Of a stretch of 64,000 nt of DNA, positions 1 to 64,000 are shown piece after piece. The number at the start of each line of letters is the position of its first letter. The stretch's first letter is position 1. Source of the stretch: Conexibacter arvalis (GTDB lineage Bacteria > Actinomycetota > Thermoleophilia > Solirubrobacterales > Solirubrobacteraceae); the NCBI RefSeq assembly GCF_014199525.1, contig NZ_JACHNU010000001.1, positions 1,280,182 to 1,344,181 on the forward strand. The letters run 5' to 3'. The position numbers were made by a program, and so were the translations under genes. A model generated the notes under the pieces. The model was not told where the DNA came from and did no database searches. It saw only the letters and a list, made by a program, of their open reading frames with translations.

Positions 1-1758
1 TCTGGCCTCGCGGCGTGCGGCGACGCGCAGATCGGGCTCGGCACGCTGCAGATGCCGAGCTGTCCCGACGGCTCCAAGATCGGGACGCTGACGATCGACA
101 CGCCGCTGCTCTCGGACCCGCTGACCGGGGCGATCTATCTGCGCGATCCGCTGCCCGGGAACCTCTTCCGGCTGCTGCTCGTCGCGGAGGGGTCGGGCGT
201 GCTGATCAAGCTTCCGGGCACCGTCACTCCGGACCCGGTCACCGGTCAGCTCACCGCGACGTTCGACAACAACCCGCAGCTGCCGTTCTCGAACCTGCAT
301 CTCGAGTTCAAGGACGGGCCGCGCGCGCCGCTGACGCTGCCGCCCGCGTGCGGGACGCACACGATCGTCTCCGACCTCACGTCGTGGAGCGGGAAGACGA
401 CCACCTCGTCGAGCAGCTTCAACGTGTCGCGGGACGGCAACGGCGCGCCCTGTCCGCCGCGCGGATTCAACCCGACGGTCGTCGCCGGCCTCGCGAATCC
501 CGTGGGCGGCAGCTCGTCCGCGTTCTCGTTGACGTTCGCCCGCGGCGACGCGGACCAGACGCTGCGCGACATCACGGTCGACATGCCCGAGGGGCTGACC
601 GGCGTGATCGCGAGCGCGGATCTCTGCGACGACGCGGCGGCCAACGCCGGGACCTGCGGCGAGTCCTCGCGGATAGGCTCGACCACCACCGGCGCCGGGA
701 CGGGCGAGAATCCGTTCTTCCTGCCGGGACGGGTGTACATCACCGGTCCGTACAAGGGCGCGCCGTTCGGCATGTCGATCGTCGTGCCGGCGATCGCCGG
801 GCCGTTCAACCTCGGGACCGTGGTCGTGCGGGCGGCGATCTTCGTCGACCGCGAGACCGCGAAGCTGAGAGTGGTCTCCGAGCCGCTCCCGACGATTCTC
901 GAGGGCGTGCCGCTGCTGATCCGCACGGTCAACGTCCGGATCGACAAGCCCGGCTTCATGGTCGCTCCGACGAGCTGCGCGCCGAAGAGCATCGCGGCGC
1001 GCGTCGGGTCCAACGAGGGCGCGTCGGCCGACCGCAGCGTCCGCTTCCAGGTCGGCAGCTGCGCGTCACTTCCCTACAAGCCCAAGATGACGATCAGAAT
1101 GGGCAAGAGAGGGCGGACGAAGGGGCGCATCACCGCTCCGCTCGAGGTCAGACTCGACATGACGCCAGGGCAGGCCAACAACAAGTCGGTCGCCGTGACG
1201 CTGCCGCGCAACGTCAACGCTCGGCTCGAGGTGCTGAACAGATACTCCTGCACGCTCGAGCAGTTCAAGAGCGAGACGTGCCCGAAGTCCAACCGCCTCG
1301 GGACCGCGGTCGCCGTCACGCCGCTTCTGCGAGATCCGCTGGTCGGCGACGTCTTCTTCGTCAGAAATCCTGCGCGGAGAATCCCGGACGTCATGGTCGG
1401 CCTTCGCGGTCAGGTCGCGTTCGACCTCGCCGGCAGAGTCACGATCCCGCGGAACCTGACGCTCCGCACCAACTTCGACCTGGTGCCGGACGTCCCGATA
1501 ACGAAGTTCACGCTGAGATTCGTGGCCGGTAGGAAGGGCCCGGTCGGCTTCGTCGAGAACGCCTGCACGAAGGCGGCGAGACGTGAGAGAGCGAAGCTCG
1601 TCTTCCGTGCGCACAGCGGCAAGGTCGTTCGCGTGCAGCAGAGACTGAAGATCGTCGGCTGCGGCAGAAGAGCCGTCACAAGAGCGAGAGGCAGAAGAGG
1701 CGCGAGAAGAGGCGGCAAGGCGAAGAAGGGCAGAAGAGGAGCGGCCAAGAGGAAGTAG
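1..1758 (+). CDS. secreted repeat protein of unknown function, 3' part
   Basis: The frame is open from the first base of the window, so the amino end is missing; 585 codons are visible. The chain contains recurring blocks of the type Cys-Pro-x-x-Ser-x-Ile-Gly followed by a Thr-Pro-Leu-Leu-x-Asp-Pro-Leu segment (near the left edge and again near base 1290), so it looks like tandem beta-rich extracellular modules. It has paired cysteines and ends in a very basic tail of about 35 residues dominated by Arg, Lys, Gly and Ala. No catalytic motif is visible. I recognise the style from large exported proteins of Solirubrobacterales but cannot assign a function. Arginine is written mainly CGN in the first half and almost only AGA in the last 700 bases. 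A strong hairpin follows the stop. Confidence 0.8.
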   Translation, partial: SGLAACGDAQIGLGTLQMPSCPDGSKIGTLTIDTPLLSDPLTGAIYLRDPLPGNLFRLLLVAEGSGVLIKLPGTVTPDPVTGQLTATFDNNPQLPFSNLHLEFKDGPRAPLTLPPACGTHTIVSDLTSWSGKTTTSSSSFNVSRDGNGAPCPPRGFNPTVVAGLANPVGGSSSAFSLTFARGDADQTLRDITVDMPEGLTGVIASADLCDDAAANAGTCGESSRIGSTTTGAGTGENPFFLPGRVYITGPYKGAPFGMSIVVPAIAGPFNLGTVVVRAAIFVDRETAKLRVVSEPLPTILEGVPLLIRTVNVRIDKPGFMVAPTSCAPKSIAARVGSNEGASADRSVRFQVGSCASLPYKPKMTIRMGKRGRTKGRITAPLEVRLDMTPGQANNKSVAVTLPRNVNARLEVLNRYSCTLEQFKSETCPKSNRLGTAVAVTPLLRDPLVGDVFFVRNPARRIPDVMVGLRGQVAFDLAGRVTIPRNLTLRTNFDLVPDVPITKFTLRFVAGRKGPVGFVENACTKAARRERAKLVFRAHSGKVVRVQQRLKIVGCGRRAVTRARGRRGARRGGKAKKGRRGAAKRK

Positions 1759-1778
1759 CTCGAGGAGAGAGCCCACAG

Positions 1779-1816
1779 GACGACGGGGCGGTGCCGTGAG
1801 GCGCCGCCCCGTCGTC
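1779..1816 (+). terminator. intrinsic-type hairpin terminator
   Basis: A 17-base arm (1779-1795) pairs with 1800-1816 with a single G-T wobble and a four-base loop. It starts 20 bases after the stop of the secreted protein gene. There is no clear T-tract, as is usual in high-GC actinobacteria. Confidence 0.7.
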
Positions 1817-1911
1817 GTTGAGGAGGCCGTCAGGTAGGAATTCCGGAGGATCTCGGCGCCGGTTCCCGGTGGTTCCGTTGCTCTCCGCACAAACCCGGGT
1901 AACCCGCCGCC

Positions 1912-3126
1912 ATGAGGAGGAGCGCGTCCGGAGGGTCGCTGGCCTCGCTGCGCGACCGCAACCGGGGACAGATCGTCGCGGAGCTGCGGACAGCCGGTCG
2001 GCTCAGCCGCGCCGAGCTGGCGCGGCGCACGGGCCTCAGCCGCTCCACCGTCTCGACGCTCGTCGCCGAGCTGCAGGCGCGCGGGCTCGTCGGTGAGCGG
2101 GAGGTCGACGGCGCCGGACCGCAGGGCGGGCGGCCGCCGGTTCTGCTCGGGCTCGAACGAACCGCCGGGGCCGTGCTCGGGATCGACTTCGGCAAGCGGC
2201 ACGTGCGCGTCATCGTCGTCGACCTCGCGCACGCCGTGCTCGCGGACCTCGAGCGGCCGATGGCGACCGAGCAGAGCGCGACCGAAGGCTTCGACGCCGC
2301 CGTCGACCTGACGGAGCAGGCCCTCGCGGAGGCCGGCGTCGCACCGGGCGAGCTGATCGGCGCCGGCATGGGCGTCCCCGGTCCGATCGAGAGCGCGTCC
2401 GGCGAGGTCGGCTCCTCCGCGATCCTGCCCGGCTGGGTCGGCGTGCAACCCACCGACGAGCTCCAGCGGCGCCTCGAGCTCCCGGTCGCGACCGCCAACG
2501 ACGCCAACCTCGGCGCGCTCGCCGAGCTGACCTGGGGCGCTGGGCGCGATGTCGCGGACTTCCTCTACGTCAAGGTCGCCAGCGGGATCGGCGGCGGGCT
2601 CGTGCTCGGCGGCGAGCTCTACACCGGCGCCGGCGGGATCGCCGGCGAGATCGGTCACACGATGGTCGACGAGCACGGCGCCGTCTGTCGCTGCGGCAAC
2701 CGCGGCTGCCTGGAGACGGTCGCCTCCACGCGCGCGATCGTCGACCTGCTCGAACCGGCTCGCGGCGAGCGGCTGGCGATCGAGCAGGCGGTCGCGCTCG
2801 CGCGTGGCGGCGACCGCGCCTCGCAGCGGGTGATCGGCGATGCCGCACGCGCGATCGGCGTCGTCGTCGCGCAGGTCTGCAACATCCTGAATCCGGCGAA
2901 GGTGATCGTCGGCGGCGACCTCAGCGCGGCCGGGGACGTGCTCCTCGACCCGTTGCGCGACGAGGTCTCACGCCACGCCGTCCCCGCCGCCGGCGGCCGC
3001 GTCGAGATCGTGCCGGGCGTCCTCGGGCGGAGGGCCGAGGTGCTCGGCGCCGCCGCGCTCGTCCTGCGCGACGTCGACGGCTTCAGCTTCGAGAGGGCAG
3101 GGGAAGCACAGCAGCAAGCCGGGTAA
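1912..3126 (+). CDS. ROK-family transcriptional regulator
   Basis: 404 residues. An N-terminal winged helix-turn-helix (about residues 14-65, with the LSRAELARRTGLSRSTVS core) is followed by a ROK sugar-kinase-like domain. The glycine-rich nucleotide-site motif GIDFGKRHVRV lies near residue 87, and the zinc motif CRCGNRGCLE near residue 261. Proteins of this build are normally sugar-responsive repressors. The gene ends only 27 bases before the sugar-binding protein of an ABC importer on the same strand, so it is probably the local, perhaps autoregulating, controller of that transporter. The effector sugar cannot be read from the sequence. Confidence 0.9.
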   Translation: MRRSASGGSLASLRDRNRGQIVAELRTAGRLSRAELARRTGLSRSTVSTLVAELQARGLVGEREVDGAGPQGGRPPVLLGLERTAGAVLGIDFGKRHVRVIVVDLAHAVLADLERPMATEQSATEGFDAAVDLTEQALAEAGVAPGELIGAGMGVPGPIESASGEVGSSAILPGWVGVQPTDELQRRLELPVATANDANLGALAELTWGAGRDVADFLYVKVASGIGGGLVLGGELYTGAGGIAGEIGHTMVDEHGAVCRCGNRGCLETVASTRAIVDLLEPARGERLAIEQAVALARGGDRASQRVIGDAARAIGVVVAQVCNILNPAKVIVGGDLSAAGDVLLDPLRDEVSRHAVPAAGGRVEIVPGVLGRRAEVLGAAALVLRDVDGFSFERAGEAQQQAG

Positions 3127-3153
3127 ATCCAACGGCAGGAGGAGGTACGGAGC

Positions 3154-4293
3154 ATGCAAAGCAGGTACGTCCGCATCCTTGCGCTGATCGCCGCGGCGGT
3201 CCTGAGCGTCGGCGTGCTCGCCGCGTGCGGCAGCGACGACGACGACAACGGCACCACCGCCGGCGGCGGCGCTGCAGCCACCACGTCCACCGGAGGCGGT
3301 GCGAGCGGCACGGTCGCGCTCCTCCTGCCCGAGAACAAGACCGCGCGCTACGAGTCCCAGGACCGGCCGCTGTTCGAGGCGAAGATGAGAGAGCTCTGCC
3401 CCGACTGCGACATCATCTACTCCAACGCCGAGCAGGACGCCGCCAAGCAGCAGTCGCAGGCCGAGGCGGCGATCACCAACGGCGCCAGAGTGCTCGTGCT
3501 CGACCCGGTCGACGGCAGAGCCGCGGCGGCGATCGCCACGCGCGCCAAGCAGTCCGACATCGGCGTGATCGCCTACGACCGCGCGATCGAGAACGCCGAC
3601 ATCGACTACTACATCTCCTTCGACAACGAGGAGGTCGGGAGACTGCAGGCGAGAACGCTGGTCGAGGGCCTCAGAAGAATGGGGAGAGACAGCGGCGACC
3701 TCGTGATGATCAACGGCGCGCCGACCGACCCCAACGCCGCCCTGTTCAAGAGAGGCGCCCACAGCGTCCTCGACGAGAGCGACTTCAGAATCGCGAAGGA
3801 GTACGACACGCCCGACTGGTCGCCTGACAGAGCGCAGACCGAGATGGAGCAGGCGATCACCGCGGTCGGCAGAGACGGCTTCGTCGGCGTCTACGCCGCC
3901 AACGACGGCACCGCCGGCGGCGCGATCGCGGCGATGAGATCGAACGGCGTCGACCCGTCGAGCCGCCCGACCACCGGCCAGGACGCCGAGCTCGCCGCGA
4001 TCCAGCGGATCGTCGCCGGCGACCAGTACATGACCGTCTACAAGGCGATCAAGCCCGAGGCCGAGCAGGCGGCGCAGCTCGCCTTCGACCTGCTCAACGG
4101 CAACACCGAGAGCGACCTCGTCAACCAGAGAATCGACAACGGGACGAAGGAGGTCCCCTCGGTGATCCTCACGCCGGTCGCGGTGCTCAGAGACAACATC
4201 AGAGACACCGTCGTCAGAGACGGCTTTTGGAGCGTCGACCAGATCTGCACGCCCGCCTACGCGGACGCGTGCAGAAGACTCGGCCTCACGTAA
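3154..4293 (+). CDS. sugar ABC transporter substrate-binding lipoprotein
   Basis: 379 residues. It begins with a lipoprotein signal (hydrophobic stretch ending in LAAC, lipidated Cys25), then an acidic/Gly-Thr linker and a type I periplasmic binding fold (Peripla_BP_4). The segment YYISFDNEEVGRLQ resembles the xylose-binding protein XylF, so a pentose or related monosaccharide is a reasonable but unproven ligand. A strong ribosome site (GGAGGAGG) lies 7-14 bases before the ATG. Codon use is odd: 19 of 27 arginines are AGA, although the ROK gene just upstream uses CGN almost exclusively. It is followed by the ATPase and permease of the same importer. Confidence 0.9.
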   Translation: MQSRYVRILALIAAAVLSVGVLAACGSDDDDNGTTAGGGAAATTSTGGGASGTVALLLPENKTARYESQDRPLFEAKMRELCPDCDIIYSNAEQDAAKQQSQAEAAITNGARVLVLDPVDGRAAAAIATRAKQSDIGVIAYDRAIENADIDYYISFDNEEVGRLQARTLVEGLRRMGRDSGDLVMINGAPTDPNAALFKRGAHSVLDESDFRIAKEYDTPDWSPDRAQTEMEQAITAVGRDGFVGVYAANDGTAGGAIAAMRSNGVDPSSRPTTGQDAELAAIQRIVAGDQYMTVYKAIKPEAEQAAQLAFDLLNGNTESDLVNQRIDNGTKEVPSVILTPVAVLRDNIRDTVVRDGFWSVDQICTPAYADACRRLGLT

Positions 4294-4311
4294 CCCGGGG
4301 AGGGAGCACGC

Positions 4312-4332
4312 ATGAACGGATGCCCGACATGA
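4312..4332 (+). other. possible six-codon leader ORF before the ATPase gene
   Basis: The only well placed ribosome site in this gap (GGGGAGGGAG, 4297-4306) is 5-6 bases before an ATG at 4312 that reads MNGCPT and stops. The stop TGA overlaps the ATPase ATG at 4329 as ATGA. This arrangement would couple ATPase translation to the mini-ORF. It may also be chance, with initiation at the in-frame ATG at 4320. Confidence 0.3.
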
Positions 4333-5165
4333 CCGCGACCGAGACCGCTACGACGACGCCGCTGCTCGAGCTGCGTGGTGTCAGCAAGAGCTTCGGCGCC
4401 GTCCAGGCGCTCTCCGGCGTCGACTTCGACATCCACGCCGGAGAGGTCGTCGGACTGGTCGGCGACAACGGCGCCGGCAAGTCGACGCTCGTGAAGGTCA
4501 TGTCGGGCATCCACCTGCCCGACGCCGGGCACTACCTCTTCGAAGGGCGGGAGCGGAAGGTCTCCGGCCCCAACGACCCGTACGCCTTCGGCGTCGCGAC
4601 CGTCTACCAGGACCTCGCGCTCTGCGACAACCTCGACGTCGTCGCCAACCTCTTCATCGGCCGCGAGGAGATCTCCAGAGGGCCGGCCGCGCTGATCCGC
4701 GAGCTCGACGAGCCCGAGATGGAGAAGCAGGCCGGCGAGCTGCTCAGGACCTTCTCGATCAACATCCCGTCGCTGCGAGCCGAGGTCGGGACGATGTCCG
4801 GCGGCCAGCGCCAGTCGATCGCGATCGCCCGCTCGCTCGTCGGCGACGCGAGGGTCGTGCTGCTCGACGAGCCGACCGCCGCGCTCGGCGTCGCTCAGAC
4901 CGCCCAGGTGCTCGCGCTCGTCAGACGGCTGCGCGAGCAGGGGCTCGGCGTCGTGGTGATCTCCCACAACCTCGCCGACGTCTTCGAGGTCTGCGACCGC
5001 ATCTACGTCATGCGGCTCGGCAGAAAGGCCGGCGTCTACCAGGCCGCCGACTCGACGCCGGAGGAGATCGTCGGCGCGATCACCGGCGGCAGAGGAACCG
5101 TCAGAACGCAGGCCGCCGCGGCCGCGGCGCAGGCCGGCGACGACGGGGAGGAGGCGACGCGATGA
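4329..5165 (+). CDS. sugar ABC transporter ATP-binding protein
   Basis: 278 residues from ATG 4329; an in-frame ATG at 4320 is an alternative. Single ABC domain: Walker A GDNGAGKST (about residues 47-55), Q-loop YQDLAL, signature MSGGQRQS, Walker B VVLLDEPTAAL and the switch histidine in VVISHN. Unlike E. coli XylG/RbsA it has one cassette, not two, as in FrcA-type importers, so it should act as a homodimer. The stop overlaps the permease start (ATGA). The C-terminal tail is Ala-rich and probably disordered. Confidence 0.9.
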   Translation: MTATETATTTPLLELRGVSKSFGAVQALSGVDFDIHAGEVVGLVGDNGAGKSTLVKVMSGIHLPDAGHYLFEGRERKVSGPNDPYAFGVATVYQDLALCDNLDVVANLFIGREEISRGPAALIRELDEPEMEKQAGELLRTFSINIPSLRAEVGTMSGGQRQSIAIARSLVGDARVVLLDEPTAALGVAQTAQVLALVRRLREQGLGVVVISHNLADVFEVCDRIYVMRLGRKAGVYQAADSTPEEIVGAITGGRGTVRTQAAAAAAQAGDDGEEATR

Positions 5166-6391
5166 GCACCACCGCCGCACCCGAGACGCAGCCGACGCCG
5201 TCGCCGCCGTCGCGCGAGCCCTCCGGCGGGCGCTTCGGCTTCATGCAGCGCTTCGGCGCGGGCGAGCTCGGCTCGCTGCAGGTGATCGTCGCGCTGATCG
5301 TGATCTGGACCGTCTTCACGATCGCCAACGACCGCTTCCTCACCGCCACCAACCTCGTCAACCTCTCGCTCCAGATCGCCGGCATCGGCCTGATCTCGGT
5401 CGGCGTCGTGATGGTCCTCCTGCTGGGCGAGATCGACCTCTCGGTCGGCATCGTCTCCGGTCTCTGCGCCGCGGTCATGGCCGTCCTCAACGTCCAGCAC
5501 GGCTGGGACCCGTACCTCGCGATCGCCGCCGGCCTCGCCGTCGGCGCGGCGATCGGCATCTTCCAGGGGACGGTCGTCGTCGCCTTCGGCATCCCGTCGT
5601 TCGTCGTCACGCTCGCGGGCCTGATCGGCTGGCAGGGCGCGCTGCTGTGGGTGCTCGGCGACACCGGCACCGTCAACCTCACCGATCCGAAGATCATCGG
5701 CCTCGCCGGCACCTTCTACGGCGGCACGACCGCATGGATCATGGGCGCGGTCGTCGTCGGCCTGTTCGCGCTCGCCTGCCTCAACGCCCGCCGGCGCCGG
5801 CTGAAGGCCGGCGTCCCCGCCGCCACGCCGCTCGTCGTCGCACTGCGCGTCGCCGGCGTCGCGCTCGTCACCGCCGTCGTCATCGCCGTGCTGACCGACG
5901 ACCGCGGCGTGCCGCTTGCGATCCTGATCCTGATCGGCGCGGTCGTGCTGTTCGACTACATCGTGCGGCGAACCCGCTTCGGGCGTCACGTGCTCGCCGT
6001 CGGCGGCAACGAGGAGGCGGCCCGCCGCGCCGGCATCCACGTCAGAAGAGTCCGCGTCGCCGTCTTCATGGTCGCCGGCACGATGGCCGCGTGCGGCGGC
6101 ATCGTGCTCGCCTCGCGCCTGCTGGCGGTCAACCAGGGCTCGGGCGGAAGCGACCTGCTGCTGCTCGCGATCGCCGGCCCGGTGATCGCCGGCACGTCGC
6201 TGTTCGGCGGCCGCGGCACCGTCTGGTCGGCGCTCCTCGGCGCGCTCGTGATCGGCTCGATCTCCAACGGCATGGACCTGCTCGCCTTCCCGTCGTCGAC
6301 CAAGAACATGGTCACCGGCGCGGTCCTGCTGGCTGCGGTCATCGTCGACGCGACGGCCCGCAAGCGGCGGAGGCAGTCCGGGCGGGTCTAG
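5162..6391 (+). CDS. sugar ABC transporter permease
   Basis: 409 residues with about ten hydrophobic spans. It belongs to the ribose/xylose permease family (BPD_transp_2): the conserved LLLGEIDLSVG loop is at about residues 82-92 and the FGRHVLAVGGNEEAARRAGI cytoplasmic loop near residue 275. It starts inside the ATPase stop codon and is the last gene of the ROK-binding protein-ATPase-permease operon. It should form the inner membrane channel for the imported sugar. Confidence 0.92.
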   Translation: MSTTAAPETQPTPSPPSREPSGGRFGFMQRFGAGELGSLQVIVALIVIWTVFTIANDRFLTATNLVNLSLQIAGIGLISVGVVMVLLLGEIDLSVGIVSGLCAAVMAVLNVQHGWDPYLAIAAGLAVGAAIGIFQGTVVVAFGIPSFVVTLAGLIGWQGALLWVLGDTGTVNLTDPKIIGLAGTFYGGTTAWIMGAVVVGLFALACLNARRRRLKAGVPAATPLVVALRVAGVALVTAVVIAVLTDDRGVPLAILILIGAVVLFDYIVRRTRFGRHVLAVGGNEEAARRAGIHVRRVRVAVFMVAGTMAACGGIVLASRLLAVNQGSGGSDLLLLAIAGPVIAGTSLFGGRGTVWSALLGALVIGSISNGMDLLAFPSSTKNMVTGAVLLAAVIVDATARKRRRQSGRV

Positions 6392-6470
6392 GCGCGTCGG
6401 CCGTCGGCTCGCCAGATGACGCTTGCTTGATACACCAAAGAACGGGTAGTCATCCCGCCCTCGGTGTGGG

Positions 6471-7382
6471 ATGCTCCCCGCCATGCTCCGAGAGCTGGTC
6501 GATGCCCGGGTCCCGATCCTCGCCGGCACGGAGATCGAGAGCGCGCTCGCGTCCCGTTGCGGTGACAAGCTCGATCCCCGACTGGACGGTGCCGGCCTGC
6601 TCGGCGCCGAGCCCGGCCGGGAGGCGCTGCGAGCGCTCTACGCCGAGCACGTCGACGTCGCGTGGCTCCACGGGCTGCCCGCGGTGGTCGGCACGCCGAC
6701 CTTCCGCGCCAGCCGCCGTCACGTCGAGCGCGCACGGTGCGGCGGCGAGGCGGTGCGACGGCTGAACGCCGAGGCGGTCGCGCTCGTCGACGAGGTCCGC
6801 GCCGCGGGCGAGCACGAGCCGGTCTTCGTCGCCGGGGTCGTCGGGCCGCATGGAGACCCCTACCAGCCCGGCGATGCGCTGGCCTACCGTGCCGGCGCCG
6901 AGTACCACGCGGAGCAGGTCGCCGCGCTCGTCGACGCCGGCGTCGACCTGCTGGTCGCACGGACCTTCCCGTCGATCGAGGAGGCGCACGGCGCCGCGAT
7001 CGCGATGTCGACCGCGGGCCTCCCGTACGCGGTCGACTTCGTGCTCGACGACCGCGGCCGCCTGCTCGATCGGACGTATCTCCACGCCGCGATCACGCGG
7101 ATCGACGAGTGCGTGGTGCCGGAGCCGGCGTACTACTCGGCCTCGTGCCTCCACCCGGCCGTCGCGCGCACCGCGCTCAACAACCTCTTCGTCTCCTCCT
7201 CCAGCGCCGCCGCGCGGTTGCGCGAGGTGAAGGCGAACGCCGCTGACGCACCCGAGGCGTTCGGAGCGGCGATGCACCGCCTCGGAAGAGACTTCGAGAT
7301 CCCCATCCTTGGCGGCTGCCGCGGAGCCAGCGCACAGCACCTGACAGCGCTCGCGCGTCGGCTCGAGGCACGCGCCGCATAG
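6471..7382 (+). CDS. homocysteine S-methyltransferase-like protein, zinc site altered
   Basis: 303 residues resembling the S-methyl-trans barrel (PF02574): a VGPHGDPYQPGDAL strand-loop, the TFPSIEEAHGA element and a late GGC motif. The family binds zinc through three cysteines, one in an N-C loop and two in GGCC. Here Cys226 and Cys283 are present, but the second cysteine of the pair is Arg284 (GGCRG). Activity as a methionine-forming methyltransferase is therefore doubtful. A second ATG at 6483 is equally possible. It lies alone after the transporter operon and is followed by a hairpin. Confidence 0.75.
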   Translation: MLPAMLRELVDARVPILAGTEIESALASRCGDKLDPRLDGAGLLGAEPGREALRALYAEHVDVAWLHGLPAVVGTPTFRASRRHVERARCGGEAVRRLNAEAVALVDEVRAAGEHEPVFVAGVVGPHGDPYQPGDALAYRAGAEYHAEQVAALVDAGVDLLVARTFPSIEEAHGAAIAMSTAGLPYAVDFVLDDRGRLLDRTYLHAAITRIDECVVPEPAYYSASCLHPAVARTALNNLFVSSSSAAARLREVKANAADAPEAFGAAMHRLGRDFEIPILGGCRGASAQHLTALARRLEARAA

Positions 7383-7402
7383 GAACGGGGTAACGGAGCG
7401 GG

Positions 7403-7430
7403 ACGCGCGCCACCAGCGCCCGGCGCGCGT
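7403..7430 (+). terminator. hairpin terminator after the methyltransferase-like gene
   Basis: Nine-base perfect arms (7403-7411 and 7422-7430) with a ten-base loop, 20 bases after the stop, followed by TCTCGCT. Confidence 0.55.
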
Positions 7431-7458
7431 TCTCGCTGCCCTCATACCGCCGCGCGGG

Positions 7459-7464
7459 TACCAT
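7459..7464 (+). promoter_or_regulatory. -10 box (TACCAT) for a leaderless transcript
   Basis: TACCAT ends 6 bases before the GTG at 7471, the spacing expected when the start codon is itself at or next to the transcription start. No convincing -35 is visible. Confidence 0.5.
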
Positions 7465-7470
7465 CGGAGC

Positions 7471-8157
7471 GTGCGCGACGACCTGATCGAGACGGTCCGC
7501 GGCGAGATCGCCGAGCTGGCTGCCAAGCGGCCGAAGCTGCGCGGGGTCTCGCATCAGTGGGCGGCCGTCGCAGCACTGGTCGCCGGAGCGCTGCTGGTGT
7601 GGAGAGCGCCGACCGGTCGCGCCACCTTCGTCGCGGTCGTCTACGCCGTCTCGATGGTCGGCCTCTTCGCCGTCAGCGCCGTCTATCACCGCATCACGTG
7701 GCGCCCGAACGTCCGCCGCTGGATGCGCCGGCTCGACCATTCGATGATCTACGTCTTCATGGCCGGCAGCGCGACCCCGGTCGCGCTGCTCGTCGTCGGC
7801 GGGACGCTCGGCACCATCCTGCTGTGCGTCGCGTGGGGCGGCGCCGCGCTCGGCGTCGCGCTCAACCTCGCCTGGATCGACGCGCCGAGAATGCTGAAGG
7901 CGATGGGCTACGTCGCGCTCGGCTGGGTCGGCATCCTCGCGCTGCCGAAGATCGTCTCGGTGCTCGGCGCCGTGCCGACCGCCCTGTTCCTCGGCGGCGG
8001 GGTCTTCTACACCGTCGGCGCCGTCATCTACGCCAAGCGCCGACCCGACCCGGTGCCGAGAATCTTCGGCTACCACGAGGTCTTCCACGCGCTCGTGATC
8101 CTCGCCGCGGCCGTCCACTTCGTCGCCGTCGCCGGCTTCGTCGTGCCGCGCGGCTGA
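7471..8157 (+). CDS. hemolysin III family membrane protein
   Basis: 228 residues with seven hydrophobic spans. Family hallmarks of HlyIII/YqfA/PAQR-like proteins are present: VSAVYH near residue 70, the LDHSMIY motif near residue 90 and the C-terminal FGYHEVFHAL motif. The conserved histidines and Asp are those proposed to bind a metal at the membrane face. Bacterial members are integral membrane proteins whose role is mostly unknown; the haemolysin name is historical. The GTG start is supported by the -10 box just upstream. Confidence 0.85.
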   Translation: MRDDLIETVRGEIAELAAKRPKLRGVSHQWAAVAALVAGALLVWRAPTGRATFVAVVYAVSMVGLFAVSAVYHRITWRPNVRRWMRRLDHSMIYVFMAGSATPVALLVVGGTLGTILLCVAWGGAALGVALNLAWIDAPRMLKAMGYVALGWVGILALPKIVSVLGAVPTALFLGGGVFYTVGAVIYAKRRPDPVPRIFGYHEVFHALVILAAAVHFVAVAGFVVPRG

Positions 8158-8195
8158 GCGCCCGGCGCGATGACGTGCGTCGGGGCGCCGGGCGC
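8158..8195. terminator. bidirectional hairpin between convergent genes
   Basis: Eleven-base perfect arms (8158-8168 and 8185-8195) begin directly after the hemolysin-III stop and lie 17 bases from the end of the convergent lipoprotein gene. Confidence 0.6.
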
Positions 8196-8211
8196 GTCGC
8201 CGATGACCGAG

Positions 8212-8685
8212 TCACGGGCTGCAGGTCGGGATGCCAAGCGCCGTCGCGGATCTGCTGGCTGCGGACACCGCACGGACGTTCTCTCTCCCGGCTCTGATCG
8301 CCTCCGATCTCGTTCCCTCCGCGAGCGTCGTCGCCAAGCCGCTGGTCTGGTCTCGTACGACCTCCAGTCGCTCGATCAGCTGCTCGAACTCGGCATGCTG
8401 CGCGGCTGGCGGGCTCAACGCGGCCAGCCGCGTGATCCGTTCGTCCTGTATCTGCGCTGATCGCTGGCCCCACGCCGCGAACTCGGACGTTCTGGTCGGG
8501 GGCCTGTCTGCGCGGATTCTCGCGCCCGTCGCTCTGCAGATCGCGTTTGCCTGGGATCTGAACGCCGCCGGCGTCAACGTTCCCGCTGTGGTCTTGTCGT
8601 CGTCGGAGCTGGAGCTCCCGCATCCAGCCGCGCCGGCAGCGACCACGATCGCGACCATCCCGGCCGCGAACCGCCTGCTCCCCAT
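8212..8685 (-). CDS. small lipoprotein of unknown function
   Basis: 157 residues. Lipoprotein signal peptide ending GAAGCG (Cys22), then a Ser/Asp linker and a helical domain that begins LTPAAFRSQANAIC, a pattern seen in many actinobacterial lipoproteins with one disulfide (second cysteine near the C terminus). A Gly/Ala-purine-rich ribosome site (GAGAGGGGG) precedes the ATG, and a TAGAGT -10-like hexamer lies about 35 bases upstream of the start. No known function. Confidence 0.75.
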   Translation of the reverse strand: MGSRRFAAGMVAIVVAAGAAGCGSSSSDDDKTTAGTLTPAAFRSQANAICRATGARIRADRPPTRTSEFAAWGQRSAQIQDERITRLAALSPPAAQHAEFEQLIERLEVVRDQTSGLATTLAEGTRSEAIRAGRENVRAVSAASRSATALGIPTCSP

Positions 8686-8806
8686 GGTTCCCCCTCTCGG
8701 ATGATGAGCCTGGCTACTCTAGCTTCAGGCTTGGCGATGATGTGAAAAGAGGTGCGGCCTGTGGTCGGTTCCCATCGCCGACCTTCCCGTTCCGCCTCCG
8801 CGCCGC

Positions 8807-11755
8807 TCAGCCCGCCGCGTCGAGCCCCAGCCGGTGGGCGACCGCCGCGGCCTGGGTACGCGTGCGGACGTCGAGCTTGGCGAGGATGCGGGAGACGTGG
8901 ACGCTCGCCGTCTTCTCGGCCATGAACAGCGTCGAGCCGATCTCGCGGTTGGTCGCGCCGGCGGCGACGAGGGCGAGCACCTGGCGCTCGCGCGGGGTGA
9001 GGCCGAAGGGGTCGTCGTCATGCTCCGCGTCCGCGGTCGGCGCGGGTGCCAGCGGCAGGCGCGCCCGCGCCGCCAGCGCCTCGATCTCGCGCTCCAGCCA
9101 TCCCGCGCCGAGCGCCCGCGTCACGACGACCGCGTCGGTCGCGGCGCTCGCGGCCCGGGTGCGGTCGCCGGCAGCCGCGGCCGCCTCGGCCTCGCGCCAG
9201 CGCGCGTAGGCGCCGAAGTACGGACGCTCCAGCTCGTCCCACGCCGCGGCGGCAGCGGACCACCGCTCCGGATCGTCGACCCCGCGCGCCCGCGCCTCCT
9301 CGGCCCGTGCCGATCGCAGCTCGGCGACGAGCGGCGCCCGCTCCAGCTCGGCGCCGGCCTCGACGCGCGCGAGCAGCAGCTCGCAGCGCAGCAGCGCCTC
9401 GCGCTCGGCGGCGACATCGTCGCGGTCGCGCGCCTGCTCGGCCGCGTCGGCCTCGACCCGCAACCCGACGCTCGCGACGCCGGTCACCTGCGTGATGTCG
9501 TCGGAGCAGAACTCGATCCGGTCGAGCGCCTCGTCGACCGCCGCGCGCGCCGCCGGCAGATCGCCGCTGCGCCGCTCCAGCTCGGCCCGCAGCGCGCCGA
9601 GCGGCCCGAGGAACTGCGGCTCGGTCGCGTCCTCCGCCTGGAGGGCGGTCGCGTCGAGCTCGGCGCGCGCGGTCTCGTGGTCGCCGAACGCGAGCGCGAG
9701 CTCCGCTCTGCGCAGGCGCCGGTGCATCAGCGTCGTGCCGTAGTGGCGGCGGTCGAGGCCGGCGAGGTCGCGCGCGGCGCCGTTCCAGTCGCCGATCGCG
9801 ATCGCGTACTCGACCGCGTCGAGCGCGAGCCAGTCCATCTGCCGGCCGAGCGGCACCAGCTCGTCGCGCCCGCGACGGGTCGTCTCCAGCGCCTCGCGCG
9901 TCCGTCCCGTCGCGTGCAGGACGTCGGCGAGGTTGCCGTACGCGGTGCCGGTCTCGTCCAGCAGCCCGCGCTCGCGCGCGATCGACAGCGCCTCGCGCAG
10001 CCGCGCCTCCCCGCCCGCCGCGTCGCCGAGGCCGACCAGCGAGATCCCGAGCGCGTTGCGGACGCGGCTCGCGACCGCGTGGTCGCCGGCCGCGTTCGCG
10101 AGCGCCAGCGTCTCCTCCGCCAGCTCGACGGCCTCGCGGAAGCGCGACTGGAGCATCCGCGCCCGCGCCTTCGCCGCGAGCAGCGCGATCCGCTCGGCGC
10201 CGCGGTCGTCGGCCGGCAGCAGCGTCAGCGCGCGGTCGATCGTGGCGATCGCCGCCTCCGGCTGGTTGAGGTGCCACTGCGCCCGCGACAGCCCCTCCAG
10301 CAGCATCGCCGCCCGCCGCGGCTCCTCATGCTCGGAGACGAGCGACAGCGCGTGGCGCAGCAGCGCCTCCTGGCGCTGGAAGTCGCCTTCGCCGTCGGCG
10401 ACGAAGGTCGCGGCGCGCACGAGCAGGTCGACGCGGTCGAGCCCGGCCGGCCGCTCTCGCTCCGGGACGCGCTCCCACAGCTCCAACGCCCGCTCCAGCA
10501 GCGCGGCCGCCTCGCCGAAGGCGTTGACGCGCTCGGCCGCCGCCGCGGCGCGGACGCTCGCGGCGAGCGCCGCGGGCTGATCGCCGGCATGCAGCCAATG
10601 ATGGGCGACCTGGGCCGCGAGATGGGCGTCGGGACTCGCCTCGGCGGCGAGGCGCTCCTCCAGCGCCCGCGCCAGCGTGCGATGCAGCTCGGTCCGCTCG
10701 CCGGGCAGCAGGTCGTCGAGCAGCACCTCGCGCAGCAGCGCGTGGCGGAAGCGGTAGCGGTCGTCGTCGCCGGTCACGACGATGTGGCTGGCGACCGCCT
10801 CGCGCAGCGCATCGCGCAGCTCGCGCTCCTCCAGCGCGCTCGTCCGCACCAGCAGCTCGTGGTCCATCGGCGTTCCGACCAGCAGCCGCAACAGCTCCTG
10901 CGCCGGCTGCGACAGCCGCTCGATCCGCACCATCAGCGCATCGCGCAACGTCTGCGGCAGCGCTCCGCGGCCGTCGAGGCCGGCGGCGAGGATCTCCTCG
11001 GTGAAGAGCGCGTTGCCCTCGCTGCGGACGAGCACGCGCTCGACCAGCTCGGCGTCCGGCGCCGAGCCAAGGATCTCGGCGAGCTGCTCGGTCAGCTCCG
11101 CGCGCGTGAACGGCGCGAGCTCCAGCCGGCGCGTGCGCGGGTCGCGCTCCAGCTCGGCGAGCAGCGGTCGCAGCGGATGGCGCCGGTGCAGCTCGTCGGA
11201 GCGGTAGGTGGCGACGACCGCGACCCGCTCGGAGCAGAGCGTGCGCGCCAGGAACATGAGGAAATGGCGGGTGGAGCGGTCGGCCCAGTGCAGGTCCTCG
11301 ATCACGAGCAGCACCGGCCCGTCCTCGCCGAGCCGGTCGAGCAGCTCCAGCAACGCCTCGAACAGACGCGCCTGCGCGGCGCCGTCGGCGTCGGTGCGGG
11401 CGGCGCCGAGCGCCGGCAGGATCGCGGCCAGCTCGCCGCGCAGCGCCGGCGGCAGCGCGTCGACCGCGGGGTCGCCGTCGCGCACCAGCGGGCGCAGCGC
11501 GCCGACCAGCGGCGCATACGGCAGCTCCCCCTCGCCCAGCTCGACGCAGTCGCCGCTGAGCACCCGCGCGCCGTCGTCGCGCGCGCGGCGGATCAGCTCG
11601 TTCGCGAGCCGGGTCTTGCCGACTCCCGACTCGCCGGCGACGAAGGCGAGCGACGGGCGACCTGCCCCGGCATCGCGCACGACCGCTTCCAGCTCGGCAA
11701 GCTGCGCGGCGCGCCCGACGAGCCGGGCGCTGGTCATGCGCGTCGTCGTCGCCAT
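8807..11755 (-). CDS. large AAA/TPR LuxR-family transcriptional regulator (LAL type)
   Basis: 982 residues from the ATG at 11755. A GTG at 11773 and an ATG at 11737 are in frame, and the conserved domain starts near the latter. It has an N-terminal ATPase with Walker A GESGVGKT and Walker B VLLVIEDLHWAD, a long alpha-helical TPR-like middle (about residues 380-880), and a C-terminal LuxR helix-turn-helix (LTPRERQVLALVAAGATN and following). This is the MalT/LAL architecture: ATP-dependent, ligand-triggered activators. The inducer and targets are unknown. It diverges from gpgS with a 63-base shared promoter region. It has almost no AGA codons. Confidence 0.9.
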   Translation of the reverse strand: MATTTRMTSARLVGRAAQLAELEAVVRDAGAGRPSLAFVAGESGVGKTRLANELIRRARDDGARVLSGDCVELGEGELPYAPLVGALRPLVRDGDPAVDALPPALRGELAAILPALGAARTDADGAAQARLFEALLELLDRLGEDGPVLLVIEDLHWADRSTRHFLMFLARTLCSERVAVVATYRSDELHRRHPLRPLLAELERDPRTRRLELAPFTRAELTEQLAEILGSAPDAELVERVLVRSEGNALFTEEILAAGLDGRGALPQTLRDALMVRIERLSQPAQELLRLLVGTPMDHELLVRTSALEERELRDALREAVASHIVVTGDDDRYRFRHALLREVLLDDLLPGERTELHRTLARALEERLAAEASPDAHLAAQVAHHWLHAGDQPAALAASVRAAAAAERVNAFGEAAALLERALELWERVPERERPAGLDRVDLLVRAATFVADGEGDFQRQEALLRHALSLVSEHEEPRRAAMLLEGLSRAQWHLNQPEAAIATIDRALTLLPADDRGAERIALLAAKARARMLQSRFREAVELAEETLALANAAGDHAVASRVRNALGISLVGLGDAAGGEARLREALSIARERGLLDETGTAYGNLADVLHATGRTREALETTRRGRDELVPLGRQMDWLALDAVEYAIAIGDWNGAARDLAGLDRRHYGTTLMHRRLRRAELALAFGDHETARAELDATALQAEDATEPQFLGPLGALRAELERRSGDLPAARAAVDEALDRIEFCSDDITQVTGVASVGLRVEADAAEQARDRDDVAAEREALLRCELLLARVEAGAELERAPLVAELRSARAEEARARGVDDPERWSAAAAAWDELERPYFGAYARWREAEAAAAAGDRTRAASAATDAVVVTRALGAGWLEREIEALAARARLPLAPAPTADAEHDDDPFGLTPRERQVLALVAAGATNREIGSTLFMAEKTASVHVSRILAKLDVRTRTQAAAVAHRLGLDAAG

Positions 11756-11802
11756 CACGCTCCATGGTGGCACGCGATCCGGAATTCAGGCGGGCGCTCT
11801 GC

Positions 11803-11808
11803 TAGGTT
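11803..11808 (+). promoter_or_regulatory. -10-like box (TAGGTT) upstream of gpgS
   Basis: TAGGTT ends 10 bases before the GTG at 11819, implying a leader of only about three bases. No ribosome site is visible there, which fits near-leaderless initiation. Confidence 0.4.
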
Positions 11809-11818
11809 CGCCTCGCCA

Positions 11819-12814
11819 GTGACCTCAATCAGTACGCAGAAGCAAGTCGAGCGTTGGCTCGCGCGCCGCAGCTACCGATCGGAGGACTATCCGCTGCGGC
11901 GGCTGGCGGAGCTGCGCCGTGCCTCGGACGCGGCCGGCCGCGGCGGCGTCAGCGTCGTGCTGCCGGCGCGCGAGGTCGCCGCGACGATCGGGTCGATCCT
12001 CGACTCGCTCGCGGCGCTGAGGGAGGCCGGCGTGGTCGACGAGCTGGTCGTCGTCGATGCCGCTTCGGCCGACGGCACCGCCGCGATCGCGGCCGAGCAT
12101 GGCGGCCGGGTCGTGCAGGAGTCGGAGCTGCTGTCAGCGCACGGACCGGCCCGCGGCAAAGGGGACGCGCTGTGGCGCTCGCTCGTCGCGACCGCCGGCG
12201 AGGTCGTCGTCTTCGTCGACGCCGACACCGAGAACTTCGACGACCGCTTCGTGCGCGGCCTGATCGGGCCGCTGCTGGAGGAGTCGGCCGTCGCATTCGT
12301 GAAGGGGGCCTTCCGGCGGCCGTTCAAGCTCGGCGAGACGACCGTCCCCGACGCCGGCGGCCGCGTCACCGAGCTGGTCGCGCGTCCGCTGCTCAACCTC
12401 CACGTGCCCGAGCTGGCCGGCTTCCGCCAGCCGCTGGCCGGCGAGTTCGCCGCCCGCCGCGCGCTGCTGGAGCAGCTCCCGTTCCCGGTCGGGTACGGCG
12501 TCGAGATCGCGACGCTGATCGACGCCTACCGCGTCGCCGGCCTCGACGCGCTCGCGCAGGTCGACCTCGGCGAGCGCCAGAACCGCCACCAGCCGTTGCG
12601 GGCGCTCAGCGCGATGGCGTTCGCCGTGCTGATCGCCGCCGAGCGGCGCGTGCGCGCCGACTCGCTGGCCGCGCTGCCCGACGCGCGGCCGATCGCCTTC
12701 CCGACCGCCGACGGCGTGGAGCTGCGCACCGTCGCCGTCGAGGAGCGGCCGCCGCTGGCGCAGGTCCGCGCCGCGTCGGGGCCGGAGGCGGCCGGCGAGG
12801 GGCGCCGCTCGTAA
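11819..12814 (+). CDS. gpgS: glucosyl-3-phosphoglycerate synthase
   Basis: 331 residues from GTG 11819, close to the roughly 324 of mycobacterial GpgS. Predicted reaction: NDP-glucose plus 3-phosphoglycerate gives glucosyl-3-phosphoglycerate, the first step to glucosylglycerate and methylglucose polysaccharides. GT-A fold signs: the VSVVLPAREVAATIGSIL N-terminal strand (family: PALNEE), DELVVVDAASADGT, the PARGKGDALWRSL segment, the metal-binding FVDADTENF and the LAGEFAARR region. The frame stays open far upstream on this strand, but that stretch is antisense to the LuxR-type gene. No partner phosphatase is in the window. Arginines are CGN or AGG; no AGA seen. Confidence 0.85.
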   Translation: MTSISTQKQVERWLARRSYRSEDYPLRRLAELRRASDAAGRGGVSVVLPAREVAATIGSILDSLAALREAGVVDELVVVDAASADGTAAIAAEHGGRVVQESELLSAHGPARGKGDALWRSLVATAGEVVVFVDADTENFDDRFVRGLIGPLLEESAVAFVKGAFRRPFKLGETTVPDAGGRVTELVARPLLNLHVPELAGFRQPLAGEFAARRALLEQLPFPVGYGVEIATLIDAYRVAGLDALAQVDLGERQNRHQPLRALSAMAFAVLIAAERRVRADSLAALPDARPIAFPTADGVELRTVAVEERPPLAQVRAASGPEAAGEGRRS

Positions 12815-12890
12815 CCGCTGCACCGCCTCGCGTGAGGCCAGACATCCATGGAGCGCTGGGTGGCGATCTGTGGAATTTCGGCAAGCCGCT

Positions 12891-12943
12891 CTTGACAGGT
12901 GTGTCTGCAGGTTTTTAGGGTTGCGATGCACTTGTCAGGTGTG
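12891..12943 (+). repeat. 40-bp-spaced direct repeat CTTG(A/T)CAGGTGTG
   Basis: The 13-mer at 12891-12903 recurs at 12931-12943 with one change. The first copy contains the TTGACA -35 box, so the pair may be operator sites for the secreted-protein promoter. A 40-bp spacing puts the copies nearly four helical turns apart. Confidence 0.4.
12892..12921 (+). promoter_or_regulatory. predicted housekeeping promoter
   Basis: TTGACA (12892-12897), 18-base spacer, TAGGGT (12916-12921). It matches the actinobacterial principal-sigma consensus well and would give a leader of roughly 170 bases before the secreted protein at 13100. Confidence 0.55.
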
Positions 12944-13099
12944 CGACGTTGCGCCTGAAAGAGTGCAAGCGCAAGGCGGCTCAGGGGGACGTGCCGGTGA
13001 CCGGGCACGCGCGTTCACACTTGCCCGGCCTCGAATCGCCTGCGAGCAAACGACCGACTGCACGTGTGGAGAGCGCGTGCGAGAAAGGTAGGTGCTTGC

Positions 13100-13849
13100 A
13101 TGAAGTTGACCAAGCGTCTCGTCGGGCTGGGCGCTGGCGCCCTTGCGGCGGCGACACTGCTCGGTTCGGGTACCGCGGCTGCGGTATTCCCGGACTTCAC
13201 CGGTTGTCAGACAGCCGGCGCGTTCGCCTGCATCGACATCCAGTCGAGAGACGGATCGATGACGATCAAGGGCACGACCGTGCCGATCGGCGAGTCGCTC
13301 GCCATTCGCGGCGCGCTCTCGCCGACCGCCGAGTTCATACCGCCGGCCGGCACGACGGGCATCTTCTCGAGACCGATTCAGGTGCCCGGCGGCTTGCTCG
13401 GCATCGACTTCCCGATCCCGGGCAACGCGGTGACCGCGACGACCGAGCTCGCGGGGCCGGTCTCGTCGGTGAGAATCAACCCGGGCACGCTCGGCGTCGC
13501 GATGCCGATCAAGCTGAAGCTCAGCAATCCGATACTCGGCCCCTGGTGCCACATCGGATCCAACAGCGATCCGGCCAACCTCAACATGATCATCGGCACG
13601 ACGAATCCGCCGCCGCCGAACACGCCGATCAGCGGCAGAAAGGGCAGAGCGTCGTTGGTGAACGGCGACACCGCCGTGTACGACGACAACGTCAACGTCG
13701 ACAACTCGTTCGCCGTTCCCGGCGCGTCGGTCTGCGGCATCGGCCTCGGCCTCGTCAACACGCTGATCAACGCCAAGCTGCAGATTCCGTCCGCGGCCGG
13801 CAACAACACGCTCATCATCGTCAACGACGTGGCGTTGAAGGTGCTCTGA
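13100..13849 (+). CDS. secreted protein of unknown function
   Basis: 249 residues from ATG 13100, chosen because AGGTAGGTG lies just upstream and because a signal peptide then starts at residue 1 (KR, a hydrophobic core and a GTAAAVFP cleavage region). The mature chain is Gly/Pro/Asn-rich and predicted beta-rich, with four cysteines, and has no catalytic motif. Five of seven arginines are AGA. The roughly 170-base leader and the direct repeats upstream suggest regulated expression. Confidence 0.75.
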   Translation: MKLTKRLVGLGAGALAAATLLGSGTAAAVFPDFTGCQTAGAFACIDIQSRDGSMTIKGTTVPIGESLAIRGALSPTAEFIPPAGTTGIFSRPIQVPGGLLGIDFPIPGNAVTATTELAGPVSSVRINPGTLGVAMPIKLKLSNPILGPWCHIGSNSDPANLNMIIGTTNPPPPNTPISGRKGRASLVNGDTAVYDDNVNVDNSFAVPGASVCGIGLGLVNTLINAKLQIPSAAGNNTLIIVNDVALKVL

Positions 13850-13910
13850 CAGACGACGCTCACGCCATCGTCAGATGGTTTCGTGACCGCCTGCGAACGC
13901 AGGTCGAGGC

Positions 13911-13939
13911 ACGCTCCGGGAGTCCGACTCCCGGGGCGT
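13911..13939. terminator. bidirectional hairpin between convergent genes
   Basis: Thirteen-base arms with one G-T wobble around a three-base loop, in the 158-base gap between the secreted protein gene and the penicillin-binding protein gene. Confidence 0.6.
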
Positions 13940-14007
13940 GTCTGTCGTTTCGGCGCACATCCTCGCGGGTGCTGCGGGGCCGCGACCGCCGAGGAGTCGG
14001 CGAGGCG

Positions 14008-16032
14008 TCAGCCGGAGGAGGACGAGGCGGCGAGCGTCTCGGGCGTGACGCCCTGGTCGATCGCGCTGAAGAAATCCTCGGCGATCGGCGCGGCGACCTC
14101 GCCGCCGGCGCTGCCGCCCTCGACCAGCACCGCGACCGCGACGTCGTCGCGATAGGCGACGAACCAGGCGTGCGTCGGGAGCGGGTCGCCTCTGCCGTAC
14201 TCGGCCGTGCCGCTCTTGCCGTGCGGCTCGCCCGAGAGGTAGGCGAGCGCCGTGCCGGTGCCGGAGGTGACCACCTGCCGGGTGAGGTCGCGCAGCTGGT
14301 CGACGATCGCCGGCTGCAGCGGCGTCCCGTCGCTTCTGGGGGCGTCGGAGACCAGCCGCGGCGCCCGCCAGCTGCCGTCGGCGACGGTCGCGATCACGCC
14401 GGCCATCCCGAGCGGGCTGGCGAGGATCCGGTCCTGGCCGATCATCGCCGCCGCCGTCGCCGCGGTGTCGCGCGGCTCCGGCACCTGGCCGCCGTAGGCG
14501 GGGACCGGCAGGTCGAGTCTCTCGCCGAGGCCGAACAGCCTTCCGGCCTCGGGCAGCGCGTTCGGCGCCAGCCTGTCGGCGAAGGAGACGAAGGCGGTGT
14601 TGCACGACTCCGCGAAGGCGTCGGCGAACGGCTCCTCGCCACCGCCGCCGCCCTCGAAGTTCTTGAACTCCCGCCCGCCGACGTTGATCGTCGTCGGGCA
14701 GTCGACGGTCGTCTCGGGCGTCACGAGCCTGCCGGCGAGCAGCGCCTGCGTCGTGACGATCTTGAAGGTCGAGCCGGGCGCGTACTGGCCGTCGAAGGCG
14801 CGGTTGAAGCTGTCGTCGATCGGCCGGTTGGCGACCGCGAGCACGTCGCCGCTCGACGGCTGGACCGCGACGAGCGCCGCTCTCTGGTCGTCCTCGAGTG
14901 TGCCGAGCGCCGTCTCGGCGGCTGCCTGCACGTTGGCGTCGAGCGTCGTTCTGAGGTTCCTCGATCTCTCGCCGGCGACCGACAGCAGCTCGTCGGTCGG
15001 GGCGCCGTCGACGCGGATCACGACGGCGCGGCTGGGCGTGCCGGCGAGCTGTCGCTCGAACGCCGCCTCCAGGCCCCACTGGCCGCCCGCGTCGCCGACG
15101 GCGTAGTCGCCACCGAGTCTTCTCAGCTGCTCGGCCGACAGCTCGCGCACGTCGCCGAGCAGCGCGCGGCCGAAGGCGCGCGTCGGCGCCAGCTGCGCGG
15201 TCGCGTCGAGCACCTTGATCCCGGGGATCGCGCTGAGGGTCGCCGCGACCGCGTCGTAGTCCTCGGGCCGCAGCGTGATCGCCTCGACGAACTGCTGTCT
15301 GCCGCCTCCGCGGATCGCGCGCTCGAACGGTCTCGGGTCGATGTCGACGGCGGCGGCGATCGCCTGCGCCGTCGCGGCCGGGTCGCTGATCTCGCCGGCG
15401 ATCACGCCGACGCGCTTCACGTCGCGCTCCTCGACGAGCGCGGCGCCGTTGCGGTCGAGGACCTTGCCGCGCCGCTGCGTCTCGCGCACGGTGCCGAGAC
15501 GGGCGCCGGTTCTCAGCCGCGGGTGGACGACGGTCGGCGCCCATCGCACCGTCCAGCCCTGGCCGGGCAGATCGGTCAGTGTGACGGTCGTGGCGTATCT
15601 GAACGGGCCGATGCTCGGGATCCGCCACTGCATCGTCACGCGCGCTCTCGCCTCGCCGCCGGACTCGCTCACGTCGCCGGCCCGCGCGGCCGTCAGCCGC
15701 GCGCCGTCGAGCCCGGCGCGGTTCGCTCTCAGCGCGCCGATGGCGCGGGTCGGCGAGTCGGTCAGTCTCGCCGCCTCCTCGTCGTCGCCGCCGCTCCAGG
15801 CCGCGAGGAAGGCGTCGAGCCGCTTGTCGGGCGTGTCCTCGTCACCACCGCCGCCGAACAGCGCCAGCCCGGCGAGCACGACGATCAGGACGACGCCCAG
15901 CCCGAGCGCGCCGAGCGCCAGCATCCGGGCCTGTCTCGACGGCGGCTGCGGCTCGCGCGAGCGCGGGCGCGCCGGCGGGCGCCGGGGCGGCTGGTGCGGG
16001 AGATGGCTGCGTCTCGGTCGGCGCTCGTCCAC
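14008..16032 (-). CDS. class B penicillin-binding protein with MecA-type N-terminal domain
   Basis: 674 residues, GTG start. A basic Pro/Arg-rich cytoplasmic tail of about 36 residues is followed by a membrane anchor (about 37-60), an NTF2-like MecA N-terminal domain (about 68-170), a dimerisation region and a transpeptidase domain. The transpeptidase motifs are intact: nucleophile in PGSTFK (Ser421, Lys424), SCN, and KSGTAE. It should cross-link peptidoglycan outside the membrane. There is no FtsW/RodA partner next to it. Monofunctional PBPs with this NTF2 domain are common in actinobacteria, and the domain alone does not imply beta-lactam resistance. Many AGA codons. Confidence 0.9.
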   Translation of the reverse strand: MDERRPRRSHLPHQPPRRPPARPRSREPQPPSRQARMLALGALGLGVVLIVVLAGLALFGGGGDEDTPDKRLDAFLAAWSGGDDEEAARLTDSPTRAIGALRANRAGLDGARLTAARAGDVSESGGEARARVTMQWRIPSIGPFRYATTVTLTDLPGQGWTVRWAPTVVHPRLRTGARLGTVRETQRRGKVLDRNGAALVEERDVKRVGVIAGEISDPAATAQAIAAAVDIDPRPFERAIRGGGRQQFVEAITLRPEDYDAVAATLSAIPGIKVLDATAQLAPTRAFGRALLGDVRELSAEQLRRLGGDYAVGDAGGQWGLEAAFERQLAGTPSRAVVIRVDGAPTDELLSVAGERSRNLRTTLDANVQAAAETALGTLEDDQRAALVAVQPSSGDVLAVANRPIDDSFNRAFDGQYAPGSTFKIVTTQALLAGRLVTPETTVDCPTTINVGGREFKNFEGGGGGEEPFADAFAESCNTAFVSFADRLAPNALPEAGRLFGLGERLDLPVPAYGGQVPEPRDTAATAAAMIGQDRILASPLGMAGVIATVADGSWRAPRLVSDAPRSDGTPLQPAIVDQLRDLTRQVVTSGTGTALAYLSGEPHGKSGTAEYGRGDPLPTHAWFVAYRDDVAVAVLVEGGSAGGEVAAPIAEDFFSAIDQGVTPETLAASSSSG

Positions 16033-16038
16033 GTCAGC

Positions 16039-16044
16039 AGGCTA
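16039..16044 (-). promoter_or_regulatory. -10 box (TAGCCT), leaderless type
   Basis: On the minus strand TAGCCT ends 6 bases before the GTG of the penicillin-binding protein gene. This supports that GTG as both transcription and translation start. Confidence 0.5.
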
Positions 16045-16099
16045 GATGATCGATTCCGCCTGGCGCCGTCCGCGCGCTGCTGCGGGCCGGGCTCGCCCG

Positions 16100-16792
16100 C
16101 TACTCGCCGAGCGACTCGCGCAGCGTCGCCAGCTCGCCGCGCAGCTCCGCGAGCTCGCGCTCGAGCGCCTCGATCCGGCTGACGAGCGCGGGATCGGGCG
16201 GCGCGGGGGCTGCCAGCGCGGCCGGCGCGGCCGGGGCCGCGGCGGCCGGCTGCGGGGTCGCGGCCTCGGCCGTTTCGGGCGCGGCGGCGCTCGCGGCAGC
16301 GTCGTCCTGGTCGCCGCCGAGCAGCTGCTGGAAGCGCTCCTCCTTCTGCCCCGGCCGGCGGGCGAGGCGGGCGACGAGCTCGCGCTCGATCAGACGGTCG
16401 AGCGTCTCCTGCACCGCGGCGAGGTCGCCGAACGGGTGGAGCCGCTCGCTGCGCTGCTTGAGCTCGCCGGGCGTCTGGGGTCCGCGCAGCATCAGCACCG
16501 CCAGCAGCGCGATCTCGTCGGGCGCGAGAGCGAGCGCCTCGTCGAGCAGGTGGCGGTACTTCGCGGCGCGGCTGCCGTGACCGCTCGCCAGCCGCGTCCA
16601 CCCGCGCCGGTAGGTCCGCTGCAGCGCGTCGCGGATGACCGCCTCGTCGTATTGCACGACCGGGTCGCGGTTGGTCGACTGGTTGCACGCGAGGCGCAGC
16701 GCGTTGAGCGAGAGGGGATAGGCGTCCGGCGTGGTGCGCTGCTTCTCGATCAGGCAGCCGAGCACGCGGATCTCGACGGCATCCGGTTCCAT
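16100..16792 (-). CDS. YceH family (DUF480) protein
   Basis: 230 residues from ATG 16792. It starts with VEIRVLGCLIEKQRTTPDAY and contains LSLNALRLACNQSTNRDPV, the signature of the YceH/DUF480 family, which has tandem winged-helix domains (about residues 1-150). After an Ala/Pro-rich linker (about 160-200) it ends in a short coiled coil. The biochemical role of the family is not settled; a nucleic-acid-binding regulator is the usual guess. It shares a divergent promoter region with the lipoprotein at 16876. Confidence 0.88.
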   Translation of the reverse strand: MEPDAVEIRVLGCLIEKQRTTPDAYPLSLNALRLACNQSTNRDPVVQYDEAVIRDALQRTYRRGWTRLASGHGSRAAKYRHLLDEALALAPDEIALLAVLMLRGPQTPGELKQRSERLHPFGDLAAVQETLDRLIERELVARLARRPGQKEERFQQLLGGDQDDAAASAAAPETAEAATPQPAAAAPAAPAALAAPAPPDPALVSRIEALERELAELRGELATLRESLGE

Positions 16793-16799
16793 GCGCGGG

Positions 16800-16805
16800 A
16801 GACTA
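16800..16805 (-). promoter_or_regulatory. -10 box (TAGTCT), leaderless type
   Basis: On the minus strand TAGTCT ends 7 bases before the ATG of the YceH-like gene. It decides for this ATG over longer in-frame extensions. Confidence 0.5.
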
Positions 16806-16861
16806 CGGCAGCGGTGCGCCGCCCGAGCGCGGACGTCGCGCCGTCGCAGGCTCCGGATCGG

Positions 16862-16867
16862 TAGCGT
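16862..16867 (+). promoter_or_regulatory. -10 box (TAGCGT), leaderless type
   Basis: TAGCGT ends 8 bases before the ATG of the small lipoprotein gene at 16876. Confidence 0.45.
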
Positions 16868-16875
16868 TCCGGGAA

Positions 16876-17178
16876 ATGGCTCGACGTGCGCTCCCACTTC
16901 TCCTGATCGCGGCGCTCGCGATCGGCGGCTGCGCCTCCGGGACGCCCGCCGACCTCGACGCCGACCAGAAGCAGGCGCGCGTCGAGCTGCTGAGAGCGGC
17001 CGGCGAGTTCGACGACCACGAGCTGGCCCGGTTCTGTCCCGGCCTCTACCCGAGAGACTTCCTCACCAACGAGGACGACTACCCGAGAGAGGACGAGGAC
17101 CACAGAAACCCCAGAATCACGCCCGAGCTGAGAGCGCTCGCCGGGCAGGCCGGCTGCGACGTCCCCAGTCCCGAGTAG
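16876..17178 (+). CDS. small lipoprotein of unknown function
   Basis: 100 residues. Short signal peptide with lipobox AIGGC (Cys19), then an acidic, helix-prone segment with two further cysteines (about residues 54 and 94) that could form a disulfide. Six of ten arginines are AGA. It is 22 bases upstream of the aminopeptidase gene and may be co-transcribed. No homologous family recognised. Confidence 0.65.
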   Translation: MARRALPLLLIAALAIGGCASGTPADLDADQKQARVELLRAAGEFDDHELARFCPGLYPRDFLTNEDDYPREDEDHRNPRITPELRALAGQAGCDVPSPE

Positions 17179-17200
17179 CCGGCCCGACGCGCCCGCCCCG

Positions 17201-18400
17201 ATGGACGACGCCACGACGCTCGAACGGCTCGCGGACCTGCTCGTCGGCTTCGGGGCGAACGTCCAGGAGGGGCAGATCGTCGCGGTCAGCTCGGAGATCG
17301 GCAAGGAGCCGCTGACGCGCGCGATCGCCGCCAGCGCCTACCGCCACGGCGCGACCTTCGTCGACGTCGCGTACGCCGACCCGTACGTCCGCCGCGCTCG
17401 GATCGAGCACGGCAGCGACGCCGCGCTCGGCACCGTTCCGTCGTGGTACGGCGAGCGGATCCTGAGACTGGGCGAGCAGCGCTGCGCGCGGATCGCGCTG
17501 ACCGGTCCGGTCGCGCCGGGGCTGCTGGAGGACCTCGACCCGGGGCGGGTCGGGCGCGACAGATCGCAGGCGCTGCGCGAGGCCGGCAAGGTCATCAACG
17601 ACCGGACGACCAACTGGACGATCGGGCCGTGCCCGACGCCGGGGTGGGCGACGCTGGTCCATCCCGAGCTGGAGCCCGACGCGGCGCTCGCGAAGCTGTG
17701 GGAGGAGATCGTCCACGTCTGCCGGCTCGACGAGGACGATCCGGTCGCGGCCTGGAGAGCGCGGATGGCGACGCTGGTCGGCGTCGCCCAGCGGCTGACG
17801 GACGCGCGCTTCGACGCGCTGCGCTTCGAGGGGCCGGGGACCGATCTGACCGTCGGCCTGCTGCCGAGCTCGAGCTGGATCAGCGCGGCGTTCGAGACGG
17901 TCGACGGGATCGCCCACGCGCCGAACCTGCCCTCCGAGGAGGTCTTCACGACGCCCGACCCGCTGCGGACCGAGGGCACCGTGCGCGCGACCAAGCCGCT
18001 GCTGGTCGGCGGCGCGACGATCAAGGGGCTGACGGTCCGGTTCGAGGGCGGGCGCGCGGTCGCGATCGACGCCGAGCAGGGCGCCGACACGCTGCGCGAG
18101 CTGACGCGCCACGACGAAGGCGGCGCCCGCCTCGGCGAGGTCGCGCTGGTCGACCGCGAGGGGCGGATCGGCCCGCTCGGCACCGTCTTCTACGACACGC
18201 TGCTCGACGAGAACGCGGCCAGCCACGTCGCGCTCGGCCGCGGCTTCGACTTCGCCGTCGAGGAGGGTGACCTCGAGCGCGTCAACGACAGCCTCGTCCA
18301 CATCGATTTCATGATCGGCGGCGACGACGTCGACGTCACGGGCGTGACCGCCGACGGCGCGCGCGTCCCGGTGTTGCGCGGCGGCGCCTGGCAGCTGTGA
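17201..18400 (+). CDS. aminopeptidase, M29 family
   Basis: 399 residues, the usual length for AmpS/PepS/aminopeptidase T (M29), cytoplasmic dizinc or dicobalt exopeptidases. Expected metal ligands are recognisable: glutamates in NLPSEEVFTTP, the histidine of LTRHDEGG, the SHVALGRGFD histidine and the HIDFMIGGDD aspartate near the C terminus. It removes N-terminal residues from peptides. No signal peptide. A tRNA-Ser gene follows. Confidence 0.9.
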   Translation: MDDATTLERLADLLVGFGANVQEGQIVAVSSEIGKEPLTRAIAASAYRHGATFVDVAYADPYVRRARIEHGSDAALGTVPSWYGERILRLGEQRCARIALTGPVAPGLLEDLDPGRVGRDRSQALREAGKVINDRTTNWTIGPCPTPGWATLVHPELEPDAALAKLWEEIVHVCRLDEDDPVAAWRARMATLVGVAQRLTDARFDALRFEGPGTDLTVGLLPSSSWISAAFETVDGIAHAPNLPSEEVFTTPDPLRTEGTVRATKPLLVGGATIKGLTVRFEGGRAVAIDAEQGADTLRELTRHDEGGARLGEVALVDREGRIGPLGTVFYDTLLDENAASHVALGRGFDFAVEEGDLERVNDSLVHIDFMIGGDDVDVTGVTADGARVPVLRGGAWQL

Positions 18401-18508
18401 GCCTTGGGCCCGTCGCGCCGCTCGCGCTCGCCCGCCGGTCCTCGTTCCACGCGCATCGCCGAGCGCGGCGAGCGCAGGGCCTGTACCCTTCCCTGGCCGC
18501 ACATGCAC

Positions 18509-18598
18509 GGAGAGGTGCCGGAGCGGTTGAACGGGCGCGACTGGAAATCGCGTAACGGGGGTCAACCTCGTTCGAGGGTTCGAATCCCTCCCTCTCCG
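18509..18598 (+). tRNA. tRNA-Ser(GGA)
   Basis: A seven-base acceptor stem (18509-18515 with 18591-18597), discriminator G, long class II variable arm, T arm at 18574-18590 and anticodon loop CTGGAAA with anticodon GGA. CCA is not encoded. Confidence 0.93.
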
Positions 18599-18600
18599 CT

Positions 18601-18945
18601 CAGCGCGTTACGGGGCGTCTCGCGTCGGAAGGCGATCTGAGGCCGCGCCCGCGGGATCCCCGAGGCGACCGCGACGGAACCGGCCGGCGCGACCGCTCGT
18701 GAGGCCGCGCCGGCGTCGGTCCGTAGGGCAGCCGCGGGCGCCCCGGTCCGCAAAGGGGAGATCGAACCAGGGCGCCCGGTCGCGGCTCGTCGGCGCGCCC
18801 GCGTGCGTCCCGCCGTGGGGGACCCGGCGGGAGCTGTGGCGGCGCCGTTCGCTCGCCTCCTGAGCGCACCGACGCCAGCGAAGCTACCTGAGATCCGGAG
18901 CGTCGCCAATGGCGATGGCGCCGGCGGCACCGGGGCCGATATCGG
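18601..18945. other. intergenic stretch without a recognisable gene
   Basis: 345 bases between tRNA-Ser and the ribbon-helix-helix gene. I see no credible coding frame. The only structure noted is a nine-base inverted repeat (18735-18743 with 18770-18778) with a 26-base loop. Confidence 0.5.
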
Positions 18946-19173
18946 TCAACGAGGGATGCGGCGCTGCAACAGCCGCTCCATCCGCTCGACCCGGACGCGC
19001 AGCTCGCCGAGCTCGCGCTCGAGCCGGTCGACCTGCGGGATCTGGGTGCTCTGCGCGAGGCGGGCGATCGTCGCCTCGCGGATGTACTGCGCGGTCGCGA
19101 TCCCGTCCCGCTCGCAGACCTCCTTGAGGTCCCGCCAGGTCTCACCGGAGAAGCGGACGGTCGTCGTGTGCAC
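18946..19173 (-). CDS. ribbon-helix-helix DNA-binding protein with coiled-coil tail
   Basis: 75 residues, GTG start. The first half has the Arc/CopG pattern: a beta strand TTTVRFSG, then two helices (WRDLKEVCERDG and TAQYIREATIARLA). The second half is a heptad-like helix (LERELGELRVRVERMERLL), likely for oligomerisation. Such proteins are often autoregulating antitoxins, but no toxin gene is adjacent. The start is supported by the leaderless-type -10 box directly upstream. Confidence 0.75.
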   Translation of the reverse strand: MHTTTVRFSGETWRDLKEVCERDGIATAQYIREATIARLAQSTQIPQVDRLERELGELRVRVERMERLLQRRIPR

Positions 19174-19179
19174 GCGCCC

Positions 19180-19185
19180 ACGCTA
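19180..19185 (-). promoter_or_regulatory. -10 box (TAGCGT), leaderless type
   Basis: On the minus strand TAGCGT ends 6 bases before the GTG of the ribbon-helix-helix gene. Confidence 0.5.
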
Positions 19186-19247
19186 GAGCGTGGATCGCGC
19201 TTTCACGAGCGAAATGGCAACCGATGGCGCCTGTCGTACGACAGACG

Positions 19248-19925
19248 CTATCGGTCGTCGCTGACCCTGCGCGAACCGGTCGACGCGGTGCCGAAGACGT
19301 GGTCCCAGAACGGCGCGCTGACGCCGTAGGCCTTGTCGTGCTCCTTGAAGTGGTGGCGCATGTGCAGCTCGTGCAGCTTGCGCGGGATCCACGCTCTCGG
19401 CTTGCGGCCGCCGGGCAGGTGGTGGACGTAGTAGTGGAGCATGTCGTAGGCGAGGTAGCCGGCCCAGAAGCCGGCCGACGCGGCGTACGCGGCCGGCGTC
19501 CCCAGCACGAGCACGAACAGCCCGAGGAACAGGGCCGCCAGCGGGATGCTGACCGACGGCGGCATCACGAGCCGCAGTGGGTCGTTCGGGTGGTCGTGGT
19601 GGACGCCGTGGATGATCCAGTGGAGCCGCGCTCCGATGCCCTGGTCGGGCTCGAAGTGGAAGACGATCCGGTGGAGCCAGTACTCCGTCAGCGTCCAGAA
19701 GAGGTAGCCGCCGACCGCGAACAGCGGGACCTCCCACCACGCCATCTCTCCGAACGAGACGACGAGCGCGACCACGATCGCCGGTCCGAAGATGAACGCC
19801 GGGACGCTCCAGTGGACGCGCGAGAGCTTGTCGAGCAGGTTCGATTCGAACATCCGCGGCGACGCTTTCAGGACCTCGGACCGTCTCATGCCGGTCAGCT
19901 CGTCGCGCGTCGGGTAGCTGGCCAT
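19248..19925 (-). CDS. sterol desaturase / fatty acid hydroxylase family protein
   Basis: 225 residues with four or so membrane spans and the histidine clusters of the di-iron hydroxylase superfamily: WLHRIVFH, HGVHHDHP, HYYVHH and ELHMRHH. The compact size and spacing resemble the catalytic part of fatty acid 2-hydroxylases (Scs7/FA2H), so hydroxylation of a membrane lipid acyl chain is a reasonable inference. AAAGGAG lies about seven bases before the ATG, so this gene, unlike its neighbours, has a classical ribosome site. Confidence 0.85.
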   Translation of the reverse strand: MASYPTRDELTGMRRSEVLKASPRMFESNLLDKLSRVHWSVPAFIFGPAIVVALVVSFGEMAWWEVPLFAVGGYLFWTLTEYWLHRIVFHFEPDQGIGARLHWIIHGVHHDHPNDPLRLVMPPSVSIPLAALFLGLFVLVLGTPAAYAASAGFWAGYLAYDMLHYYVHHLPGGRKPRAWIPRKLHELHMRHHFKEHDKAYGVSAPFWDHVFGTASTGSRRVSDDR

Positions 19926-20103
19926 CAGTCGCGCTCCTTTCGTGGTCGCCGGTCAGCTGTGCCGATGAGGGCGCCCTTACGATACTCCTCTGCCACGCGG
20001 CTCCCCCGCTTCGCGTCGGTCGGGCCGCGCAGGCGCGCGCCGGGCGAGGTTCGCTCCCGACGTCCGACGGCGAAGAATTCGCCACGGGGCGGCCGGTCGC
20101 GGG

Positions 20104-20109
20104 TAGAGT
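20104..20109 (+). promoter_or_regulatory. -10 box (TAGAGT), leaderless type
   Basis: TAGAGT ends 6 bases before the ATG at 20116. Confidence 0.5.
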
Positions 20110-20115
20110 TGGTAC

Positions 20116-20940
20116 ATGCGTGTTTTTCAACCGGTCCGCATCGTCGCGTTGGCGCTCGTCGCCGCCGGATGCGGCCTGCTCGCCCACGCAGGGGCGGCGA
20201 GCGCCAGAACCCAGGTCGCCATAACCGGCGGCGTGACCCCGACGATCACCGGCTTCCCGACCAAGCCCAAGAACGTGAAGCTGACGATCGCGGGGCGCAT
20301 GATCGGCGACGACGTCGAGGGCGTCTTCCCCGCGACGACGACGAAGATCGTCTGGTGGTTCACGCATGGCGCGCGCGTCAACGGCCGGTACTTCAGACAT
20401 TGCGACCCGCGGCGGCTCGCGGCCGCGCGCGGCAACCCGTCGGCCTGCCCGAGAGCGTCGCGGATCGGCGGCGGCTGGGTCGTCGCGACCGCGATCAGCG
20501 TCACCGCGAGAGTCAGAATCGACATCTACAACGGCAAAGGCGGGAAGTCGATGATCTTCTACTTCCAGACCCTGCGGCCGGTCGTCGTCAACGACATGCT
20601 GGTCGCGCCGTTCCAGACGCTGAAGGGTGGCAGGCACGGCTTCAAGCTGACGATGAGAATCCCCGACGGCCTGCAGGAGCTGGCGCCGGGAATGGTCACC
20701 TCCGTCAGAGAGTTCACCGCGACCGTCGGCGGCATGACGACGACCGCGCGGATCGGGAGACGACGGGAGAAGCGCGGCTTCATCGAGACGATGGCCTGCC
20801 CGCCCGGCGCGCTCGTGACGGCGAGAGGCGAGTTCAGCTTCCGCACGATCTCGCCGATCACCGTCGACTCCTACCTTGGCTGCGGGCAGGCGCCGCCGTT
20901 CCCGCCGGAGTTCCCGCGCTCGCAGCTCGGCTCCTCCTGA
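20116..20940 (+). CDS. secreted protein of unknown function
   Basis: 274 residues with an N-terminal signal sequence (basic start, hydrophobic run, cleavage after about AGAASA). The mature part is predicted beta-rich with paired cysteines, including a CPRASRIGGG motif that recalls the Cys-Pro-x-x-Ser-x-Ile-Gly blocks of the protein at the left edge, so the two may share an extracellular module. Many arginines are AGA. The last 70 bases overlap the 3' end of the convergent membrane-protein gene. Confidence 0.75.
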   Translation: MRVFQPVRIVALALVAAGCGLLAHAGAASARTQVAITGGVTPTITGFPTKPKNVKLTIAGRMIGDDVEGVFPATTTKIVWWFTHGARVNGRYFRHCDPRRLAAARGNPSACPRASRIGGGWVVATAISVTARVRIDIYNGKGGKSMIFYFQTLRPVVVNDMLVAPFQTLKGGRHGFKLTMRIPDGLQELAPGMVTSVREFTATVGGMTTTARIGRRREKRGFIETMACPPGALVTARGEFSFRTISPITVDSYLGCGQAPPFPPEFPRSQLGSS

Positions 20941-21890
20941 GCCGACGGCGTGCGGCCGGCACCCGTGAGGGCGCCGGCCGCCGCGAGCGCCGCGCCGCCG
21001 AGCAGCGCCGCGGCGACCCACGCGGTCGTCCCGTCTCCGCGGGCGTCCTCGTAGCCGGTCAGGAAGCCGAGCAGCTGGACGAGCGCGAGCAGGCCGAAGC
21101 AGCCGGCGCCGAGCCGCGGCCACCAGGTCACGCCGGTGCGCGCGAGCAGGTCGCCGGCCAGCACCGGCGTGAACGCGAGCAGCGCGAGCGCGTGGCGCGC
21201 GTACGGCGTCTCGCCGGCGGCCGCGCGCGCCGGGCCGTACAGCAGCAGCGCCGCGACCGCGGTCACGAGCGCGCCGCTCCACAGCAGGCGGCGGCCGGCG
21301 TCGTCGGTGAAGCGGTCGGCGGCGAGCACGAGCGCGAGCAGCGCGAGCGCCCAGATCACGAGCCCCAGCGGCGGCAGCCGCGAGCCGGCGCCGAAGCCGC
21401 CGACGGCGGTCGCGAGCCCGGATCCGAGCGCCTCCCACGCCTCGCCGGGCCCGCCGACGCCGGCGAGCTCAGGGGCGCCGAGCCCCAGCAGCACGGCGGC
21501 GAGCGCCGTCGCCGCGAACGTCCACGGCGCCCGCCGCTCGTCGCCTGCGATCCGCGCCGCACCTGCCAGGACGGCGATGCCGGCCGCGAAGACGAGCCCG
21601 TCGCCGCCCGCCGCGCCGCCGAGGAAGACGACGCCCGGTGTCAGCGCGACCGCGATGCCGGCGAGCGACAGCGATCCCGCCGCCGGTCGCCAGGCGAGCG
21701 CGGTCGCGAGTGCGACGGCGAGCAGCCACAGCGCGAGGTCGTCGAGCCGGTCGGCGCGCAGCGCGCCGTCGGGCGGGCGGCCGCTGAGCGGGTCGGGCTG
21801 CGCCATCGCCCACGCCAGCGCGAGCAGCCCGTAGGCGACGACGAAGAGGAGCGGCGCGAGCAGGCGCCGCGACGGCGGATCCGTGCGCAC
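20871..21890 (-). CDS. polytopic membrane protein, possibly DUF2142-like
   Basis: 339 residues from GTG 21890 with eight to nine hydrophobic spans. The segment ALTPGVVFLGGAAGGDGLVF resembles the conserved Pro/Asn-Gly-Leu region of DUF2142 glycan-associated membrane proteins; the rest is too divergent for certainty. The C-terminal 25 hydrophilic residues are encoded antisense to the end of the secreted protein gene, which suggests a lost original stop or a tolerated overlap. The start is backed by a leaderless-type -10 box rather than a ribosome site. Confidence 0.65.
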   Translation of the reverse strand: MRTDPPSRRLLAPLLFVVAYGLLALAWAMAQPDPLSGRPPDGALRADRLDDLALWLLAVALATALAWRPAAGSLSLAGIAVALTPGVVFLGGAAGGDGLVFAAGIAVLAGAARIAGDERRAPWTFAATALAAVLLGLGAPELAGVGGPGEAWEALGSGLATAVGGFGAGSRLPPLGLVIWALALLALVLAADRFTDDAGRRLLWSGALVTAVAALLLYGPARAAAGETPYARHALALLAFTPVLAGDLLARTGVTWWPRLGAGCFGLLALVQLLGFLTGYEDARGDGTTAWVAAALLGGAALAAAGALTGAGRTPSAQEEPSCERGNSGGNGGACPQPR

Positions 21891-21897
21891 GCGGCGG

Positions 21898-21903
21898 ATC
21901 GTA
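21898..21903 (-). promoter_or_regulatory. -10 box (TACGAT), leaderless type
   Basis: On the minus strand TACGAT ends 7 bases before the GTG at 21890. Confidence 0.45.
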
Positions 21904-22205
21904 GAGCGCGCGCCGCGGACGGGGCGGAGCCGGCCCCGGAGACACCGACTCCGCCGCGTCGCGCGCATCCCTCCGGCACGCCGCGGCGGAGCTCGCCGCG
22001 AGAAGGGCGAAGGGCCGGGCCTCGTTTCCGTGACCCGGCCCTTCAGAGGAGGAGATGGTCGAGATGATGCGGCAGCGCGGCGCCGCGTTCGTTGGCCGCA
22101 TGGAGAAGGTTTCGCCGCGATCGTGCTCCCGTCGGCCGCCCGGCGCGGCGCGCGGTCCGTGCTCACACGGTTCCGCAGGCGGCCGCTCGGCTCGGCGGTG
22201 CGCGC
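21904..22205. other. intergenic region with one strong hairpin
   Basis: About 300 bases between two minus-strand membrane-protein genes. Apart from the hairpin at 22009-22044 I see no gene. Short open frames here lack credible composition. Confidence 0.45.
22009..22044 (-). terminator. hairpin, probable terminator of the frameshifted gene
   Basis: Eleven-base perfect arms (22009-22019 and 22034-22044) with a 14-base loop, 160 bases beyond the stop of the minus-strand gene. No T-tract. Confidence 0.45.
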
Positions 22206-22903
22206 TCAGGCCCGCAGGGGCCGCTCGTCGGCGGCCAGCGGTGCGCGCGCGAGCAGCAGCAGCGCCAGCAGCCATGCACCCGAGCCGACCATCTCGAGCG
22301 CCTCCTCGGGAACGATCATCCACGCGTGGACCAGCACGCCGGTGCGGTCGTCCCACTGGAGGTCCTCCAGCAGCTGGGAGATCGCCACGCGCCGGCGCCG
22401 GCGAGCCACAGCAGCTTCTCGACCCGCCGGCGGAGCGTCCGCGCCAGGATCCACACCCAGGCGGCGCCGCAGACGGCGAACAGCGGCAGGTAGAGCAGCT
22501 GCCAGTCGACGGACGTCAGCTCCTCGGCGCGCTCGTGGAAGCTGAACGCCTCGTCGGCGGCCATGAACAGCGCCAGCAGCGCGAACAGCAGCAGCGGCAG
22601 CCCTCGCTGCGGTGACCGTGCGAGGCCGTTGACGACGGCGAGCGCGGCGGTTCCGAGCAGCAGCGACGCCGAGAAGACAGGAGCCGGCGTCCGCTCGGCG
22701 TCGAGGCCCCATTTCCACTGCGCCGGCTGCCCGTCGGTCAGGTCGAGCAGCACGAGCGCGACGATCCCGACGGCGATCAGCGCGCCGACGAGCTCGGGTC
22801 GCAGCGCCCGCGAGCTTCCGATCCACGCGATCGCCGCAGCAGCGCGTCGACGCGCCGACGCGGCCCGTTCCTCCTCGGCGACCGGCTGAGACACGGCGCG
22901 CAT
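22206..22903 (-). pseudogene. membrane protein gene with a frameshift
   Basis: Two frames together encode one plausible protein of about 232 residues. The first frame (start ATG 22903 or 22945) runs through several membrane spans and the motif ADEAFSFHERAEEL, and loses sense after WLAGAGAW. The second resumes with VAISQLLEDLQWDD and continues through another membrane span to a stop at 22206. The break lies near 22387-22404 in a GCCGGC-repeat tract. Adding one base would restore LAGAGGVAISQLL. It may be a real loss of function or a sequencing or assembly error in the GC-rich repeat. The DE...HE motif is typical of a conserved family of membrane proteins without known function. Confidence 0.7.
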
Positions 22904-22988
22904 CTTCGCAAATCGTTCACAACTGCGAGCCGTCTGCTGGTGCACCCGGAGGGGTGGATGCCGGACGACGAGGCGGACAGATCGCGGC

Positions 22989-24053
22989 TTACGGGTCCGG
23001 CACGCTGTCGGCCAGAGGCGCGTCCGGGCGGCGGGGAAGCTCCCCGCCGTTCCGAGCGGAGATCTCGAACGTGATCGTGCGCAACAGCTTGCTCGTGTCG
23101 CCTGCGAGATAGGCCTGCGCGACTCTCGCGAGCTCGTCGGCCGCGGAGACCGGCAGGACGTAGTCGAACACGTGGGCCAGCGCCAGCTTCGAATGCTGCG
23201 ACCACTCGCCGTCGATGACCAACACCCCGATCAGGTCGCTGTGCCGCCCCTTCCAATTGATCGCCGAGAACATCTTGTCCTTGGCGTAGAGGCTCGAGTG
23301 CCGAGCCGAGCTGCGGCGCACCTCGACGAACAGCTTCGGAGCGGTCGCATCCGGTACGACGAAGTCGGCGCGGTGGTCGTACACGACCCCCGCGAGCGCC
23401 TTGTACTCCGTCTCGCGCTGGAACGCTACGCCATGACGTCTGAAGGCCGCTTCCACCACCGCCTCGAGGAGGTAGCGGCCGAGCAGGTCGCGCGCCTGGC
23501 CCTCGAGCGTCGAGCCAAGGCGCTCGACGAGGCGCTTGGGATCGACGTCGCCCGTGAGACGCGGGAGGAGGAAGTCCACGGCACGAGCGGCGGCACGCGG
23601 CGACATGCCGGTATCGGAGATGGTCCCGACCGCCTTCCGCAGCACAGACATGCTGAACACGCCCGCGGCATGCATGTAGATCGGAAGCAGCTCCGGCTCG
23701 TCGTGGAGCACATCGGCCTCGAGCGTCGTGAACCCGTCGGAGAGCACCGCCGCGCGTCGGGCGAGCGAGAGCGCATGCGCTTGCATCTCGATGTAGAGCG
23801 GTCCGGCCACGGCCGACTGGATGTCGTGGTCGATGGCGCGTCGTCCGCTGTGGAGCGCATGGGCGGCTTGGGCGGTCTCGGGCATCTCGTGCGCTTGAAC
23901 GCCTTTGCCGCCGAGGAGGAACAACCGCCACTCCCGCTTCTCGAAGTGCGAGGGCCCGACGTCGTCGAGACCGCGCGTTGCTTCGAGCAGCTCCAGGTAG
24001 TCGCCGATCAGGCGCAGCGTGGCATCCTTGCCGAACTGGTAGAGCGTCTGCAT
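22989..24053 (-). CDS. putative PD-(D/E)XK-type restriction nuclease partner
   Basis: 354 residues. The first 195 are helical with no recognised domain. The C-terminal part (about 196-300) has the order of a PD-(D/E)XK nuclease: helix with Glu201, an Asp in DHRADFVV (Asp230), a strand KLFVEV with Glu244, then Arg246 where the classical lysine sits, and a following helix with YAKDKMFSAIN (Lys258, Lys260) that could supply the missing lysine. The start ATG overlaps the stop of the methyltransferase gene by one base (TGATG), so the two are translated together. Sampled G+C is about 60-65%, below the neighbours. Nuclease assignment is my inference from motif order, not a recognised family match. 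Confidence 0.55.
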   Translation of the reverse strand: MQTLYQFGKDATLRLIGDYLELLEATRGLDDVGPSHFEKREWRLFLLGGKGVQAHEMPETAQAAHALHSGRRAIDHDIQSAVAGPLYIEMQAHALSLARRAAVLSDGFTTLEADVLHDEPELLPIYMHAAGVFSMSVLRKAVGTISDTGMSPRAAARAVDFLLPRLTGDVDPKRLVERLGSTLEGQARDLLGRYLLEAVVEAAFRRHGVAFQRETEYKALAGVVYDHRADFVVPDATAPKLFVEVRRSSARHSSLYAKDKMFSAINWKGRHSDLIGVLVIDGEWSQHSKLALAHVFDYVLPVSAADELARVAQAYLAGDTSKLLRTITFEISARNGGELPRRPDAPLADSVPDP

Positions 24054-25306
24054 CAGCGGCGGTTCCGCGGGACGTGCGGCGCCTCTGCTCCGGTGACGGT
24101 CAGCGGATGGTGCCTGTCGACGCTGCGCCACTTCGGGATCGGAACCCTGAAGTACGCTCCGCGTTCGTCGCGAACGACCGAGCGGGCAAAGCCGTCCAAG
24201 AGCGACTGCGTGCTCTTCGCCCGGCGAAGGCGGAGATAGGCGCGGACGATCATCGGATAGCGGATGACGAGGAGTGGTTCCACGAGGAATCCCTGCGTCA
24301 TCGCCTGGGACGCGAGCTCGCCCAGCATGAACCGAGGCATCTCCTCGAGCGCCTCCGCATTCGACGCTTCGGGCAGATGGATGCGATAGCGCTTCGCCAG
24401 GGACTTCCGGTTGCTGCCGATGAAGCACCGGCGGTACTCGCCTCCGAAGGTCACGAACATCATGGCGTTGTCCTGCGCCATCTCGAGTGCCGGTCCGATC
24501 GTGTCGGCGCACGTCACGAACGGGTCGAGGTCGATCAGATCGAACTTCTCGTCGGGCCGCTCCAGGAGTCGGCGCAGCAGCGCACGTCGCGCGGTGTCGA
24601 TCTCGATCTCAACCCGGCCGGGCTCCGTGATCGCCCCGGCCAATCTGCTGGCCGTCTCGGCGTTCTCCTCGACGGCGACGAACGTCGCCTGCGGGAGCAC
24701 GTCCATGTACTGGACCGTGCTGATTCCCTCGCCGGCGTATCCGTCGAAGACGCGCTTCGCATGCGTCGCCGTCGCCTGGACGACGGCGACGTTCACGGCG
24801 CGCTTGTGGTCGGTGCAGATGGCGAACGGGTTCTTCTTCCGGTGGCCGTAGTCTCTGCGTGCTGCGTACAGGCGCTTCTCGCAGTGCTCGAAGTCGACCT
24901 CGAAGATGAGCGCGATCTTCCACGCTGGCAGCCCGGCCGCGAACAGCTCATTGGCGCACGCTTCCGCTTCAGGGGTCCAGTTCGCGGATCCAAGGCTGCG
25001 CCCCGCCTGCGTGAAGATCTCGCCGCGTTCTCTGCAGAGCTCGAGGAGCTTGAAGATGATGTCCTGCGGATTGCGGTTGAGCGCAGCGGTGATCGCGTTG
25101 AACGTCGCACCGTCGCGCCACTGTTCGAACGCCCACTCCAGCTCGTGCTCCGACCAGCGCCGGGGCTTCGTGTAGCGGCCGCGCAGCGGAACGGGCAGGG
25201 GACGGTCGCGGAAACCGTGCCGCTCCAGGATCTCCAGAAACGCCGCGTCGTGAGAGCTGGCCGCTGCACGCTCGAACAGCGCGCCCTGTGACAGGGAGTC
25301 AATCAC
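24053..25306 (-). CDS. SAM-dependent methyltransferase with two Myb-like repeats (putative modification enzyme)
   Basis: 417 residues from GTG 25306. Residues about 50-92 and 109-150 each begin with Trp-(Ser/Thr)-x-x-(x)-Glu and look like Myb/SANT or helix-turn-helix repeats, suggesting DNA binding. A Rossmann methyltransferase domain follows: SAM motif VFDGYAGEGIST (187-198), acidic end of strand 2 in VAVEEN (Glu213) and FDLIDLDPF (255-263). DLDPF resembles the Trm1 tRNA-guanine methyltransferases and is not a standard DNA-methylase motif (NPPY, DPPY, GPPC). Fusion to DNA-binding repeats and coupling to a nuclease-like gene favour a DNA modification role. Sampled lines run 58-62% G+C. Start chosen because of the -10 box upstream. 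Confidence 0.6.
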   Translation of the reverse strand: MIDSLSQGALFERAAASSHDAAFLEILERHGFRDRPLPVPLRGRYTKPRRWSEHELEWAFEQWRDGATFNAITAALNRNPQDIIFKLLELCRERGEIFTQAGRSLGSANWTPEAEACANELFAAGLPAWKIALIFEVDFEHCEKRLYAARRDYGHRKKNPFAICTDHKRAVNVAVVQATATHAKRVFDGYAGEGISTVQYMDVLPQATFVAVEENAETASRLAGAITEPGRVEIEIDTARRALLRRLLERPDEKFDLIDLDPFVTCADTIGPALEMAQDNAMMFVTFGGEYRRCFIGSNRKSLAKRYRIHLPEASNAEALEEMPRFMLGELASQAMTQGFLVEPLLVIRYPMIVRAYLRLRRAKSTQSLLDGFARSVVRDERGAYFRVPIPKWRSVDRHHPLTVTGAEAPHVPRNRR

Positions 25307-25313
25307 CCTCGGC

Positions 25314-25319
25314 AGGGTA
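25314..25319 (-). promoter_or_regulatory. -10 box (TACCCT) of the methyltransferase-nuclease operon
   Basis: On the minus strand TACCCT ends 7 bases before GTG 25306, giving a leaderless transcript. No operator repeat is evident. Confidence 0.45.
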
Positions 25320-25419
25320 TCCCCGCACACGGTCGGACGGTCTGACGGAGGAGGGAGACGGGTACGGCCGGTCTCGAACCAGCACGTCCCCGGGATCGGT
25401 CTCGCCGCAGGAACGCGAA

Positions 25420-25439
25420 AGGCCCGCCTGAGCGGGCCT
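25420..25439 (-). terminator. intrinsic terminator of tRNA-Val
   Basis: Minus-strand hairpin with eight-base arms (AGGCCCGC / GCGGGCCT) and a TCAG loop, followed by TTTC, eight bases beyond the tRNA 3' end. Confidence 0.7.
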
Positions 25440-25447
25440 CCGGAGGA

Positions 25448-25519
25448 TGGGCGCGGGTGGTTTCGAACCACCGACCTCTCGCGTGTGAAGCGAGCGCTCT
25501 CCCACTGAGCTACGCGCCC
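25448..25519 (-). tRNA. tRNA-Val(CAC)
   Basis: 72 bases, acceptor stem GGGCGCG / CGCGCCC with discriminator A, T arm around TTCGAAA, anticodon loop TTCACAC giving anticodon CAC. CCA not encoded. Confidence 0.93.
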
Positions 25520-25637
25520 TCGGCGGACGATTGTACGCGGAACCGCCGCGCGGGGGCCGAAGGGTGGCCGCAACCGCGCCGCGGCGCCGGGCCGACGCGT
25601 ATGCTTCCGCGCCGATGCAGGCACAAGGAGGTGCAGC

Positions 25638-26360
25638 GTGAAGCGAGCGATCGTTCTCGCAGGCGGACTGGGCACGCGGCTGCGCCCGTTCACGACGGTC
25701 CTGCCGAAGCCGCTGATGCCGATCGGGGACCGACCCGTGCTCGACATCATCATGCGCCAGCTGAAGGGCTCCGGCTTCGAGCGCGTGACGATCGCGACCG
25801 GCTACCTCGCCGAGCTGCTGGAGGCGTTCTTCCGCGACGGCGAGGCCTACGACCTGCCGGTCGACTACTACCGCGAGGGCGCGCCGCTCGGGACGGTCGG
25901 CGCGCTGGCGCTGATCGACGGCATCGACGACGACGTGCTCGTGATGAACGGCGACGTGCTGACCGACATGGACTTCGGCGCGCTGCTGGAGCGCCACAGA
26001 GCGAGCGACGCCGCGGCGACGATCGCGACGAAGAAGCGCGAGATCCAGATCTCGCTCGGCGTGCTCAAGTTCGGCGACGACGGCGACCCGACCCGCCTGA
26101 CCGACTACGACGAGAAGCCGACGATCGACTTCGAGGCGAGCATGGGCGTCTACTGCTTCTCGCCGCGCGCGCTCAGATACATCGAGCCCGGCGAGCGGCT
26201 CGACTTCCCGGACCTCGCGCTGCGGCTTGTCGCGGCCGGCGAGGTCGTGCGGGCGTGGAGATGCGACGACTTCTGGCTCGACATCGGCCGCCACGAGGAC
26301 TACGAGCAGGCGCAGGAGGAGTTCGAGCGCCTGCGCGACCGCCTCATCCCGTCCGCGTGA
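25638..26360 (+). CDS. sugar-1-phosphate nucleotidyltransferase
   Basis: 240 residues. GTG start 6 bases after a perfect AAGGAGG. The N-terminal nucleotide-binding signature is AGGLGTRLRPFT, the sugar-phosphate lysine lies in LPKPLMPIGDRP, and the metal-binding Asp in VLVMNGDVLTD. It belongs to the NTP_transferase family (RmlA / mannose-1-phosphate guanylyltransferase type) and makes an activated sugar from a sugar 1-phosphate and an NTP. Sugar and base cannot be told. It opens the glycan region. The convergent aminotransferase gene overlaps its 3' end by 17 bases. Confidence 0.9.
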   Translation: MKRAIVLAGGLGTRLRPFTTVLPKPLMPIGDRPVLDIIMRQLKGSGFERVTIATGYLAELLEAFFRDGEAYDLPVDYYREGAPLGTVGALALIDGIDDDVLVMNGDVLTDMDFGALLERHRASDAAATIATKKREIQISLGVLKFGDDGDPTRLTDYDEKPTIDFEASMGVYCFSPRALRYIEPGERLDFPDLALRLVAAGEVVRAWRCDDFWLDIGRHEDYEQAQEEFERLRDRLIPSA

Positions 26361-27474
26361 GCGCCTGCTCGACGGCGTCGAGCAGGAACCCCATCCCGTC
26401 GTCGCCGAGCGCCGCGTAGAGCGGCAGCAGGCAGGTCCGCGCCGCGGCCGCCTCGGCCTGCGGGCGGGCGCCGCCGGGCACCTCGCGGTAGGCGCTGAAG
26501 GCGTGCAGCGCCGGCAGCGTCTCGCTCGGCACGCCGAGCTCGTCCAGCGCGGCGGCGAAGCGGTCGCGCCGGGCGCCGTCGGGGAGCGCGAGCGGCAGCG
26601 CCGCCGGACTGGCCGCCTCGACCGACAGCGCGTTGAAGACGAGCGCGACGTCGTCGCGCCCCCGCAGGCGCTCGCGAGCGCGGGCGAGCAGCGCCCGCCG
26701 GCCGTCGACCTCGCCCGCCAGCCGCTCCAGGCGCGTCAGCGCGAGCGCCGCGCGCGGCTCGTCGAGGCGGAAGTTGTAGCCGGCGTCGACGACGTCGTAG
26801 CGCGGGTCGTGGCCGCGGTGGCGGTCCCACGTGCCGCTCGTCATCGCGTGCGAGCGCAGCGATCTCACTCGGGCGGCGTGCGACTCGTCCGCGGCGACGA
26901 CGAGGCCGCCTTCGCCGATCGCGAGCTGGCGGCCGGCGGCGAAGCTGAAGACGCCGAGCGCGCCCGCGACGCCGGCGCCCGGTGCGCCGAGCGCGCTCGA
27001 GCAGTCCTCGACCAGCACGAGCCCGCGCGCGTCGGCCAGCTCCCGCAGCGCGGCGGCGTCGGCGAGGTGGCCGTGGAGGTGGACCGCGACGATCGCGCGC
27101 GTGCGCGGCCCGATCGCCGGCTCGACCTGCTTGGGGCCGGCGTGCGGCGCGAGCGGGTCGGCGACGTCGCACAGCACCGGGACGGCGCCGAGCGCGGCGA
27201 CCGCCGCGGCCGCCGAGACCGGCGCGAGCGCCGGCACGACGACCTCGTCGCCGCGGCCGACCCCGGCCGCCTGCAGCGCCAGCTGGAGTCCCGCCGTGCC
27301 GGAGGAGACGGCGAGCGCGTGGGCGGCGCCGGTCAGCTCGCCGAGCCGCTGCTCGAGCGCCTGCGTCCGCGGCCCCATCGTCAGCCAGCCGGAGCGCAGG
27401 CAGTCGAGCACCGCCTCGACGTCGGCCTCGCAGCTCGTCTCGTCGACGAGCGAGATCCGCGTCGGCGCGCTCAT
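26344..27474 (-). CDS. DegT/DnrJ/EryC1-family protein lacking the catalytic lysine
   Basis: 376 residues with the fold I aminotransferase pattern: SSGTAGLQLAL near residue 58, the PLP-ring aspartate in LVEDCSSALGA (Asp157) and a GYNFRLDEPRAALAL C-terminal motif. In the PLP-lysine motif, FSF-x-x-x-K-x-L-x-x-GEGG, this protein has Arg182 (FSFAAGRQLAIGEGG). Loss of the Schiff-base lysine rules out ordinary transamination. ColD-type dehydratases also lack this lysine but use histidine. It may be a pseudoenzyme pairing with the intact paralogue immediately upstream, whose stop overlaps its start (ATGA). Confidence 0.85.
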   Translation of the reverse strand: MSAPTRISLVDETSCEADVEAVLDCLRSGWLTMGPRTQALEQRLGELTGAAHALAVSSGTAGLQLALQAAGVGRGDEVVVPALAPVSAAAAVAALGAVPVLCDVADPLAPHAGPKQVEPAIGPRTRAIVAVHLHGHLADAAALRELADARGLVLVEDCSSALGAPGAGVAGALGVFSFAAGRQLAIGEGGLVVAADESHAARVRSLRSHAMTSGTWDRHRGHDPRYDVVDAGYNFRLDEPRAALALTRLERLAGEVDGRRALLARARERLRGRDDVALVFNALSVEAASPAALPLALPDGARRDRFAAALDELGVPSETLPALHAFSAYREVPGGARPQAEAAAARTCLLPLYAALGDDGMGFLLDAVEQALTRTG

Positions 27475-28598
27475 GCGGCCACCGCCTCGGCGAGCGCGCC
27501 GACGACGCGGTCCTGCTCGGCCTCGGTCATCGTCGGGAACAGCGGCAGCGTCAGCTCGGTCCGCGCCGCGTGCTCGGTGCGCGGCAGCGACACGTCCGGG
27601 AAGCGCTCGCGGTACGCGGTGAAGCCGTGCACCGCGGCGTAGAGGATGCTCGTCTGGATCCCCTGCTCGCGCAGCCGGCGGCTGACCTCCACCTGTCTGT
27701 CCTCCTCGAGCATCACCGGCATCACGTACGCCGAGCAGGTCGCGACGTCGGCGTCGTCGTAGGGGACGAGCACGCCGTCGAGGCCCGCGAGCAGCTCGCG
27801 GTAGCGCAGCGTCAGCTCCCGCCGCCGCTCGACGTCGGCGCGCAGCCGTCTCATCCGCGACAGCAGCAGCGCCGCGTGCGGCTCGTCCATCCGGTAGTTG
27901 AAGCCGACCCCTTCGACGTCGCGCGAGCCGTCGGCCCCCCGCACCACGCCGAGCGAGCGACGCGAGCGCGCGAAGGCGGCGACGTCGTCGTCGTCGGTGC
28001 AGAGCAGCCCGCCCTCGCCGGCCGACAGCACCTTGTTGGAGAAGAAGCTGAAGGCGCCGGCCAGGCCGAACGTGCCCAACGCCCGCCCGCCGAGCGACGC
28101 GTCCGGCGCGTGGGCGGCATCCTCGATCAGCGCCAGCCCGCGCTCGTCGCAGAGCGCGGCGAGCCGGTCGGCGGCGGCGGCGTAGCCGGCGAAGTGGACG
28201 ACCGCGACCGCCTTCGTGCGCTCCGTGATGCGGCGCGCGACGTCGTCGGGGTCGAGGCTCGGGCGCTCGCGGCCGACGATCTCCGCGAAGACCGGCGTCG
28301 CGCCGCACTGGAGCACCGCGCTCGCCGTCGCGGCCATCGTGTACGAGGGGACGATCACCTCGTCGCCGGGCCCGACGCCGGCCGCCAGGTAGGCGAGGTG
28401 GAGCGCGGCGGTGCAGCTGGAGAGCGCGATCGCGTGGCGGGCGCCGAGGTGGGCGGCGAACGCCTGCTCGAAGCGCTCGGTCCGCTCGCCGAGCGCGAGA
28501 CGTCCCGAGCGGATCGTCTCGGCGACCGCGGCGAGGTCGTCGTCCTCGATCCGCAGGTCGAACAGCGGGATGCTGGGATTGCCGGTTCCGGAGCTCAT
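27471..28598 (-). CDS. DegT/DnrJ/EryC1-family sugar aminotransferase
   Basis: 375 residues with all hallmarks: ALSSCTAALHLAY, IVPSYTMAATASAV, LIEDAAHAPDA with Asp160, FSFFSNKVLSAGEGG with the PLP lysine Lys189, and the NYRMDEPHAALL motif. It should transfer an amino group from glutamate to a keto nucleotide sugar for surface glycan synthesis. A TAGCGT -10-like box lies 13 bases before the ATG (leader of about six bases). First gene of a two-gene unit with the Lys-to-Arg paralogue. Confidence 0.9.
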   Translation of the reverse strand: MSSGTGNPSIPLFDLRIEDDDLAAVAETIRSGRLALGERTERFEQAFAAHLGARHAIALSSCTAALHLAYLAAGVGPGDEVIVPSYTMAATASAVLQCGATPVFAEIVGRERPSLDPDDVARRITERTKAVAVVHFAGYAAAADRLAALCDERGLALIEDAAHAPDASLGGRALGTFGLAGAFSFFSNKVLSAGEGGLLCTDDDDVAAFARSRRSLGVVRGADGSRDVEGVGFNYRMDEPHAALLLSRMRRLRADVERRRELTLRYRELLAGLDGVLVPYDDADVATCSAYVMPVMLEEDRQVEVSRRLREQGIQTSILYAAVHGFTAYRERFPDVSLPRTEHAARTELTLPLFPTMTEAEQDRVVGALAEAVAA

Positions 28599-28646
28599 CG
28601 CGAGGCGCGGAACGCTACCGTCCCTGAGCCGGAGCCGCGTCGCCCG

Positions 28647-29417
28647 ATGATCGATCTGCACTGCCACATCCTCGCCGGACTGGACGACGGGCCCGCCGAT
28701 CTGGAGGCCAGCGTCGCGCTCGCCCGCCGCCAGGTCGCCGCCGGCGTGGACACGGTCGTCGCCACGCCGCACGTCTCGGCCGCCTACCCCGACGTCGACG
28801 CCGCGGCGGCGGACGCCGCGGCCGAGCGGCTGCGCGAGCGGCTCGCCGCGGAGCGGATCGAGCTGCGGCTGCTGACCGCCGGCGAGCTGGCGGCCGATCG
28901 CGCCGTGCGGCTCGAGGACGGCGAGCTGGAGCGGCTGCGGCTCGGCGACGGCCCGTGGCTGCTGGTCGAGGCGCCGCTCGGCGTCCGCGAGGTCGGCTTC
29001 GACGTCCTCATGCGCCAGCTGCGCGCGCGCGGGCACGAGATCCTGATCGCCCATCCCGAGCGCTCCCCGGACTTCCGCCGGCGGCCGGAGGTGCTGCGCG
29101 GGCTGGTCGCGGACGGCATGCGCGTCCAGGCGACCGCCGGCGCCTTCGACGGGCGCTTCGGCGGGCTCGTCCAGCGCACGGCGCGCGGCCTGCTGGAGGC
29201 GGGTCTCGTCCACGTCGTCGCCTCCGACGCCCACGACGACCGCGTGCGCGCCCCCGGCCTGGCGAGCGCGCTGGAGGCGGTCGGCGCCGATCCCGACCAG
29301 GTGCGATCGCTGACCGAGACCGCGCCGGCGGCGATCCTCGCCGGGACGGAGCTGCCGGCGGCGCCGCGGCTGGCCGCCCGGCGCCTGCGCCGGCCGGGCT
29401 GGCTGCGGCGCGGCTGA
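28647..29417 (+). CDS. PHP-domain tyrosine phosphatase (CpsB/YwqE type)
   Basis: 256 residues. Metal-binding PHP motifs: DLHCHILAGLDDGP at the N terminus, TPHVS, AHPER and ASDAHDD. These are the histidine clusters of CapC/CpsB/YwqE phosphatases, which dephosphorylate the bacterial tyrosine kinases that control capsule export. Two kinase-like ATPases are encoded further along (43971-45299 and 60626-62146), giving possible substrates. Basic Arg-rich C terminus. Its stop is one base from the convergent beta-helix gene. Confidence 0.85.
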   Translation: MIDLHCHILAGLDDGPADLEASVALARRQVAAGVDTVVATPHVSAAYPDVDAAAADAAAERLRERLAAERIELRLLTAGELAADRAVRLEDGELERLRLGDGPWLLVEAPLGVREVGFDVLMRQLRARGHEILIAHPERSPDFRRRPEVLRGLVADGMRVQATAGAFDGRFGGLVQRTARGLLEAGLVHVVASDAHDDRVRAPGLASALEAVGADPDQVRSLTETAPAAILAGTELPAAPRLAARRLRRPGWLRRG

Positions 29418-29418
29418 C

Positions 29419-31077
29419 TCAGCGCAGCGCGGCGCCGAGCGCGAACGGGCCGCCGCGTCTCAGCGGCGCCCCGAAGTAGTCGGCCGGGCCCGGGGCGCCT
29501 GCGTCGACCCCGGCGCCGCGGATCGGCGACTCGGGGCGCGGCCGGTAGGCGTCGAGCTGCGTCAGCCGGCGCGGGTCGTCGATCGTCGGGCCGCCCCCGG
29601 CGTCGACGAGCAGCGGGTCGGCGAAGCGGCCGACCGCGCGCCCGTCGACCCGCTCCTGCCCGGTCGCGGCGCGCCACGCCTCCAGCGACCCGTGGCGGCG
29701 GCCGGCATCGGTGACCGAGAACGGCTCCCCGGCGGTCCAGTAGAGGTTGCCGCGGAAGCGCAGCCCGGGCTGGTCGGCGGCGGCGTCGACCAGCGGCAGC
29801 CCGCCGGTCGTGTAGAGCACGTTGTTGGCGACCAGCGCGCTCGTCGTGCCGTAGACCCCGATCGCGGCCGGTCTGCCGCCGGGCGGCGGCGACAGGTAGA
29901 CGGTGTTGTTGTGAACGCGCGTGCCGGCGTTGGAGCTGCCGTCGTTGCCGACGAGGATCGCCGGCAGCCCGCCGCGCCGCGAGTCGTCCTGGCTGATGTT
30001 GAAGCGCACGACGTTGCCGCGGACCTCGTGCGGCGCGCCGGTCCAGTTGTAGACCATGAAGCCGGCGCCGTCGTTGTCGTGGCTGTAGTTGTGCTGGACG
30101 ACGCAGCCGATCGTGCCGCCGTCGAGGTCGAAGCCGTCGCCGTCGCGGCCGCCCGGCCCCGATCTGTTGCGGTAGGACTCGTTGCGCTCGATCGTCACGT
30201 CGCGCGCGATCGCGGCCCAGATCCCGACCGGCCCGCAGTTGCGGCAGGCGTTGAGCGAGCCGTTGTCGTGCGCGACCGAGTGGGTGATCGCGCCGCCGTC
30301 GACGTTGCTGAGGAAGATCCCGCTGCCCGAGTGGTTGGCGGTGAAGCGGGGATCGCCGTGGTTGTCGTACGCGCGGCAGCGGTCGATGCGCGCGTCGGCG
30401 TTGGCGAACCGTCTCGTGCGGCGGTCCTCGATCCCGCCGACGTAGACGCCGTAGCGGCGGTTGTCGTGCGCGACGCAGTCGGAGATGCGGATCGTGCGGA
30501 AGCCGCTCTGGGAGCGGTCGGCCGGCCGACCGTGGACGGCGATGCCGGCGACGCCGAAGCCGCTCGCCTCGACGCGCGCGATCGAGATCCCGGTCAGGCG
30601 TCTCGCGCGCGGGAGCGTGTTGCGGAACTCGACGCCGCTGCCGCGGTTGTCGAGCGGTCCGGAGCCGACCAGCCGCAGGTCGCTCACGCGCACCCGTCCG
30701 GCGTTGAGCACGAGCACGGCGGAGGCGCGGCCGGAGCGGATCGTCGCGCGCCCGCCGCCGTAGGAGCCGATCGCGACCGCTCTGCCGCGCGCGCCGGCGT
30801 CGTCGGGCCCGAGTCGCAGCTGTCCGCGGAACTCGGCTCCGCCGCGCAGCAGCACGCGGTCGCCGGGGCGCAGGCGCGCGCGGTTGACGCGCGCGAGCGA
30901 GCGCCACGGCTCGCTCGCGGTCCCGGCGGCGCGGTCGTCGCCGTCGGGGCTGACGTGGAAGGTGCGAGCGGCGAGGGCGCCGTCGCAGCTCACGAGCGCG
31001 ACCACCGCCGCGAGCGCGGCCAGCGCGGCGACGACCAGCGGGACCGCGAGACGGCGCGGGGGAAGGGCGACGCGCAT
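29419..31077 (-). CDS. secreted right-handed beta-helix protein
   Basis: 552 residues. N-terminal hydrophobic signal or anchor (about residues 10-35) followed by a TFHVSPDGDDRAAGTASEPW segment typical of exported parallel beta-helix (PbH1) proteins. Many Asn/Gly-rich coils of the VxxNxxxxN type follow (for example NNTVYLS, ANNVLYTT). Such proteins are often polysaccharide lyases or epimerases acting outside the cell; no specific catalytic set is identifiable. Within the glycan locus a role in cutting or editing the exported polymer is plausible. Confidence 0.8.
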   Translation of the reverse strand: MRVALPPRRLAVPLVVAALAALAAVVALVSCDGALAARTFHVSPDGDDRAAGTASEPWRSLARVNRARLRPGDRVLLRGGAEFRGQLRLGPDDAGARGRAVAIGSYGGGRATIRSGRASAVLVLNAGRVRVSDLRLVGSGPLDNRGSGVEFRNTLPRARRLTGISIARVEASGFGVAGIAVHGRPADRSQSGFRTIRISDCVAHDNRRYGVYVGGIEDRRTRRFANADARIDRCRAYDNHGDPRFTANHSGSGIFLSNVDGGAITHSVAHDNGSLNACRNCGPVGIWAAIARDVTIERNESYRNRSGPGGRDGDGFDLDGGTIGCVVQHNYSHDNDGAGFMVYNWTGAPHEVRGNVVRFNISQDDSRRGGLPAILVGNDGSSNAGTRVHNNTVYLSPPPGGRPAAIGVYGTTSALVANNVLYTTGGLPLVDAAADQPGLRFRGNLYWTAGEPFSVTDAGRRHGSLEAWRAATGQERVDGRAVGRFADPLLVDAGGGPTIDDPRRLTQLDAYRPRPESPIRGAGVDAGAPGPADYFGAPLRRGGPFALGAALR

Positions 31078-31204
31078 GCGGGGAGGATCGCAGGTGTCGC
31101 GCTCGCGCTCGACCGGCGCTCAAGGCGACCGGCCCCGACGGCCGATAGCATCCCCAGGCGCGGCTGCGGCGGCGCCACGCTCGCACCCGACCGGAGTCGA
31201 TCCC

Positions 31205-32908
31205 GTGCCCTCACCCAGAATCAGCATCCTGCCGGACGGCACAGGGTTCGCCGGCTTCGACGCCCGTCCGCTGCTCGCGGGCCCCGCGACGGCGGCCGAG
31301 CGTGACGCGACCGTCGCGCACGGCGCGCTTCCCGCCGGCGACCTGCCCCGCGTCGTCGTGCTCGCGGCCGAGCAGCTGGCCGCGCCGCCGCTGGGCGCCG
31401 ATCTGTACGTCGTGCCGGCGGCCGCGCTGCCGCCGCACGCGCCGATGGCGGCGCTGAAGCGGCTCAAGCGTGCGGTCGCGCCGGCGCCGGTGGCCGGTCC
31501 GCCGTCGGTCGACGGCGCCTACGACCGCTCGCCGGTCGACGCGCTCCTGTTCGAGCCGGCGTCAGACGCGGAGGCGACCGCGTGGGCGGCGCTGCGCGCC
31601 GGCGTGCGCGCCGAGGGCCGGCCGGTCGTCCTCCACGTCACGGCGCCCTGCGACGCCGACACCGTCGTCGCCGCCGTCGACGCCGGCGCCGCGGCGGCCG
31701 TCTTCGACTCCGGCGAGGCGGAGCGCGACGCCGCGCTGCTCGCAGACGTGCTCGAGGCCGAGCGCCGGCGGCTCGACGACGCGCCGCTGATCACCGTCGC
31801 CGTCTGCAACCGCAACGGCGCCCGCGATCTGGAGGAGTGCTTCTCGTCGCTGACCGCGGTCGAATACCCCCGCTTCGAGACGCTGCTGCTCGACGACGGC
31901 AGCACCGACGACTCGGTCGCGGTCGGTCGCCGCCACGGCGTCGAGGTGGTCGAGCTCGGAACGGTCGGTCTCGGGGGAGCGCGCAACGCCGCGATCGAGC
32001 ACGCGCGCGGCGAGGTGATCGCCTTCCTCGACGGCGACGCGATGGGCGAGCCGCAGTGGCTGACGCGCCTGTGGCGGCTGCACGACCGCCTGCGCCCGGG
32101 CGCGGTCGGCGGCCCCAACCTGCCGGTCGCGAACCCGAACTGGCAGGAGCGCGCGATCGCCGGCGGCCCCGGGACCGCGATGCCGATCGTGCGCGCCGAC
32201 GGGCGCTGCACCCACATCGCCGGCTGCAACCTGTCGGTGCGGACCGACGTCGCGCGCGCGACGATGTTCGATCCCGACATCGTCTACGGCGACGACCTGA
32301 TCTTCTGCTATCGGATCCTCGACGCCGGCCACGACCTGCTGCTCCATCCGACGGCGATCATCCGCCACCATCGCCGCCGCAGCTTCAAGGCGTACGTCCG
32401 CCAGATGCGCAACTACGGACGCTGGGCCGACATCGTCCACGAGGGCTACGGCAACCGGCTCGTCGACATCCCGATCGAGCTGACGGTGCTGGAGCGGCTC
32501 GACCCGCGCCGGCCGCATCCCTGCTTCGTCGGCCCGCAGGCGGAGCAGCGCTACAGCCTCGCGGCCGCGCCGCTCGCCAACGGCTTCCCCGGGAAGGTGC
32601 TGGCGCTGACGCTCGCGCTCGGCGTCGCGCTGGCGCCGCTCGCGCTGCTCGGCCGGCGCGGCAGAGCGTGGGCGCTGACGGTCGCCGCGGCGCTGCTCGG
32701 CCAGTTCGCGTACGTCGCGGCGCGCACGCCGGCGCAGCAGGAGGGGGCGTCGCTCCCGGGCCGGGTCGCGAACCGGCTGCTGACCGCGGCGACGTGGTAC
32801 GGCGGCCCGTTCGCGGTCGCCGTCGGCCGGCGGATGCCGCCGCCCGACACGGCCCCTGCCGCGCCGCCCGCGCCCGCGACGGCCGAGGAACCCGCCGCCG
32901 TTGACTGA
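31205..32908 (+). CDS. glycosyltransferase family 2 with extra N-terminal domain and membrane tail
   Basis: 567 residues from GTG 31205. Residues about 1-190 form an Ala-rich domain I do not recognise. A GT2 domain begins near residue 194 (PLITVAVCNRNGA, LLLDDGSTDDS, AFLDGDAM, then a YGDDLIFCYRI acceptor-site loop). Two or three membrane spans lie near 460-520. Likely an inner-membrane glycosyltransferase adding a sugar to the polymer or lipid carrier. The stop overlaps the next gene by eight bases. Confidence 0.85.
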   Translation: MPSPRISILPDGTGFAGFDARPLLAGPATAAERDATVAHGALPAGDLPRVVVLAAEQLAAPPLGADLYVVPAAALPPHAPMAALKRLKRAVAPAPVAGPPSVDGAYDRSPVDALLFEPASDAEATAWAALRAGVRAEGRPVVLHVTAPCDADTVVAAVDAGAAAAVFDSGEAERDAALLADVLEAERRRLDDAPLITVAVCNRNGARDLEECFSSLTAVEYPRFETLLLDDGSTDDSVAVGRRHGVEVVELGTVGLGGARNAAIEHARGEVIAFLDGDAMGEPQWLTRLWRLHDRLRPGAVGGPNLPVANPNWQERAIAGGPGTAMPIVRADGRCTHIAGCNLSVRTDVARATMFDPDIVYGDDLIFCYRILDAGHDLLLHPTAIIRHHRRRSFKAYVRQMRNYGRWADIVHEGYGNRLVDIPIELTVLERLDPRRPHPCFVGPQAEQRYSLAAAPLANGFPGKVLALTLALGVALAPLALLGRRGRAWALTVAAALLGQFAYVAARTPAQQEGASLPGRVANRLLTAATWYGGPFAVAVGRRMPPPDTAPAAPPAPATAEEPAAVD

Positions 32909-34403
32909 TCGGCCCGTCGCCGGCGAGCCGGAGCAGGAGCGCCGGTCGACGGTCGGCACGCGCGCGCTGCGCGGCGTGCCGTGGACGCTCGCCTCCTTCG
33001 GCGGCAGCCGGCTGATCTCGCTGGCGGCGACGCTGATCGTCGCGCGGCTGGTCGCGCCGTCGGAGATCGGCGTCGTCGCGACCGCGCTGATCGTCGTCTA
33101 CTCGCTCAACCTGCTGGCCGACAACGGCCTCTCGATCTCGCTGGTCGTGCGCGAGACGATCGACCAGCCGCTGGTCGACACGGTCTTCACGTGCATGGTC
33201 GCGATGGCGGTCGTGCTGGCCGGCGCGGCGGCGGCGCTGGCGGGGCCGATCGCCGCCGCCTTCGGCGAGCCGCGGCTGGCGAGCGCGCTGCCGGTGCTCG
33301 CGATCACGGTCGTCTTCAGCACGATCACCTGGCTGATCTCGAACCTGATGCAGCGCGAGATGCAGTTCAGACACCGCTTCTACGGGCAGCTCGTGCTCGC
33401 CGCGACCTACACCGCGATCGCGATTCCCTGCGCGATCGCCGACCTCGGGCTGTGGGCGCTGGTCGCCGGCCAGGTCGGCTCGACCGCGGCCAGCGCGCTG
33501 ACGCTCTACCTGCTCTACCCGCGCCGGCTGCGCTTCCGCTGGGATCCGCCGCGGGCGCGGATCGCCTTCCGCGAGTCGCGCGCCTTCGTCTCGCAGTCGG
33601 TCACCTCGTTCTTCAGCGAGAACCTCCACATGATCGCGGTCTCGGGCATCCTTGGCGCCCGCGCGATGGCGCTCTACTCGACCTCCTACCGGCTCGCCGT
33701 GATGCCCTCGCAGGCGCTCTCCGGGCCGGTCTCGGAGGCGACCTTCCCCGCCTACGCGGCGCTGCGCGACGACCACGACGCCCGCGCCCGCGCGCTGCTG
33801 ACCGCGACGACGTTCGTGCTGATCCCGGCGCTGGCGCCGCTCGCCGCCCTCGGCGTGCTCGCGCCGGCGTTCGTCGACGCGGTGCTCGGGCCGCAGTGGC
33901 ACGGGATGGCGCTGATCCTCTCGATCCTCTGCGTCTGGGGCGCGCTGTCGGTCACCGCCGAGACGGTCGGCTGGTTCACGAACGCGACCGGCGGGGCGAG
34001 CTTCATGGCGCGCGTCAACCTCGTGCGGCTGTTCGTCTTCGCGCCGCTGATCTTCGCGGCGGCGGCGCTGTTCGACTCGCTGACGATCGTCGGCCTGCTG
34101 CTCGTCGGCGACATCGCCTACGAGAGCGCGATGCTGTTCTGGAACGCGCACGCGAAGCTGCACGTCTCCTTCGCCCAGGTCGCCCGCGCGGTCGCGGCGC
34201 CGTTCGCCGCGGCGGTCGCGCTGGCCGCCATCGCGCTGCTGGTGCGGCTGGGCTGCGAGGCGGCCGGGCTGGGGCCTTGGCCCGAGCTGATCGCCGGCAG
34301 CGTCCTCGGCGTCGCCGCCTACGGCGGCGTGCTGCTGCTCGTCGACCGCTCGCTGCTGGAGCGGGCGAAGGCGCTCGCGAGCCGCGCGAAGGGGTCGGCG
34401 TGA
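32901..34403 (+). CDS. polysaccharide flippase (Wzx-like, MOP superfamily)
   Basis: 500 residues, TTG start inside the upstream gene's end. It has 12-14 hydrophobic helices and begins with LRGVPWTLASFGGSRLISL, the usual first helix of polysaccharide exporters, with the conserved LVAPSEIGVVATALI second segment. It would flip lipid-linked repeat units across the membrane. It is translationally coupled on both sides (8-base overlap before, GTGA overlap after). Confidence 0.88.
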   Translation: MTDRPVAGEPEQERRSTVGTRALRGVPWTLASFGGSRLISLAATLIVARLVAPSEIGVVATALIVVYSLNLLADNGLSISLVVRETIDQPLVDTVFTCMVAMAVVLAGAAAALAGPIAAAFGEPRLASALPVLAITVVFSTITWLISNLMQREMQFRHRFYGQLVLAATYTAIAIPCAIADLGLWALVAGQVGSTAASALTLYLLYPRRLRFRWDPPRARIAFRESRAFVSQSVTSFFSENLHMIAVSGILGARAMALYSTSYRLAVMPSQALSGPVSEATFPAYAALRDDHDARARALLTATTFVLIPALAPLAALGVLAPAFVDAVLGPQWHGMALILSILCVWGALSVTAETVGWFTNATGGASFMARVNLVRLFVFAPLIFAAAALFDSLTIVGLLLVGDIAYESAMLFWNAHAKLHVSFAQVARAVAAPFAAAVALAAIALLVRLGCEAAGLGPWPELIAGSVLGVAAYGGVLLLVDRSLLERAKALASRAKGSA

Positions 34404-35434
34404 GCGGCGCGCGCCCGCCGCTCGTCGCGGCGCTGCGGCGTCGCCTGCGGCCGGTGAAGCGCGCGCTCGTCGGGCCGGCCGGCCTGCTGCTCGGCCTGCT
34501 GCTGCGGGCGACGTCGCGCAAGCTCGGCGTCGCGCTCGTCTTCCATCGGGTCGGCGACCCGCCGGGCGATCCCGCCGTCGAGCTGGTGCCGGCGCAGGCG
34601 ACCGCGCTCGTGCGCGGCCAGCTGGCGCTGCTCGCCCGCCACTATCGCGTCGTGCCGGCGAGCGAGCTGCGCGCGGCCGCCGCGCGGCGCCGGCGCTTCG
34701 AGCGCTTCCCGGTCGCGCTGACCTTCGACGACGACTGGGCCGGCCACGCCGCCGTCGCGCTGCCGCTGCTGCGCGCGGCGGGCATGCGGGCGACCTTCTT
34801 CCTGTCGGGCGCGACGCTCGAGCGGCCGTTCGACTTCTGGTACGAGCGGCTGCAGCAGGCGGTCGACGCCGGCATCGCCGTCCCGCCGCACGTGCCGTCG
34901 ACCGCGCGCGAGCGGATCCACGCGCTGGCGGCGGAGGTCGAGCGGCTGCCGGCGGCCGAGCGCGACGCGCTCGTCGCCGCGATCGCCGAGCGGCTCGGGC
35001 CGCCGCCCGCGGAGGGGCTGCCGGCCGCGGCGGTCGCCGCGCTGGTCGCCGACGGGCACGAGATCGGCTTCCACACGCGCCGGCACGACACGCTGCCGTT
35101 CCTCGACGACGACGGTCTCGCCGCCGCGTTGCGCGACGGGCGGGAGGCGCTCGCCGCGGCCGTCGGCCGGCCTGTCGACACGATCGCGTACCCGTCGGGC
35201 AAGGCCGACGCCCGGGTCGTCGCGGCGGCCGCCGACGCCGGCTTCCGCGAGGCGTGGACGACGATGCCGACCGCCGTCGGGCCCGACAGCCCGCCGCTGT
35301 GGCTCGGCCGCGTCTATCCGCCGCAGGAGGAGCGCGGGCGGCTCGCGCTCGTGCTCGCGCGGGCGCTGCTCGACGCGCGAGGCGCCTCCGCGACGCCGCC
35401 CGCCCCGACCGCTCAGCTGACGACGGCGGCGTAG
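34400..35434 (+). CDS. polysaccharide deacetylase (NodB family)
   Basis: 344 residues from GTG 34400, overlapping the flippase stop as GTGA. NodB motifs: TFDDDWAGHA (catalytic and metal aspartates), the HTRRH metal-binding pair in EIGFHTRRHDTL, and AYPSGKAD in place of the usual RxPY-type motif. An N-terminal hydrophobic segment (GLLLGLLL) may anchor it. Predicted to remove N- or O-acetyl groups from the glycan. The C terminus overlaps the convergent glycosyltransferase gene by 22 bases. Confidence 0.85.
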   Translation: MSGARPPLVAALRRRLRPVKRALVGPAGLLLGLLLRATSRKLGVALVFHRVGDPPGDPAVELVPAQATALVRGQLALLARHYRVVPASELRAAAARRRRFERFPVALTFDDDWAGHAAVALPLLRAAGMRATFFLSGATLERPFDFWYERLQQAVDAGIAVPPHVPSTARERIHALAAEVERLPAAERDALVAAIAERLGPPPAEGLPAAAVAALVADGHEIGFHTRRHDTLPFLDDDGLAAALRDGREALAAAVGRPVDTIAYPSGKADARVVAAAADAGFREAWTTMPTAVGPDSPPLWLGRVYPPQEERGRLALVLARALLDARGASATPPAPTAQLTTAA

Positions 35435-36351
35435 TCGACGAGCCAGTCGGGCGCCGGCGGAGCGGCCGCGGCGGTCGGCTCGGCGGCCGGCGCGCGGCGG
35501 CCGGCGAGCAGCGCGAGGCCGTTGCGCAGCAGCGCCGGATCGAGGTAGCGCGCGCCGGCGTACAGCGAGGCCTGCGCGGCGGCGCGGCGCTCGCCGGCCT
35601 TCTCGAAGCGGTTGGCGACCCAGAAGCCGAACATGCGGTCGTCGAAGCGGCAGCCGGCCGCGTGCGCCAGCGCCCGGTTCTTGCGCCGCAGCAGCGCCCA
35701 CTCCTTGAAGATGCTCTCGCGATGGGTCAGCAGCATGCTGCCCGGGTGCTCGACGTAGGCGACCGCGACCCGCTCGACGACGACGGCGCGGCGACGAGCC
35801 GCGAGCCGCAGCCAGATGTCCCAGTCGACGAGCTGGTGGAACTGCTCGTCGAAGCCGCCGATCGCGAGGATCTCCTCGCGCCGGGCGAGGACGTTGGAGC
35901 AGCCGGCGGGAACGGCCTGGTAGGCGAACATCCGCGCGGCGATGTCGTCGGCGGAGGGGGTGGGGATCGCGGCGAACGGGCGCAGCTCGGGGTCGACGTG
36001 GACGGCCTCGGCATAGCACCAGCCCGCCTGCGCCGCGGTCGCCGCACGCAGCTGCTCGGCGAGCTTCCACGGCGCCCACAGGTCGTCGTCGTCGAGGAAC
36101 GCGACCCACTCGCCGGCGGCCTGCTCGACGCCGAGGTTGCGCGCGGCCGCCACGCCTCTGCGGCCGCCGCGGAGGTGGCGCACGGCCGGCCGCCCGGTCA
36201 GCCACTCCGGCGGCTCCTCGTCGCCGTCGTCGACGACGACGACCTCCAGCTCGACGTCGCGCTGCGCGAGCGCTCCCTCGAGCGTCCGGCGCACGAGCGG
36301 CCAGCGGCCGATCGTCGGCATCACGACTGTCACGGCGGGGGAGGTGTTCAC
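35413..36351 (-). CDS. glycosyltransferase family 2
   Basis: 312 residues from GTG 36351, with GGAG about ten bases upstream. GT-A motifs: VTVVMPTIGRWPLVRRTLEGAL, VVVDDGDEEP, the metal-binding AFLDDDDLWAPW, and WDIWLRLAARR near residue 175. No membrane span. Transfers a sugar from a nucleotide donor in the cytoplasm; acceptor unknown. Confidence 0.85.
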   Translation of the reverse strand: MNTSPAVTVVMPTIGRWPLVRRTLEGALAQRDVELEVVVVDDGDEEPPEWLTGRPAVRHLRGGRRGVAAARNLGVEQAAGEWVAFLDDDDLWAPWKLAEQLRAATAAQAGWCYAEAVHVDPELRPFAAIPTPSADDIAARMFAYQAVPAGCSNVLARREEILAIGGFDEQFHQLVDWDIWLRLAARRRAVVVERVAVAYVEHPGSMLLTHRESIFKEWALLRRKNRALAHAAGCRFDDRMFGFWVANRFEKAGERRAAAQASLYAGARYLDPALLRNGLALLAGRRAPAAEPTAAAAPPAPDWLVDYAAVVS

Positions 36352-36414
36352 CTTGCGCAGGCTCCGGGGTGGGTTGCGACTGCCGCCGATGGGCCTTTCG
36401 GCTGCTTTCCCGAC

Positions 36415-36420
36415 TAGACT
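36415..36420 (+). promoter_or_regulatory. -10 box (TAGACT), leaderless type
   Basis: TAGACT ends 7 bases before the GTG at 36428. Confidence 0.5.
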
Positions 36421-36427
36421 ACGGGAC

Positions 36428-37219
36428 GTGTCGCAAAGACGCTCCTCTTCGCAGGCCGCCGACGCGCTCCCGGAGGCCTCCCGCGGACCCGTGCGCGCCC
36501 TCGTCGGCGGCGCCGGTCCGCTCGCCGCCCCGCTCGGCTCGGTGCGCAGACGGCTGCGGCCGCTGCGGCTGCGCCGTCGCATGCTGCTCGGCGCCGCGCA
36601 GCGCCATCCGGTCAGCCGGACGTGGGGCTTCGAGCGCGGGACGCCGATCGACCGCGTGCTGATCGAGCGCTTCCTCGCCGAGCACGCCGCCGACGTGCGC
36701 GGCACGGTGCTGGAGATCGGCGATCCCGACTACACGCGCAGATACGGCGGCGAGCGCGTCACCCGCAGCGAGGTCCTGCATGCGGTCGAGGGCAACCCGC
36801 TGGCGACGTTCGTCGGCGACCTCGAGCAGGGCACGAACGTGCCGAGATCGCACTACGACTGCATCATCCTGACCGAGACGCTGCCGACGATGTTCGACCT
36901 GCACGCGGCCGTCCGCAACGTCCACGACGCGCTCGCGCCGGGCGGCGTCGTGCTCGCGACGATGGGCGGGCTGTGCCCCGTCGACCGCGAGGGGCGCGAC
37001 TCGTGGGGCGACTACTGGCGCTTCACCGACAGAGCCGCCGCGCGCCTGTTCGCGACCGTCTTCGACCCGGCCGACGTCGAGGTGCGCGCCTACGGCAACG
37101 TGCTGCTGGCGAGCGCCTTCCTCTACGGCCTCGCCGCCGAGGACATGACGCCGGCGGACTTCGCCGCCGACGACGAGGACTTCCAGATCACCGTCGCGGT
37201 CCGCGCGCGCAAGCGCTGA
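36428..37219 (+). CDS. SAM-dependent methyltransferase
   Basis: 263 residues from GTG 36428. Class I fold: GTVLEIGDPDYTRRYGG takes the place of the SAM motif, then CIILTETLPTMFD and a post-motif LAPGGVVLATMGG. The GWGDYWRFT-like segment (SWGDYWRFTDRAA) is common in methyltransferases of polysaccharide loci. A basic N-terminal 60 residues precedes the domain. Probably methylates a sugar in the glycan or its precursor. The epimerase gene follows after 45 bases. Confidence 0.8.
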   Translation: MSQRRSSSQAADALPEASRGPVRALVGGAGPLAAPLGSVRRRLRPLRLRRRMLLGAAQRHPVSRTWGFERGTPIDRVLIERFLAEHAADVRGTVLEIGDPDYTRRYGGERVTRSEVLHAVEGNPLATFVGDLEQGTNVPRSHYDCIILTETLPTMFDLHAAVRNVHDALAPGGVVLATMGGLCPVDREGRDSWGDYWRFTDRAAARLFATVFDPADVEVRAYGNVLLASAFLYGLAAEDMTPADFAADDEDFQITVAVRARKR

Positions 37220-37264
37220 GGCGTCCGCGCGGCCGACGCCCACCAACGAGAAGGAGCGCTGACG

Positions 37265-38239
37265 TTGCCCACGACCCTGGTCACCGGCGGAGCCGGCTAC
37301 ATCGGCTGCTGCCTCGTCGAGCAGCTGCTCGCCACGGGACGCGGCGTGCGCGTCCTCGACATCCTGCTGCACGGGCAGGAGGACCTCGCCCGGGGGCTGG
37401 AGGAGCAGGGCGCCGAGGTGATCCGCGGCGACGTCCGCGACGCCTCCGTGCGCGCACGCGCGCTCGACGGCGTCGACGAGGTCGTCCACCTCGCGGCGAT
37501 CGTCGGCGATCCGGCCTGCGCGCGCGACCCGGAGGGCTCGCAGGCGCTCAACGTCGACGCCGCGCTGGCGCTCGCGCGCGAGGCCCGCGACGGCGGCGTG
37601 CGCCGGTTCGTGTTCGCGTCGACCTGCTCCAACTACGGGCGCATGGCCGATCCGACCGTCCCGATCACCGAGGAGGGCGAGCTCGCGCCGGTCTCGCTCT
37701 ACGCGACCCAGAAGGTCGAGGTCGAGAGAGCGCTGCTCGGCGGCGTCGTCGAGGGCCTGCCGGCGACCTGCCTGCGCTTCGCGACCGTCTACGGCGTCGC
37801 GCCGCGGATGCGCTTCGACCTGACCGTCAACGAGTTCACGCGCGATCTCTGGGCCGACCGCGAGCTGGAGGTCTTCGGCGAGCAGTTCTGGCGCCCGTAC
37901 GTCCACACGCGCGACGCGGCGCGGGCGATCCGCACCGTGCTCGACGCTCCCGACGCCGACGTCGTCGGCGAGGTCTACAACGTCGGCCGCTCGGGCGAGA
38001 ACTACCGCAAGCTCGACCTCGTCGAGGCGATCCAGGCGCAGACGAGCAGGGGCAAGGTCACCTACGTGCGCCGCGACGAGGACCCGCGCGACTACAAGGT
38101 CTCGTTCGACAAGGTCCGCGCCCGGCTCGGCTTCGAGACCGAGTCGACCGTCCCGGAAGGGATCGGGGAGCTGCTGGAGGCGCTCGACGCCGGCGCCTAC
38201 CCCGACCCGTGGGACGGCCGCTACCGCAACATCCCCTAG
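37265..38239 (+). CDS. NAD-dependent epimerase/dehydratase
   Basis: 324 residues. TTG start eight bases after GAGAAGGAG. Extended SDR: NAD motif TGGAGYIG at residues 7-14, VVHLAAIVGDP, and active-site tyrosine/lysine in SLYATQK. The WRPYVHTRDAARA segment is typical of nucleotide-sugar epimerases that act near methyltransferases in surface glycan loci. Substrate unknown. A strong terminator follows, isolating the next, riboswitch-controlled gene. Confidence 0.88.
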   Translation: MPTTLVTGGAGYIGCCLVEQLLATGRGVRVLDILLHGQEDLARGLEEQGAEVIRGDVRDASVRARALDGVDEVVHLAAIVGDPACARDPEGSQALNVDAALALAREARDGGVRRFVFASTCSNYGRMADPTVPITEEGELAPVSLYATQKVEVERALLGGVVEGLPATCLRFATVYGVAPRMRFDLTVNEFTRDLWADRELEVFGEQFWRPYVHTRDAARAIRTVLDAPDADVVGEVYNVGRSGENYRKLDLVEAIQAQTSRGKVTYVRRDEDPRDYKVSFDKVRARLGFETESTVPEGIGELLEALDAGAYPDPWDGRYRNIP

Positions 38240-38246
38240 CGCGCGC

Positions 38247-38278
38247 GACGCCGGCCCGGCGCTGAACGGGCCGGCGTT
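38247..38278 (+). terminator. hairpin terminator after the epimerase gene
   Basis: Eleven-base perfect arms (38248-38258 and 38267-38277) extended by a G-T pair, eight-base loop. Confidence 0.65.
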
Positions 38279-38365
38279 CGACCATCTGTCCAAGCCGCCG
38301 CAAGCACGCTTGCGCCGCGGCTCTCCGCACCCGAAGCAGGGTATGGAACGAAGGGGCGCATCGGC

Positions 38366-38459
38366 GCCTGACAGCGACAACGGCAAACCCGTCGTGAGGC
38401 GGGGACGCAAAGCCACGGGACCTCCCCCGAGAGGTCAGCCGGGTTACCGAAAGGCAGGC
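38366..38459 (+). promoter_or_regulatory. cyclic-di-GMP-I (GEMM) riboswitch
   Basis: The conserved core is present: GGCAAACC near 38382, a first hairpin closed by a GUGA tetraloop (about 38387-38402), GGGGACGCAAAGCC at 38401-38414, a second hairpin GACCTC/GAGGTC (38419-38424 with 38431-38436), then AGCCGGGTTACCG to 38449. An outer P1-like pairing GCCTG (38366-38370) with CAGGC (38455-38459) covers the only ribosome-site-like bases (GGCAGG) six bases before the ATG at 38465. Ligand binding could therefore control translation of the secreted hydrolase directly. GNRA loop plus receptor is the known architecture of this class. Confidence 0.88.
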
Positions 38460-38464
38460 TCTCG

Positions 38465-40294
38465 ATGCGCAAAGCGCTCATCTGCGCGATCTTCCTCGCC
38501 GTGACGTGCGGCATCTCGGCGCAGGCCTCGGCGGCGGAGTCGGTCGCGGGCCATCTGCGGCTCGCGCTCGAGACGCCGCCGCCGTTCAAGAACGTGCAGC
38601 AGTCGGCTCAGCGCCAGTCGACGATCGTGATGCAGGCGTGGGAGATCGACCGGGCGCGCTCGCTCAAGGCGGCCAACCCGAACATCCGGGTGCTCGCGTA
38701 CCAGAACCTGACGGCGATGATCAGAGGGACGTCGACGAGCGGCATCCGCTCGACCGGCGTCGGCTACGAGGAGGCCGACAGCGCGCATCCCGACTGGTTC
38801 CTGCTCAACACCTCCGGGCAGCGCCTCACGCACGCCTCGTGGAACTACCTGTACATGGCCGATCCGGCCAACGCCGGCTACCAGCAGCGCTGGATCGAGA
38901 ACGTCCAGAAGACGCTCGCGAAGGGCCCGTGGGACGGCGTCATGCTCGACGACACCAACCTGACCGCGAAGTACCACACGGACGCCTCGAAGATCGCGCG
39001 CTACCCGACCGACCGCGCCTACCAGCAGGCGGTCCGCTCGATGCTCGAGTACGTCTACCCCCGCCTGAAGGCGAGCGGGAAGCTCGTCTACGCGAACATC
39101 GGCGCATGGGTCGAGTACCCCGCGGTCGCCGAGCAGTGGCTGCAGTACCTCGACGGCGGGCTGGAGGAGATGTTCCTCAAGTGGTCGACGACGAAGGGCG
39201 AGGGCTACCGCGACGCTGGCCAGTGGAGAGTGCAGCTCGACCAGATCGCCACCGCGCAGCGGCTCGGCAAGCGGTTCCTCGCCGTCACCCAGGCGTCCGC
39301 ATCCGACGCGCAGGCGATCCGCTACGGCTGGGCCTCGACGCTGCTGGTCGGCGAGGGCCGCGTCGACTACTTCGCCGCCGAGAACTATCGCGACGACACC
39401 TGGCATGCCGACTTCGACGTCGACCTGGGCGCCGCGACCGGCGCGGCCCGCTCGGTCTCCGGCGGGGCGTGGACGCGCAGCTTCCAGCGCGGTCTCGTCG
39501 TCGTCAACCCGTCGACCAGCACCGTGCGCGTCTCCTTCGGCGGGGCGTACAGCGGCTCCGGCCTGCAGGGCGCGACCGCGGCCTCCGTCGCGCCGAAGAG
39601 TGCGCTGATCCTGACCCGCGACGCCGCGCCCGAGCCGGAGCCCAGACCGGAGCCCGAGCCGACGCCGGAGCCGAACCCGACGCCGGAGCCGACGCCCGAG
39701 CCGGAGCCGACGCCGACGCCGAACCCGACGCCCGAGCCGACGCCGAACCCGACGCCGACGCCCGAGCCGGAGCCGACGCCCGAGCCGAACCCGACGCCGA
39801 CGCCCGAGCCGACCCCGACGCCGACGCCCGAGCCGAACCCGACGCCGACGCCCGAGCCGAACCCCACCCCGACGCCGACGCCGGAGCCTACGCCGGAACC
39901 CACGCCGCAGCCCAACCCGACGCCGAAGCCGAAGCCGAGCGGGAGACAGCAGAGAAGAGCGTCGAAGCAGCCGAGCCGCACCGCCAAGCAGCAGCGCGGC
40001 AACGCGAAGAAGGCGCGCTCCGCCGCCACCCGCCGCGTGCGCGTCACGCGCAGCGCGCGGGTCGTCGTGCGCACGGCGAACGTCGCACAGTGCACGGCCA
40101 CCCCGCGCCTCGGCGTCACCGACGGGCGGCGCGTGCTCGCCAAGCGCACGCTGCGCAAGCGCGGCTCCTGGGTCCAGACGCAGGTGCGGCTCGGTCGCGG
40201 CGCCTACGAGCTGAACGTCTCCGCGCCGGGCGGCTCGGCCCGCTGCGCGAAGGCGCTGCGCGCGTCGATCGCGGTCGACGTCCGCGGCAGCTGA
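38465..40294 (+). CDS. secreted putative glycoside hydrolase (GHL15-like) with Pro-Glu-Thr linker
   Basis: 609 residues. Signal peptide (cleavage near ASAAES). A TIM-barrel-like domain (about 25-380) with [25 protein letters not shown] and [10 protein letters not shown] resembles the hypothetical glycosyl hydrolase family 15 (PF14885); the paired aspartates in MLDDTN are candidate catalytic residues. A low-complexity PxPTPEPNP linker follows (about 389-490), then a basic segment and a small C-terminal domain with two cysteines, perhaps for wall or glycan attachment. Its control by a c-di-GMP riboswitch inside a glycan locus suggests extracellular trimming or release of the polymer. Confidence 0.8.
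39629..39940 (+). repeat. short-unit repeat encoding a Pro/Glu/Thr/Asn linker
   Basis: About 100 codons built from permutations of CCG-ACG-CCG-GAG and CCG-AAC. The protein repeat is a rigid spacer typical of wall-spanning or surface enzymes. Such tracts are prone to length change. Confidence 0.85.
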
Positions 40295-40314
40295 CGCGCC
40301 CCTCCGCGAACCGA

Positions 40315-40351
40315 GATCGCCCGACCGCGCCCGTGGCGCGGTCCGGCGATC
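40315..40351. terminator. strong bidirectional hairpin between convergent genes
   Basis: Seventeen-base arms (40315-40331 and 40335-40351) with one mismatch and a three-base loop, lying in the 97-base gap between the hydrolase gene and the convergent glycosyltransferase operon. Confidence 0.65.
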
Positions 40352-40391
40352 GGCGCGCGGCGGGTCGCCTGACGGCGCGCCCGGCGCGCGA

Positions 40392-41486
40392 TCAGGCGGT
40401 CAGCGCGCGGTAGCGCTCCTCGTAGGCGGAGACCATTCCGTCGAGCGAGAACTCCCGCGCGATCAGCGCGACGCCCTCACGGCCCATCGCCGCGCGTTCG
40501 TCCGGCGCCGCGAGCAGCTCGCCGACCCGCTCGCCGAGCGCCCGCCCGTCGTCGAGCGCGACGATCGCGCCGGCGCCGCCGGCGAGCAGCTCGCGCATCC
40601 CCTGGACGTCGGTCGAGACGACCGGGGTCCCGGCGGCGAGCGACTCCAGCGCGGCGATCGACAGCCCCTCCCACTCGGAGGAGAAGACGACGAGGTCGGC
40701 GCGCGCGATCAGGTCGCGCGCGTCGTCGCGGGCGCCGAGCATCAGCACCCGCCCGGTCAGCCCGTCGGCCTTCACCTGCCGCTCGAGCCGCTCGCGCAGC
40801 GGGCCGTCGCCGACGACGAGGAAGCGCGTCGACGGCTCGCGCTGCAAGACCAACCTCGCCGCGGCGAGGAAGCGTCCGTGGGCCTTCTGCGGGACGAGCC
40901 GGCCGACGATCGCGACGACCGGCGCCTCCGCGGGCAGGCCCAGCTCCTCGTCGAGCGCCGCGCGGCGCGCCGCCGTCAGCGGCGGGACGACGTCGACGGC
41001 GTTGCGGATCACGCTCGTGCGCTCCGCCGCCAGCCCGGCGGCGGTGATCTGGTCCCGCAGGTCGGAGGAGACGCAGGCGACGTGCCGCGGCAGGCGCAGC
41101 AGCCGCGCGGCGGTGCGGTACTCGTCGGGAAGGACGCCGTGGAAGGTCGCGAGCACCGGCGGCGGCGCGTCAGGCCGCGCGAGCCGGGCGGCGATCGCGG
41201 CGGCCGCGCCCGACTTGACGTTCTGGGCGTGGACGACGTCGGGCGCCAGCCGGCGAATCGCGCGCGCCAGCTCCCAGGTCGCCTGGGCGGCGCCGCGCGG
41301 TCCGCGGCCTTCGTCGGTCAGCGGCAGGCGCAGGTGCGGGACGGCGGCGATCTCGGCGTCGCGCATCCCCGGCGGCGCGATCAGCGCGACCTCGTGGCCG
41401 CGCGCGGCCAGCTCGGCCACCAGCAGCGCGACGACGCGCTCGGCGCCGCCGACGCCCATCGCGGGGCTCGTCAGCACGATCCTCAT
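40392..41486 (-). CDS. glycosyltransferase family 4
   Basis: 364 residues. GT-B fold: N-terminal GVGGAERVVALLVAEL glycine-rich donor loop, VVHAQNVKSG, then the C-terminal domain with VVAIVGRLVPQKAH and the EX7E-type segment SSEWEGLSIAALESLAAGTPVV. Predicted retaining glycosyltransferase acting at the inner membrane face. Its start overlaps the stop of the preceding glycosyltransferase (ATGA); last gene of a five-gene minus-strand run (46467 to 40392). Confidence 0.9.
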   Translation of the reverse strand: MRIVLTSPAMGVGGAERVVALLVAELAARGHEVALIAPPGMRDAEIAAVPHLRLPLTDEGRGPRGAAQATWELARAIRRLAPDVVHAQNVKSGAAAAIAARLARPDAPPPVLATFHGVLPDEYRTAARLLRLPRHVACVSSDLRDQITAAGLAAERTSVIRNAVDVVPPLTAARRAALDEELGLPAEAPVVAIVGRLVPQKAHGRFLAAARLVLQREPSTRFLVVGDGPLRERLERQVKADGLTGRVLMLGARDDARDLIARADLVVFSSEWEGLSIAALESLAAGTPVVSTDVQGMRELLAGGAGAIVALDDGRALGERVGELLAAPDERAAMGREGVALIAREFSLDGMVSAYEERYRALTA

Positions 41487-42577
41487 CGCGACGCCTCCCC
41501 GCGCAGCAGCCGCTCGTAAAGCGCGCCGATCGCCTCCGCGTTGCGCTCGGCGGTGTAGCGCTCCTCGACCCGTCTGCGCGCCGCCGCGACGCGCGCCGCC
41601 GTCCCGGCCTGGTCTCCGACGGCCTGCTCGATCGCCGCCGCCAGCGCGGCCGGGTCGCCGGACGGGACCATCCGCGCCGTCGTCTCGTCGACGATCTCGG
41701 GGACGCCGTCGACCGCGGTGGCGACGACCGGAACGCCGTCGGCCATCGCCTCCAGCAGCGCCATCGGCGCGTTCTCCCAGTACGACGAGAGGACGTAGAC
41801 GCGCAGGCGGGCGCGCGCCTGCGGCCCCGGCACGAAGCCGGGCCACTCGATCCGCTCGGCGATCCCCAGCTCGGCGGCGAGCGCCCGCAGCCGCTCGGCG
41901 TCGGAGCCGACGCCGAAGGAGGCGAAGCGCCATTCGGGGCGCTCCGGCGCAAGCCGCGCGACGGCGCGCAGGAAGACGTCGATCCCCTTGAACTGCTCGA
42001 GCACCGAGAAGGTGCCGATCAGCTCGCCGTCGTGCTCGCGCGGCGACGGCAGCTCGATGCCGTTGGGGATCACGTGCAGCAGCCGGCGCGGGTAGCCGAG
42101 CCGCGCGACGAGGTCGTCGGCGACCGCCCGGGAGGGGACGACGATCGCGTCGGCGCGCCGGCAGAGCCCGCCGTCGAGGCCGCGGTAGAGCAGCGTCGCC
42201 TTCCAGCCCGGCCGCTCCGGGCCGACCGGCGGGGGATGGTAGGGCTCGGGAATGCCGTGGGCGGTGTAGACGCGCAGCCCGCGCCGACGCGGTCGCGGGC
42301 CGATCCGCGTCCACAGCCCGGCGCGGCGGTCGTGGGCGTGGATCACGTCGGCGCCGCGCGCCAGCCGCCAGACGCGCGCGGCGCCGGCGACGTCGCCCTG
42401 GTGGCGCAGCGGCACGACCGCGGCCCGCACGCCGTCGACGGCGAACCGCTCGGCGAGCTGCACGTTCGCGCAGGTGACGAGCACCGACGCGCCCTGGCGC
42501 GCCAGCCCGCGCGCCAGCAGCAGCGCCTGCTCGATCGGGCCGCCGCGCTCGATCGTGGTGACGAGGACGACTCTCAT
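41483..42577 (-). CDS. glycosyltransferase family 4
   Basis: 364 residues. Donor-site loop GGPIEQALLLARGL near the N terminus, HAHDRRAGLWTRI, YTAHGIPEP, and the C-terminal SSYWENAPMALLEAMADG with VVATAVDGVPEIV. Overlaps its neighbours by ATGA on both sides, so it is translationally coupled to the ligase upstream and the second GT4 downstream. Sugar specificity unknown. Confidence 0.9.
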   Translation of the reverse strand: MRVVLVTTIERGGPIEQALLLARGLARQGASVLVTCANVQLAERFAVDGVRAAVVPLRHQGDVAGAARVWRLARGADVIHAHDRRAGLWTRIGPRPRRRGLRVYTAHGIPEPYHPPPVGPERPGWKATLLYRGLDGGLCRRADAIVVPSRAVADDLVARLGYPRRLLHVIPNGIELPSPREHDGELIGTFSVLEQFKGIDVFLRAVARLAPERPEWRFASFGVGSDAERLRALAAELGIAERIEWPGFVPGPQARARLRVYVLSSYWENAPMALLEAMADGVPVVATAVDGVPEIVDETTARMVPSGDPAALAAAIEQAVGDQAGTAARVAAARRRVEERYTAERNAEAIGALYERLLRGEASR

Positions 42578-43968
42578 GCCGCAGGTGCCGAGATCGACGG
42601 GAAGGCGCGCCCGAATCCGCGCCGCGGACGGCGCGCGGCGACGGCCGGCTCGAAGGCGGCCGCGGGACGGGCGAGCACGACGGCGAGCGCGCCGAACAGC
42701 CAGAACGGCGCCGACAGCTGCACGCTGATGAAGGTCGCGGCGACGACGGCGAACAGGAGCGCGGCCTGCAGCGCCGTCGCGAGCCGCCGTTCGTCGGCGT
42801 CTCCGTCGGCTGCGGCCCGGTTCTGGACCCGCCGCAGCAGGCCCCAGGCGCCCGCCAGGAACGCGATCAGCAGCCCCAGCGCCGGAACGCCGCCCTCCGA
42901 CAGCGTCTCCAGGTAGCTGTTGTGCGTGACCGGATGCGCGAGCGCGATCGGGTTGTTGCGCAGCAGCGGCAGCGCTTCGACCGGATAGCGGCCGGGCCCC
43001 ACGCCGACGATCGGCCGCTCCGCGGTCAGCAGGAGCGCCGTCTCCCACAGCGACGTCCGCGACGAGGTGTTCGCGGCGGCGATGTGGCGCTTCTGGCCGA
43101 AGGCGACGTCGAACAGCGGCCGCCAGACGGTGAGGGCGAGCGCGAGCACGGTCAGACCGGCCGCGAGCGCGGCGCCGAGTACCCACAGCGGCACGCGGCG
43201 CGTGCAGACGCCCCACAGCGCGACGACGCCGACGCCGACGAGCGCGCCGCGCGAGAAGGTCGCCAGCATCGCGGCGGCGATCACGACGAAGGCGGCGATC
43301 CAGAGGGGGCGGCGCAGCCGGTCCCTGCCGATCAGGTACGCCGCGAGCGGCAGCGTCGAGCCGAGCAGGAAGGCGAAGTCGTTGGGGTCCTCGACCGGGC
43401 CCGCGACGCGGTAGTCGGTGCGCGTGACGAGGAACAGCCACAGCGCGTACAGCGCGGCGAGCGCGACCGACGCCGTGAACCAGCGCAGCACCCGGCGCAG
43501 CGCCTCACGGTCGTCGACGAGCTGGACGAGCAGGAAGAAGAAGACGAAGAAGAGCGCGTAGCGCAGCGACCCGGCGATCGACTCGGCCGGGTTGGGCGCG
43601 ACGACGAGCGACAGACCGACCCACAGCCCGAGCAGCGTCACGATCAGCAGCAGCGGCTCCATCCGGATGACGGTGCCGCGGTTGCCGATCAGCCGCAGGA
43701 CGTACGCGAGCACGAGCACCGCGCCGAGCGCCTTCGTGATCGACAGCGTCTCGCTCGGGAAGCCGAGCATGTTCTCCCACGGCAGCGCCGCGACCATCAC
43801 CAGCAGCACGAGGTCGGCGCGGGTCACGACGACGACGAAGCCGACGACCATCAGCAGTCCGAGCGCGGCCGCCAGCGGCGCGAACGCCGCGGCCGCCGCC
43901 AGCAGCGCGCCGATCGCCACCGCGGCGACGGCTGCTCCGCGATCGCGCTGCAGCGTGCCGAGGCGCAT
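42574..43968 (-). CDS. O-antigen ligase / polymerase-like membrane protein
   Basis: 464 residues with about 11 membrane spans. The Wzy_C (PF04932) region contains LATFSRGALVGVGVVAL and, after a long periplasmic loop, the THNSYLETLSEGGVPAL motif with the key histidine. This protein class polymerises or ligates exported glycan units. It lies between the kinase-like gene (2 bases upstream) and two GT4 genes, in one operon. A second protein of this type is at 62127. Confidence 0.88.
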   Translation of the reverse strand: MRLGTLQRDRGAAVAAVAIGALLAAAAAFAPLAAALGLLMVVGFVVVVTRADLVLLVMVAALPWENMLGFPSETLSITKALGAVLVLAYVLRLIGNRGTVIRMEPLLLIVTLLGLWVGLSLVVAPNPAESIAGSLRYALFFVFFFLLVQLVDDREALRRVLRWFTASVALAALYALWLFLVTRTDYRVAGPVEDPNDFAFLLGSTLPLAAYLIGRDRLRRPLWIAAFVVIAAAMLATFSRGALVGVGVVALWGVCTRRVPLWVLGAALAAGLTVLALALTVWRPLFDVAFGQKRHIAAANTSSRTSLWETALLLTAERPIVGVGPGRYPVEALPLLRNNPIALAHPVTHNSYLETLSEGGVPALGLLIAFLAGAWGLLRRVQNRAAADGDADERRLATALQAALLFAVVAATFISVQLSAPFWLFGALAVVLARPAAAFEPAVAARRPRRGFGRAFPSISAPAA

Positions 43969-43970
43969 GC

Positions 43971-45299
43971 TCAGGGTGCGTAGACCGGCCCGGAAGCGGC
44001 CCGGGTCGAGGCGTAGCCGGCGTCGCCGGGCTCGTCGTCGTCGGTGAAGTTGAGGACCGTCCCGATCACGCGGCCGTTCGCGAAGCGCAGCTTCTCGAGC
44101 GCGGCGCCGACGGTCGAGGCGCGCGTTCTGTGCGCGGCGATCACGAACAGCGTCCCGTCGACGTGCGGCGCGATCAGGCGCGCGTCGCTGACCGGCAGCA
44201 CCGGCGGCGAGTCGATCAGCACCAGCGCCCCGCTCGCCTGCAGCTCCCGGATCACGTGGCGGAAGCGCACGTGCAGCATCTCCGTCGCGTTCGGCAGCGC
44301 CGGACCGCTCGGCAGGACGGAGAGGCCTTCGTAGTCGGTCTCCTGCAGCACCTCGGCGGGATCGGTGTCGGAGACGAGCAGCAGCGTCGAGACGCCGACC
44401 TCGTTGGCGACGCCGAAGACGTCGTGCTGGCGCGGGCGCCGCAGGTCGGCGTCGACGATCACGGTCGGTATCCCGAGCTGGCTGAAGGCGATGCCGAGGT
44501 TCGCGACGACCGTCGACTTGCCCTGCCCCTGCTCGGCGCTGGTGACCTGGATGATCGACGCCTTCTCGTCGAGCAGCAGCTCGATGTTGGTCCGCAGCGC
44601 GCGGAACTCCTCTTGGAGCCTGTCGAGCCGCGGGTCCTCCCAGACGATCGTCGTGCGGCCGCGGTGGAGCGCGCGGCTGCGCTCGATCCGCCCGATCACC
44701 GGCGTCTCGGTCACCTCGGCGAGGTCGCGCGAGGAGTCGATCGTCGCGCGGAAGGTCTCCAGCAGCAGCGCGAGCAGGACGGCCGCGATCGCGGCGAGCA
44801 CCGCGGCGAGCGTGATGATCAGCGGCGGCCGCGGCTGCAGCGGCGTCGAGGAGGGAGCGGGCTCGTTGACGATCGACGCGACGAGCAGGTCGTTGTCGTC
44901 GAGCGAGGCGATGAACGCTCTCGCCGTCGCGGTCGCCGTCTCCGCGGCGCCCTCGGGCGAGGTGTCCTTGGCGATGATGTCGAGGATGCCGCTGCCGGCC
45001 GCGGTCGAGGTGCTGACCTCGCCCGGGAGCGGCCCGCCGTAGAGCAGCTCGGCCGCTCTCTCGACCCGCTCGGAGGTCGCGATCGTCGCGTAGGTCGACA
45101 GCAGCGCCGAGAGGTTGTCCGACGGCAGGTAGTTCTGGCCCTGTCTCGGGCTGGGCGTGAAGGCGATCGTCGCGGTCGACTCGTAGCGCTTCGGCTGCGA
45201 GAAGGCGAACGCGGAGGCGAGCCCGACGCAGACGACGAAGAGCAGGGTGACGACCAGGCGCCGCTTCCAGACGACGGCGAGGAACTCTCGGAATTGCAT
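43971..45299 (-). CDS. Wzc/CapB-like chain-length regulator and BY-kinase-type ATPase
   Basis: 442 residues. An N-terminal Wzz domain flanked by membrane helices (about 15-33 and 158-181) is fused to a cytoplasmic P-loop domain: Walker A TSAEQGQGKST (253-263), Walker A' TVIVDADLRRP (279-289) and Walker B VLIDSPP. Typical BY-kinases end in a tyrosine cluster; here only two tyrosines lie near the end (GYASTRAASGPVY), so autokinase activity is uncertain. Role: control of polymer length and export. A TAGACT box ten bases before the ATG could give a very short leader within the operon. Confidence 0.85.
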   Translation of the reverse strand: MQFREFLAVVWKRRLVVTLLFVVCVGLASAFAFSQPKRYESTATIAFTPSPRQGQNYLPSDNLSALLSTYATIATSERVERAAELLYGGPLPGEVSTSTAAGSGILDIIAKDTSPEGAAETATATARAFIASLDDNDLLVASIVNEPAPSSTPLQPRPPLIITLAAVLAAIAAVLLALLLETFRATIDSSRDLAEVTETPVIGRIERSRALHRGRTTIVWEDPRLDRLQEEFRALRTNIELLLDEKASIIQVTSAEQGQGKSTVVANLGIAFSQLGIPTVIVDADLRRPRQHDVFGVANEVGVSTLLLVSDTDPAEVLQETDYEGLSVLPSGPALPNATEMLHVRFRHVIRELQASGALVLIDSPPVLPVSDARLIAPHVDGTLFVIAAHRTRASTVGAALEKLRFANGRVIGTVLNFTDDDEPGDAGYASTRAASGPVYAP

Positions 45300-45318
45300 C
45301 GGTCGGCGAAGTCTAGGG

Positions 45319-46467
45319 TCAGTGGGCGACGAGCTCGCCCGTCTCCTCGCGGGAATCGGCGGCGGCCGCGCCGGCGAGCCGGACGTAGATCGCCTCCCAG
45401 TCGCGCGCCATGCGGTCGGCGGAGAAGCGCCCGCGGCGCTCCCGCTGCCGCTCCAGCATGCGCTCGCGCAGCGCCGGATCGAGCAGGACGCCGCGCAGCA
45501 GCGCGACCGCGTCCTCCTCTGCGCTGCAGACCTGACGCGCCCCGACGATCTCGCGGTTGGCCGGGATGTCGGAGGCGACGACGACGACGTCGGCGGCCAG
45601 CGCCTCGAGCACGGCGAGCGGCTGCGCGTCCCACGCCGACCAGTGCAGCAGCGCGGTCGCCGCGGCCAGCTCCGCCGCGGCGTCGGCGTGCGACAGCCAG
45701 CCGGTCGCCGGAACGCCGTGGGCGGCGAGCGCGCGCAGGCCCGCGTCGCTGTCGGTGCCTCCGCCGATCCAGCGCACGTCGGCGACGTCCGTCAGGCGCG
45801 CGAGGATGCGGCCGGCCGCGTCGGGCTGGCGCGAGGCGTCGGCGCGGCCCATCGCGACGACGCGCGGCCGCTCGCGGTCGGGAGCCGGGCCCGGGGCGTC
45901 GAGCGCCGGGATGCCGTTGGCGACGACCGCCACGCGCGGCGCTCGGGCGACGTCGCGGGCCTGGGCGGCCTCGCTCTCGGAGACGGCGCCGACGAGCGTC
46001 GCGCGCCGCGCGACGAACCGCTCTATCGCGGCGTACAGGCGGCGCTTGGCGCGCGCGTCGGAGGAGCGGGCGAACGAGTAGCCGTGCGGGGTGTAGACGA
46101 TCGGCGCGCGGTCGCCGACGGAGAGCACCCCGACGACGCCGGTGAACGACGAGTGGAGGTGGACGACGTCCGGTCTCCAGTCGTCGACGACCTGGCGCAG
46201 CATCCGCGCGGCCGCGACGTGCTCGCGCGGCGTGCGCCGGCGCCACGGCAGCGCGAACAGCTCGATCCCCGGCCCGACGACCGCCTCGACGTCGGGCGGG
46301 GTCTCCGGCCGCTCGCCGTACGCGAGCGCGACGGCGTGGCCGGCGGCGGCGAGCCGCTGCGACAGCGGCGTGACGACGCCGAGGACCCCCGAGCCGAGCG
46401 ACTCGGCCACTTCGAGGATGCGCAATTGGCTCACGGATGATCTATCGGCAGCGGGCTGCTGGGGCAT
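45319..46467 (-). CDS. glycosyltransferase family 4
   Basis: 382 residues. N-terminal ESLGSGVLGVVTPLSQRL donor-site loop, HLHSSFTGVVG, YTPHGYSFAR, then a C-terminal domain with WSAWDAQPLAVLEALAA and ASDIPANREIV. The layout resembles WcaL/EpsF-type enzymes of exopolysaccharide loci. First gene of the minus-strand run towards 40392, divergent from the nucleotide-sugar dehydrogenase gene. Confidence 0.85.
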   Translation of the reverse strand: MPQQPAADRSSVSQLRILEVAESLGSGVLGVVTPLSQRLAAAGHAVALAYGERPETPPDVEAVVGPGIELFALPWRRRTPREHVAAARMLRQVVDDWRPDVVHLHSSFTGVVGVLSVGDRAPIVYTPHGYSFARSSDARAKRRLYAAIERFVARRATLVGAVSESEAAQARDVARAPRVAVVANGIPALDAPGPAPDRERPRVVAMGRADASRQPDAAGRILARLTDVADVRWIGGGTDSDAGLRALAAHGVPATGWLSHADAAAELAAATALLHWSAWDAQPLAVLEALAADVVVVASDIPANREIVGARQVCSAEEDAVALLRGVLLDPALRERMLERQRERRGRFSADRMARDWEAIYVRLAGAAAADSREETGELVAH

Positions 46468-46633
46468 GAACCGCCCTCCATGGCGGCGCGACCGGCACGA
46501 CCTTCATCCCGAAATCGTACGCCGGACGCCGACAGAAAGCACCCCGGGCGACGGTCGATCACCTACCATTACGCGGTGTGTTGGCGTGGTCGCGGCGTGT
46601 GGCGCGGGCCTGCGAAGACGGAGGGATGAGCGC

Positions 46634-47887
46634 ATGACGATCGGAGTCGTCGGGCTGGGCTACGTCGGGCTGCCGCTGGCGGTCGCCTTCGCGGAGGCCG
46701 GGGAGCGGGTGATCGCGGTCGACGCGAGCACGGTGCGGGTGGCGGCCGTCGCCGCGGGCCTGTCGGAGATCGAGGACGTCCCCTCCGCGCGGCTCGCCGC
46801 CGTCGGCGATGCGATCGCGGCGACGACCGACTACGGCGAGCTGACCGCGGCGGACGCGGTCCTGATCTGCGTCCCGACGCCGCTGACGCCCAACCGCGAG
46901 CCCGACCTCGGCGCGCTGCGCGCCGCCGGCGCGGCGCTCGCGCCCGTGCTGCGCCCCGGCCAGCTCGTGGTGCTGGAGTCGACGACCTTCCCCGGTACCA
47001 CGCGCGACCATCTGCGCCCGCTGCTCGAGGAGGGCTCGGGGCTGGTCGCCGGGCGCGACTTCCATCTCGCCTTCTCGCCCGAGCGGGTCGACCCCGGCCG
47101 CACCGACCACACGCTGCGGACGACGCCGAAGGTGCTCGGCGGGCTGACGCCGGGCTGCGCGGCGCGGACGCGCGCCGTCTACGAGCTGGTCTGCGACGAG
47201 CTCGTCGAGGTCTCCTCGCCGGAGGCGGCCGAGCTGGCGAAGCTGCTGGAGAACATCTTCCGCTCGGTCAACATCGCGCTCGTCAACGAGCTGGCGATCC
47301 TCACCGACAGGATGGGCATCGACGTCTGGGAGGTGATCGACGCCGCCGCGACCAAGCCGTACGGCTTCATGCGCTTCGACCCCGGGCCCGGGATGGGCGG
47401 CCACTGCCTGCCGGTCGATCCCTTCTACCTGACGTGGAGGGCGCGCGAGTTCGACTTCCAGACCGAGTTCATCGAGCTGGCCGGCAAGATCAACCAGGCG
47501 ATGCCCTACCACTGCCTCGAACGGGTCGAGCGGATCCTCAACGACGACGGCAGAGCGGTCAACGGCGCCCGGATCGCGATCCTTGGCGTCAGCTACAAGC
47601 CGGGGATCGGCGACGTGCGCGAGTCGCCGGCGCTGAAGCTGATCGACCTGCTGCTGCGGCGCGGCGCACGGCTCGGGTACCACGACCCGCACGTGCCCGA
47701 GCTCGAGCACGCCGGGCTCGTCTCGCAGCCGCTCGGCGAGCTGCTCGACGACGCCGACCTGGCGGTGATCGTCACCGCCCACCCCGGCGTCGACCACGGC
47801 CTCGCGCTCGAGCGCGCGCGCCAGGTGCTCGACCTGCGGGGCGTCACGCGGCGCGGCGCGCTCGCCGGCGCGGCGGTGCTGCTGTAG
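46634..47887 (+). CDS. UDP-sugar (UDP-glucose / UDP-N-acetylmannosamine type) dehydrogenase
   Basis: 417 residues. NAD motif GVVGLGYVGLPLAVAFAEAG at the N terminus, VPTPLT, ESTTFPGTT, AFSPERVDPGR, the central ELAKLLENIFRSVNIALVNE helix and the catalytic cysteine in GMGGHCLPVDPFYL. The C-terminal domain has VSYKPGIGDVRESP. This is the WbpA/WecC/TuaD class, which makes a UDP-uronic acid by two NAD-dependent oxidations. The AFSPERVDPG variant is commoner in the N-acetylhexosamine branch. GGAGGG lies eight bases before the ATG. Confidence 0.9.
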   Translation: MTIGVVGLGYVGLPLAVAFAEAGERVIAVDASTVRVAAVAAGLSEIEDVPSARLAAVGDAIAATTDYGELTAADAVLICVPTPLTPNREPDLGALRAAGAALAPVLRPGQLVVLESTTFPGTTRDHLRPLLEEGSGLVAGRDFHLAFSPERVDPGRTDHTLRTTPKVLGGLTPGCAARTRAVYELVCDELVEVSSPEAAELAKLLENIFRSVNIALVNELAILTDRMGIDVWEVIDAAATKPYGFMRFDPGPGMGGHCLPVDPFYLTWRAREFDFQTEFIELAGKINQAMPYHCLERVERILNDDGRAVNGARIAILGVSYKPGIGDVRESPALKLIDLLLRRGARLGYHDPHVPELEHAGLVSQPLGELLDDADLAVIVTAHPGVDHGLALERARQVLDLRGVTRRGALAGAAVLL

Positions 47888-47909
47888 GGCGGGTCCCGGC
47901 ACGCGCCGG

Positions 47910-47915
47910 TAGGGT
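47910..47915 (+). promoter_or_regulatory. -10 box (TAGGGT), leaderless type
   Basis: TAGGGT ends 7 bases before GTG 47923. The same bases could serve as a weak ribosome site for that GTG. Confidence 0.45.
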
Positions 47916-47922
47916 GTCCGCC

Positions 47923-48858
47923 GTGCGCGCGCTCGTCACCGGCGGTGCCGGCTTCATCGGGTCGAATCTCGTCGACGCGCTCCAGGCGCGCGGCGCCGAC
48001 GTGACCGTGCTCGACGACCTCTCGACCGGCCGCCGCGCGAACCTCGACGACGCGCTCGCGCGCGGGGCCCGGCTGATCGAGGCCGACGTCGTCGACGGCG
48101 AGGCGGTCACAGCCGCCTTCGCCGCGGCGCGCCCGGAGGTCGTCTTCCACCTCGCCGCCCAGATCGACGTCCGCCGCTCGGTCGCCGACCCGGCGCGCGA
48201 CGCGCGCATCAACGTCGAGGGGACGGTCAACGTGCTCGCCGCCGCCCATGCCGCGGGCGCGCGGCGGCTGGTCTTCTCCTCGACCGGCGGGGCGATCTAC
48301 GGCGAGGCCGACGTCGTCCCGACGCCGGAGGAGGCGCCGGTCCGCGCGATCTCGCCCTACGGCCGCGCCAAGCACGCGGCCGAGGGCTACTGCGCGCTCT
48401 ACGAGCAGCTCCACGGCCTCTCGACGATCGCGCTCCGCTACAGCAACGTCTACGGCCCCCGGCAGGACCCGCTCGGCGAGGGCGGCGTGGTGGCGATCTT
48501 CAGCGGCCGGCGGCTTGCCGGCGAGGCGCCGGTCGTCTACGGCGACGGCCTGCAGACGCGCGACTACCTCCACGTCGACGACGTCGTGCGCGCCAACCTG
48601 CTGGCCGCCGAGCGCGAGGCGACCGGCGTGGCGAACGTCGGCAGCGGCGTCGAGACGACGGTGCTCGACCTCGTCGATGTCTTCGCGCAGCTCGGCGGCG
48701 ACGACCCGTTCGAGCCGCGCTTCGAGCCGCCGCGGCCTGGCGAGGTCAGGCGCAGCTGCCTCGACGCGGCCCGTGCTGCGGAGCTGCTCGGCTGGGAGCC
48801 GCGGATCGACCTCGCCGTGGGCGTGCGCGACACGCTCGCGACGCTCGCCGCCGCCTGA
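47923..48858 (+). CDS. NAD-dependent epimerase (UDP-glucose 4-epimerase type)
   Basis: 311 residues from GTG 47923 (GTG 47914 is in frame). NAD motif TGGAGFIGSN, DDLSTGRRAN, HLAAQIDVRRSV, catalytic SSTGGAIYGE and tyrosine/lysine in SPYGRAKHAAE, then RYSNVYGPRQDP. These are the classical features of bacterial GalE/WbpP-like epimerases. With the dehydrogenase upstream it can supply two related activated sugars. Confidence 0.9.
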   Translation: MRALVTGGAGFIGSNLVDALQARGADVTVLDDLSTGRRANLDDALARGARLIEADVVDGEAVTAAFAAARPEVVFHLAAQIDVRRSVADPARDARINVEGTVNVLAAAHAAGARRLVFSSTGGAIYGEADVVPTPEEAPVRAISPYGRAKHAAEGYCALYEQLHGLSTIALRYSNVYGPRQDPLGEGGVVAIFSGRRLAGEAPVVYGDGLQTRDYLHVDDVVRANLLAAEREATGVANVGSGVETTVLDLVDVFAQLGGDDPFEPRFEPPRPGEVRRSCLDAARAAELLGWEPRIDLAVGVRDTLATLAAA

Positions 48859-48941
48859 GCTCCTCCGCGCGCGTCGGCGTCCCGGCCATCCGCCGGCACG
48901 GCGGGCGCATCGGCGCTCTTCTCTGGCGGCAGCCGTTCGTC

Positions 48942-48947
48942 TAGGAT
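48942..48947 (+). promoter_or_regulatory. -10 box (TAGGAT) of the carrier-protein operon
   Basis: TAGGAT ends 8 bases before the ATG at 48956, the first gene of a five-gene overlapping unit. Confidence 0.5.
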
Positions 48948-48955
48948 CGGGTCGG

Positions 48956-49924
48956 ATGATCGTCCTGATCGTGGCAGAGGAGGCCGCAGGCGTTCAGGCG
49001 TTGCGATGCGTCGGGGGCCGCGACGACGTGCGGATCGCGGCGGTGCTGACCTCGCAGGACGACCGTCGCGGCGCCTCCGTCGCCGGCGCGGCCGCGCGGC
49101 TCGGGCTGCCGCTGCGCGATCCGCGGCTTGTCCGCTCGCCCGACTTCGCCGGCTGGATCGAGGAGGCCGGCGTCGACCTGCTGCTGAACGTCCACTCGCT
49201 CGAGATCGCCGACGCCGCCGTCGCCGCCGCGCCGCGGATCGGCAGCTTCAACCTCCATCCGGGCCCGCTGCCGGAGCTCGCCGGCCTCAACGCCCCGAGC
49301 TGGGCGATCTGCGCGGGGCGCGACCGCCACGCGGTCACCCTCCACTGGATGATGGCCGGCGTCGACACCGGCCCGATCGCCTACGAGGCGTGGTTCGACG
49401 TCGCCCCCTCGGACACCGGCCTGCGCGTCAGCGCCAACTGCGTCCGGCACGGGATCCCGCTGCTGGAGCGGCTGCTCGCCGACGCCCGCCGCGGCGCCGA
49501 CGCGATCCCGGCGCGCGAGCAGGACCTCGCACGCCGCCGCTGGCACGGGCGGGAGGCGCCCTACGAGGGGCGGGTGCCGTGGGGGCTGCCGGCCCGCGCC
49601 GTCGTCGACTTCGTGCGCGCGAGCGACTACGCGCCGTTCCCGTCGCCGTGGGGGCGTCCCCGCGCGACGCTCGACGGCGTCGAGCTCGAGGTCGTCGGCG
49701 CGGCGCGCAGCGGCGAGCGGGCCGACGCGCCGCCCGGGACGATCGGCGCCGCGCGCGACGACGGCGTCCCCGTCGCCGCCGCCGACGAGTGGGTGCTGGT
49801 GCAGCGACTGCGACGCGACGGCGAGCGCGCCGCGCCGGCGGAAGCGCTGCCGGCCGGGCGGCGCTTCGCCGTCGAGGACCACCGATCGGTTGACCGCACG
49901 AGCGAGGAGGTTGGGCTCCCGTGA
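48956..49924 (+). CDS. formyltransferase (Fmt-like), first gene of carrier-protein operon
   Basis: 322 residues. The catalytic triad of 10-formyltetrahydrofolate formyltransferases is intact: Asn99 and His101 in SFNLHPGPLPEL and Asp137 in AGVDTGPI. After the catalytic domain (about 1-190) a C-terminal OB-like domain follows (PSPWGRPRATLDG, about 215-280). It is not the housekeeping fmt by context. Similar enzymes formylate amino-sugars or amino groups of carrier-bound substrates. The stop overlaps the next start (GTGA). Confidence 0.82.
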   Translation: MIVLIVAEEAAGVQALRCVGGRDDVRIAAVLTSQDDRRGASVAGAAARLGLPLRDPRLVRSPDFAGWIEEAGVDLLLNVHSLEIADAAVAAAPRIGSFNLHPGPLPELAGLNAPSWAICAGRDRHAVTLHWMMAGVDTGPIAYEAWFDVAPSDTGLRVSANCVRHGIPLLERLLADARRGADAIPAREQDLARRRWHGREAPYEGRVPWGLPARAVVDFVRASDYAPFPSPWGRPRATLDGVELEVVGAARSGERADAPPGTIGAARDDGVPVAAADEWVLVQRLRRDGERAAPAEALPAGRRFAVEDHRSVDRTSEEVGLP

Positions 49925-50955
49925 GCACGCTTGGGACGAACTCCGGCACGAGAGGGGACGCGGCGCTGCGCGTCTTCTCGACGACCCCGCAGTCGAAGGA
50001 CCTCGGCCCGGAGGAGTACGCGCGGCGCGTCGCCGACGTGGCGCGCTGGAGCGAGGAGGCCGGCTGCGAGGGGATCCTCGTCTACACCGACAACGGCATC
50101 GTCGATCCGTGGCTCGTCTCGCAGCTGATCCTCCAGAGCACCGAGCGGCTCTGCCCGCTCGTCGCCGTGCAGCCGGTCTACATGCACCCCTACAGCGTCG
50201 CGAAGATGGTCACGTCGCTGGCCTACCTGCACAACCGCAGGGTGTGGCTCAACATGCTCGCGGGCGGCTTCAAGAACGACCTCGTCGCGCTCGGCGACGA
50301 GACGCCCCACGACGAGCGCTACGCGCGCACGACCGAGTACACGCGGATCGTGCTGGAGCTGCTGCGCGGCGAGCGGCCGGTCTCGCTCGACGGCGCCTAT
50401 TACCACGTCTCCAACCTCAAGCTGACGCCGCCGCTGCCGCCCGAGCTGATGCCGGGCGTGCTCGTCTCGGGCTCCTCCCCGGCGGGGCTGGCGGCGGCCG
50501 AGGCGCTCGACGCGACGCCGGTCAAGTATCCGCACCCGCCCGGCGAGGAGGAGCCGTCCGACGGGCGCGAGTTCGGCGTGCGGATCGGGATCGTCGCGCG
50601 CGACAGCGAGGAGGAGGCGTGGCGGGTCGCGCTCGAGCGCTTCCCGGAGGATCGCGCCGGCCAGATCACGCAGAAGCTGGCGATGCAGGTCTCCGACTCC
50701 CACTGGCACAAGCAGCTGTCGCAGCGGCTCGACGGCGACGGCGCAAGACGCAGCCCCTACTGGCTCGGCCCGTTCCAGAACTACAGAACCTTCTGCCCCT
50801 ACCTCGTCGGCGACCACGGGACCGTCGCCGACCTCGTCGCCGGCTACCGCGCGATCGGCGCGAGCACGATCATCCTCGACATCCCGCCCTCGCGCGAGGA
50901 GCTGGAGCAGATCGAGCACGTGCTCGCGCTCGCGCAGGCCAGGGAAAGGAGCTGA
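49921..50955 (+). CDS. luciferase-like (LLM) flavin-dependent monooxygenase
   Basis: 344 residues. Bacterial luciferase/alkanesulfonate monooxygenase barrel: ILVYTDNGIVDPW, HPYSVAKMVTSLAYLHNRRVWLNMLAGGF, and SGSSPAGLAAAEAL for FMN phosphate binding. In SsuD-type enzymes reduced flavin is supplied by a separate reductase, none of which is nearby. LLM proteins next to formyltransferase and adenylation enzymes recall MupA/Atu3671-type monooxygenases in natural-product pathways, which act on carrier-bound substrates. One base separates it from the adenylation gene. Confidence 0.82.
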   Translation: MSTLGTNSGTRGDAALRVFSTTPQSKDLGPEEYARRVADVARWSEEAGCEGILVYTDNGIVDPWLVSQLILQSTERLCPLVAVQPVYMHPYSVAKMVTSLAYLHNRRVWLNMLAGGFKNDLVALGDETPHDERYARTTEYTRIVLELLRGERPVSLDGAYYHVSNLKLTPPLPPELMPGVLVSGSSPAGLAAAEALDATPVKYPHPPGEEEPSDGREFGVRIGIVARDSEEEAWRVALERFPEDRAGQITQKLAMQVSDSHWHKQLSQRLDGDGARRSPYWLGPFQNYRTFCPYLVGDHGTVADLVAGYRAIGASTIILDIPPSREELEQIEHVLALAQARERS

Positions 50956-50956
50956 G

Positions 50957-52591
50957 ATGCTGCTCCAGGACCACGCGGCGCGCGCCGCCGAGGCGCGCGG
51001 GGAGGCGGTCGCGCTCGCGATGGGCGACGAGCGCCTCGCCTACGCCGAGCTCGAGACGCTCAGCGACCGCCTCGCCGCCCAGCTCGCCGACCGCGGCGTC
51101 GCGCGCGGCGACCGCGTCGGGCTGCTGATCCCGAAGCGGCCGTCCGCGATCGTCGCGATGCACGCCGTGCTCAAGGCCGGCGCCGCCTACGTGCCGCTCG
51201 ACGCCGAGAGCCCGCCGCAGCGGCTCGCGCGGATCGTCTCCGCGGCCGAGCCGAGCATGCTGCTGGCGGTCCCGGAGGCGGCCGGGCGGCTGGAGGGGCT
51301 CGCCGGGGAGCTGGCGCTGCCGCCGGTCGGCTCGGTCGAGGCCGATCGGATCGTCGGCGCCGACGGCGCGCCGCTCGGCGTCTTCGCGCGCGGCGACTGG
51401 GACAGCCCGGCGGCCGTCGCGCCGGGCGTCCGCGTCGACCCGAGCGAGCCGGCCCACCTGCTGTTCACCTCCGGCTCGACCGGCGCGCCGAAGGGCGTCG
51501 TCATCACGCACGCGATGGTGCTCGCCTTCGTCGACTGGGCGGTGCGCGAGTTCGGCACCAAGCCCTCCGACCGCATCTCCGGCCATCCGCCGCTCCACTT
51601 CGACCTGTCGACCTTCGACATCTACGCGACCTTCGCGGCCGGCGCCGAGCTGCACCTCGTGCCGCCGTCGCTGAGCGTCGACCCGCGCGCGCTCGCGCGC
51701 TTCATCCGCGAGCGCGAGCTGACGCAGTGGTTCTCGGTCCCGTCGGTGCTGACCTACATGGCGAAGTTCGACGCCGTCGAGCAGGACGACTTCCCGGCGC
51801 TCGAGCGGCTGCTGTGGTGCGGCGAGGTGCTGCCGACGCCGGTCCTCTGCCACTGGATGCGGAAGCTGCCGCACGTCCGCTTCACCAACCTCTACGGCCC
51901 GACCGAGGCGACGATCGCCAGCAGCCACCACACGCTGCCGTCGATCCCGGCCGACGAGACGCTGCCGGTCCCGATCGGCGTCGCCTGCGACGGCGAGGAG
52001 CTGCTCGTGCTCGACGAGCGGCTGGCGCCCGTCCCGCCCGGCGAGATCGGCGACCTCTACATCGCCGGCGTCGGCCTCAGCCCCGGCTACTGGCGCGACG
52101 AGGAGAAGACGCGCGCCGCCTTCCTGCCCGACCCGCGCACGCCCGGCGGCGAGGGGCGGATCTACCGCACCGGCGATCTCGCCCGCGTCGACGACGACGG
52201 GGTCGTCCACTTCCTCGGCCGCGCCGACTCGCAGATCAAGAGCCGCGGCTACCGGATCGAGCTGGGCGAGATCGAGAGCGCGCTGAACGCCGTCGCGGGC
52301 GTGCGCGAGTGCGCGATCGTCGGCGTCGACGCCGGCGGCTTCGAGGGCACGGCGATCTGCGCGGCGTACGTGGGCTCCGACGGGCTGGGGCCGCCGCAGC
52401 TGCGCGGCGCGCTCGCCAGCGCGCTGCCGTCGTACATGCTGCCGGCGCGCTGGCTGGCGCTCGACGTGCTGCCGAAGAACCAGAACGGCAAGATCGACCG
52501 GCCGGCGCTGCGCGAGCGGTTCGTCGCGCAGCAGGCCGAGCAGGCAGCGGCGCGGGCGGCGCGCGCCGGCGGCCGGGAGCGGTCGCGATGA
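50957..52591 (+). CDS. amino-acid adenylation enzyme (DltA-like stand-alone A domain)
   Basis: 544 residues, the length of a free A domain. Core motifs: LLFTSGSTGAPKGVVITH (A3), HFDLSTFDIYATF (A4, with the aspartate that binds an alpha-amino group), NLYGPTEATIA (A5), YRTGDLARV (A7), GRADSQIKSRGYRIELGEIE (A8) and the catalytic lysine in NQNGKIDRPAL (A10). FDLS-x-x-DIY and the LWCGEVLP strand resemble D-alanine activating DltA more than typical NRPS domains. It should activate a small amino acid as the adenylate and load the carrier protein encoded next. AAGGAG precedes the ATG. Confidence 0.88.
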   Translation: MLLQDHAARAAEARGEAVALAMGDERLAYAELETLSDRLAAQLADRGVARGDRVGLLIPKRPSAIVAMHAVLKAGAAYVPLDAESPPQRLARIVSAAEPSMLLAVPEAAGRLEGLAGELALPPVGSVEADRIVGADGAPLGVFARGDWDSPAAVAPGVRVDPSEPAHLLFTSGSTGAPKGVVITHAMVLAFVDWAVREFGTKPSDRISGHPPLHFDLSTFDIYATFAAGAELHLVPPSLSVDPRALARFIRERELTQWFSVPSVLTYMAKFDAVEQDDFPALERLLWCGEVLPTPVLCHWMRKLPHVRFTNLYGPTEATIASSHHTLPSIPADETLPVPIGVACDGEELLVLDERLAPVPPGEIGDLYIAGVGLSPGYWRDEEKTRAAFLPDPRTPGGEGRIYRTGDLARVDDDGVVHFLGRADSQIKSRGYRIELGEIESALNAVAGVRECAIVGVDAGGFEGTAICAAYVGSDGLGPPQLRGALASALPSYMLPARWLALDVLPKNQNGKIDRPALRERFVAQQAEQAAARAARAGGRERSR

Positions 52592-52854
52592 GCGGCCCCC
52601 AGGCGCTGGAGCCGATCGTCGGCGACCTGATCCGCGAGGCGATCCAGGTCGACGTCCCGGCAGTCGACACCGACCTGATCGAGACCGGCCTGCTCGACTC
52701 GCTCGCGCTCGTCACGCTGATCACCGAGCTGGAGCGGGAATTCGGCTTCCAGCTGCCGCTCGACGACTTCGACGTCGAGCGGTTCCGGACGGTCGAGCGG
52801 ATCGCCGCGTTCGTCGCCGAGCATCGGCCGGAGGCCGAGGGGAGCGCAGCATGA
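52588..52854 (+). CDS. acyl/peptidyl carrier protein
   Basis: 88 residues. Four-helix carrier protein with the 4'-phosphopantetheine serine in GLLDSLALVTL (Ser38). Acidic helix II. Starts inside the adenylation stop codon (ATGA) and stops inside the acyltransferase start (ATGA), so stoichiometric coupled synthesis is likely. It would carry the activated amino acid or its oxidised/formylated form. Confidence 0.88.
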   Translation: MSGPQALEPIVGDLIREAIQVDVPAVDTDLIETGLLDSLALVTLITELEREFGFQLPLDDFDVERFRTVERIAAFVAEHRPEAEGSAA

Positions 52855-53969
52855 CGCCGATCCGCCCGCTGGAGCGCGACGACCTGCCGGCCGTCGCGCG
52901 CCTCTACGAGCTGGTGATCCGCTCGGGCACCGAGCAGCCGCCGGCGGGGCTCGCCGGCTACTTCGAGCAGACGGTGCTCGACCAGCCGTTCGCCGACCCG
53001 GAGCTGCCGTCGCTCGTCTACGACGACCCGCGGCTCGGCGTCGTCGGCTTCATCGCCTCCTACCCGCGGCGGTTCGCGCTCGGCGAGCGGACGGTGCGGC
53101 TCGCCTGCAGCGGCCAGCTCGTCGCCCATCCCGAGGTGCGCTCGCGCGGCGTCGGGGCGCTGCTGATGCGCGCGTACATGAACGGCCCGCAGGCGCTGAC
53201 GCTGACCGACGGCGCGACCGACGAGGTGCGCGCGATGTGGGAGCGGCTCGGCGGCGTCACGAACGCGATCGCCTCGCTCAGCTGGACGCGCGTGATCGGT
53301 CCGGCCGGCTACGCCGCCGGGATCGCGCGCAAGCGGCGGGGGCGCGACGGCAACCCGGCCGGGCAGGCGCCGGCGGCCGGCGTCTGGTCGGCGGTCGACG
53401 AGCTCGTCGGGCGTCCGCTGCGGCCGGCCGCGCCCGCGGCGCGCTCGCAGCCGCTGAGCGCCGACGCGCTGCTGGAGCTGCTCGAGCGGCTGAAGCGCTC
53501 GTTCCCGCTGCGCCCGGCCTACGACGCCGCGGCGCTGACGTGGCTGTTCCGGCAGATGGAGCGCGTGACGGCGCGCGGCGAGCTGGTGCGGCGGCTGGTG
53601 CGCGCGGCCGACGACCGGCCGCTCGGCTGGTACGTCGCCTACGTGCCCGCCGGCGGTGTCGCCCAGGCGCTGCAGGTCGTCGCCGGCCGCGGCGACGTCG
53701 GGCCGGTGCTCGACGCGCTCGTGCACGACGCCGGCGCGCGCGGCGCCGTCGCCGTCTCCGGACGGGTCGACCCGTGGCTCTACCCGGAGCTGGTCGAGCG
53801 CCGCTGCATCTTCCGCCGCGCCGCGTGGGCGCTGCTGCACAGCGGCGACGACGAGCTGCTCGCCGCCGTCGGCTTCGGCAGAGGGCTGCTGACGCGGATG
53901 GACGGCGAGTGGTGGATGGGCCCGCACGTGCTCGACGCCGGCGCGCTCGAGCAGGCGGCCGCCGGCTGA
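52851..53969 (+). CDS. GNAT-family acyltransferase of the carrier-protein operon
   Basis: 372 residues. The N-terminal half is a GNAT fold (RPLERDDLPAVARLYELV; acyl-donor loop VAHPEVRSRGVGALLMRAYM). The second half is probably another degenerate GNAT-like domain (GWYVAYVPAGGVAQALQVV, FGRGLLTRMDG). In this position it could move the carrier-bound acyl group onto a sugar amine. Last gene of the five-gene unit. Confidence 0.75.
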   Translation: MTPIRPLERDDLPAVARLYELVIRSGTEQPPAGLAGYFEQTVLDQPFADPELPSLVYDDPRLGVVGFIASYPRRFALGERTVRLACSGQLVAHPEVRSRGVGALLMRAYMNGPQALTLTDGATDEVRAMWERLGGVTNAIASLSWTRVIGPAGYAAGIARKRRGRDGNPAGQAPAAGVWSAVDELVGRPLRPAAPAARSQPLSADALLELLERLKRSFPLRPAYDAAALTWLFRQMERVTARGELVRRLVRAADDRPLGWYVAYVPAGGVAQALQVVAGRGDVGPVLDALVHDAGARGAVAVSGRVDPWLYPELVERRCIFRRAAWALLHSGDDELLAAVGFGRGLLTRMDGEWWMGPHVLDAGALEQAAAG

Positions 53970-54023
53970 GCATGCGGCGTCCGCCGGCGCGTCGACGGCG
54001 GCTCGCGGCGAGCGCGGCCGCCG

Positions 54024-55196
54024 TCAGTCGGCCGGCGCCGGCGCGTCGGCGCCGCGCCGCAGGCGGGCGAGCGCGCCGCGCACCTGCGCCCGCCGCTCGT
54101 CCGGCAGCCGCTCGAGCCCGTCGCGCGCGAGCCCGCCGAGCTGGCGGGGCAGCAGCAGCGCGCGGTTGAGCGGGTAGCGGCGGTCGCGCGGGACCAGCCC
54201 GGCCCAGACGAGCGGTCGGTCGGCGTCGGCGAGGCGCAGCTTGTAGTCGTGGGCACCGCCGCCGAGGTCGATCGACCGCTCGCCCCGCCGGAAGCAGTCC
54301 TCGACGCCCGCGAGGATTCCCAGCAGCGACGGCTGCAGGTCGGTCGCGTCGGGGTCGAAGCCGCCGTTCCACGACAGCGCCCGGCCGCCTGCGGCGAGGA
54401 ACAGCTGCGAGCTGATCGCCCTGCCGTCGACCTCGATCGTCCACAGCCGGAAGCGCTCGGAGGGCAGGAGCGCGCGGCCGGCGTCGCGCAGCAGCTCGCC
54501 GACGCGCGGGTCGACCGACGAGCCGCCGCGCCCCCGCCAGCGCGCGTGGTGGAGGCGGACGAAGGCGTCGACGTCGCGGTCGAGCTCGTCCGCGGTGCGG
54601 GTCATCCGCACGACGCCGTCGGCCTCGCCGAGCTTGCGCCGGAAGCGGCGCACCTGCTTGCGGAAGTTCTTGCTCTTGCGCATCAGCCAGGCGTCGAAGT
54701 CGTCGTCGGACAGCTCCATCACCGGCGCGGGCGCCCGCTTCTGCGCCAGCAGCCACGGCGGGCGGCGTCCGGGCCAGCCGGCGCGCAGCCGCGCGAGGCC
54801 GCCGTCGCCGGCGTCGGTGGCGTCGAAGGCGACGTAGCCGGCGGCCGGGCGCAGGCCGGCGAGCGCGGCGGCGGTGAGCGACGCGACGGCGTCGGCGTGC
54901 TCGGGCAGCGCCAGCGGCGCGACGCGGTGGGTCGCCGGGGCCCCGAGCAGGCGCAGCTGCGGCTGGCCGCCGCGTGCGCGCAGCGCGAGGAACGGCGCAA
55001 GGCCGACGAGCTTGCGGCCCTCGCGGACGGCGACGATCCGCAGCGCGGCGCCGGGCGGCGCGAGCCGTCGCCACCAGGCGGCGTGCCAGCCGCCAAGGGT
55101 CGCCGGTGCGCCCGTCGCCTCCGCCAGCTCGTCCCACGCCGGCACGAGCGCTTCGAGCTGCTCGCCGGTCGTCGCGATCTCGCAGCGGAGCGCCAT
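54024..55196 (-). CDS. FemAB/CelD-like GNAT acyltransferase
   Basis: 390 residues. A double-GNAT protein of the CelD/BcsL group (Acetyltransf_6): LVPAWDELAEATGAPATLGGW at the N terminus, KSKNFRKQVRRFRRKLGE, FVRLHHARWRGRGG, AISSQLFLAAGGRALSWNGGFD and DLGGGAHDYKLRLAD. Such proteins are frequent in polysaccharide loci and are thought to attach acyl or aminoacyl groups. Convergent with the carrier-protein operon, 54 bases away, so a possible second acceptor-side enzyme. Confidence 0.82.
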   Translation of the reverse strand: MALRCEIATTGEQLEALVPAWDELAEATGAPATLGGWHAAWWRRLAPPGAALRIVAVREGRKLVGLAPFLALRARGGQPQLRLLGAPATHRVAPLALPEHADAVASLTAAALAGLRPAAGYVAFDATDAGDGGLARLRAGWPGRRPPWLLAQKRAPAPVMELSDDDFDAWLMRKSKNFRKQVRRFRRKLGEADGVVRMTRTADELDRDVDAFVRLHHARWRGRGGSSVDPRVGELLRDAGRALLPSERFRLWTIEVDGRAISSQLFLAAGGRALSWNGGFDPDATDLQPSLLGILAGVEDCFRRGERSIDLGGGAHDYKLRLADADRPLVWAGLVPRDRRYPLNRALLLPRQLGGLARDGLERLPDERRAQVRGALARLRRGADAPAPAD

Positions 55197-55203
55197 CGCG
55201 GAG

Positions 55204-55209
55204 AGCCTA
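55204..55209 (-). promoter_or_regulatory. -10 box (TAGGCT), leaderless type
   Basis: On the minus strand TAGGCT ends 7 bases before the ATG at 55196. Confidence 0.5.
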
Positions 55210-55278
55210 CCCGCGATCGTCCGCGAAGTGGTGCGACGTCGTGTCGGAAGGGGACAAGCGGTGCCGAGTTGGCGCCGC

Positions 55279-55284
55279 TATGAT
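55279..55284 (+). promoter_or_regulatory. -10 box (TATGAT) of the SRP RNA gene
   Basis: TATGAT lies about 12 bases before the predicted 5' end of the SRP RNA. No good -35 at standard spacing. Confidence 0.4.
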
Positions 55285-55296
55285 TGCCGACGGACC

Positions 55297-55512
55297 GTGC
55301 TAGGCGGGGAGGTAGCGGTGCCCTGAACCTGCAATCCGCTCTAGCAGGGCTGAATTCCCTCCCAAGGGTCGCCGGCTCTCGAGGCCAGCGTGCTGTACGG
55401 AGGCGTTGATGGTCAGGTCCCGCGCGATGACGACCCGCGAACCAGGTCAGGTCCGGAAGGAAGCAGCCTTAAACGGTCCTCGTCATGCGTAGCGGGAGTG
55501 CCTGGCCGGAGT
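55297..55512 (+). ncRNA. ffs: signal recognition particle RNA, large type with Alu domain
   Basis: The S-domain signature GGTCAGGTCCGGAAGGAAGC (tetraloop and asymmetric loop that bind Ffh) lies at about 55444-55464. Unlike the roughly 100-base 4.5S RNA, the transcript also has the 5' Alu domain: GAGGTAGCGGTGCCCTG, then GCAATCCGCT and TGAATTCC (about 55309-55358). The predicted ends pair weakly (GTGCTAGGCGGGG with the AGTGCCTGGCC region). Length about 215 bases; ends are estimates. Confidence 0.88.
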
Positions 55513-55606
55513 CGATCGGCAGAGGCGCGCTCGGGAACCCGTCTCGACGGAGGGTGCACGGTCCGTTTTTCTGGTCGATTCGGTCGCGATCTGCGATGCT
55601 CGGCCG

Positions 55607-57247
55607 ATGCCGAGGCGTTCGCTCGTCGTCGTGCTCGACGGCCCTCCGACGCCGGCCTGGCAGGCGCGCGCGCTGGAGCTGCTCGATCGCTCCCCGCGGC
55701 TGACCGTCGCGACGGTCCGCCCGCTCGGCCCCTGCCGCCTGCCCGCCGCCGTGCGGCTGCGCGACCGCGTCGAGCAGCGGCTCTTCGGCGCGGGCGAGGA
55801 GGCGCTCGCGCCGGTGCGCGTCGCGGCGCGCGACGGCGGCGAGGCCGAGCTGACCGTGTGGCTGGCCGAGCGGACCGCGCCGCCTGACGGCGCCGCGACC
55901 CTGCTGTTCCGCCACGGCGGCCGGATCGAGCCGGCGGAGGAGGCCGTGCGGCGGGCGCTTGGAGACGGCGCGGCGGTGCTCGACAGCGAGCTGCTGCTGC
56001 GGCGGGCCGACGGGACGGACGAGGTCGTCGAGGTGACGGTCTCGGGGCTGCGACCGTTCTCGGCGACGCTCACCCGCGATCTGCTGCTGTGGAAGCTGGC
56101 CGCCGTAGCCGCCCGCGGCGCCGAGCGGGCGCCGGCGCGCGCCTCCGGCGTCGGCGCGGCGCGCGCCGGCGCGCCGGGTTCGCGCGCGTCCGCGCCGCCG
56201 CCCGTGTCGTCCACGCCGCCCGATTCGCCCCCGCCGAGCGACGCCGCGCCCGCCCCGCCGCCGATCGTCCCGGCGACGCTCGGCGCGTGGCTGCGCGGAC
56301 CCGCGACGCGGCTGCTGTGCGTGCGGCCGTGGTCGATCCGCCTGCGCGAGCGGGGGCCGGAGCCGACGGCCGGCTGGGCGGCCGCGGGCGACGGGCTGGT
56401 CTGCTGGGGCGACTCGCCGGTCTACGCCGACCCGTTCCTGTTCGAGCGCGACGGGCGCCATCACCTCTTCTGCGAGGAGGTCCCGGCCGGCGCCGCGCGC
56501 GGCGTCATCTCCCACACGGAGCTGCGCTCGGACGGGCGCCCCGCGGAGCCGCCGACGCCGGTGCTCGCGGCGCCGCACCACCTCTCCTACCCGTTCGTCT
56601 TCGCCTACGGCGGCGAGCTGTGGATGCTGCCCGAGACCTCCGCCGCCCGCCGCGTCGAGCTCTATCGCGCCACCGCCTTCCCGTACGCCTGGGAGCGCGC
56701 GGCGGTCCTGCTCGACGACGTCGACGCGACCGACCCGACGCTGCTCGTCCACGACGGCCTGCTGTGGCTGTTCGCCGGCGTCGCGGCGCGCGGCGCGAGC
56801 TCGCTCGACGAGCTGCACCTGTGGTGGTCGGAGCGGCTCTCCGGCCCGTGGCGCCCGCATCCGCGCAACCCGGTCGTCGCCGACGTCCGCGGCGCGCGGC
56901 CGGCCGGACCGGTGCAGCGGTGGGGCGAGCGGCTCGTGCGGCCGGGGCAGGACGGAAGCCGACGCTACGGCGGCGCGCTCTCGTTCCGCGCGATCGAGAC
57001 GCTGACGCGGAGCGACTACGCCGAGCGGGAGGTGGCGCGGCTCGATCCCGCCGACCTCGGCGACGCGCGCGCCATCCACCACTACAGCGCCGACAGCCGC
57101 TTCGAGGCGGTCGACCTGCGCCGGCGCGAGCTGCGGGTCGTCCGTCGCGCCCGCGCCGTCGCGCTACCGTTGAGGGGACGGAGCCTCCGGCCGCCGCTCG
57201 TCTTCGCCGGCAGGCCCGTCGACCGGAAGGGAGCTGACGGCCGCTGA
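55607..57247 (+). CDS. GINT1-like glycan protein with N-terminal extra domain
   Basis: 546 residues. The C-terminal half (about 225-500) has a beta-propeller pattern like the N-terminal domain of glucosamine inositolphosphorylceramide transferase and GH43-type propellers: YADPFLFERDGRHHLFCEEV, LSYPFVFAYGGELWMLPET, TDPTLLVHDGLLWLFAG, and NPVVADVRGARPAG. The first 175 residues (VVVLDGPPTPAWQARALELL and following) may be a degenerate formyltransferase-like domain, joined by a Pro/Ser/Ala-rich linker (about 180-222). No signal peptide. It may bind or modify nucleotide-sugar or glycan in the cytoplasm; function unproven. Confidence 0.7.
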   Translation: MPRRSLVVVLDGPPTPAWQARALELLDRSPRLTVATVRPLGPCRLPAAVRLRDRVEQRLFGAGEEALAPVRVAARDGGEAELTVWLAERTAPPDGAATLLFRHGGRIEPAEEAVRRALGDGAAVLDSELLLRRADGTDEVVEVTVSGLRPFSATLTRDLLLWKLAAVAARGAERAPARASGVGAARAGAPGSRASAPPPVSSTPPDSPPPSDAAPAPPPIVPATLGAWLRGPATRLLCVRPWSIRLRERGPEPTAGWAAAGDGLVCWGDSPVYADPFLFERDGRHHLFCEEVPAGAARGVISHTELRSDGRPAEPPTPVLAAPHHLSYPFVFAYGGELWMLPETSAARRVELYRATAFPYAWERAAVLLDDVDATDPTLLVHDGLLWLFAGVAARGASSLDELHLWWSERLSGPWRPHPRNPVVADVRGARPAGPVQRWGERLVRPGQDGSRRYGGALSFRAIETLTRSDYAEREVARLDPADLGDARAIHHYSADSRFEAVDLRRRELRVVRRARAVALPLRGRSLRPPLVFAGRPVDRKGADGR

Positions 57248-57261
57248 CCCGGATCGTCGTC

Positions 57262-58296
57262 GTGATCGCCGCGCTCGTCGCGATCGCCTCCGGGCGCGCG
57301 GATGCGCCGGGCACGCTGCCCGAGCGGCCGCCGTTCGTCGGCGCCGCCGCGATCGCGCGCAGCGGGGCCGCGGGCGCGGCGGCCTGCGACAGGACGCTCA
57401 CCGTGCGCGCGGCGCGCCGCCTCGCGCGGATGCGCTCGACCCACGGCGGTCGCGCGGTCGAGCGGTTCGTCAACGCGATGCGACCGGGGCAGACGGCCTG
57501 CCTGCGGCGGGGCATCTACCGCGGCGACGTGGCGATCTGGCGCAGCGGCGTCACGCTCCGCTCGTGGCCCGGCGAGCGGGTGCGGATCGTCGGTCGCATC
57601 TGGATCAAGCGCCGCGCGCGCGACGTCGAGCTGCACGCGCTCGAGCTCGACGGGCGCAACCGCGCGCGGCTGCCGTCGCCGACCGTCAACGGCGACGGCG
57701 CCCGCTTCGTCGGCGTCGACGTCACCACCCGCAACGCCGGCATCTGCTTCATCATCGGCTCGACGCGCTACGGGCGCGCCGTCGGGACGGCGATCGAGGG
57801 CAGCCGCATCCACCACTGCGGCCGGCTGCCCGCGCGCAACACCGAGCACGGGATCTACGTCGCCGAGGCCGATGACACGCTGATCGCGGGCAACGTGATC
57901 CACGACAACGCGGACCGCGGCATCCAGCTCTACCCGAACGCCCAGCGGACGGTGATCGAGCGCAACGTGATCGACCGCAACGGGCAGGGAATCATCTTCT
58001 CCGGCGCCGACGGCCACGCCTCCAGCGGCAACGTCGTGCGCAACAACGTCATCTCCAACGCGCGCATCCGCGCCGACGTCGAGTCGTGGTACCCGGCCGG
58101 GAATCCGCGCGGGGTCGGCAACGTCGTCGTGCGCAACTGCGTCTTCGGCGGGCGCACCGGGACGATCGACCTCTCCGGCGGCGGCTTCGTCGCGATCGAC
58201 AACGTCGTCGCCGATCCCGGCTACGCCGACCCGGCGGCCGGCGACTACCGCCTCGCGCCGACCAGCCCGTGCGCGCCGGTGCTCGCCGGCTCCTAG
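57262..58296 (+). CDS. secreted parallel beta-helix protein
   Basis: 344 residues from GTG 57262. The ribosome site GGAAGGGAG (57225-57233) is better placed for a CTG at 57244 that overlaps the upstream TGA and would add LTRIVV, making a more normal signal peptide. The mature part has beta-helix coils (EHGIYVAEADDTLIAGNVIH, DNADRGIQLY, RNVIDRNGQGIIFSG, VRNNVISNA), as in polysaccharide lyases and mannuronan epimerases. Ends directly against the convergent glycosyltransferase gene with no spacer. Confidence 0.78.
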   Translation: MIAALVAIASGRADAPGTLPERPPFVGAAAIARSGAAGAAACDRTLTVRAARRLARMRSTHGGRAVERFVNAMRPGQTACLRRGIYRGDVAIWRSGVTLRSWPGERVRIVGRIWIKRRARDVELHALELDGRNRARLPSPTVNGDGARFVGVDVTTRNAGICFIIGSTRYGRAVGTAIEGSRIHHCGRLPARNTEHGIYVAEADDTLIAGNVIHDNADRGIQLYPNAQRTVIERNVIDRNGQGIIFSGADGHASSGNVVRNNVISNARIRADVESWYPAGNPRGVGNVVVRNCVFGGRTGTIDLSGGGFVAIDNVVADPGYADPAAGDYRLAPTSPCAPVLAGS

Positions 58297-59442
58297 TCAG
58301 CCGCGTTCCAGGAAGCCGGCGAGCCGCTCCGTCTCGGCCTCGAGCGTGTGCGCGGCGACGCGGTCGAGCCCGGCGCGGACAAGCCGTGCTCGCAGCGCCG
58401 GGTCGCCGGCGACCCGCTCGACGGCCGCGACGGCCGCGCCGGCGTCCCCGGGCGCGATCAGCAGCGCGGCGTCGCCGACCGCCTCCGGGACGCCGCCGAC
58501 GGCGGTCGCGACGACCGGGAGCCCGGCGGCGAACGCCTCGAACAGGACCTGGGGCACCCCCTCGGTCCAGGAGACGTGGAGGAAGGCGTCGGCGGCGCGG
58601 TACAGCTCGGGCAGGCCGCCGTCGTGCGGGACGTAGCCGCGCAAGTCGACCGCCTGCCCGAGCCCGCGCGCGGCGATCTCCCGTTCGAGCTCGCCGCGCA
58701 TCGGCCCGTCGCCGACGACGGTCAACCGCCATGCCGGGTCGGCCGCGTGGAGCGCCGCGATCGCGTCGAGCAGCAGCAGCGGGTTCTTCTCGCGATCGAG
58801 CCGGCCGACGCTGAGCAGCCGCCGCGGCGGCTCCTGCGCGCGTGCGAGCGCGGCGTCGGCGGAGACGACGCTCGCGCCGGGCACGAGCGAGACGGCGATC
58901 TCCAGCACGCTGCCGGCGCGGCGGTAGCGGCGCGCGAGGTCGGGGCCGACGACGACGACCGGGAAGCGGCGCGCGAGCCCCCGGAAGGCGGCCTCCATCG
59001 CGTCGGCGGCGACGTGGATCCAGCGCTTGCCGGGATGGCGCGAGCGGACGTAGGTGGGGAAGTCCTGGCGCACGCCCAGCACGACCCGGCGGCGCCGCGC
59101 CGCCGCCAGCAGCGCGAAGCCGATCGCGTGGACGTACGGGCCCAGCAGCCAGACCGTGTCGACGTCGTCGAGCAGCCGCCAGAAGCGACGGGCCGAGCCG
59201 CCGAGCGAGCGCGCAACGGCGAGCGGGTCGGTCAGGCTCGCGTAGAAGGGGAGGCCGACGAAGCCGATCCCCGGGTCGAGCGGGTAGTGGGAGCGGCCCG
59301 GGCGCGCGTCGAGCCGCCCGACGAGCACGAGCGCCTCGACATGCGGTTGCAGCCCCGTCATGAAGCGGACGAAGGCGCGCTCGCCGGAGACGCCGCGGGT
59401 GTCGCGCCGGTAGGTGTAGTCGGTGTAGACGGCGAGCCGCAT
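58297..59442 (-). CDS. glycosyltransferase family 4
   Basis: 381 residues. GT-B with RRDTRGVSGERAFVRFM at the donor loop, DTVWLLGPYVHAIGFALL, VVGPDLARRYRRAG, RRLLSVGRLDREKNPLLLL, and the C-terminal VSWTEGVPQVLFEAFAAGLP plus ATAVGGVPEAVG. The ATG overlaps the stop of the upstream GT2 by one base (TGATG). Confidence 0.9.
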   Translation of the reverse strand: MRLAVYTDYTYRRDTRGVSGERAFVRFMTGLQPHVEALVLVGRLDARPGRSHYPLDPGIGFVGLPFYASLTDPLAVARSLGGSARRFWRLLDDVDTVWLLGPYVHAIGFALLAAARRRRVVLGVRQDFPTYVRSRHPGKRWIHVAADAMEAAFRGLARRFPVVVVGPDLARRYRRAGSVLEIAVSLVPGASVVSADAALARAQEPPRRLLSVGRLDREKNPLLLLDAIAALHAADPAWRLTVVGDGPMRGELEREIAARGLGQAVDLRGYVPHDGGLPELYRAADAFLHVSWTEGVPQVLFEAFAAGLPVVATAVGGVPEAVGDAALLIAPGDAGAAVAAVERVAGDPALRARLVRAGLDRVAAHTLEAETERLAGFLERG

Positions 59443-60548
59443 CAGCGGTCGCCCGCGTGCAGGCTCGGCGCCTCGACCGGCCCGGCGTACGGAGCGATCG
59501 CGGTGGCGCCGCGGCGGCGCGCCACGTTCGCCAGCGCCGGCCACGGCGTGCCCCATCTGCGGCAGCCGCCGTAGAAGCCGGTGCCATGCGCGAGATGCAT
59601 CGTCGCCAGCGCGACCGGCACGAGCAGCGCATCCGAGCCGTGCCCGGAGCGGGCGGCGTCGGCGGCGGCCGCGGCGAGCGCGCCGCCGTAGGCGAGCATG
59701 CCGAGCCGCGCCAGCCGGCGGGCGCGGCGCGTCGGCGCGGCGACGCTCGCGAGCGCGTCGGCGACGACCAGCGGCGGCAGCAGCCCGGAGCGGCGCAGGC
59801 TCGTCGGGTGCCTGACGGCCGTCTTCACCCGGTAGCTGCCGTAGGCGCGGTACTGCCGCCACAGGGCGCGGAGCGAGTTGCGCGGGATGTACTGCGCGGC
59901 CATCGCCGGCAGGCAGACGATCCGCTCGCCGGCCGCGAGGAACCGCGCCGCCAGCTCGGAGTCCTGGTTGCGCGGCCAGGCCTCGTCCCAGCCGCCGTGC
60001 GCGAGCACGTCGGCGCGGCGCCAGACGCCGCAGAAGACGCCGGTGTCGAGCTCGTACTCGGCCTCCGGCGCGTCGTTGCGCGACCACCGCCGCGAGGCGC
60101 CGCGGCCGAGCCGGCTGGAGAGCGCCGCGACGACCGCCCGCGCGACGACGCCGCGCGCGAGCGGCTGCTGGGGGCCGGCGACCCAGGCTGCGCCGCCGTC
60201 GCGGAGCCGGTCGACGCCCGCCTGCACGTAGCAGGCGGGGTAGAGCGTGTGCGCATCCATCCGCACGACGTAGGTGCCGCGCGCCTCGCGCAGGCAGACG
60301 TTGAGGCCGCTCGCCGTTCCGCGGCGGGGGTTGTCGAAGACGCGGATGCGCGGGTCGTGCGCCGCCAGCGCCTCCAGCTTCGCGCGGGTGTCGTCGGTCG
60401 AGCGGCCGTCGGCGAAGAGGAATTCGATCGTGCCGTCGAACTCCTGCGCGGTCATCGACGCGACGGCGTCGGCGATGTCGCGACTCTCGTCCAGGACGGG
60501 GACGAGAACGCTGACATCGACGTTGGCGGGTCCTTGACGCGCTGACAT
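59442..60548 (-). CDS. glycosyltransferase family 2 (ExoA-like)
   Basis: 368 residues. GT-A domain: VSVLVPVLDESRDIADAVASM, FLFADGRSTDDTRAKL, VRMDAHTLYPACYVQ with the metal-binding aspartate, WPRNQDSELAARFLAAG, then two or three C-terminal membrane helices. The arrangement resembles succinoglycan ExoA. Divergent from the kinase-like gene; 77 bases between them hold both promoters. Confidence 0.88.
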   Translation of the reverse strand: MSARQGPANVDVSVLVPVLDESRDIADAVASMTAQEFDGTIEFLFADGRSTDDTRAKLEALAAHDPRIRVFDNPRRGTASGLNVCLREARGTYVVRMDAHTLYPACYVQAGVDRLRDGGAAWVAGPQQPLARGVVARAVVAALSSRLGRGASRRWSRNDAPEAEYELDTGVFCGVWRRADVLAHGGWDEAWPRNQDSELAARFLAAGERIVCLPAMAAQYIPRNSLRALWRQYRAYGSYRVKTAVRHPTSLRRSGLLPPLVVADALASVAAPTRRARRLARLGMLAYGGALAAAAADAARSGHGSDALLVPVALATMHLAHGTGFYGGCRRWGTPWPALANVARRRGATAIAPYAGPVEAPSLHAGDR

Positions 60549-60625
60549 GATGGCAATCGATGCACAGGTGGCAAGGCCCCCCGGCCGCCCGTAGTATGCA
60601 TCAAATAGGGAAACCTGGAGGAACG

Positions 60626-62146
60626 TTGAACCGCCAACATGATGATTGGCTGCGTCCCAGGGACGACGGGCAGGGAAGTCTGCGATACGGCGCCACGCTG
60701 AGACGGTGGTGGTGGCTGATCGCGTTGACGACCCTCGTTGCGCTCATGGCCGCGGCGATCTACGTCACTGCTGCGCCGAAGGTCTACACCGCCGACGCCG
60801 AGCTGCTCGTGACGCCGGTCTCCGCCGGCGATCCGGCGACCTCGGGGCTCGGCCTCCTGACCGACTCGACAGACCCGACGCAGGTCGTCTCGACCGCGGC
60901 GCGGCTCGTCTCCTCGCCGGCCGTCGCGCTCGCGACCAGAGAACGGCTCGGCCTCTCCGAGTCGCCGCAGGAGCTGCTCGACGACGTGATCGTCGAGCCG
61001 GTCGCGCAGAGCAACCTGCTGGCGATCTCGGCCCGGCGCGGCGACGCCGCGGAGGCTGCGCGGCTCGCCAACGCCTACGCCGCCTCCGCCGTCGAGGTCC
61101 GCACCGAGCAGCTGCATCAGGAGGTCGCATCTCAGCTTCCGCAGCTGCAGCAGCAGCTCGACGCGGTCCCGCCCGGGGAGCGGACCGGACCCGGGACGCT
61201 CGGCGAGCGCGTCAGCGCGCTGCAGGCGCTCGCCGCGGCCCCCGACCCGACGGTGCGCGTCGCGACGCGGGCGCTCCCGCCCTTGGGCCCCTCCTCGCCG
61301 CAGCGCAAGCTGGCGCTCGGCGCCGGGCTGCTGTGCGGCCTGATCGTCGGCATCGGCGCCGCCTTCGCCGCGCAGGCGCTCGACCCGCGCCTGCGCCAGG
61401 AGGACCAGCTGCGGGCGCTCTTCCGGCTGCCGATCCTGGCGCGGATCCCGCGGCTGCGCAACGTCCAGCGGGGCCCGCTCACGCCGGGCGAGCTGACGCC
61501 GGCGGCGATCGAGTCGTACCGCACGCTGCGGGCGACGCTCGCCGCCGCGCTCGACCGCCGTTCGCGCTCGGTGCTGATCACCAGCTCGTCGCCGGGCGAG
61601 GGCAAGACGACGACCGCGATCGGCTTCGCGGAGGCGCTCGCGGTCAGCGGCCACCGCGTGCTGCTGATCGAGGGAGACCTGCGGCGGCCGTCGATCGGCG
61701 AGGCGCTCGGGATCGAGCCGACGGCGGGCATCGGCGCCGTGCTGCTCAACCGCGCGACGATCGAGCAGGCGGTCGTGACGAGCCCCGAGTACGGCGACAG
61801 GCTCGGCTTCCTGCTGGCGGAGCGGACATCGTCCTCCCTCGCCGACCGGCTGTCGCTGCCGACGGCGAGGGCGCTGGTCGCCGAGGCCGAGGCGGTCGCC
61901 GACTTCGTCGTGATCGACTCGCCGCCGCTGACCGAGGTGATCGACGCCCTGCCGCTCGCGCAGGAGGTCGACGCCGTCGTGATCATGACGCGGATCGGGA
62001 CGAGCCGGCTCAACCGCCTGCGCGAGCTGGGCGAGCTGCTGGCGCAGGGCGGCGTGACGCCGGCGGGCGTCGTCGTGCTCGGGCGTGAGCGGTCGGCCGA
62101 GACCGTCTACGAGGCCGGCCGGGACGTTGCGGGCGCCCCGGCCTGA
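60626..62146 (+). CDS. second Wzc/CapB-like chain-length regulator ATPase
   Basis: 506 residues from TTG 60626, chosen because GGAGG lies four to five bases upstream; ATG 60596 is in frame without a ribosome site. Membrane helix at about 28-48, Wzz-type extracytoplasmic coiled region, second helix near 230, then a P-loop domain: Walker A SSSPGEGKTTTA, A' LLIEGDLRRP and B FVVIDSPPLTE. The tyrosine-rich tail of true BY-kinases is absent (one Tyr in TVYEAG). Partner of the ligase encoded next. Few AGA codons. Confidence 0.85.
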   Translation: MNRQHDDWLRPRDDGQGSLRYGATLRRWWWLIALTTLVALMAAAIYVTAAPKVYTADAELLVTPVSAGDPATSGLGLLTDSTDPTQVVSTAARLVSSPAVALATRERLGLSESPQELLDDVIVEPVAQSNLLAISARRGDAAEAARLANAYAASAVEVRTEQLHQEVASQLPQLQQQLDAVPPGERTGPGTLGERVSALQALAAAPDPTVRVATRALPPLGPSSPQRKLALGAGLLCGLIVGIGAAFAAQALDPRLRQEDQLRALFRLPILARIPRLRNVQRGPLTPGELTPAAIESYRTLRATLAAALDRRSRSVLITSSSPGEGKTTTAIGFAEALAVSGHRVLLIEGDLRRPSIGEALGIEPTAGIGAVLLNRATIEQAVVTSPEYGDRLGFLLAERTSSSLADRLSLPTARALVAEAEAVADFVVIDSPPLTEVIDALPLAQEVDAVVIMTRIGTSRLNRLRELGELLAQGGVTPAGVVVLGRERSAETVYEAGRDVAGAPA

Positions 62147-63533
62147 GACGACCGCCGCCTGGGATCGGCTCGCCGGCGCGACCGGGCCGGCGATCGTCGG
62201 CGCCGCGGCGGTCGCCGCGGTGCTCGCCGGCGCCGCCAGCGGCGCCGATCCGCGGCTCGCCGTGCTGCTGACGGTCGGCGTCGTGTTCGCGGCGGTCGTC
62301 TTCGCCGACCTCTTCGCCGGCTTCGCGGTGATGGTCCTGTTCGCCTTCCTGGAGACGCTCTCGATGCTCGGCGGCGTCAGCCTCGCGAAGATGGCCGGGG
62401 CGCTGCTGCTGCTCGCGTGGCTGGCGGCGATGACGACGCGCGGCCGCCGCTCGCGCAACTTCTTCGTCGAGCGGCCGGGGCTGGCCTACCTCGTGCTCGC
62501 GTTCGTCGGGCTCAACGCGGTCTCGCTCGCGTGGTCGGAGGACGTCGGCGTCGGCATGTCGAGCGTCATGCGCTACGCGCTCAACGTCGCGCTGCTGCCG
62601 ATCGCCTACACCGCGATCGACGACCGCCGCGACGCCGTCGGCATCCTCGCGACGATCGTCGTCGGCGCGGCGATCGCGGCCGTCTCGGGGATCCTCACCG
62701 CGCCCGACGCCTCGGCCGGCAGCTACGTCCGCGCCGCCGGCAGCGTCGGCGACCCCAACGAGCTGGCCGCGGCGCTGGTCGTCGGGCTGGCGCTCGCGGT
62801 CGCCTTCGCCGTCAACCGCGGCTTCGCGCCGCTCTGGCGCATCGCCGCCGCGGCCGTGGCGGGGCTGTGCATGCTCGGGGTGCTGCTGTCGCTGTCGCGC
62901 GGCGGCCTGCTCGGCGTCTGCGCGCTGGTCGTGATCGCCGTCGCGATCGGCGGCCGCTGGCGCGGCCGACTGCTCGCCGGCGCGCTCGCGCTCGCCCTCG
63001 CCGGGGTCGGCTACTTCGCCTTCGTCGCGTCGCTGCCGGCGACCGAGCGCGTGCTGAACGTGGGCGGCGGGACCGGCCGCCTCGACCTCTGGACGGTCGG
63101 CGGGCGGATGGTCGAGGCCCAGCCGCTGACCGGCGTCGGCACCGGTCAGTTCCAGGTCGCCTCGATCCACTACCTGCTGCGGCCGGGAGCGCTGGAGCGC
63201 GGCGACCTGATCATCTCGACGCCGAAGGTGGCGCACAACACCTACCTCGAGGTCGTCGCGGAGGTCGGCATCGGCGGCGGGATCCTGTTCGGCGCGATCG
63301 CGCTCTTCTGCTTCGGCTGCGCCTGCGCCTCGATCGGCCGCTTCCGCGCGGCCGGCGACGAGCGGCTGGAGATCCTCGCGCGCGGGCTCGTCGCCGGGCT
63401 CGGCGCCTACTTCGTGACGATCCTGTTCATCTCCGAGAACTACTCGAAGCTGCTGTGGGCGCTGCTCAGCATCGGCCCGGCGCTGCTGGCGGTCGCGACC
63501 GCGGCGCGACGCGAACGGGAGGGACCGGCATGA
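62127..63533 (+). CDS. second O-antigen ligase / polymerase-like membrane protein
   Basis: About 468 residues from TTG 62127; GTG 62085 is an alternative. Overlaps the previous gene by 20 bases. Eleven or so membrane spans and the Wzy_C features LSLSRGGLLGVCALVV and HNTYLEVVAEVGIGGGI after a loop with LTGVGTGQF. Would polymerise or ligate exported glycan. The stop overlaps the next start (ATGA). Confidence 0.85.
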   Translation: MRAPRPETTAAWDRLAGATGPAIVGAAAVAAVLAGAASGADPRLAVLLTVGVVFAAVVFADLFAGFAVMVLFAFLETLSMLGGVSLAKMAGALLLLAWLAAMTTRGRRSRNFFVERPGLAYLVLAFVGLNAVSLAWSEDVGVGMSSVMRYALNVALLPIAYTAIDDRRDAVGILATIVVGAAIAAVSGILTAPDASAGSYVRAAGSVGDPNELAAALVVGLALAVAFAVNRGFAPLWRIAAAAVAGLCMLGVLLSLSRGGLLGVCALVVIAVAIGGRWRGRLLAGALALALAGVGYFAFVASLPATERVLNVGGGTGRLDLWTVGGRMVEAQPLTGVGTGQFQVASIHYLLRPGALERGDLIISTPKVAHNTYLEVVAEVGIGGGILFGAIALFCFGCACASIGRFRAAGDERLEILARGLVAGLGAYFVTILFISENYSKLLWALLSIGPALLAVATAARREREGPA

Positions 63534-64000
63534 GCGAGCGGTCGCTCGTCCAGGTGACGCTGTGGAACAGCCCGTATCTGGGCAACGTGATGACGAGCCA
63601 GCTCGCGCTCGCCGCGACCGTGCGGCGGGAGCTGGGTCTCGGCACGCACTTCGTCCTCGCCGACGGCGCCGCCGGACAGCCGTGGCTGGCGGACCTGGAG
63701 GCGGCCGGGACCACCTGGTCGGTGCTGCCGCCGCGCCGCGGCTGGAAGGCGCACCTCGCCCGCGCGGTGCGCGACCACGACGCCGCGCTCGTGCACACGC
63801 ACTTCACCGCCGCCGACCTGGCAGGGGCGCGCGTCGCCACCGCCGCGGGGATCCCGTGCGTCTGGCACGTGCGCACCGGCTTCAACGGCTACCCGCCGCG
63901 CCAGCGGGCGAAGGACCTCGTGAAGATGCGGCTCGTCGCCCGCCGCGACGTGGCGCGGATCGTCGCCGTCTCGCCGTGGCTCGGAGAGCTGGTGAGACGG
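63530..64000 (+). CDS. glycosyltransferase (GT4-like), 5' part
   Basis: 157 codons are visible and the frame runs off the right edge. It starts MSERSLVQVTLWNSPYLGNVM, with ALVHTHFTAADLAGARVA and CVWHVRTGF, the N-terminal half of a GT-B glycosyltransferase of the GT4 group. ATGA overlap with the ligase gene shows it belongs to the same operon. Confidence 0.78.
   Translation, partial: MSERSLVQVTLWNSPYLGNVMTSQLALAATVRRELGLGTHFVLADGAAGQPWLADLEAAGTTWSVLPPRRGWKAHLARAVRDHDAALVHTHFTAADLAGARVATAAGIPCVWHVRTGFNGYPPRQRAKDLVKMRLVARRDVARIVAVSPWLGELVRR

Follow-up and report, generated by a model that had tools for sequence, protein, structure and literature searches.

Two adjacent genes within the window, the 64,000-nucleotide stretch of the Conexibacter arvalis genome that was analysed, very probably form a compact Type II restriction-modification (RM) system in which modification falls to an enzyme of the tRNA m2,2G methylase lineage. 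The pair combines a nuclease fold of the restriction type, a conserved pairing of methylase and nuclease genes, an exchange of the methylase partner and conserved residues of catalytic type, and a helix-turn-helix (HTH) is present in the wider methylase family. We infer from this that the substrate is DNA, that both enzymes have a recognition site in common and that the system would restrict phages. A restriction-modification role had been suggested in an initial annotation, and this reading is strongly supported by the nuclease fold and by the conserved pairing, in which most relatives have a classical DNA methylase. What is unusual is that an enzyme of Trm1 lineage takes the place of the SPPY methylase that otherwise precedes this nuclease, which suggests that an RNA-type enzyme has been recruited to DNA.

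Gene pair and genomic setting

Both open reading frames announced in the initial annotation, a GTG-started methylase and a second gene coupled to it, are intact and of the expected length (417 and 354 aa), and the coupling by TGATG and the adjacent tRNA-Val were both found as described. The features are as follows.

24053..25306, minus strand: Trm1-like SAM methyltransferase, proposed modification enzyme (417 aa, GTG start at 25306, N-terminal HTH-like units)
25022..25168, minus strand: first HTH/Myb-like three-helix unit, residues 47-95 (predicted helices 53-64, 69-76, 80-94)
24851..24991, minus strand: second three-helix unit, residues 106-152 (predicted helices 112-123, 128-134, 139-149), HTH-like by prediction only
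24215..24805, minus strand: Trm1-type SAM-dependent methyltransferase domain, residues 168-364, from Pfam TRM and fold matches
24716..24751, minus strand: SAM-binding motif I, VFDGYAGEGIST, with AGEG invariant across the family
24518..24532, minus strand: putative catalytic motif IV, DLDPF, residues 259-263, invariant in the 4/4 RM-linked methylases
24051..24055, minus strand: TGATG, in which the methylase stop and the nuclease start overlap by one base, coupling the two genes
22989..24053, minus strand: predicted PD-(D/E)XK restriction endonuclease (354 aa), from the AlphaFold model and the PspGI match
23250..23372, minus strand: predicted nuclease active-site region, RAD(230)F...E(244)VR(246)...YAK(258)DK(260)MFSAINWK, with the named residues invariant in 30/30 homologues
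25448..25519, minus strand: tRNA-Val (CAC) adjoining the pair, a possible insertion point

The distance between the methylase and nuclease genes ranges from -20 to +67 bp in the relatives, and in the other Trm1-type pairs the genes overlap by 4-8 bp.

The G+C content of the pair had been noted as low. It is indeed lower than that of the surroundings, but the difference was overstated: the value is 67.0% where 58-65% had been given, and the window as a whole has 74.0%. This still places the pair in the lowest 0.1% of stretches of the same length. The GC3 of the two genes is 0.86-0.88 versus about 0.96 in four adjacent genes of this high-GC bacterium. The pair is not present in 6 other genomes of the same genus, and the nuclease was not found in 395 other genomes sampled across the host phylum. 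Horizontal acquisition is therefore indicated, and the pair was probably gained in this way. The tRNA-Val gene is a possible point of insertion; no attachment-site repeats of 12 bp were found near it, and comparison with the closest matches for an empty site gave a neighbourhood without synteny. The adjacent genes at 25638-31077 of the window, which resemble those for sugar nucleotidyltransferase, aminotransferase and surface-polysaccharide functions, likewise lack synteny in the closest relatives.

The predicted nuclease

Judged by its predicted structure, the 354-aa protein is a true nuclease of the restriction type. The earlier proposal of a PD-(D/E)XK-like order of residues had been made to depend beforehand on the presence of a PD-(D/E)XK core, and this core is present in the AlphaFold model (pLDDT 89.4, pTM 0.80, with 30 sequences in the alignment), which shares the core alpha-beta fold of known members of the superfamily. 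PspGI is the best PDB match of the model, with a Foldseek E of 5.9e-4, the sole Foldseek match below 1e-3, and a VIA Z of 12.5 over 199 residues. The VIA matches that follow are mostly Type II enzymes (BsoBI, Ecl18kI, BsaWI, Bse634I, BstEII and SgrAI). MspJI appears in the Foldseek list at low rank, with an E of 0.09.

The residues D230, E244, R246, K258 and K260 singled out in the initial annotation, as well as D259, are invariant in all 30 aligned homologues, which come from many phyla. In terms of the D...(D/E)xK triad, D230 and E244 are invariant and Arg246 occupies the position of the Lys found in most PD-(D/E)XK enzymes, with the invariant K258/K260 in the next helix. The Lys of this triad is known to vary, being for example E, Q or N (PMC4081073). 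The missing active-site Lys may be supplied by K258 or K260.

In the CCGG family the active site is permuted, PD...K...D/E, and an R-(D/E)R recognition motif comes after it (PMC6344858). The nuclease runs D230...E244xR246...K258 in all 30 homologues, and the R-(D/E)R motif is absent after E244 from the family alignment. Since D...ExR...K is not the arrangement D...K...E seen in the CCGG family, the protein can be described as having the CCGG fold without the CCGG motif. Its fold agrees with that of PspGI, Ecl18kI, EcoRII and other Type II endonucleases of the CCGG family across some 200 residues, the helical N-terminal part among them, whereas it has no detectable sequence similarity to these enzymes, keeps D...ExR and lacks R-(D/E)R.

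Searches of Pfam, NCBIfam, PADLOC and the PDB with the nuclease sequence gave nothing. PADLOC-DB 2.0.0 has no model for the window nuclease, with scattered single weak matches among the 30 family members. Homologues with 36-47% identity were found by scanning viral and genome collections, in Pseudomonadota, Cyanobacteriota, Bacillota, Bacteroidota, Actinomycetota, Planctomycetota, Acidobacteriota and other phyla; the window nuclease is divergent and lies on a long branch of the nuclease tree. The initial annotation had found no restriction family that the pair matches. The nuclease in itself is not unusual, belonging to a widespread family without a model in Pfam, NCBIfam or PADLOC; the odd part of the system is the methylase.

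Methylase partners of the nuclease family

The census of partners covered 28 genome loci from many phyla, plus viral contigs. Wherever both the nuclease and the sequence upstream of it are intact, the gene immediately upstream on the same strand codes for a methylase, so that the pairing is conserved across genomes. Such adjacent methylase and nuclease genes, conserved as a pair, are as expected for a Type II RM system. Two loci are outside this count: L022, which begins at a contig end, and L034, with a truncated nuclease. The latter (L034:3971-4810, in a cyanobacterial MAG) is a decayed nuclease that has lost about 64 N-terminal residues and has no methylase at all; it looks like a remnant following loss of an RM system.

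At 26 independent loci the partner is a classical amino-methylase with TSPPY, and 22/22 distinct proteins of this SPPY type that were scanned match Pfam N6_N4_Mtase (PF01555, "DNA methylase"). The SPPY motif is associated with m4C (PMC10855626). A Trm1-like partner takes the same position and order at four independent loci: the window, two IMG/VR virus contigs (L004 and L006; L005 is an identical copy of L004 and is not counted separately) and a SAR324 genome (L030). These four pairs, 35-60% identical, are all that were found in this analysis. In the unrooted nuclease tree, in which the window branch is long, one branch (support 83/86) sets the Trm1-paired members apart from the others, corresponding to one change of partner. 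No Trm1-type enzyme is present in the genomes carrying an SPPY pair and no SPPY-type enzyme in the window genome, where the methylase of the pair is the one PF02005 protein.

The SPPY-type m4C Type II systems (L002, L008-L021 and others) have a homologous nuclease, with gene order and spacing as in the window. Their PF01555 methylase, in contrast, is unrelated to the window methylase beyond the general SAM fold: the two types align with an hhalign probability of 10.6%, and past motif I they have no similarity and are not alignable. Because it occupies the same position and order before the same nuclease, the Trm1-like enzyme stands in for a DNA methylase and, most simply, is the DNA-modifying enzyme of the system. 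By analogy with the homologous nucleases partnered by a DNA methylase, both enzymes are likely to act on one DNA sequence, with the methylase protecting it.

Some of these loci are located on viral contigs. One such contig (L003) and the Sphingomonas endophytica chromosome (L014) have identical methylases of the SPPY type together with the same nuclease, and a serine-recombinase-like gene downstream on the viral contig suggests mobility. In a phage or prophage contig the Trm1-type pair of L006 (L037:4962-7197) is inserted among tail genes, which run on the other strand, and adjoins a tape-measure-like gene. Directly upstream of the pair at L004 is a gene (L036:2799-4808, equivalent to L004:1748-3757) for a 669-aa protein with an ATP-pyrophosphatase-like N-terminal part (LLLSGGADSTL) and a C-terminal C5-cytosine DNA methylase (DGSPPCSTFS). 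This methylase could contribute to protection at that locus.

Descent and likely product of the Trm1-type methylase

The 417-aa protein is related to Trm1, the tRNA (guanine26-N2)-dimethyltransferase (PF02005, TIGR00308), with which it has the SAM-domain fold and DLDPF in common. The Trm1-like motif DLDPF had been noticed in the initial annotation and is invariant in the four methylase relatives, all of which match Pfam TRM. For the window methylase this match (39.8 bits versus a cut-off of 27) is confined to residues 168-364 and covers positions 29-226 of the 376 in the profile, leaving most of the Trm1 C-terminal domain unmatched, and the TIGR00308 equivalog score is 30.7 versus 280.65 bits for the cut-off. 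Since the TRM match ends at profile position 226 and the equivalog score is far below its cut-off, descent from Trm1 is indicated, not orthology. The structural model, of middling confidence (pLDDT 72.6, from an alignment of 4 sequences), has Trm1 as its four best distinct PDB entries by Foldseek. By VIA the Aquifex and Pyrococcus Trm1 proteins score Z 18.9-20.9, the next family reaching 16.9. The structural match runs to Trm1 residue 305-308 or so, and the ends of the model are of low confidence. The four methylases have DLDPF, not the (D/N/S)PP(Y/F) of DNA amino-methyltransferases, and there is no PF01555 match. Unlike Trm1, the window methylase has N-terminal HTH units and is translationally coupled to a restriction nuclease. 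Fission yeast Trm1 needs a conserved Asp in its active site for N2-dimethylation, and this residue is proposed to deprotonate the guanine (PMC10652106). One Asp of the window DLDPF is likely to be its counterpart.

Homologues occurring alone as tRNA enzymes had been named as evidence that would speak against an RM role, and the close homologues were seen only adjoining the nuclease. A search for a solitary close Trm1-like tRNA enzyme in 398 Pseudomonadota, 52 SAR324-group, 396 own-phylum and 301 Chloroflexota genomes returned only the known pairs and five weak matches (18.7-22.1 bits), which are RsmD-like (LDPPF) or RlmD-like enzymes. No close Trm1-type pair was found in named cultured phages or plasmids, scanning DNA for the motif IV pattern brought in nothing beyond chance matches in tail genes, and a search of a viral structure library gave general SAM methyltransferases only.

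In the mechanism that we propose, the 354-aa protein would be a sequence-specific PD-(D/E)XK endonuclease that cuts unmodified incoming DNA. The N-terminal HTH module would guide the 417-aa enzyme to DNA, where its Trm1-type SAM domain would methylate an exocyclic amino group within the nuclease site and so block cleavage. The 417-aa enzyme would in this manner substitute for the m4C-type (SPPY) DNA methylase usual with this nuclease family. Judged by descent, the N2 of guanine would be the single most likely methylated base, at somewhat less than an even chance. Base specificity is plastic among amino-methyltransferases, and m6A and m4C together would be about as likely as guanine N2.

A serious alternative, almost as likely as not, has the same architecture with conventional chemistry: the Trm1-type domain, once recruited to DNA, would produce m6A or m4C, in which case the lineage alone would be new. 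The plastic choice of base, a matter of general knowledge, is compatible with such conventional chemistry. A nuclease of the same family presumably must be blocked at the same site, and its usual partner has the SPPY associated with m4C (PMC10855626). Motif IV has nevertheless kept the Trm1 form, DLDPF, in 4/4 RM-linked and nearly all phage enzymes, with no drift to (D/N/S)PP(Y/F). A methylase that still modifies tRNA or another RNA, the nuclease being countered otherwise or acting as a toxin on RNA, is unlikely. The Pfam TRM match above cut-off and the adjoining tRNA gene are in its favour; against it are the substitution for a DNA methylase before the same nuclease in the same place, the N-terminal HTH, the largely unmatched Trm1 C-terminal domain, the low equivalog score and the absence of a close standalone homologue from about 1,150 genomes of four phyla.

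Still less probable is a modification-dependent, Type IV-like nuclease, for which the methylase would mark DNA for cutting or have no protective role. The low-ranking MspJI match could be read in this way, but the fold is far nearer to classical Type IIP enzymes, and the coupled order of methylase then nuclease, standard for Type II, would be self-destructive for a modification-dependent cutter. We also give very little weight to the pair being an inactive remnant of a restriction system. The divergence of the window nuclease and the existence of a clearly decayed relative (L034) would fit this, whereas both window genes are full length, have all the conserved residues and keep their overlap.

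If the proposed RM system modifies guanine, the methylase may mark DNA with a guanine methyl group used by no known restriction system. To our knowledge, the restriction-linked DNA methylases described to date make m5C, m4C or m6A. In the open-access papers searched we found neither a restriction system with a Trm1-type modification enzyme nor a Trm1-like DNA methylase, and no enzymatic source of N2-methyl-dG in bacteria or phages. This base is otherwise treated as damage, for example as a formaldehyde adduct. N2-methylguanine in DNA is a plausible product that would be new if true, and with only two small genes in the system, the presence of a new DNA base can be tested directly.

More distant relatives of the methylase occur in phages. 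They were first found by a search with the SAM domain only, and a second scan gave 25 metagenomic phage contigs (L073-L097); the solitary proteins tested are essentially absent from named phages. The homologues found without a partner are all distant; they carry a fused HTH, frequently lie close to genes for DNA modification and are not in a tRNA context. The phage proteins, mostly of 224-301 aa (for example L067:4662-5396, L068:1313-2155 and L066:979-1731), consist of one HTH and a Trm1-type domain with DLDP, as in the window methylase, but are shorter, with a single HTH unit and no nuclease partner. The phage and RM-linked families align over HTH and methylase with an hhalign probability of 99.0 (E 6.8e-18), and a tree splits them cleanly. 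The phage methylase part matches Trm1 (2dul, E 2.3e-3). For the HTH part, the profile of the phage family gave the HTH protein 2lvs (E 3.7e-4), with weak matches to GcrA and Csa3.

Two Myb/HTH-like repeats had been claimed for the window methylase. Two three-helix units are indeed predicted at its N-terminus, with W51 and W110 unchanged across all four relatives. The first unit aligns by hhalign with the HTH of the phage family and is backed by profile matches to HTH proteins, whereas for the second the HTH-like character is a prediction only. The sequence similarity between the two units is not significant in an internal repeat test. The second lies in an insertion of the RM-linked form and is absent from the phage family, which has a gap at this place when the two are aligned.

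The company of the phage methylases is DNA modification and replication, not translation. In 20 phage loci the near neighbours include five N6/N4 and two C5 DNA methylases, one Mom protein and one PAPS-reductase-type protein, and a DNA methylase or Mom gene lies within two genes in 8 of the 20, as a raw count. Recombination genes (RecT, ERF, YqaJ, RusA, NinG) are also found nearby. This phage branch suggests that the same chemistry perhaps serves restriction evasion. The HTH-Trm1 enzymes, RM-linked and solitary alike, might then represent a DNA methyltransferase lineage that writes N2-methylguanine, a minor-groove mark, as a fourth class of enzymatic DNA methylation next to m5C, m4C and m6A, serving self-marking in restriction and evasion by phages; we regard this as possible and, on balance, doubtful. 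The motif (F/Y)DL(I/V)DLDP(F/Y/W)GS is present in 24/25 of the phage proteins. In one of them (L096:2950-3669) DLDGF replaces DLDPF, and this protein is possibly inactive.
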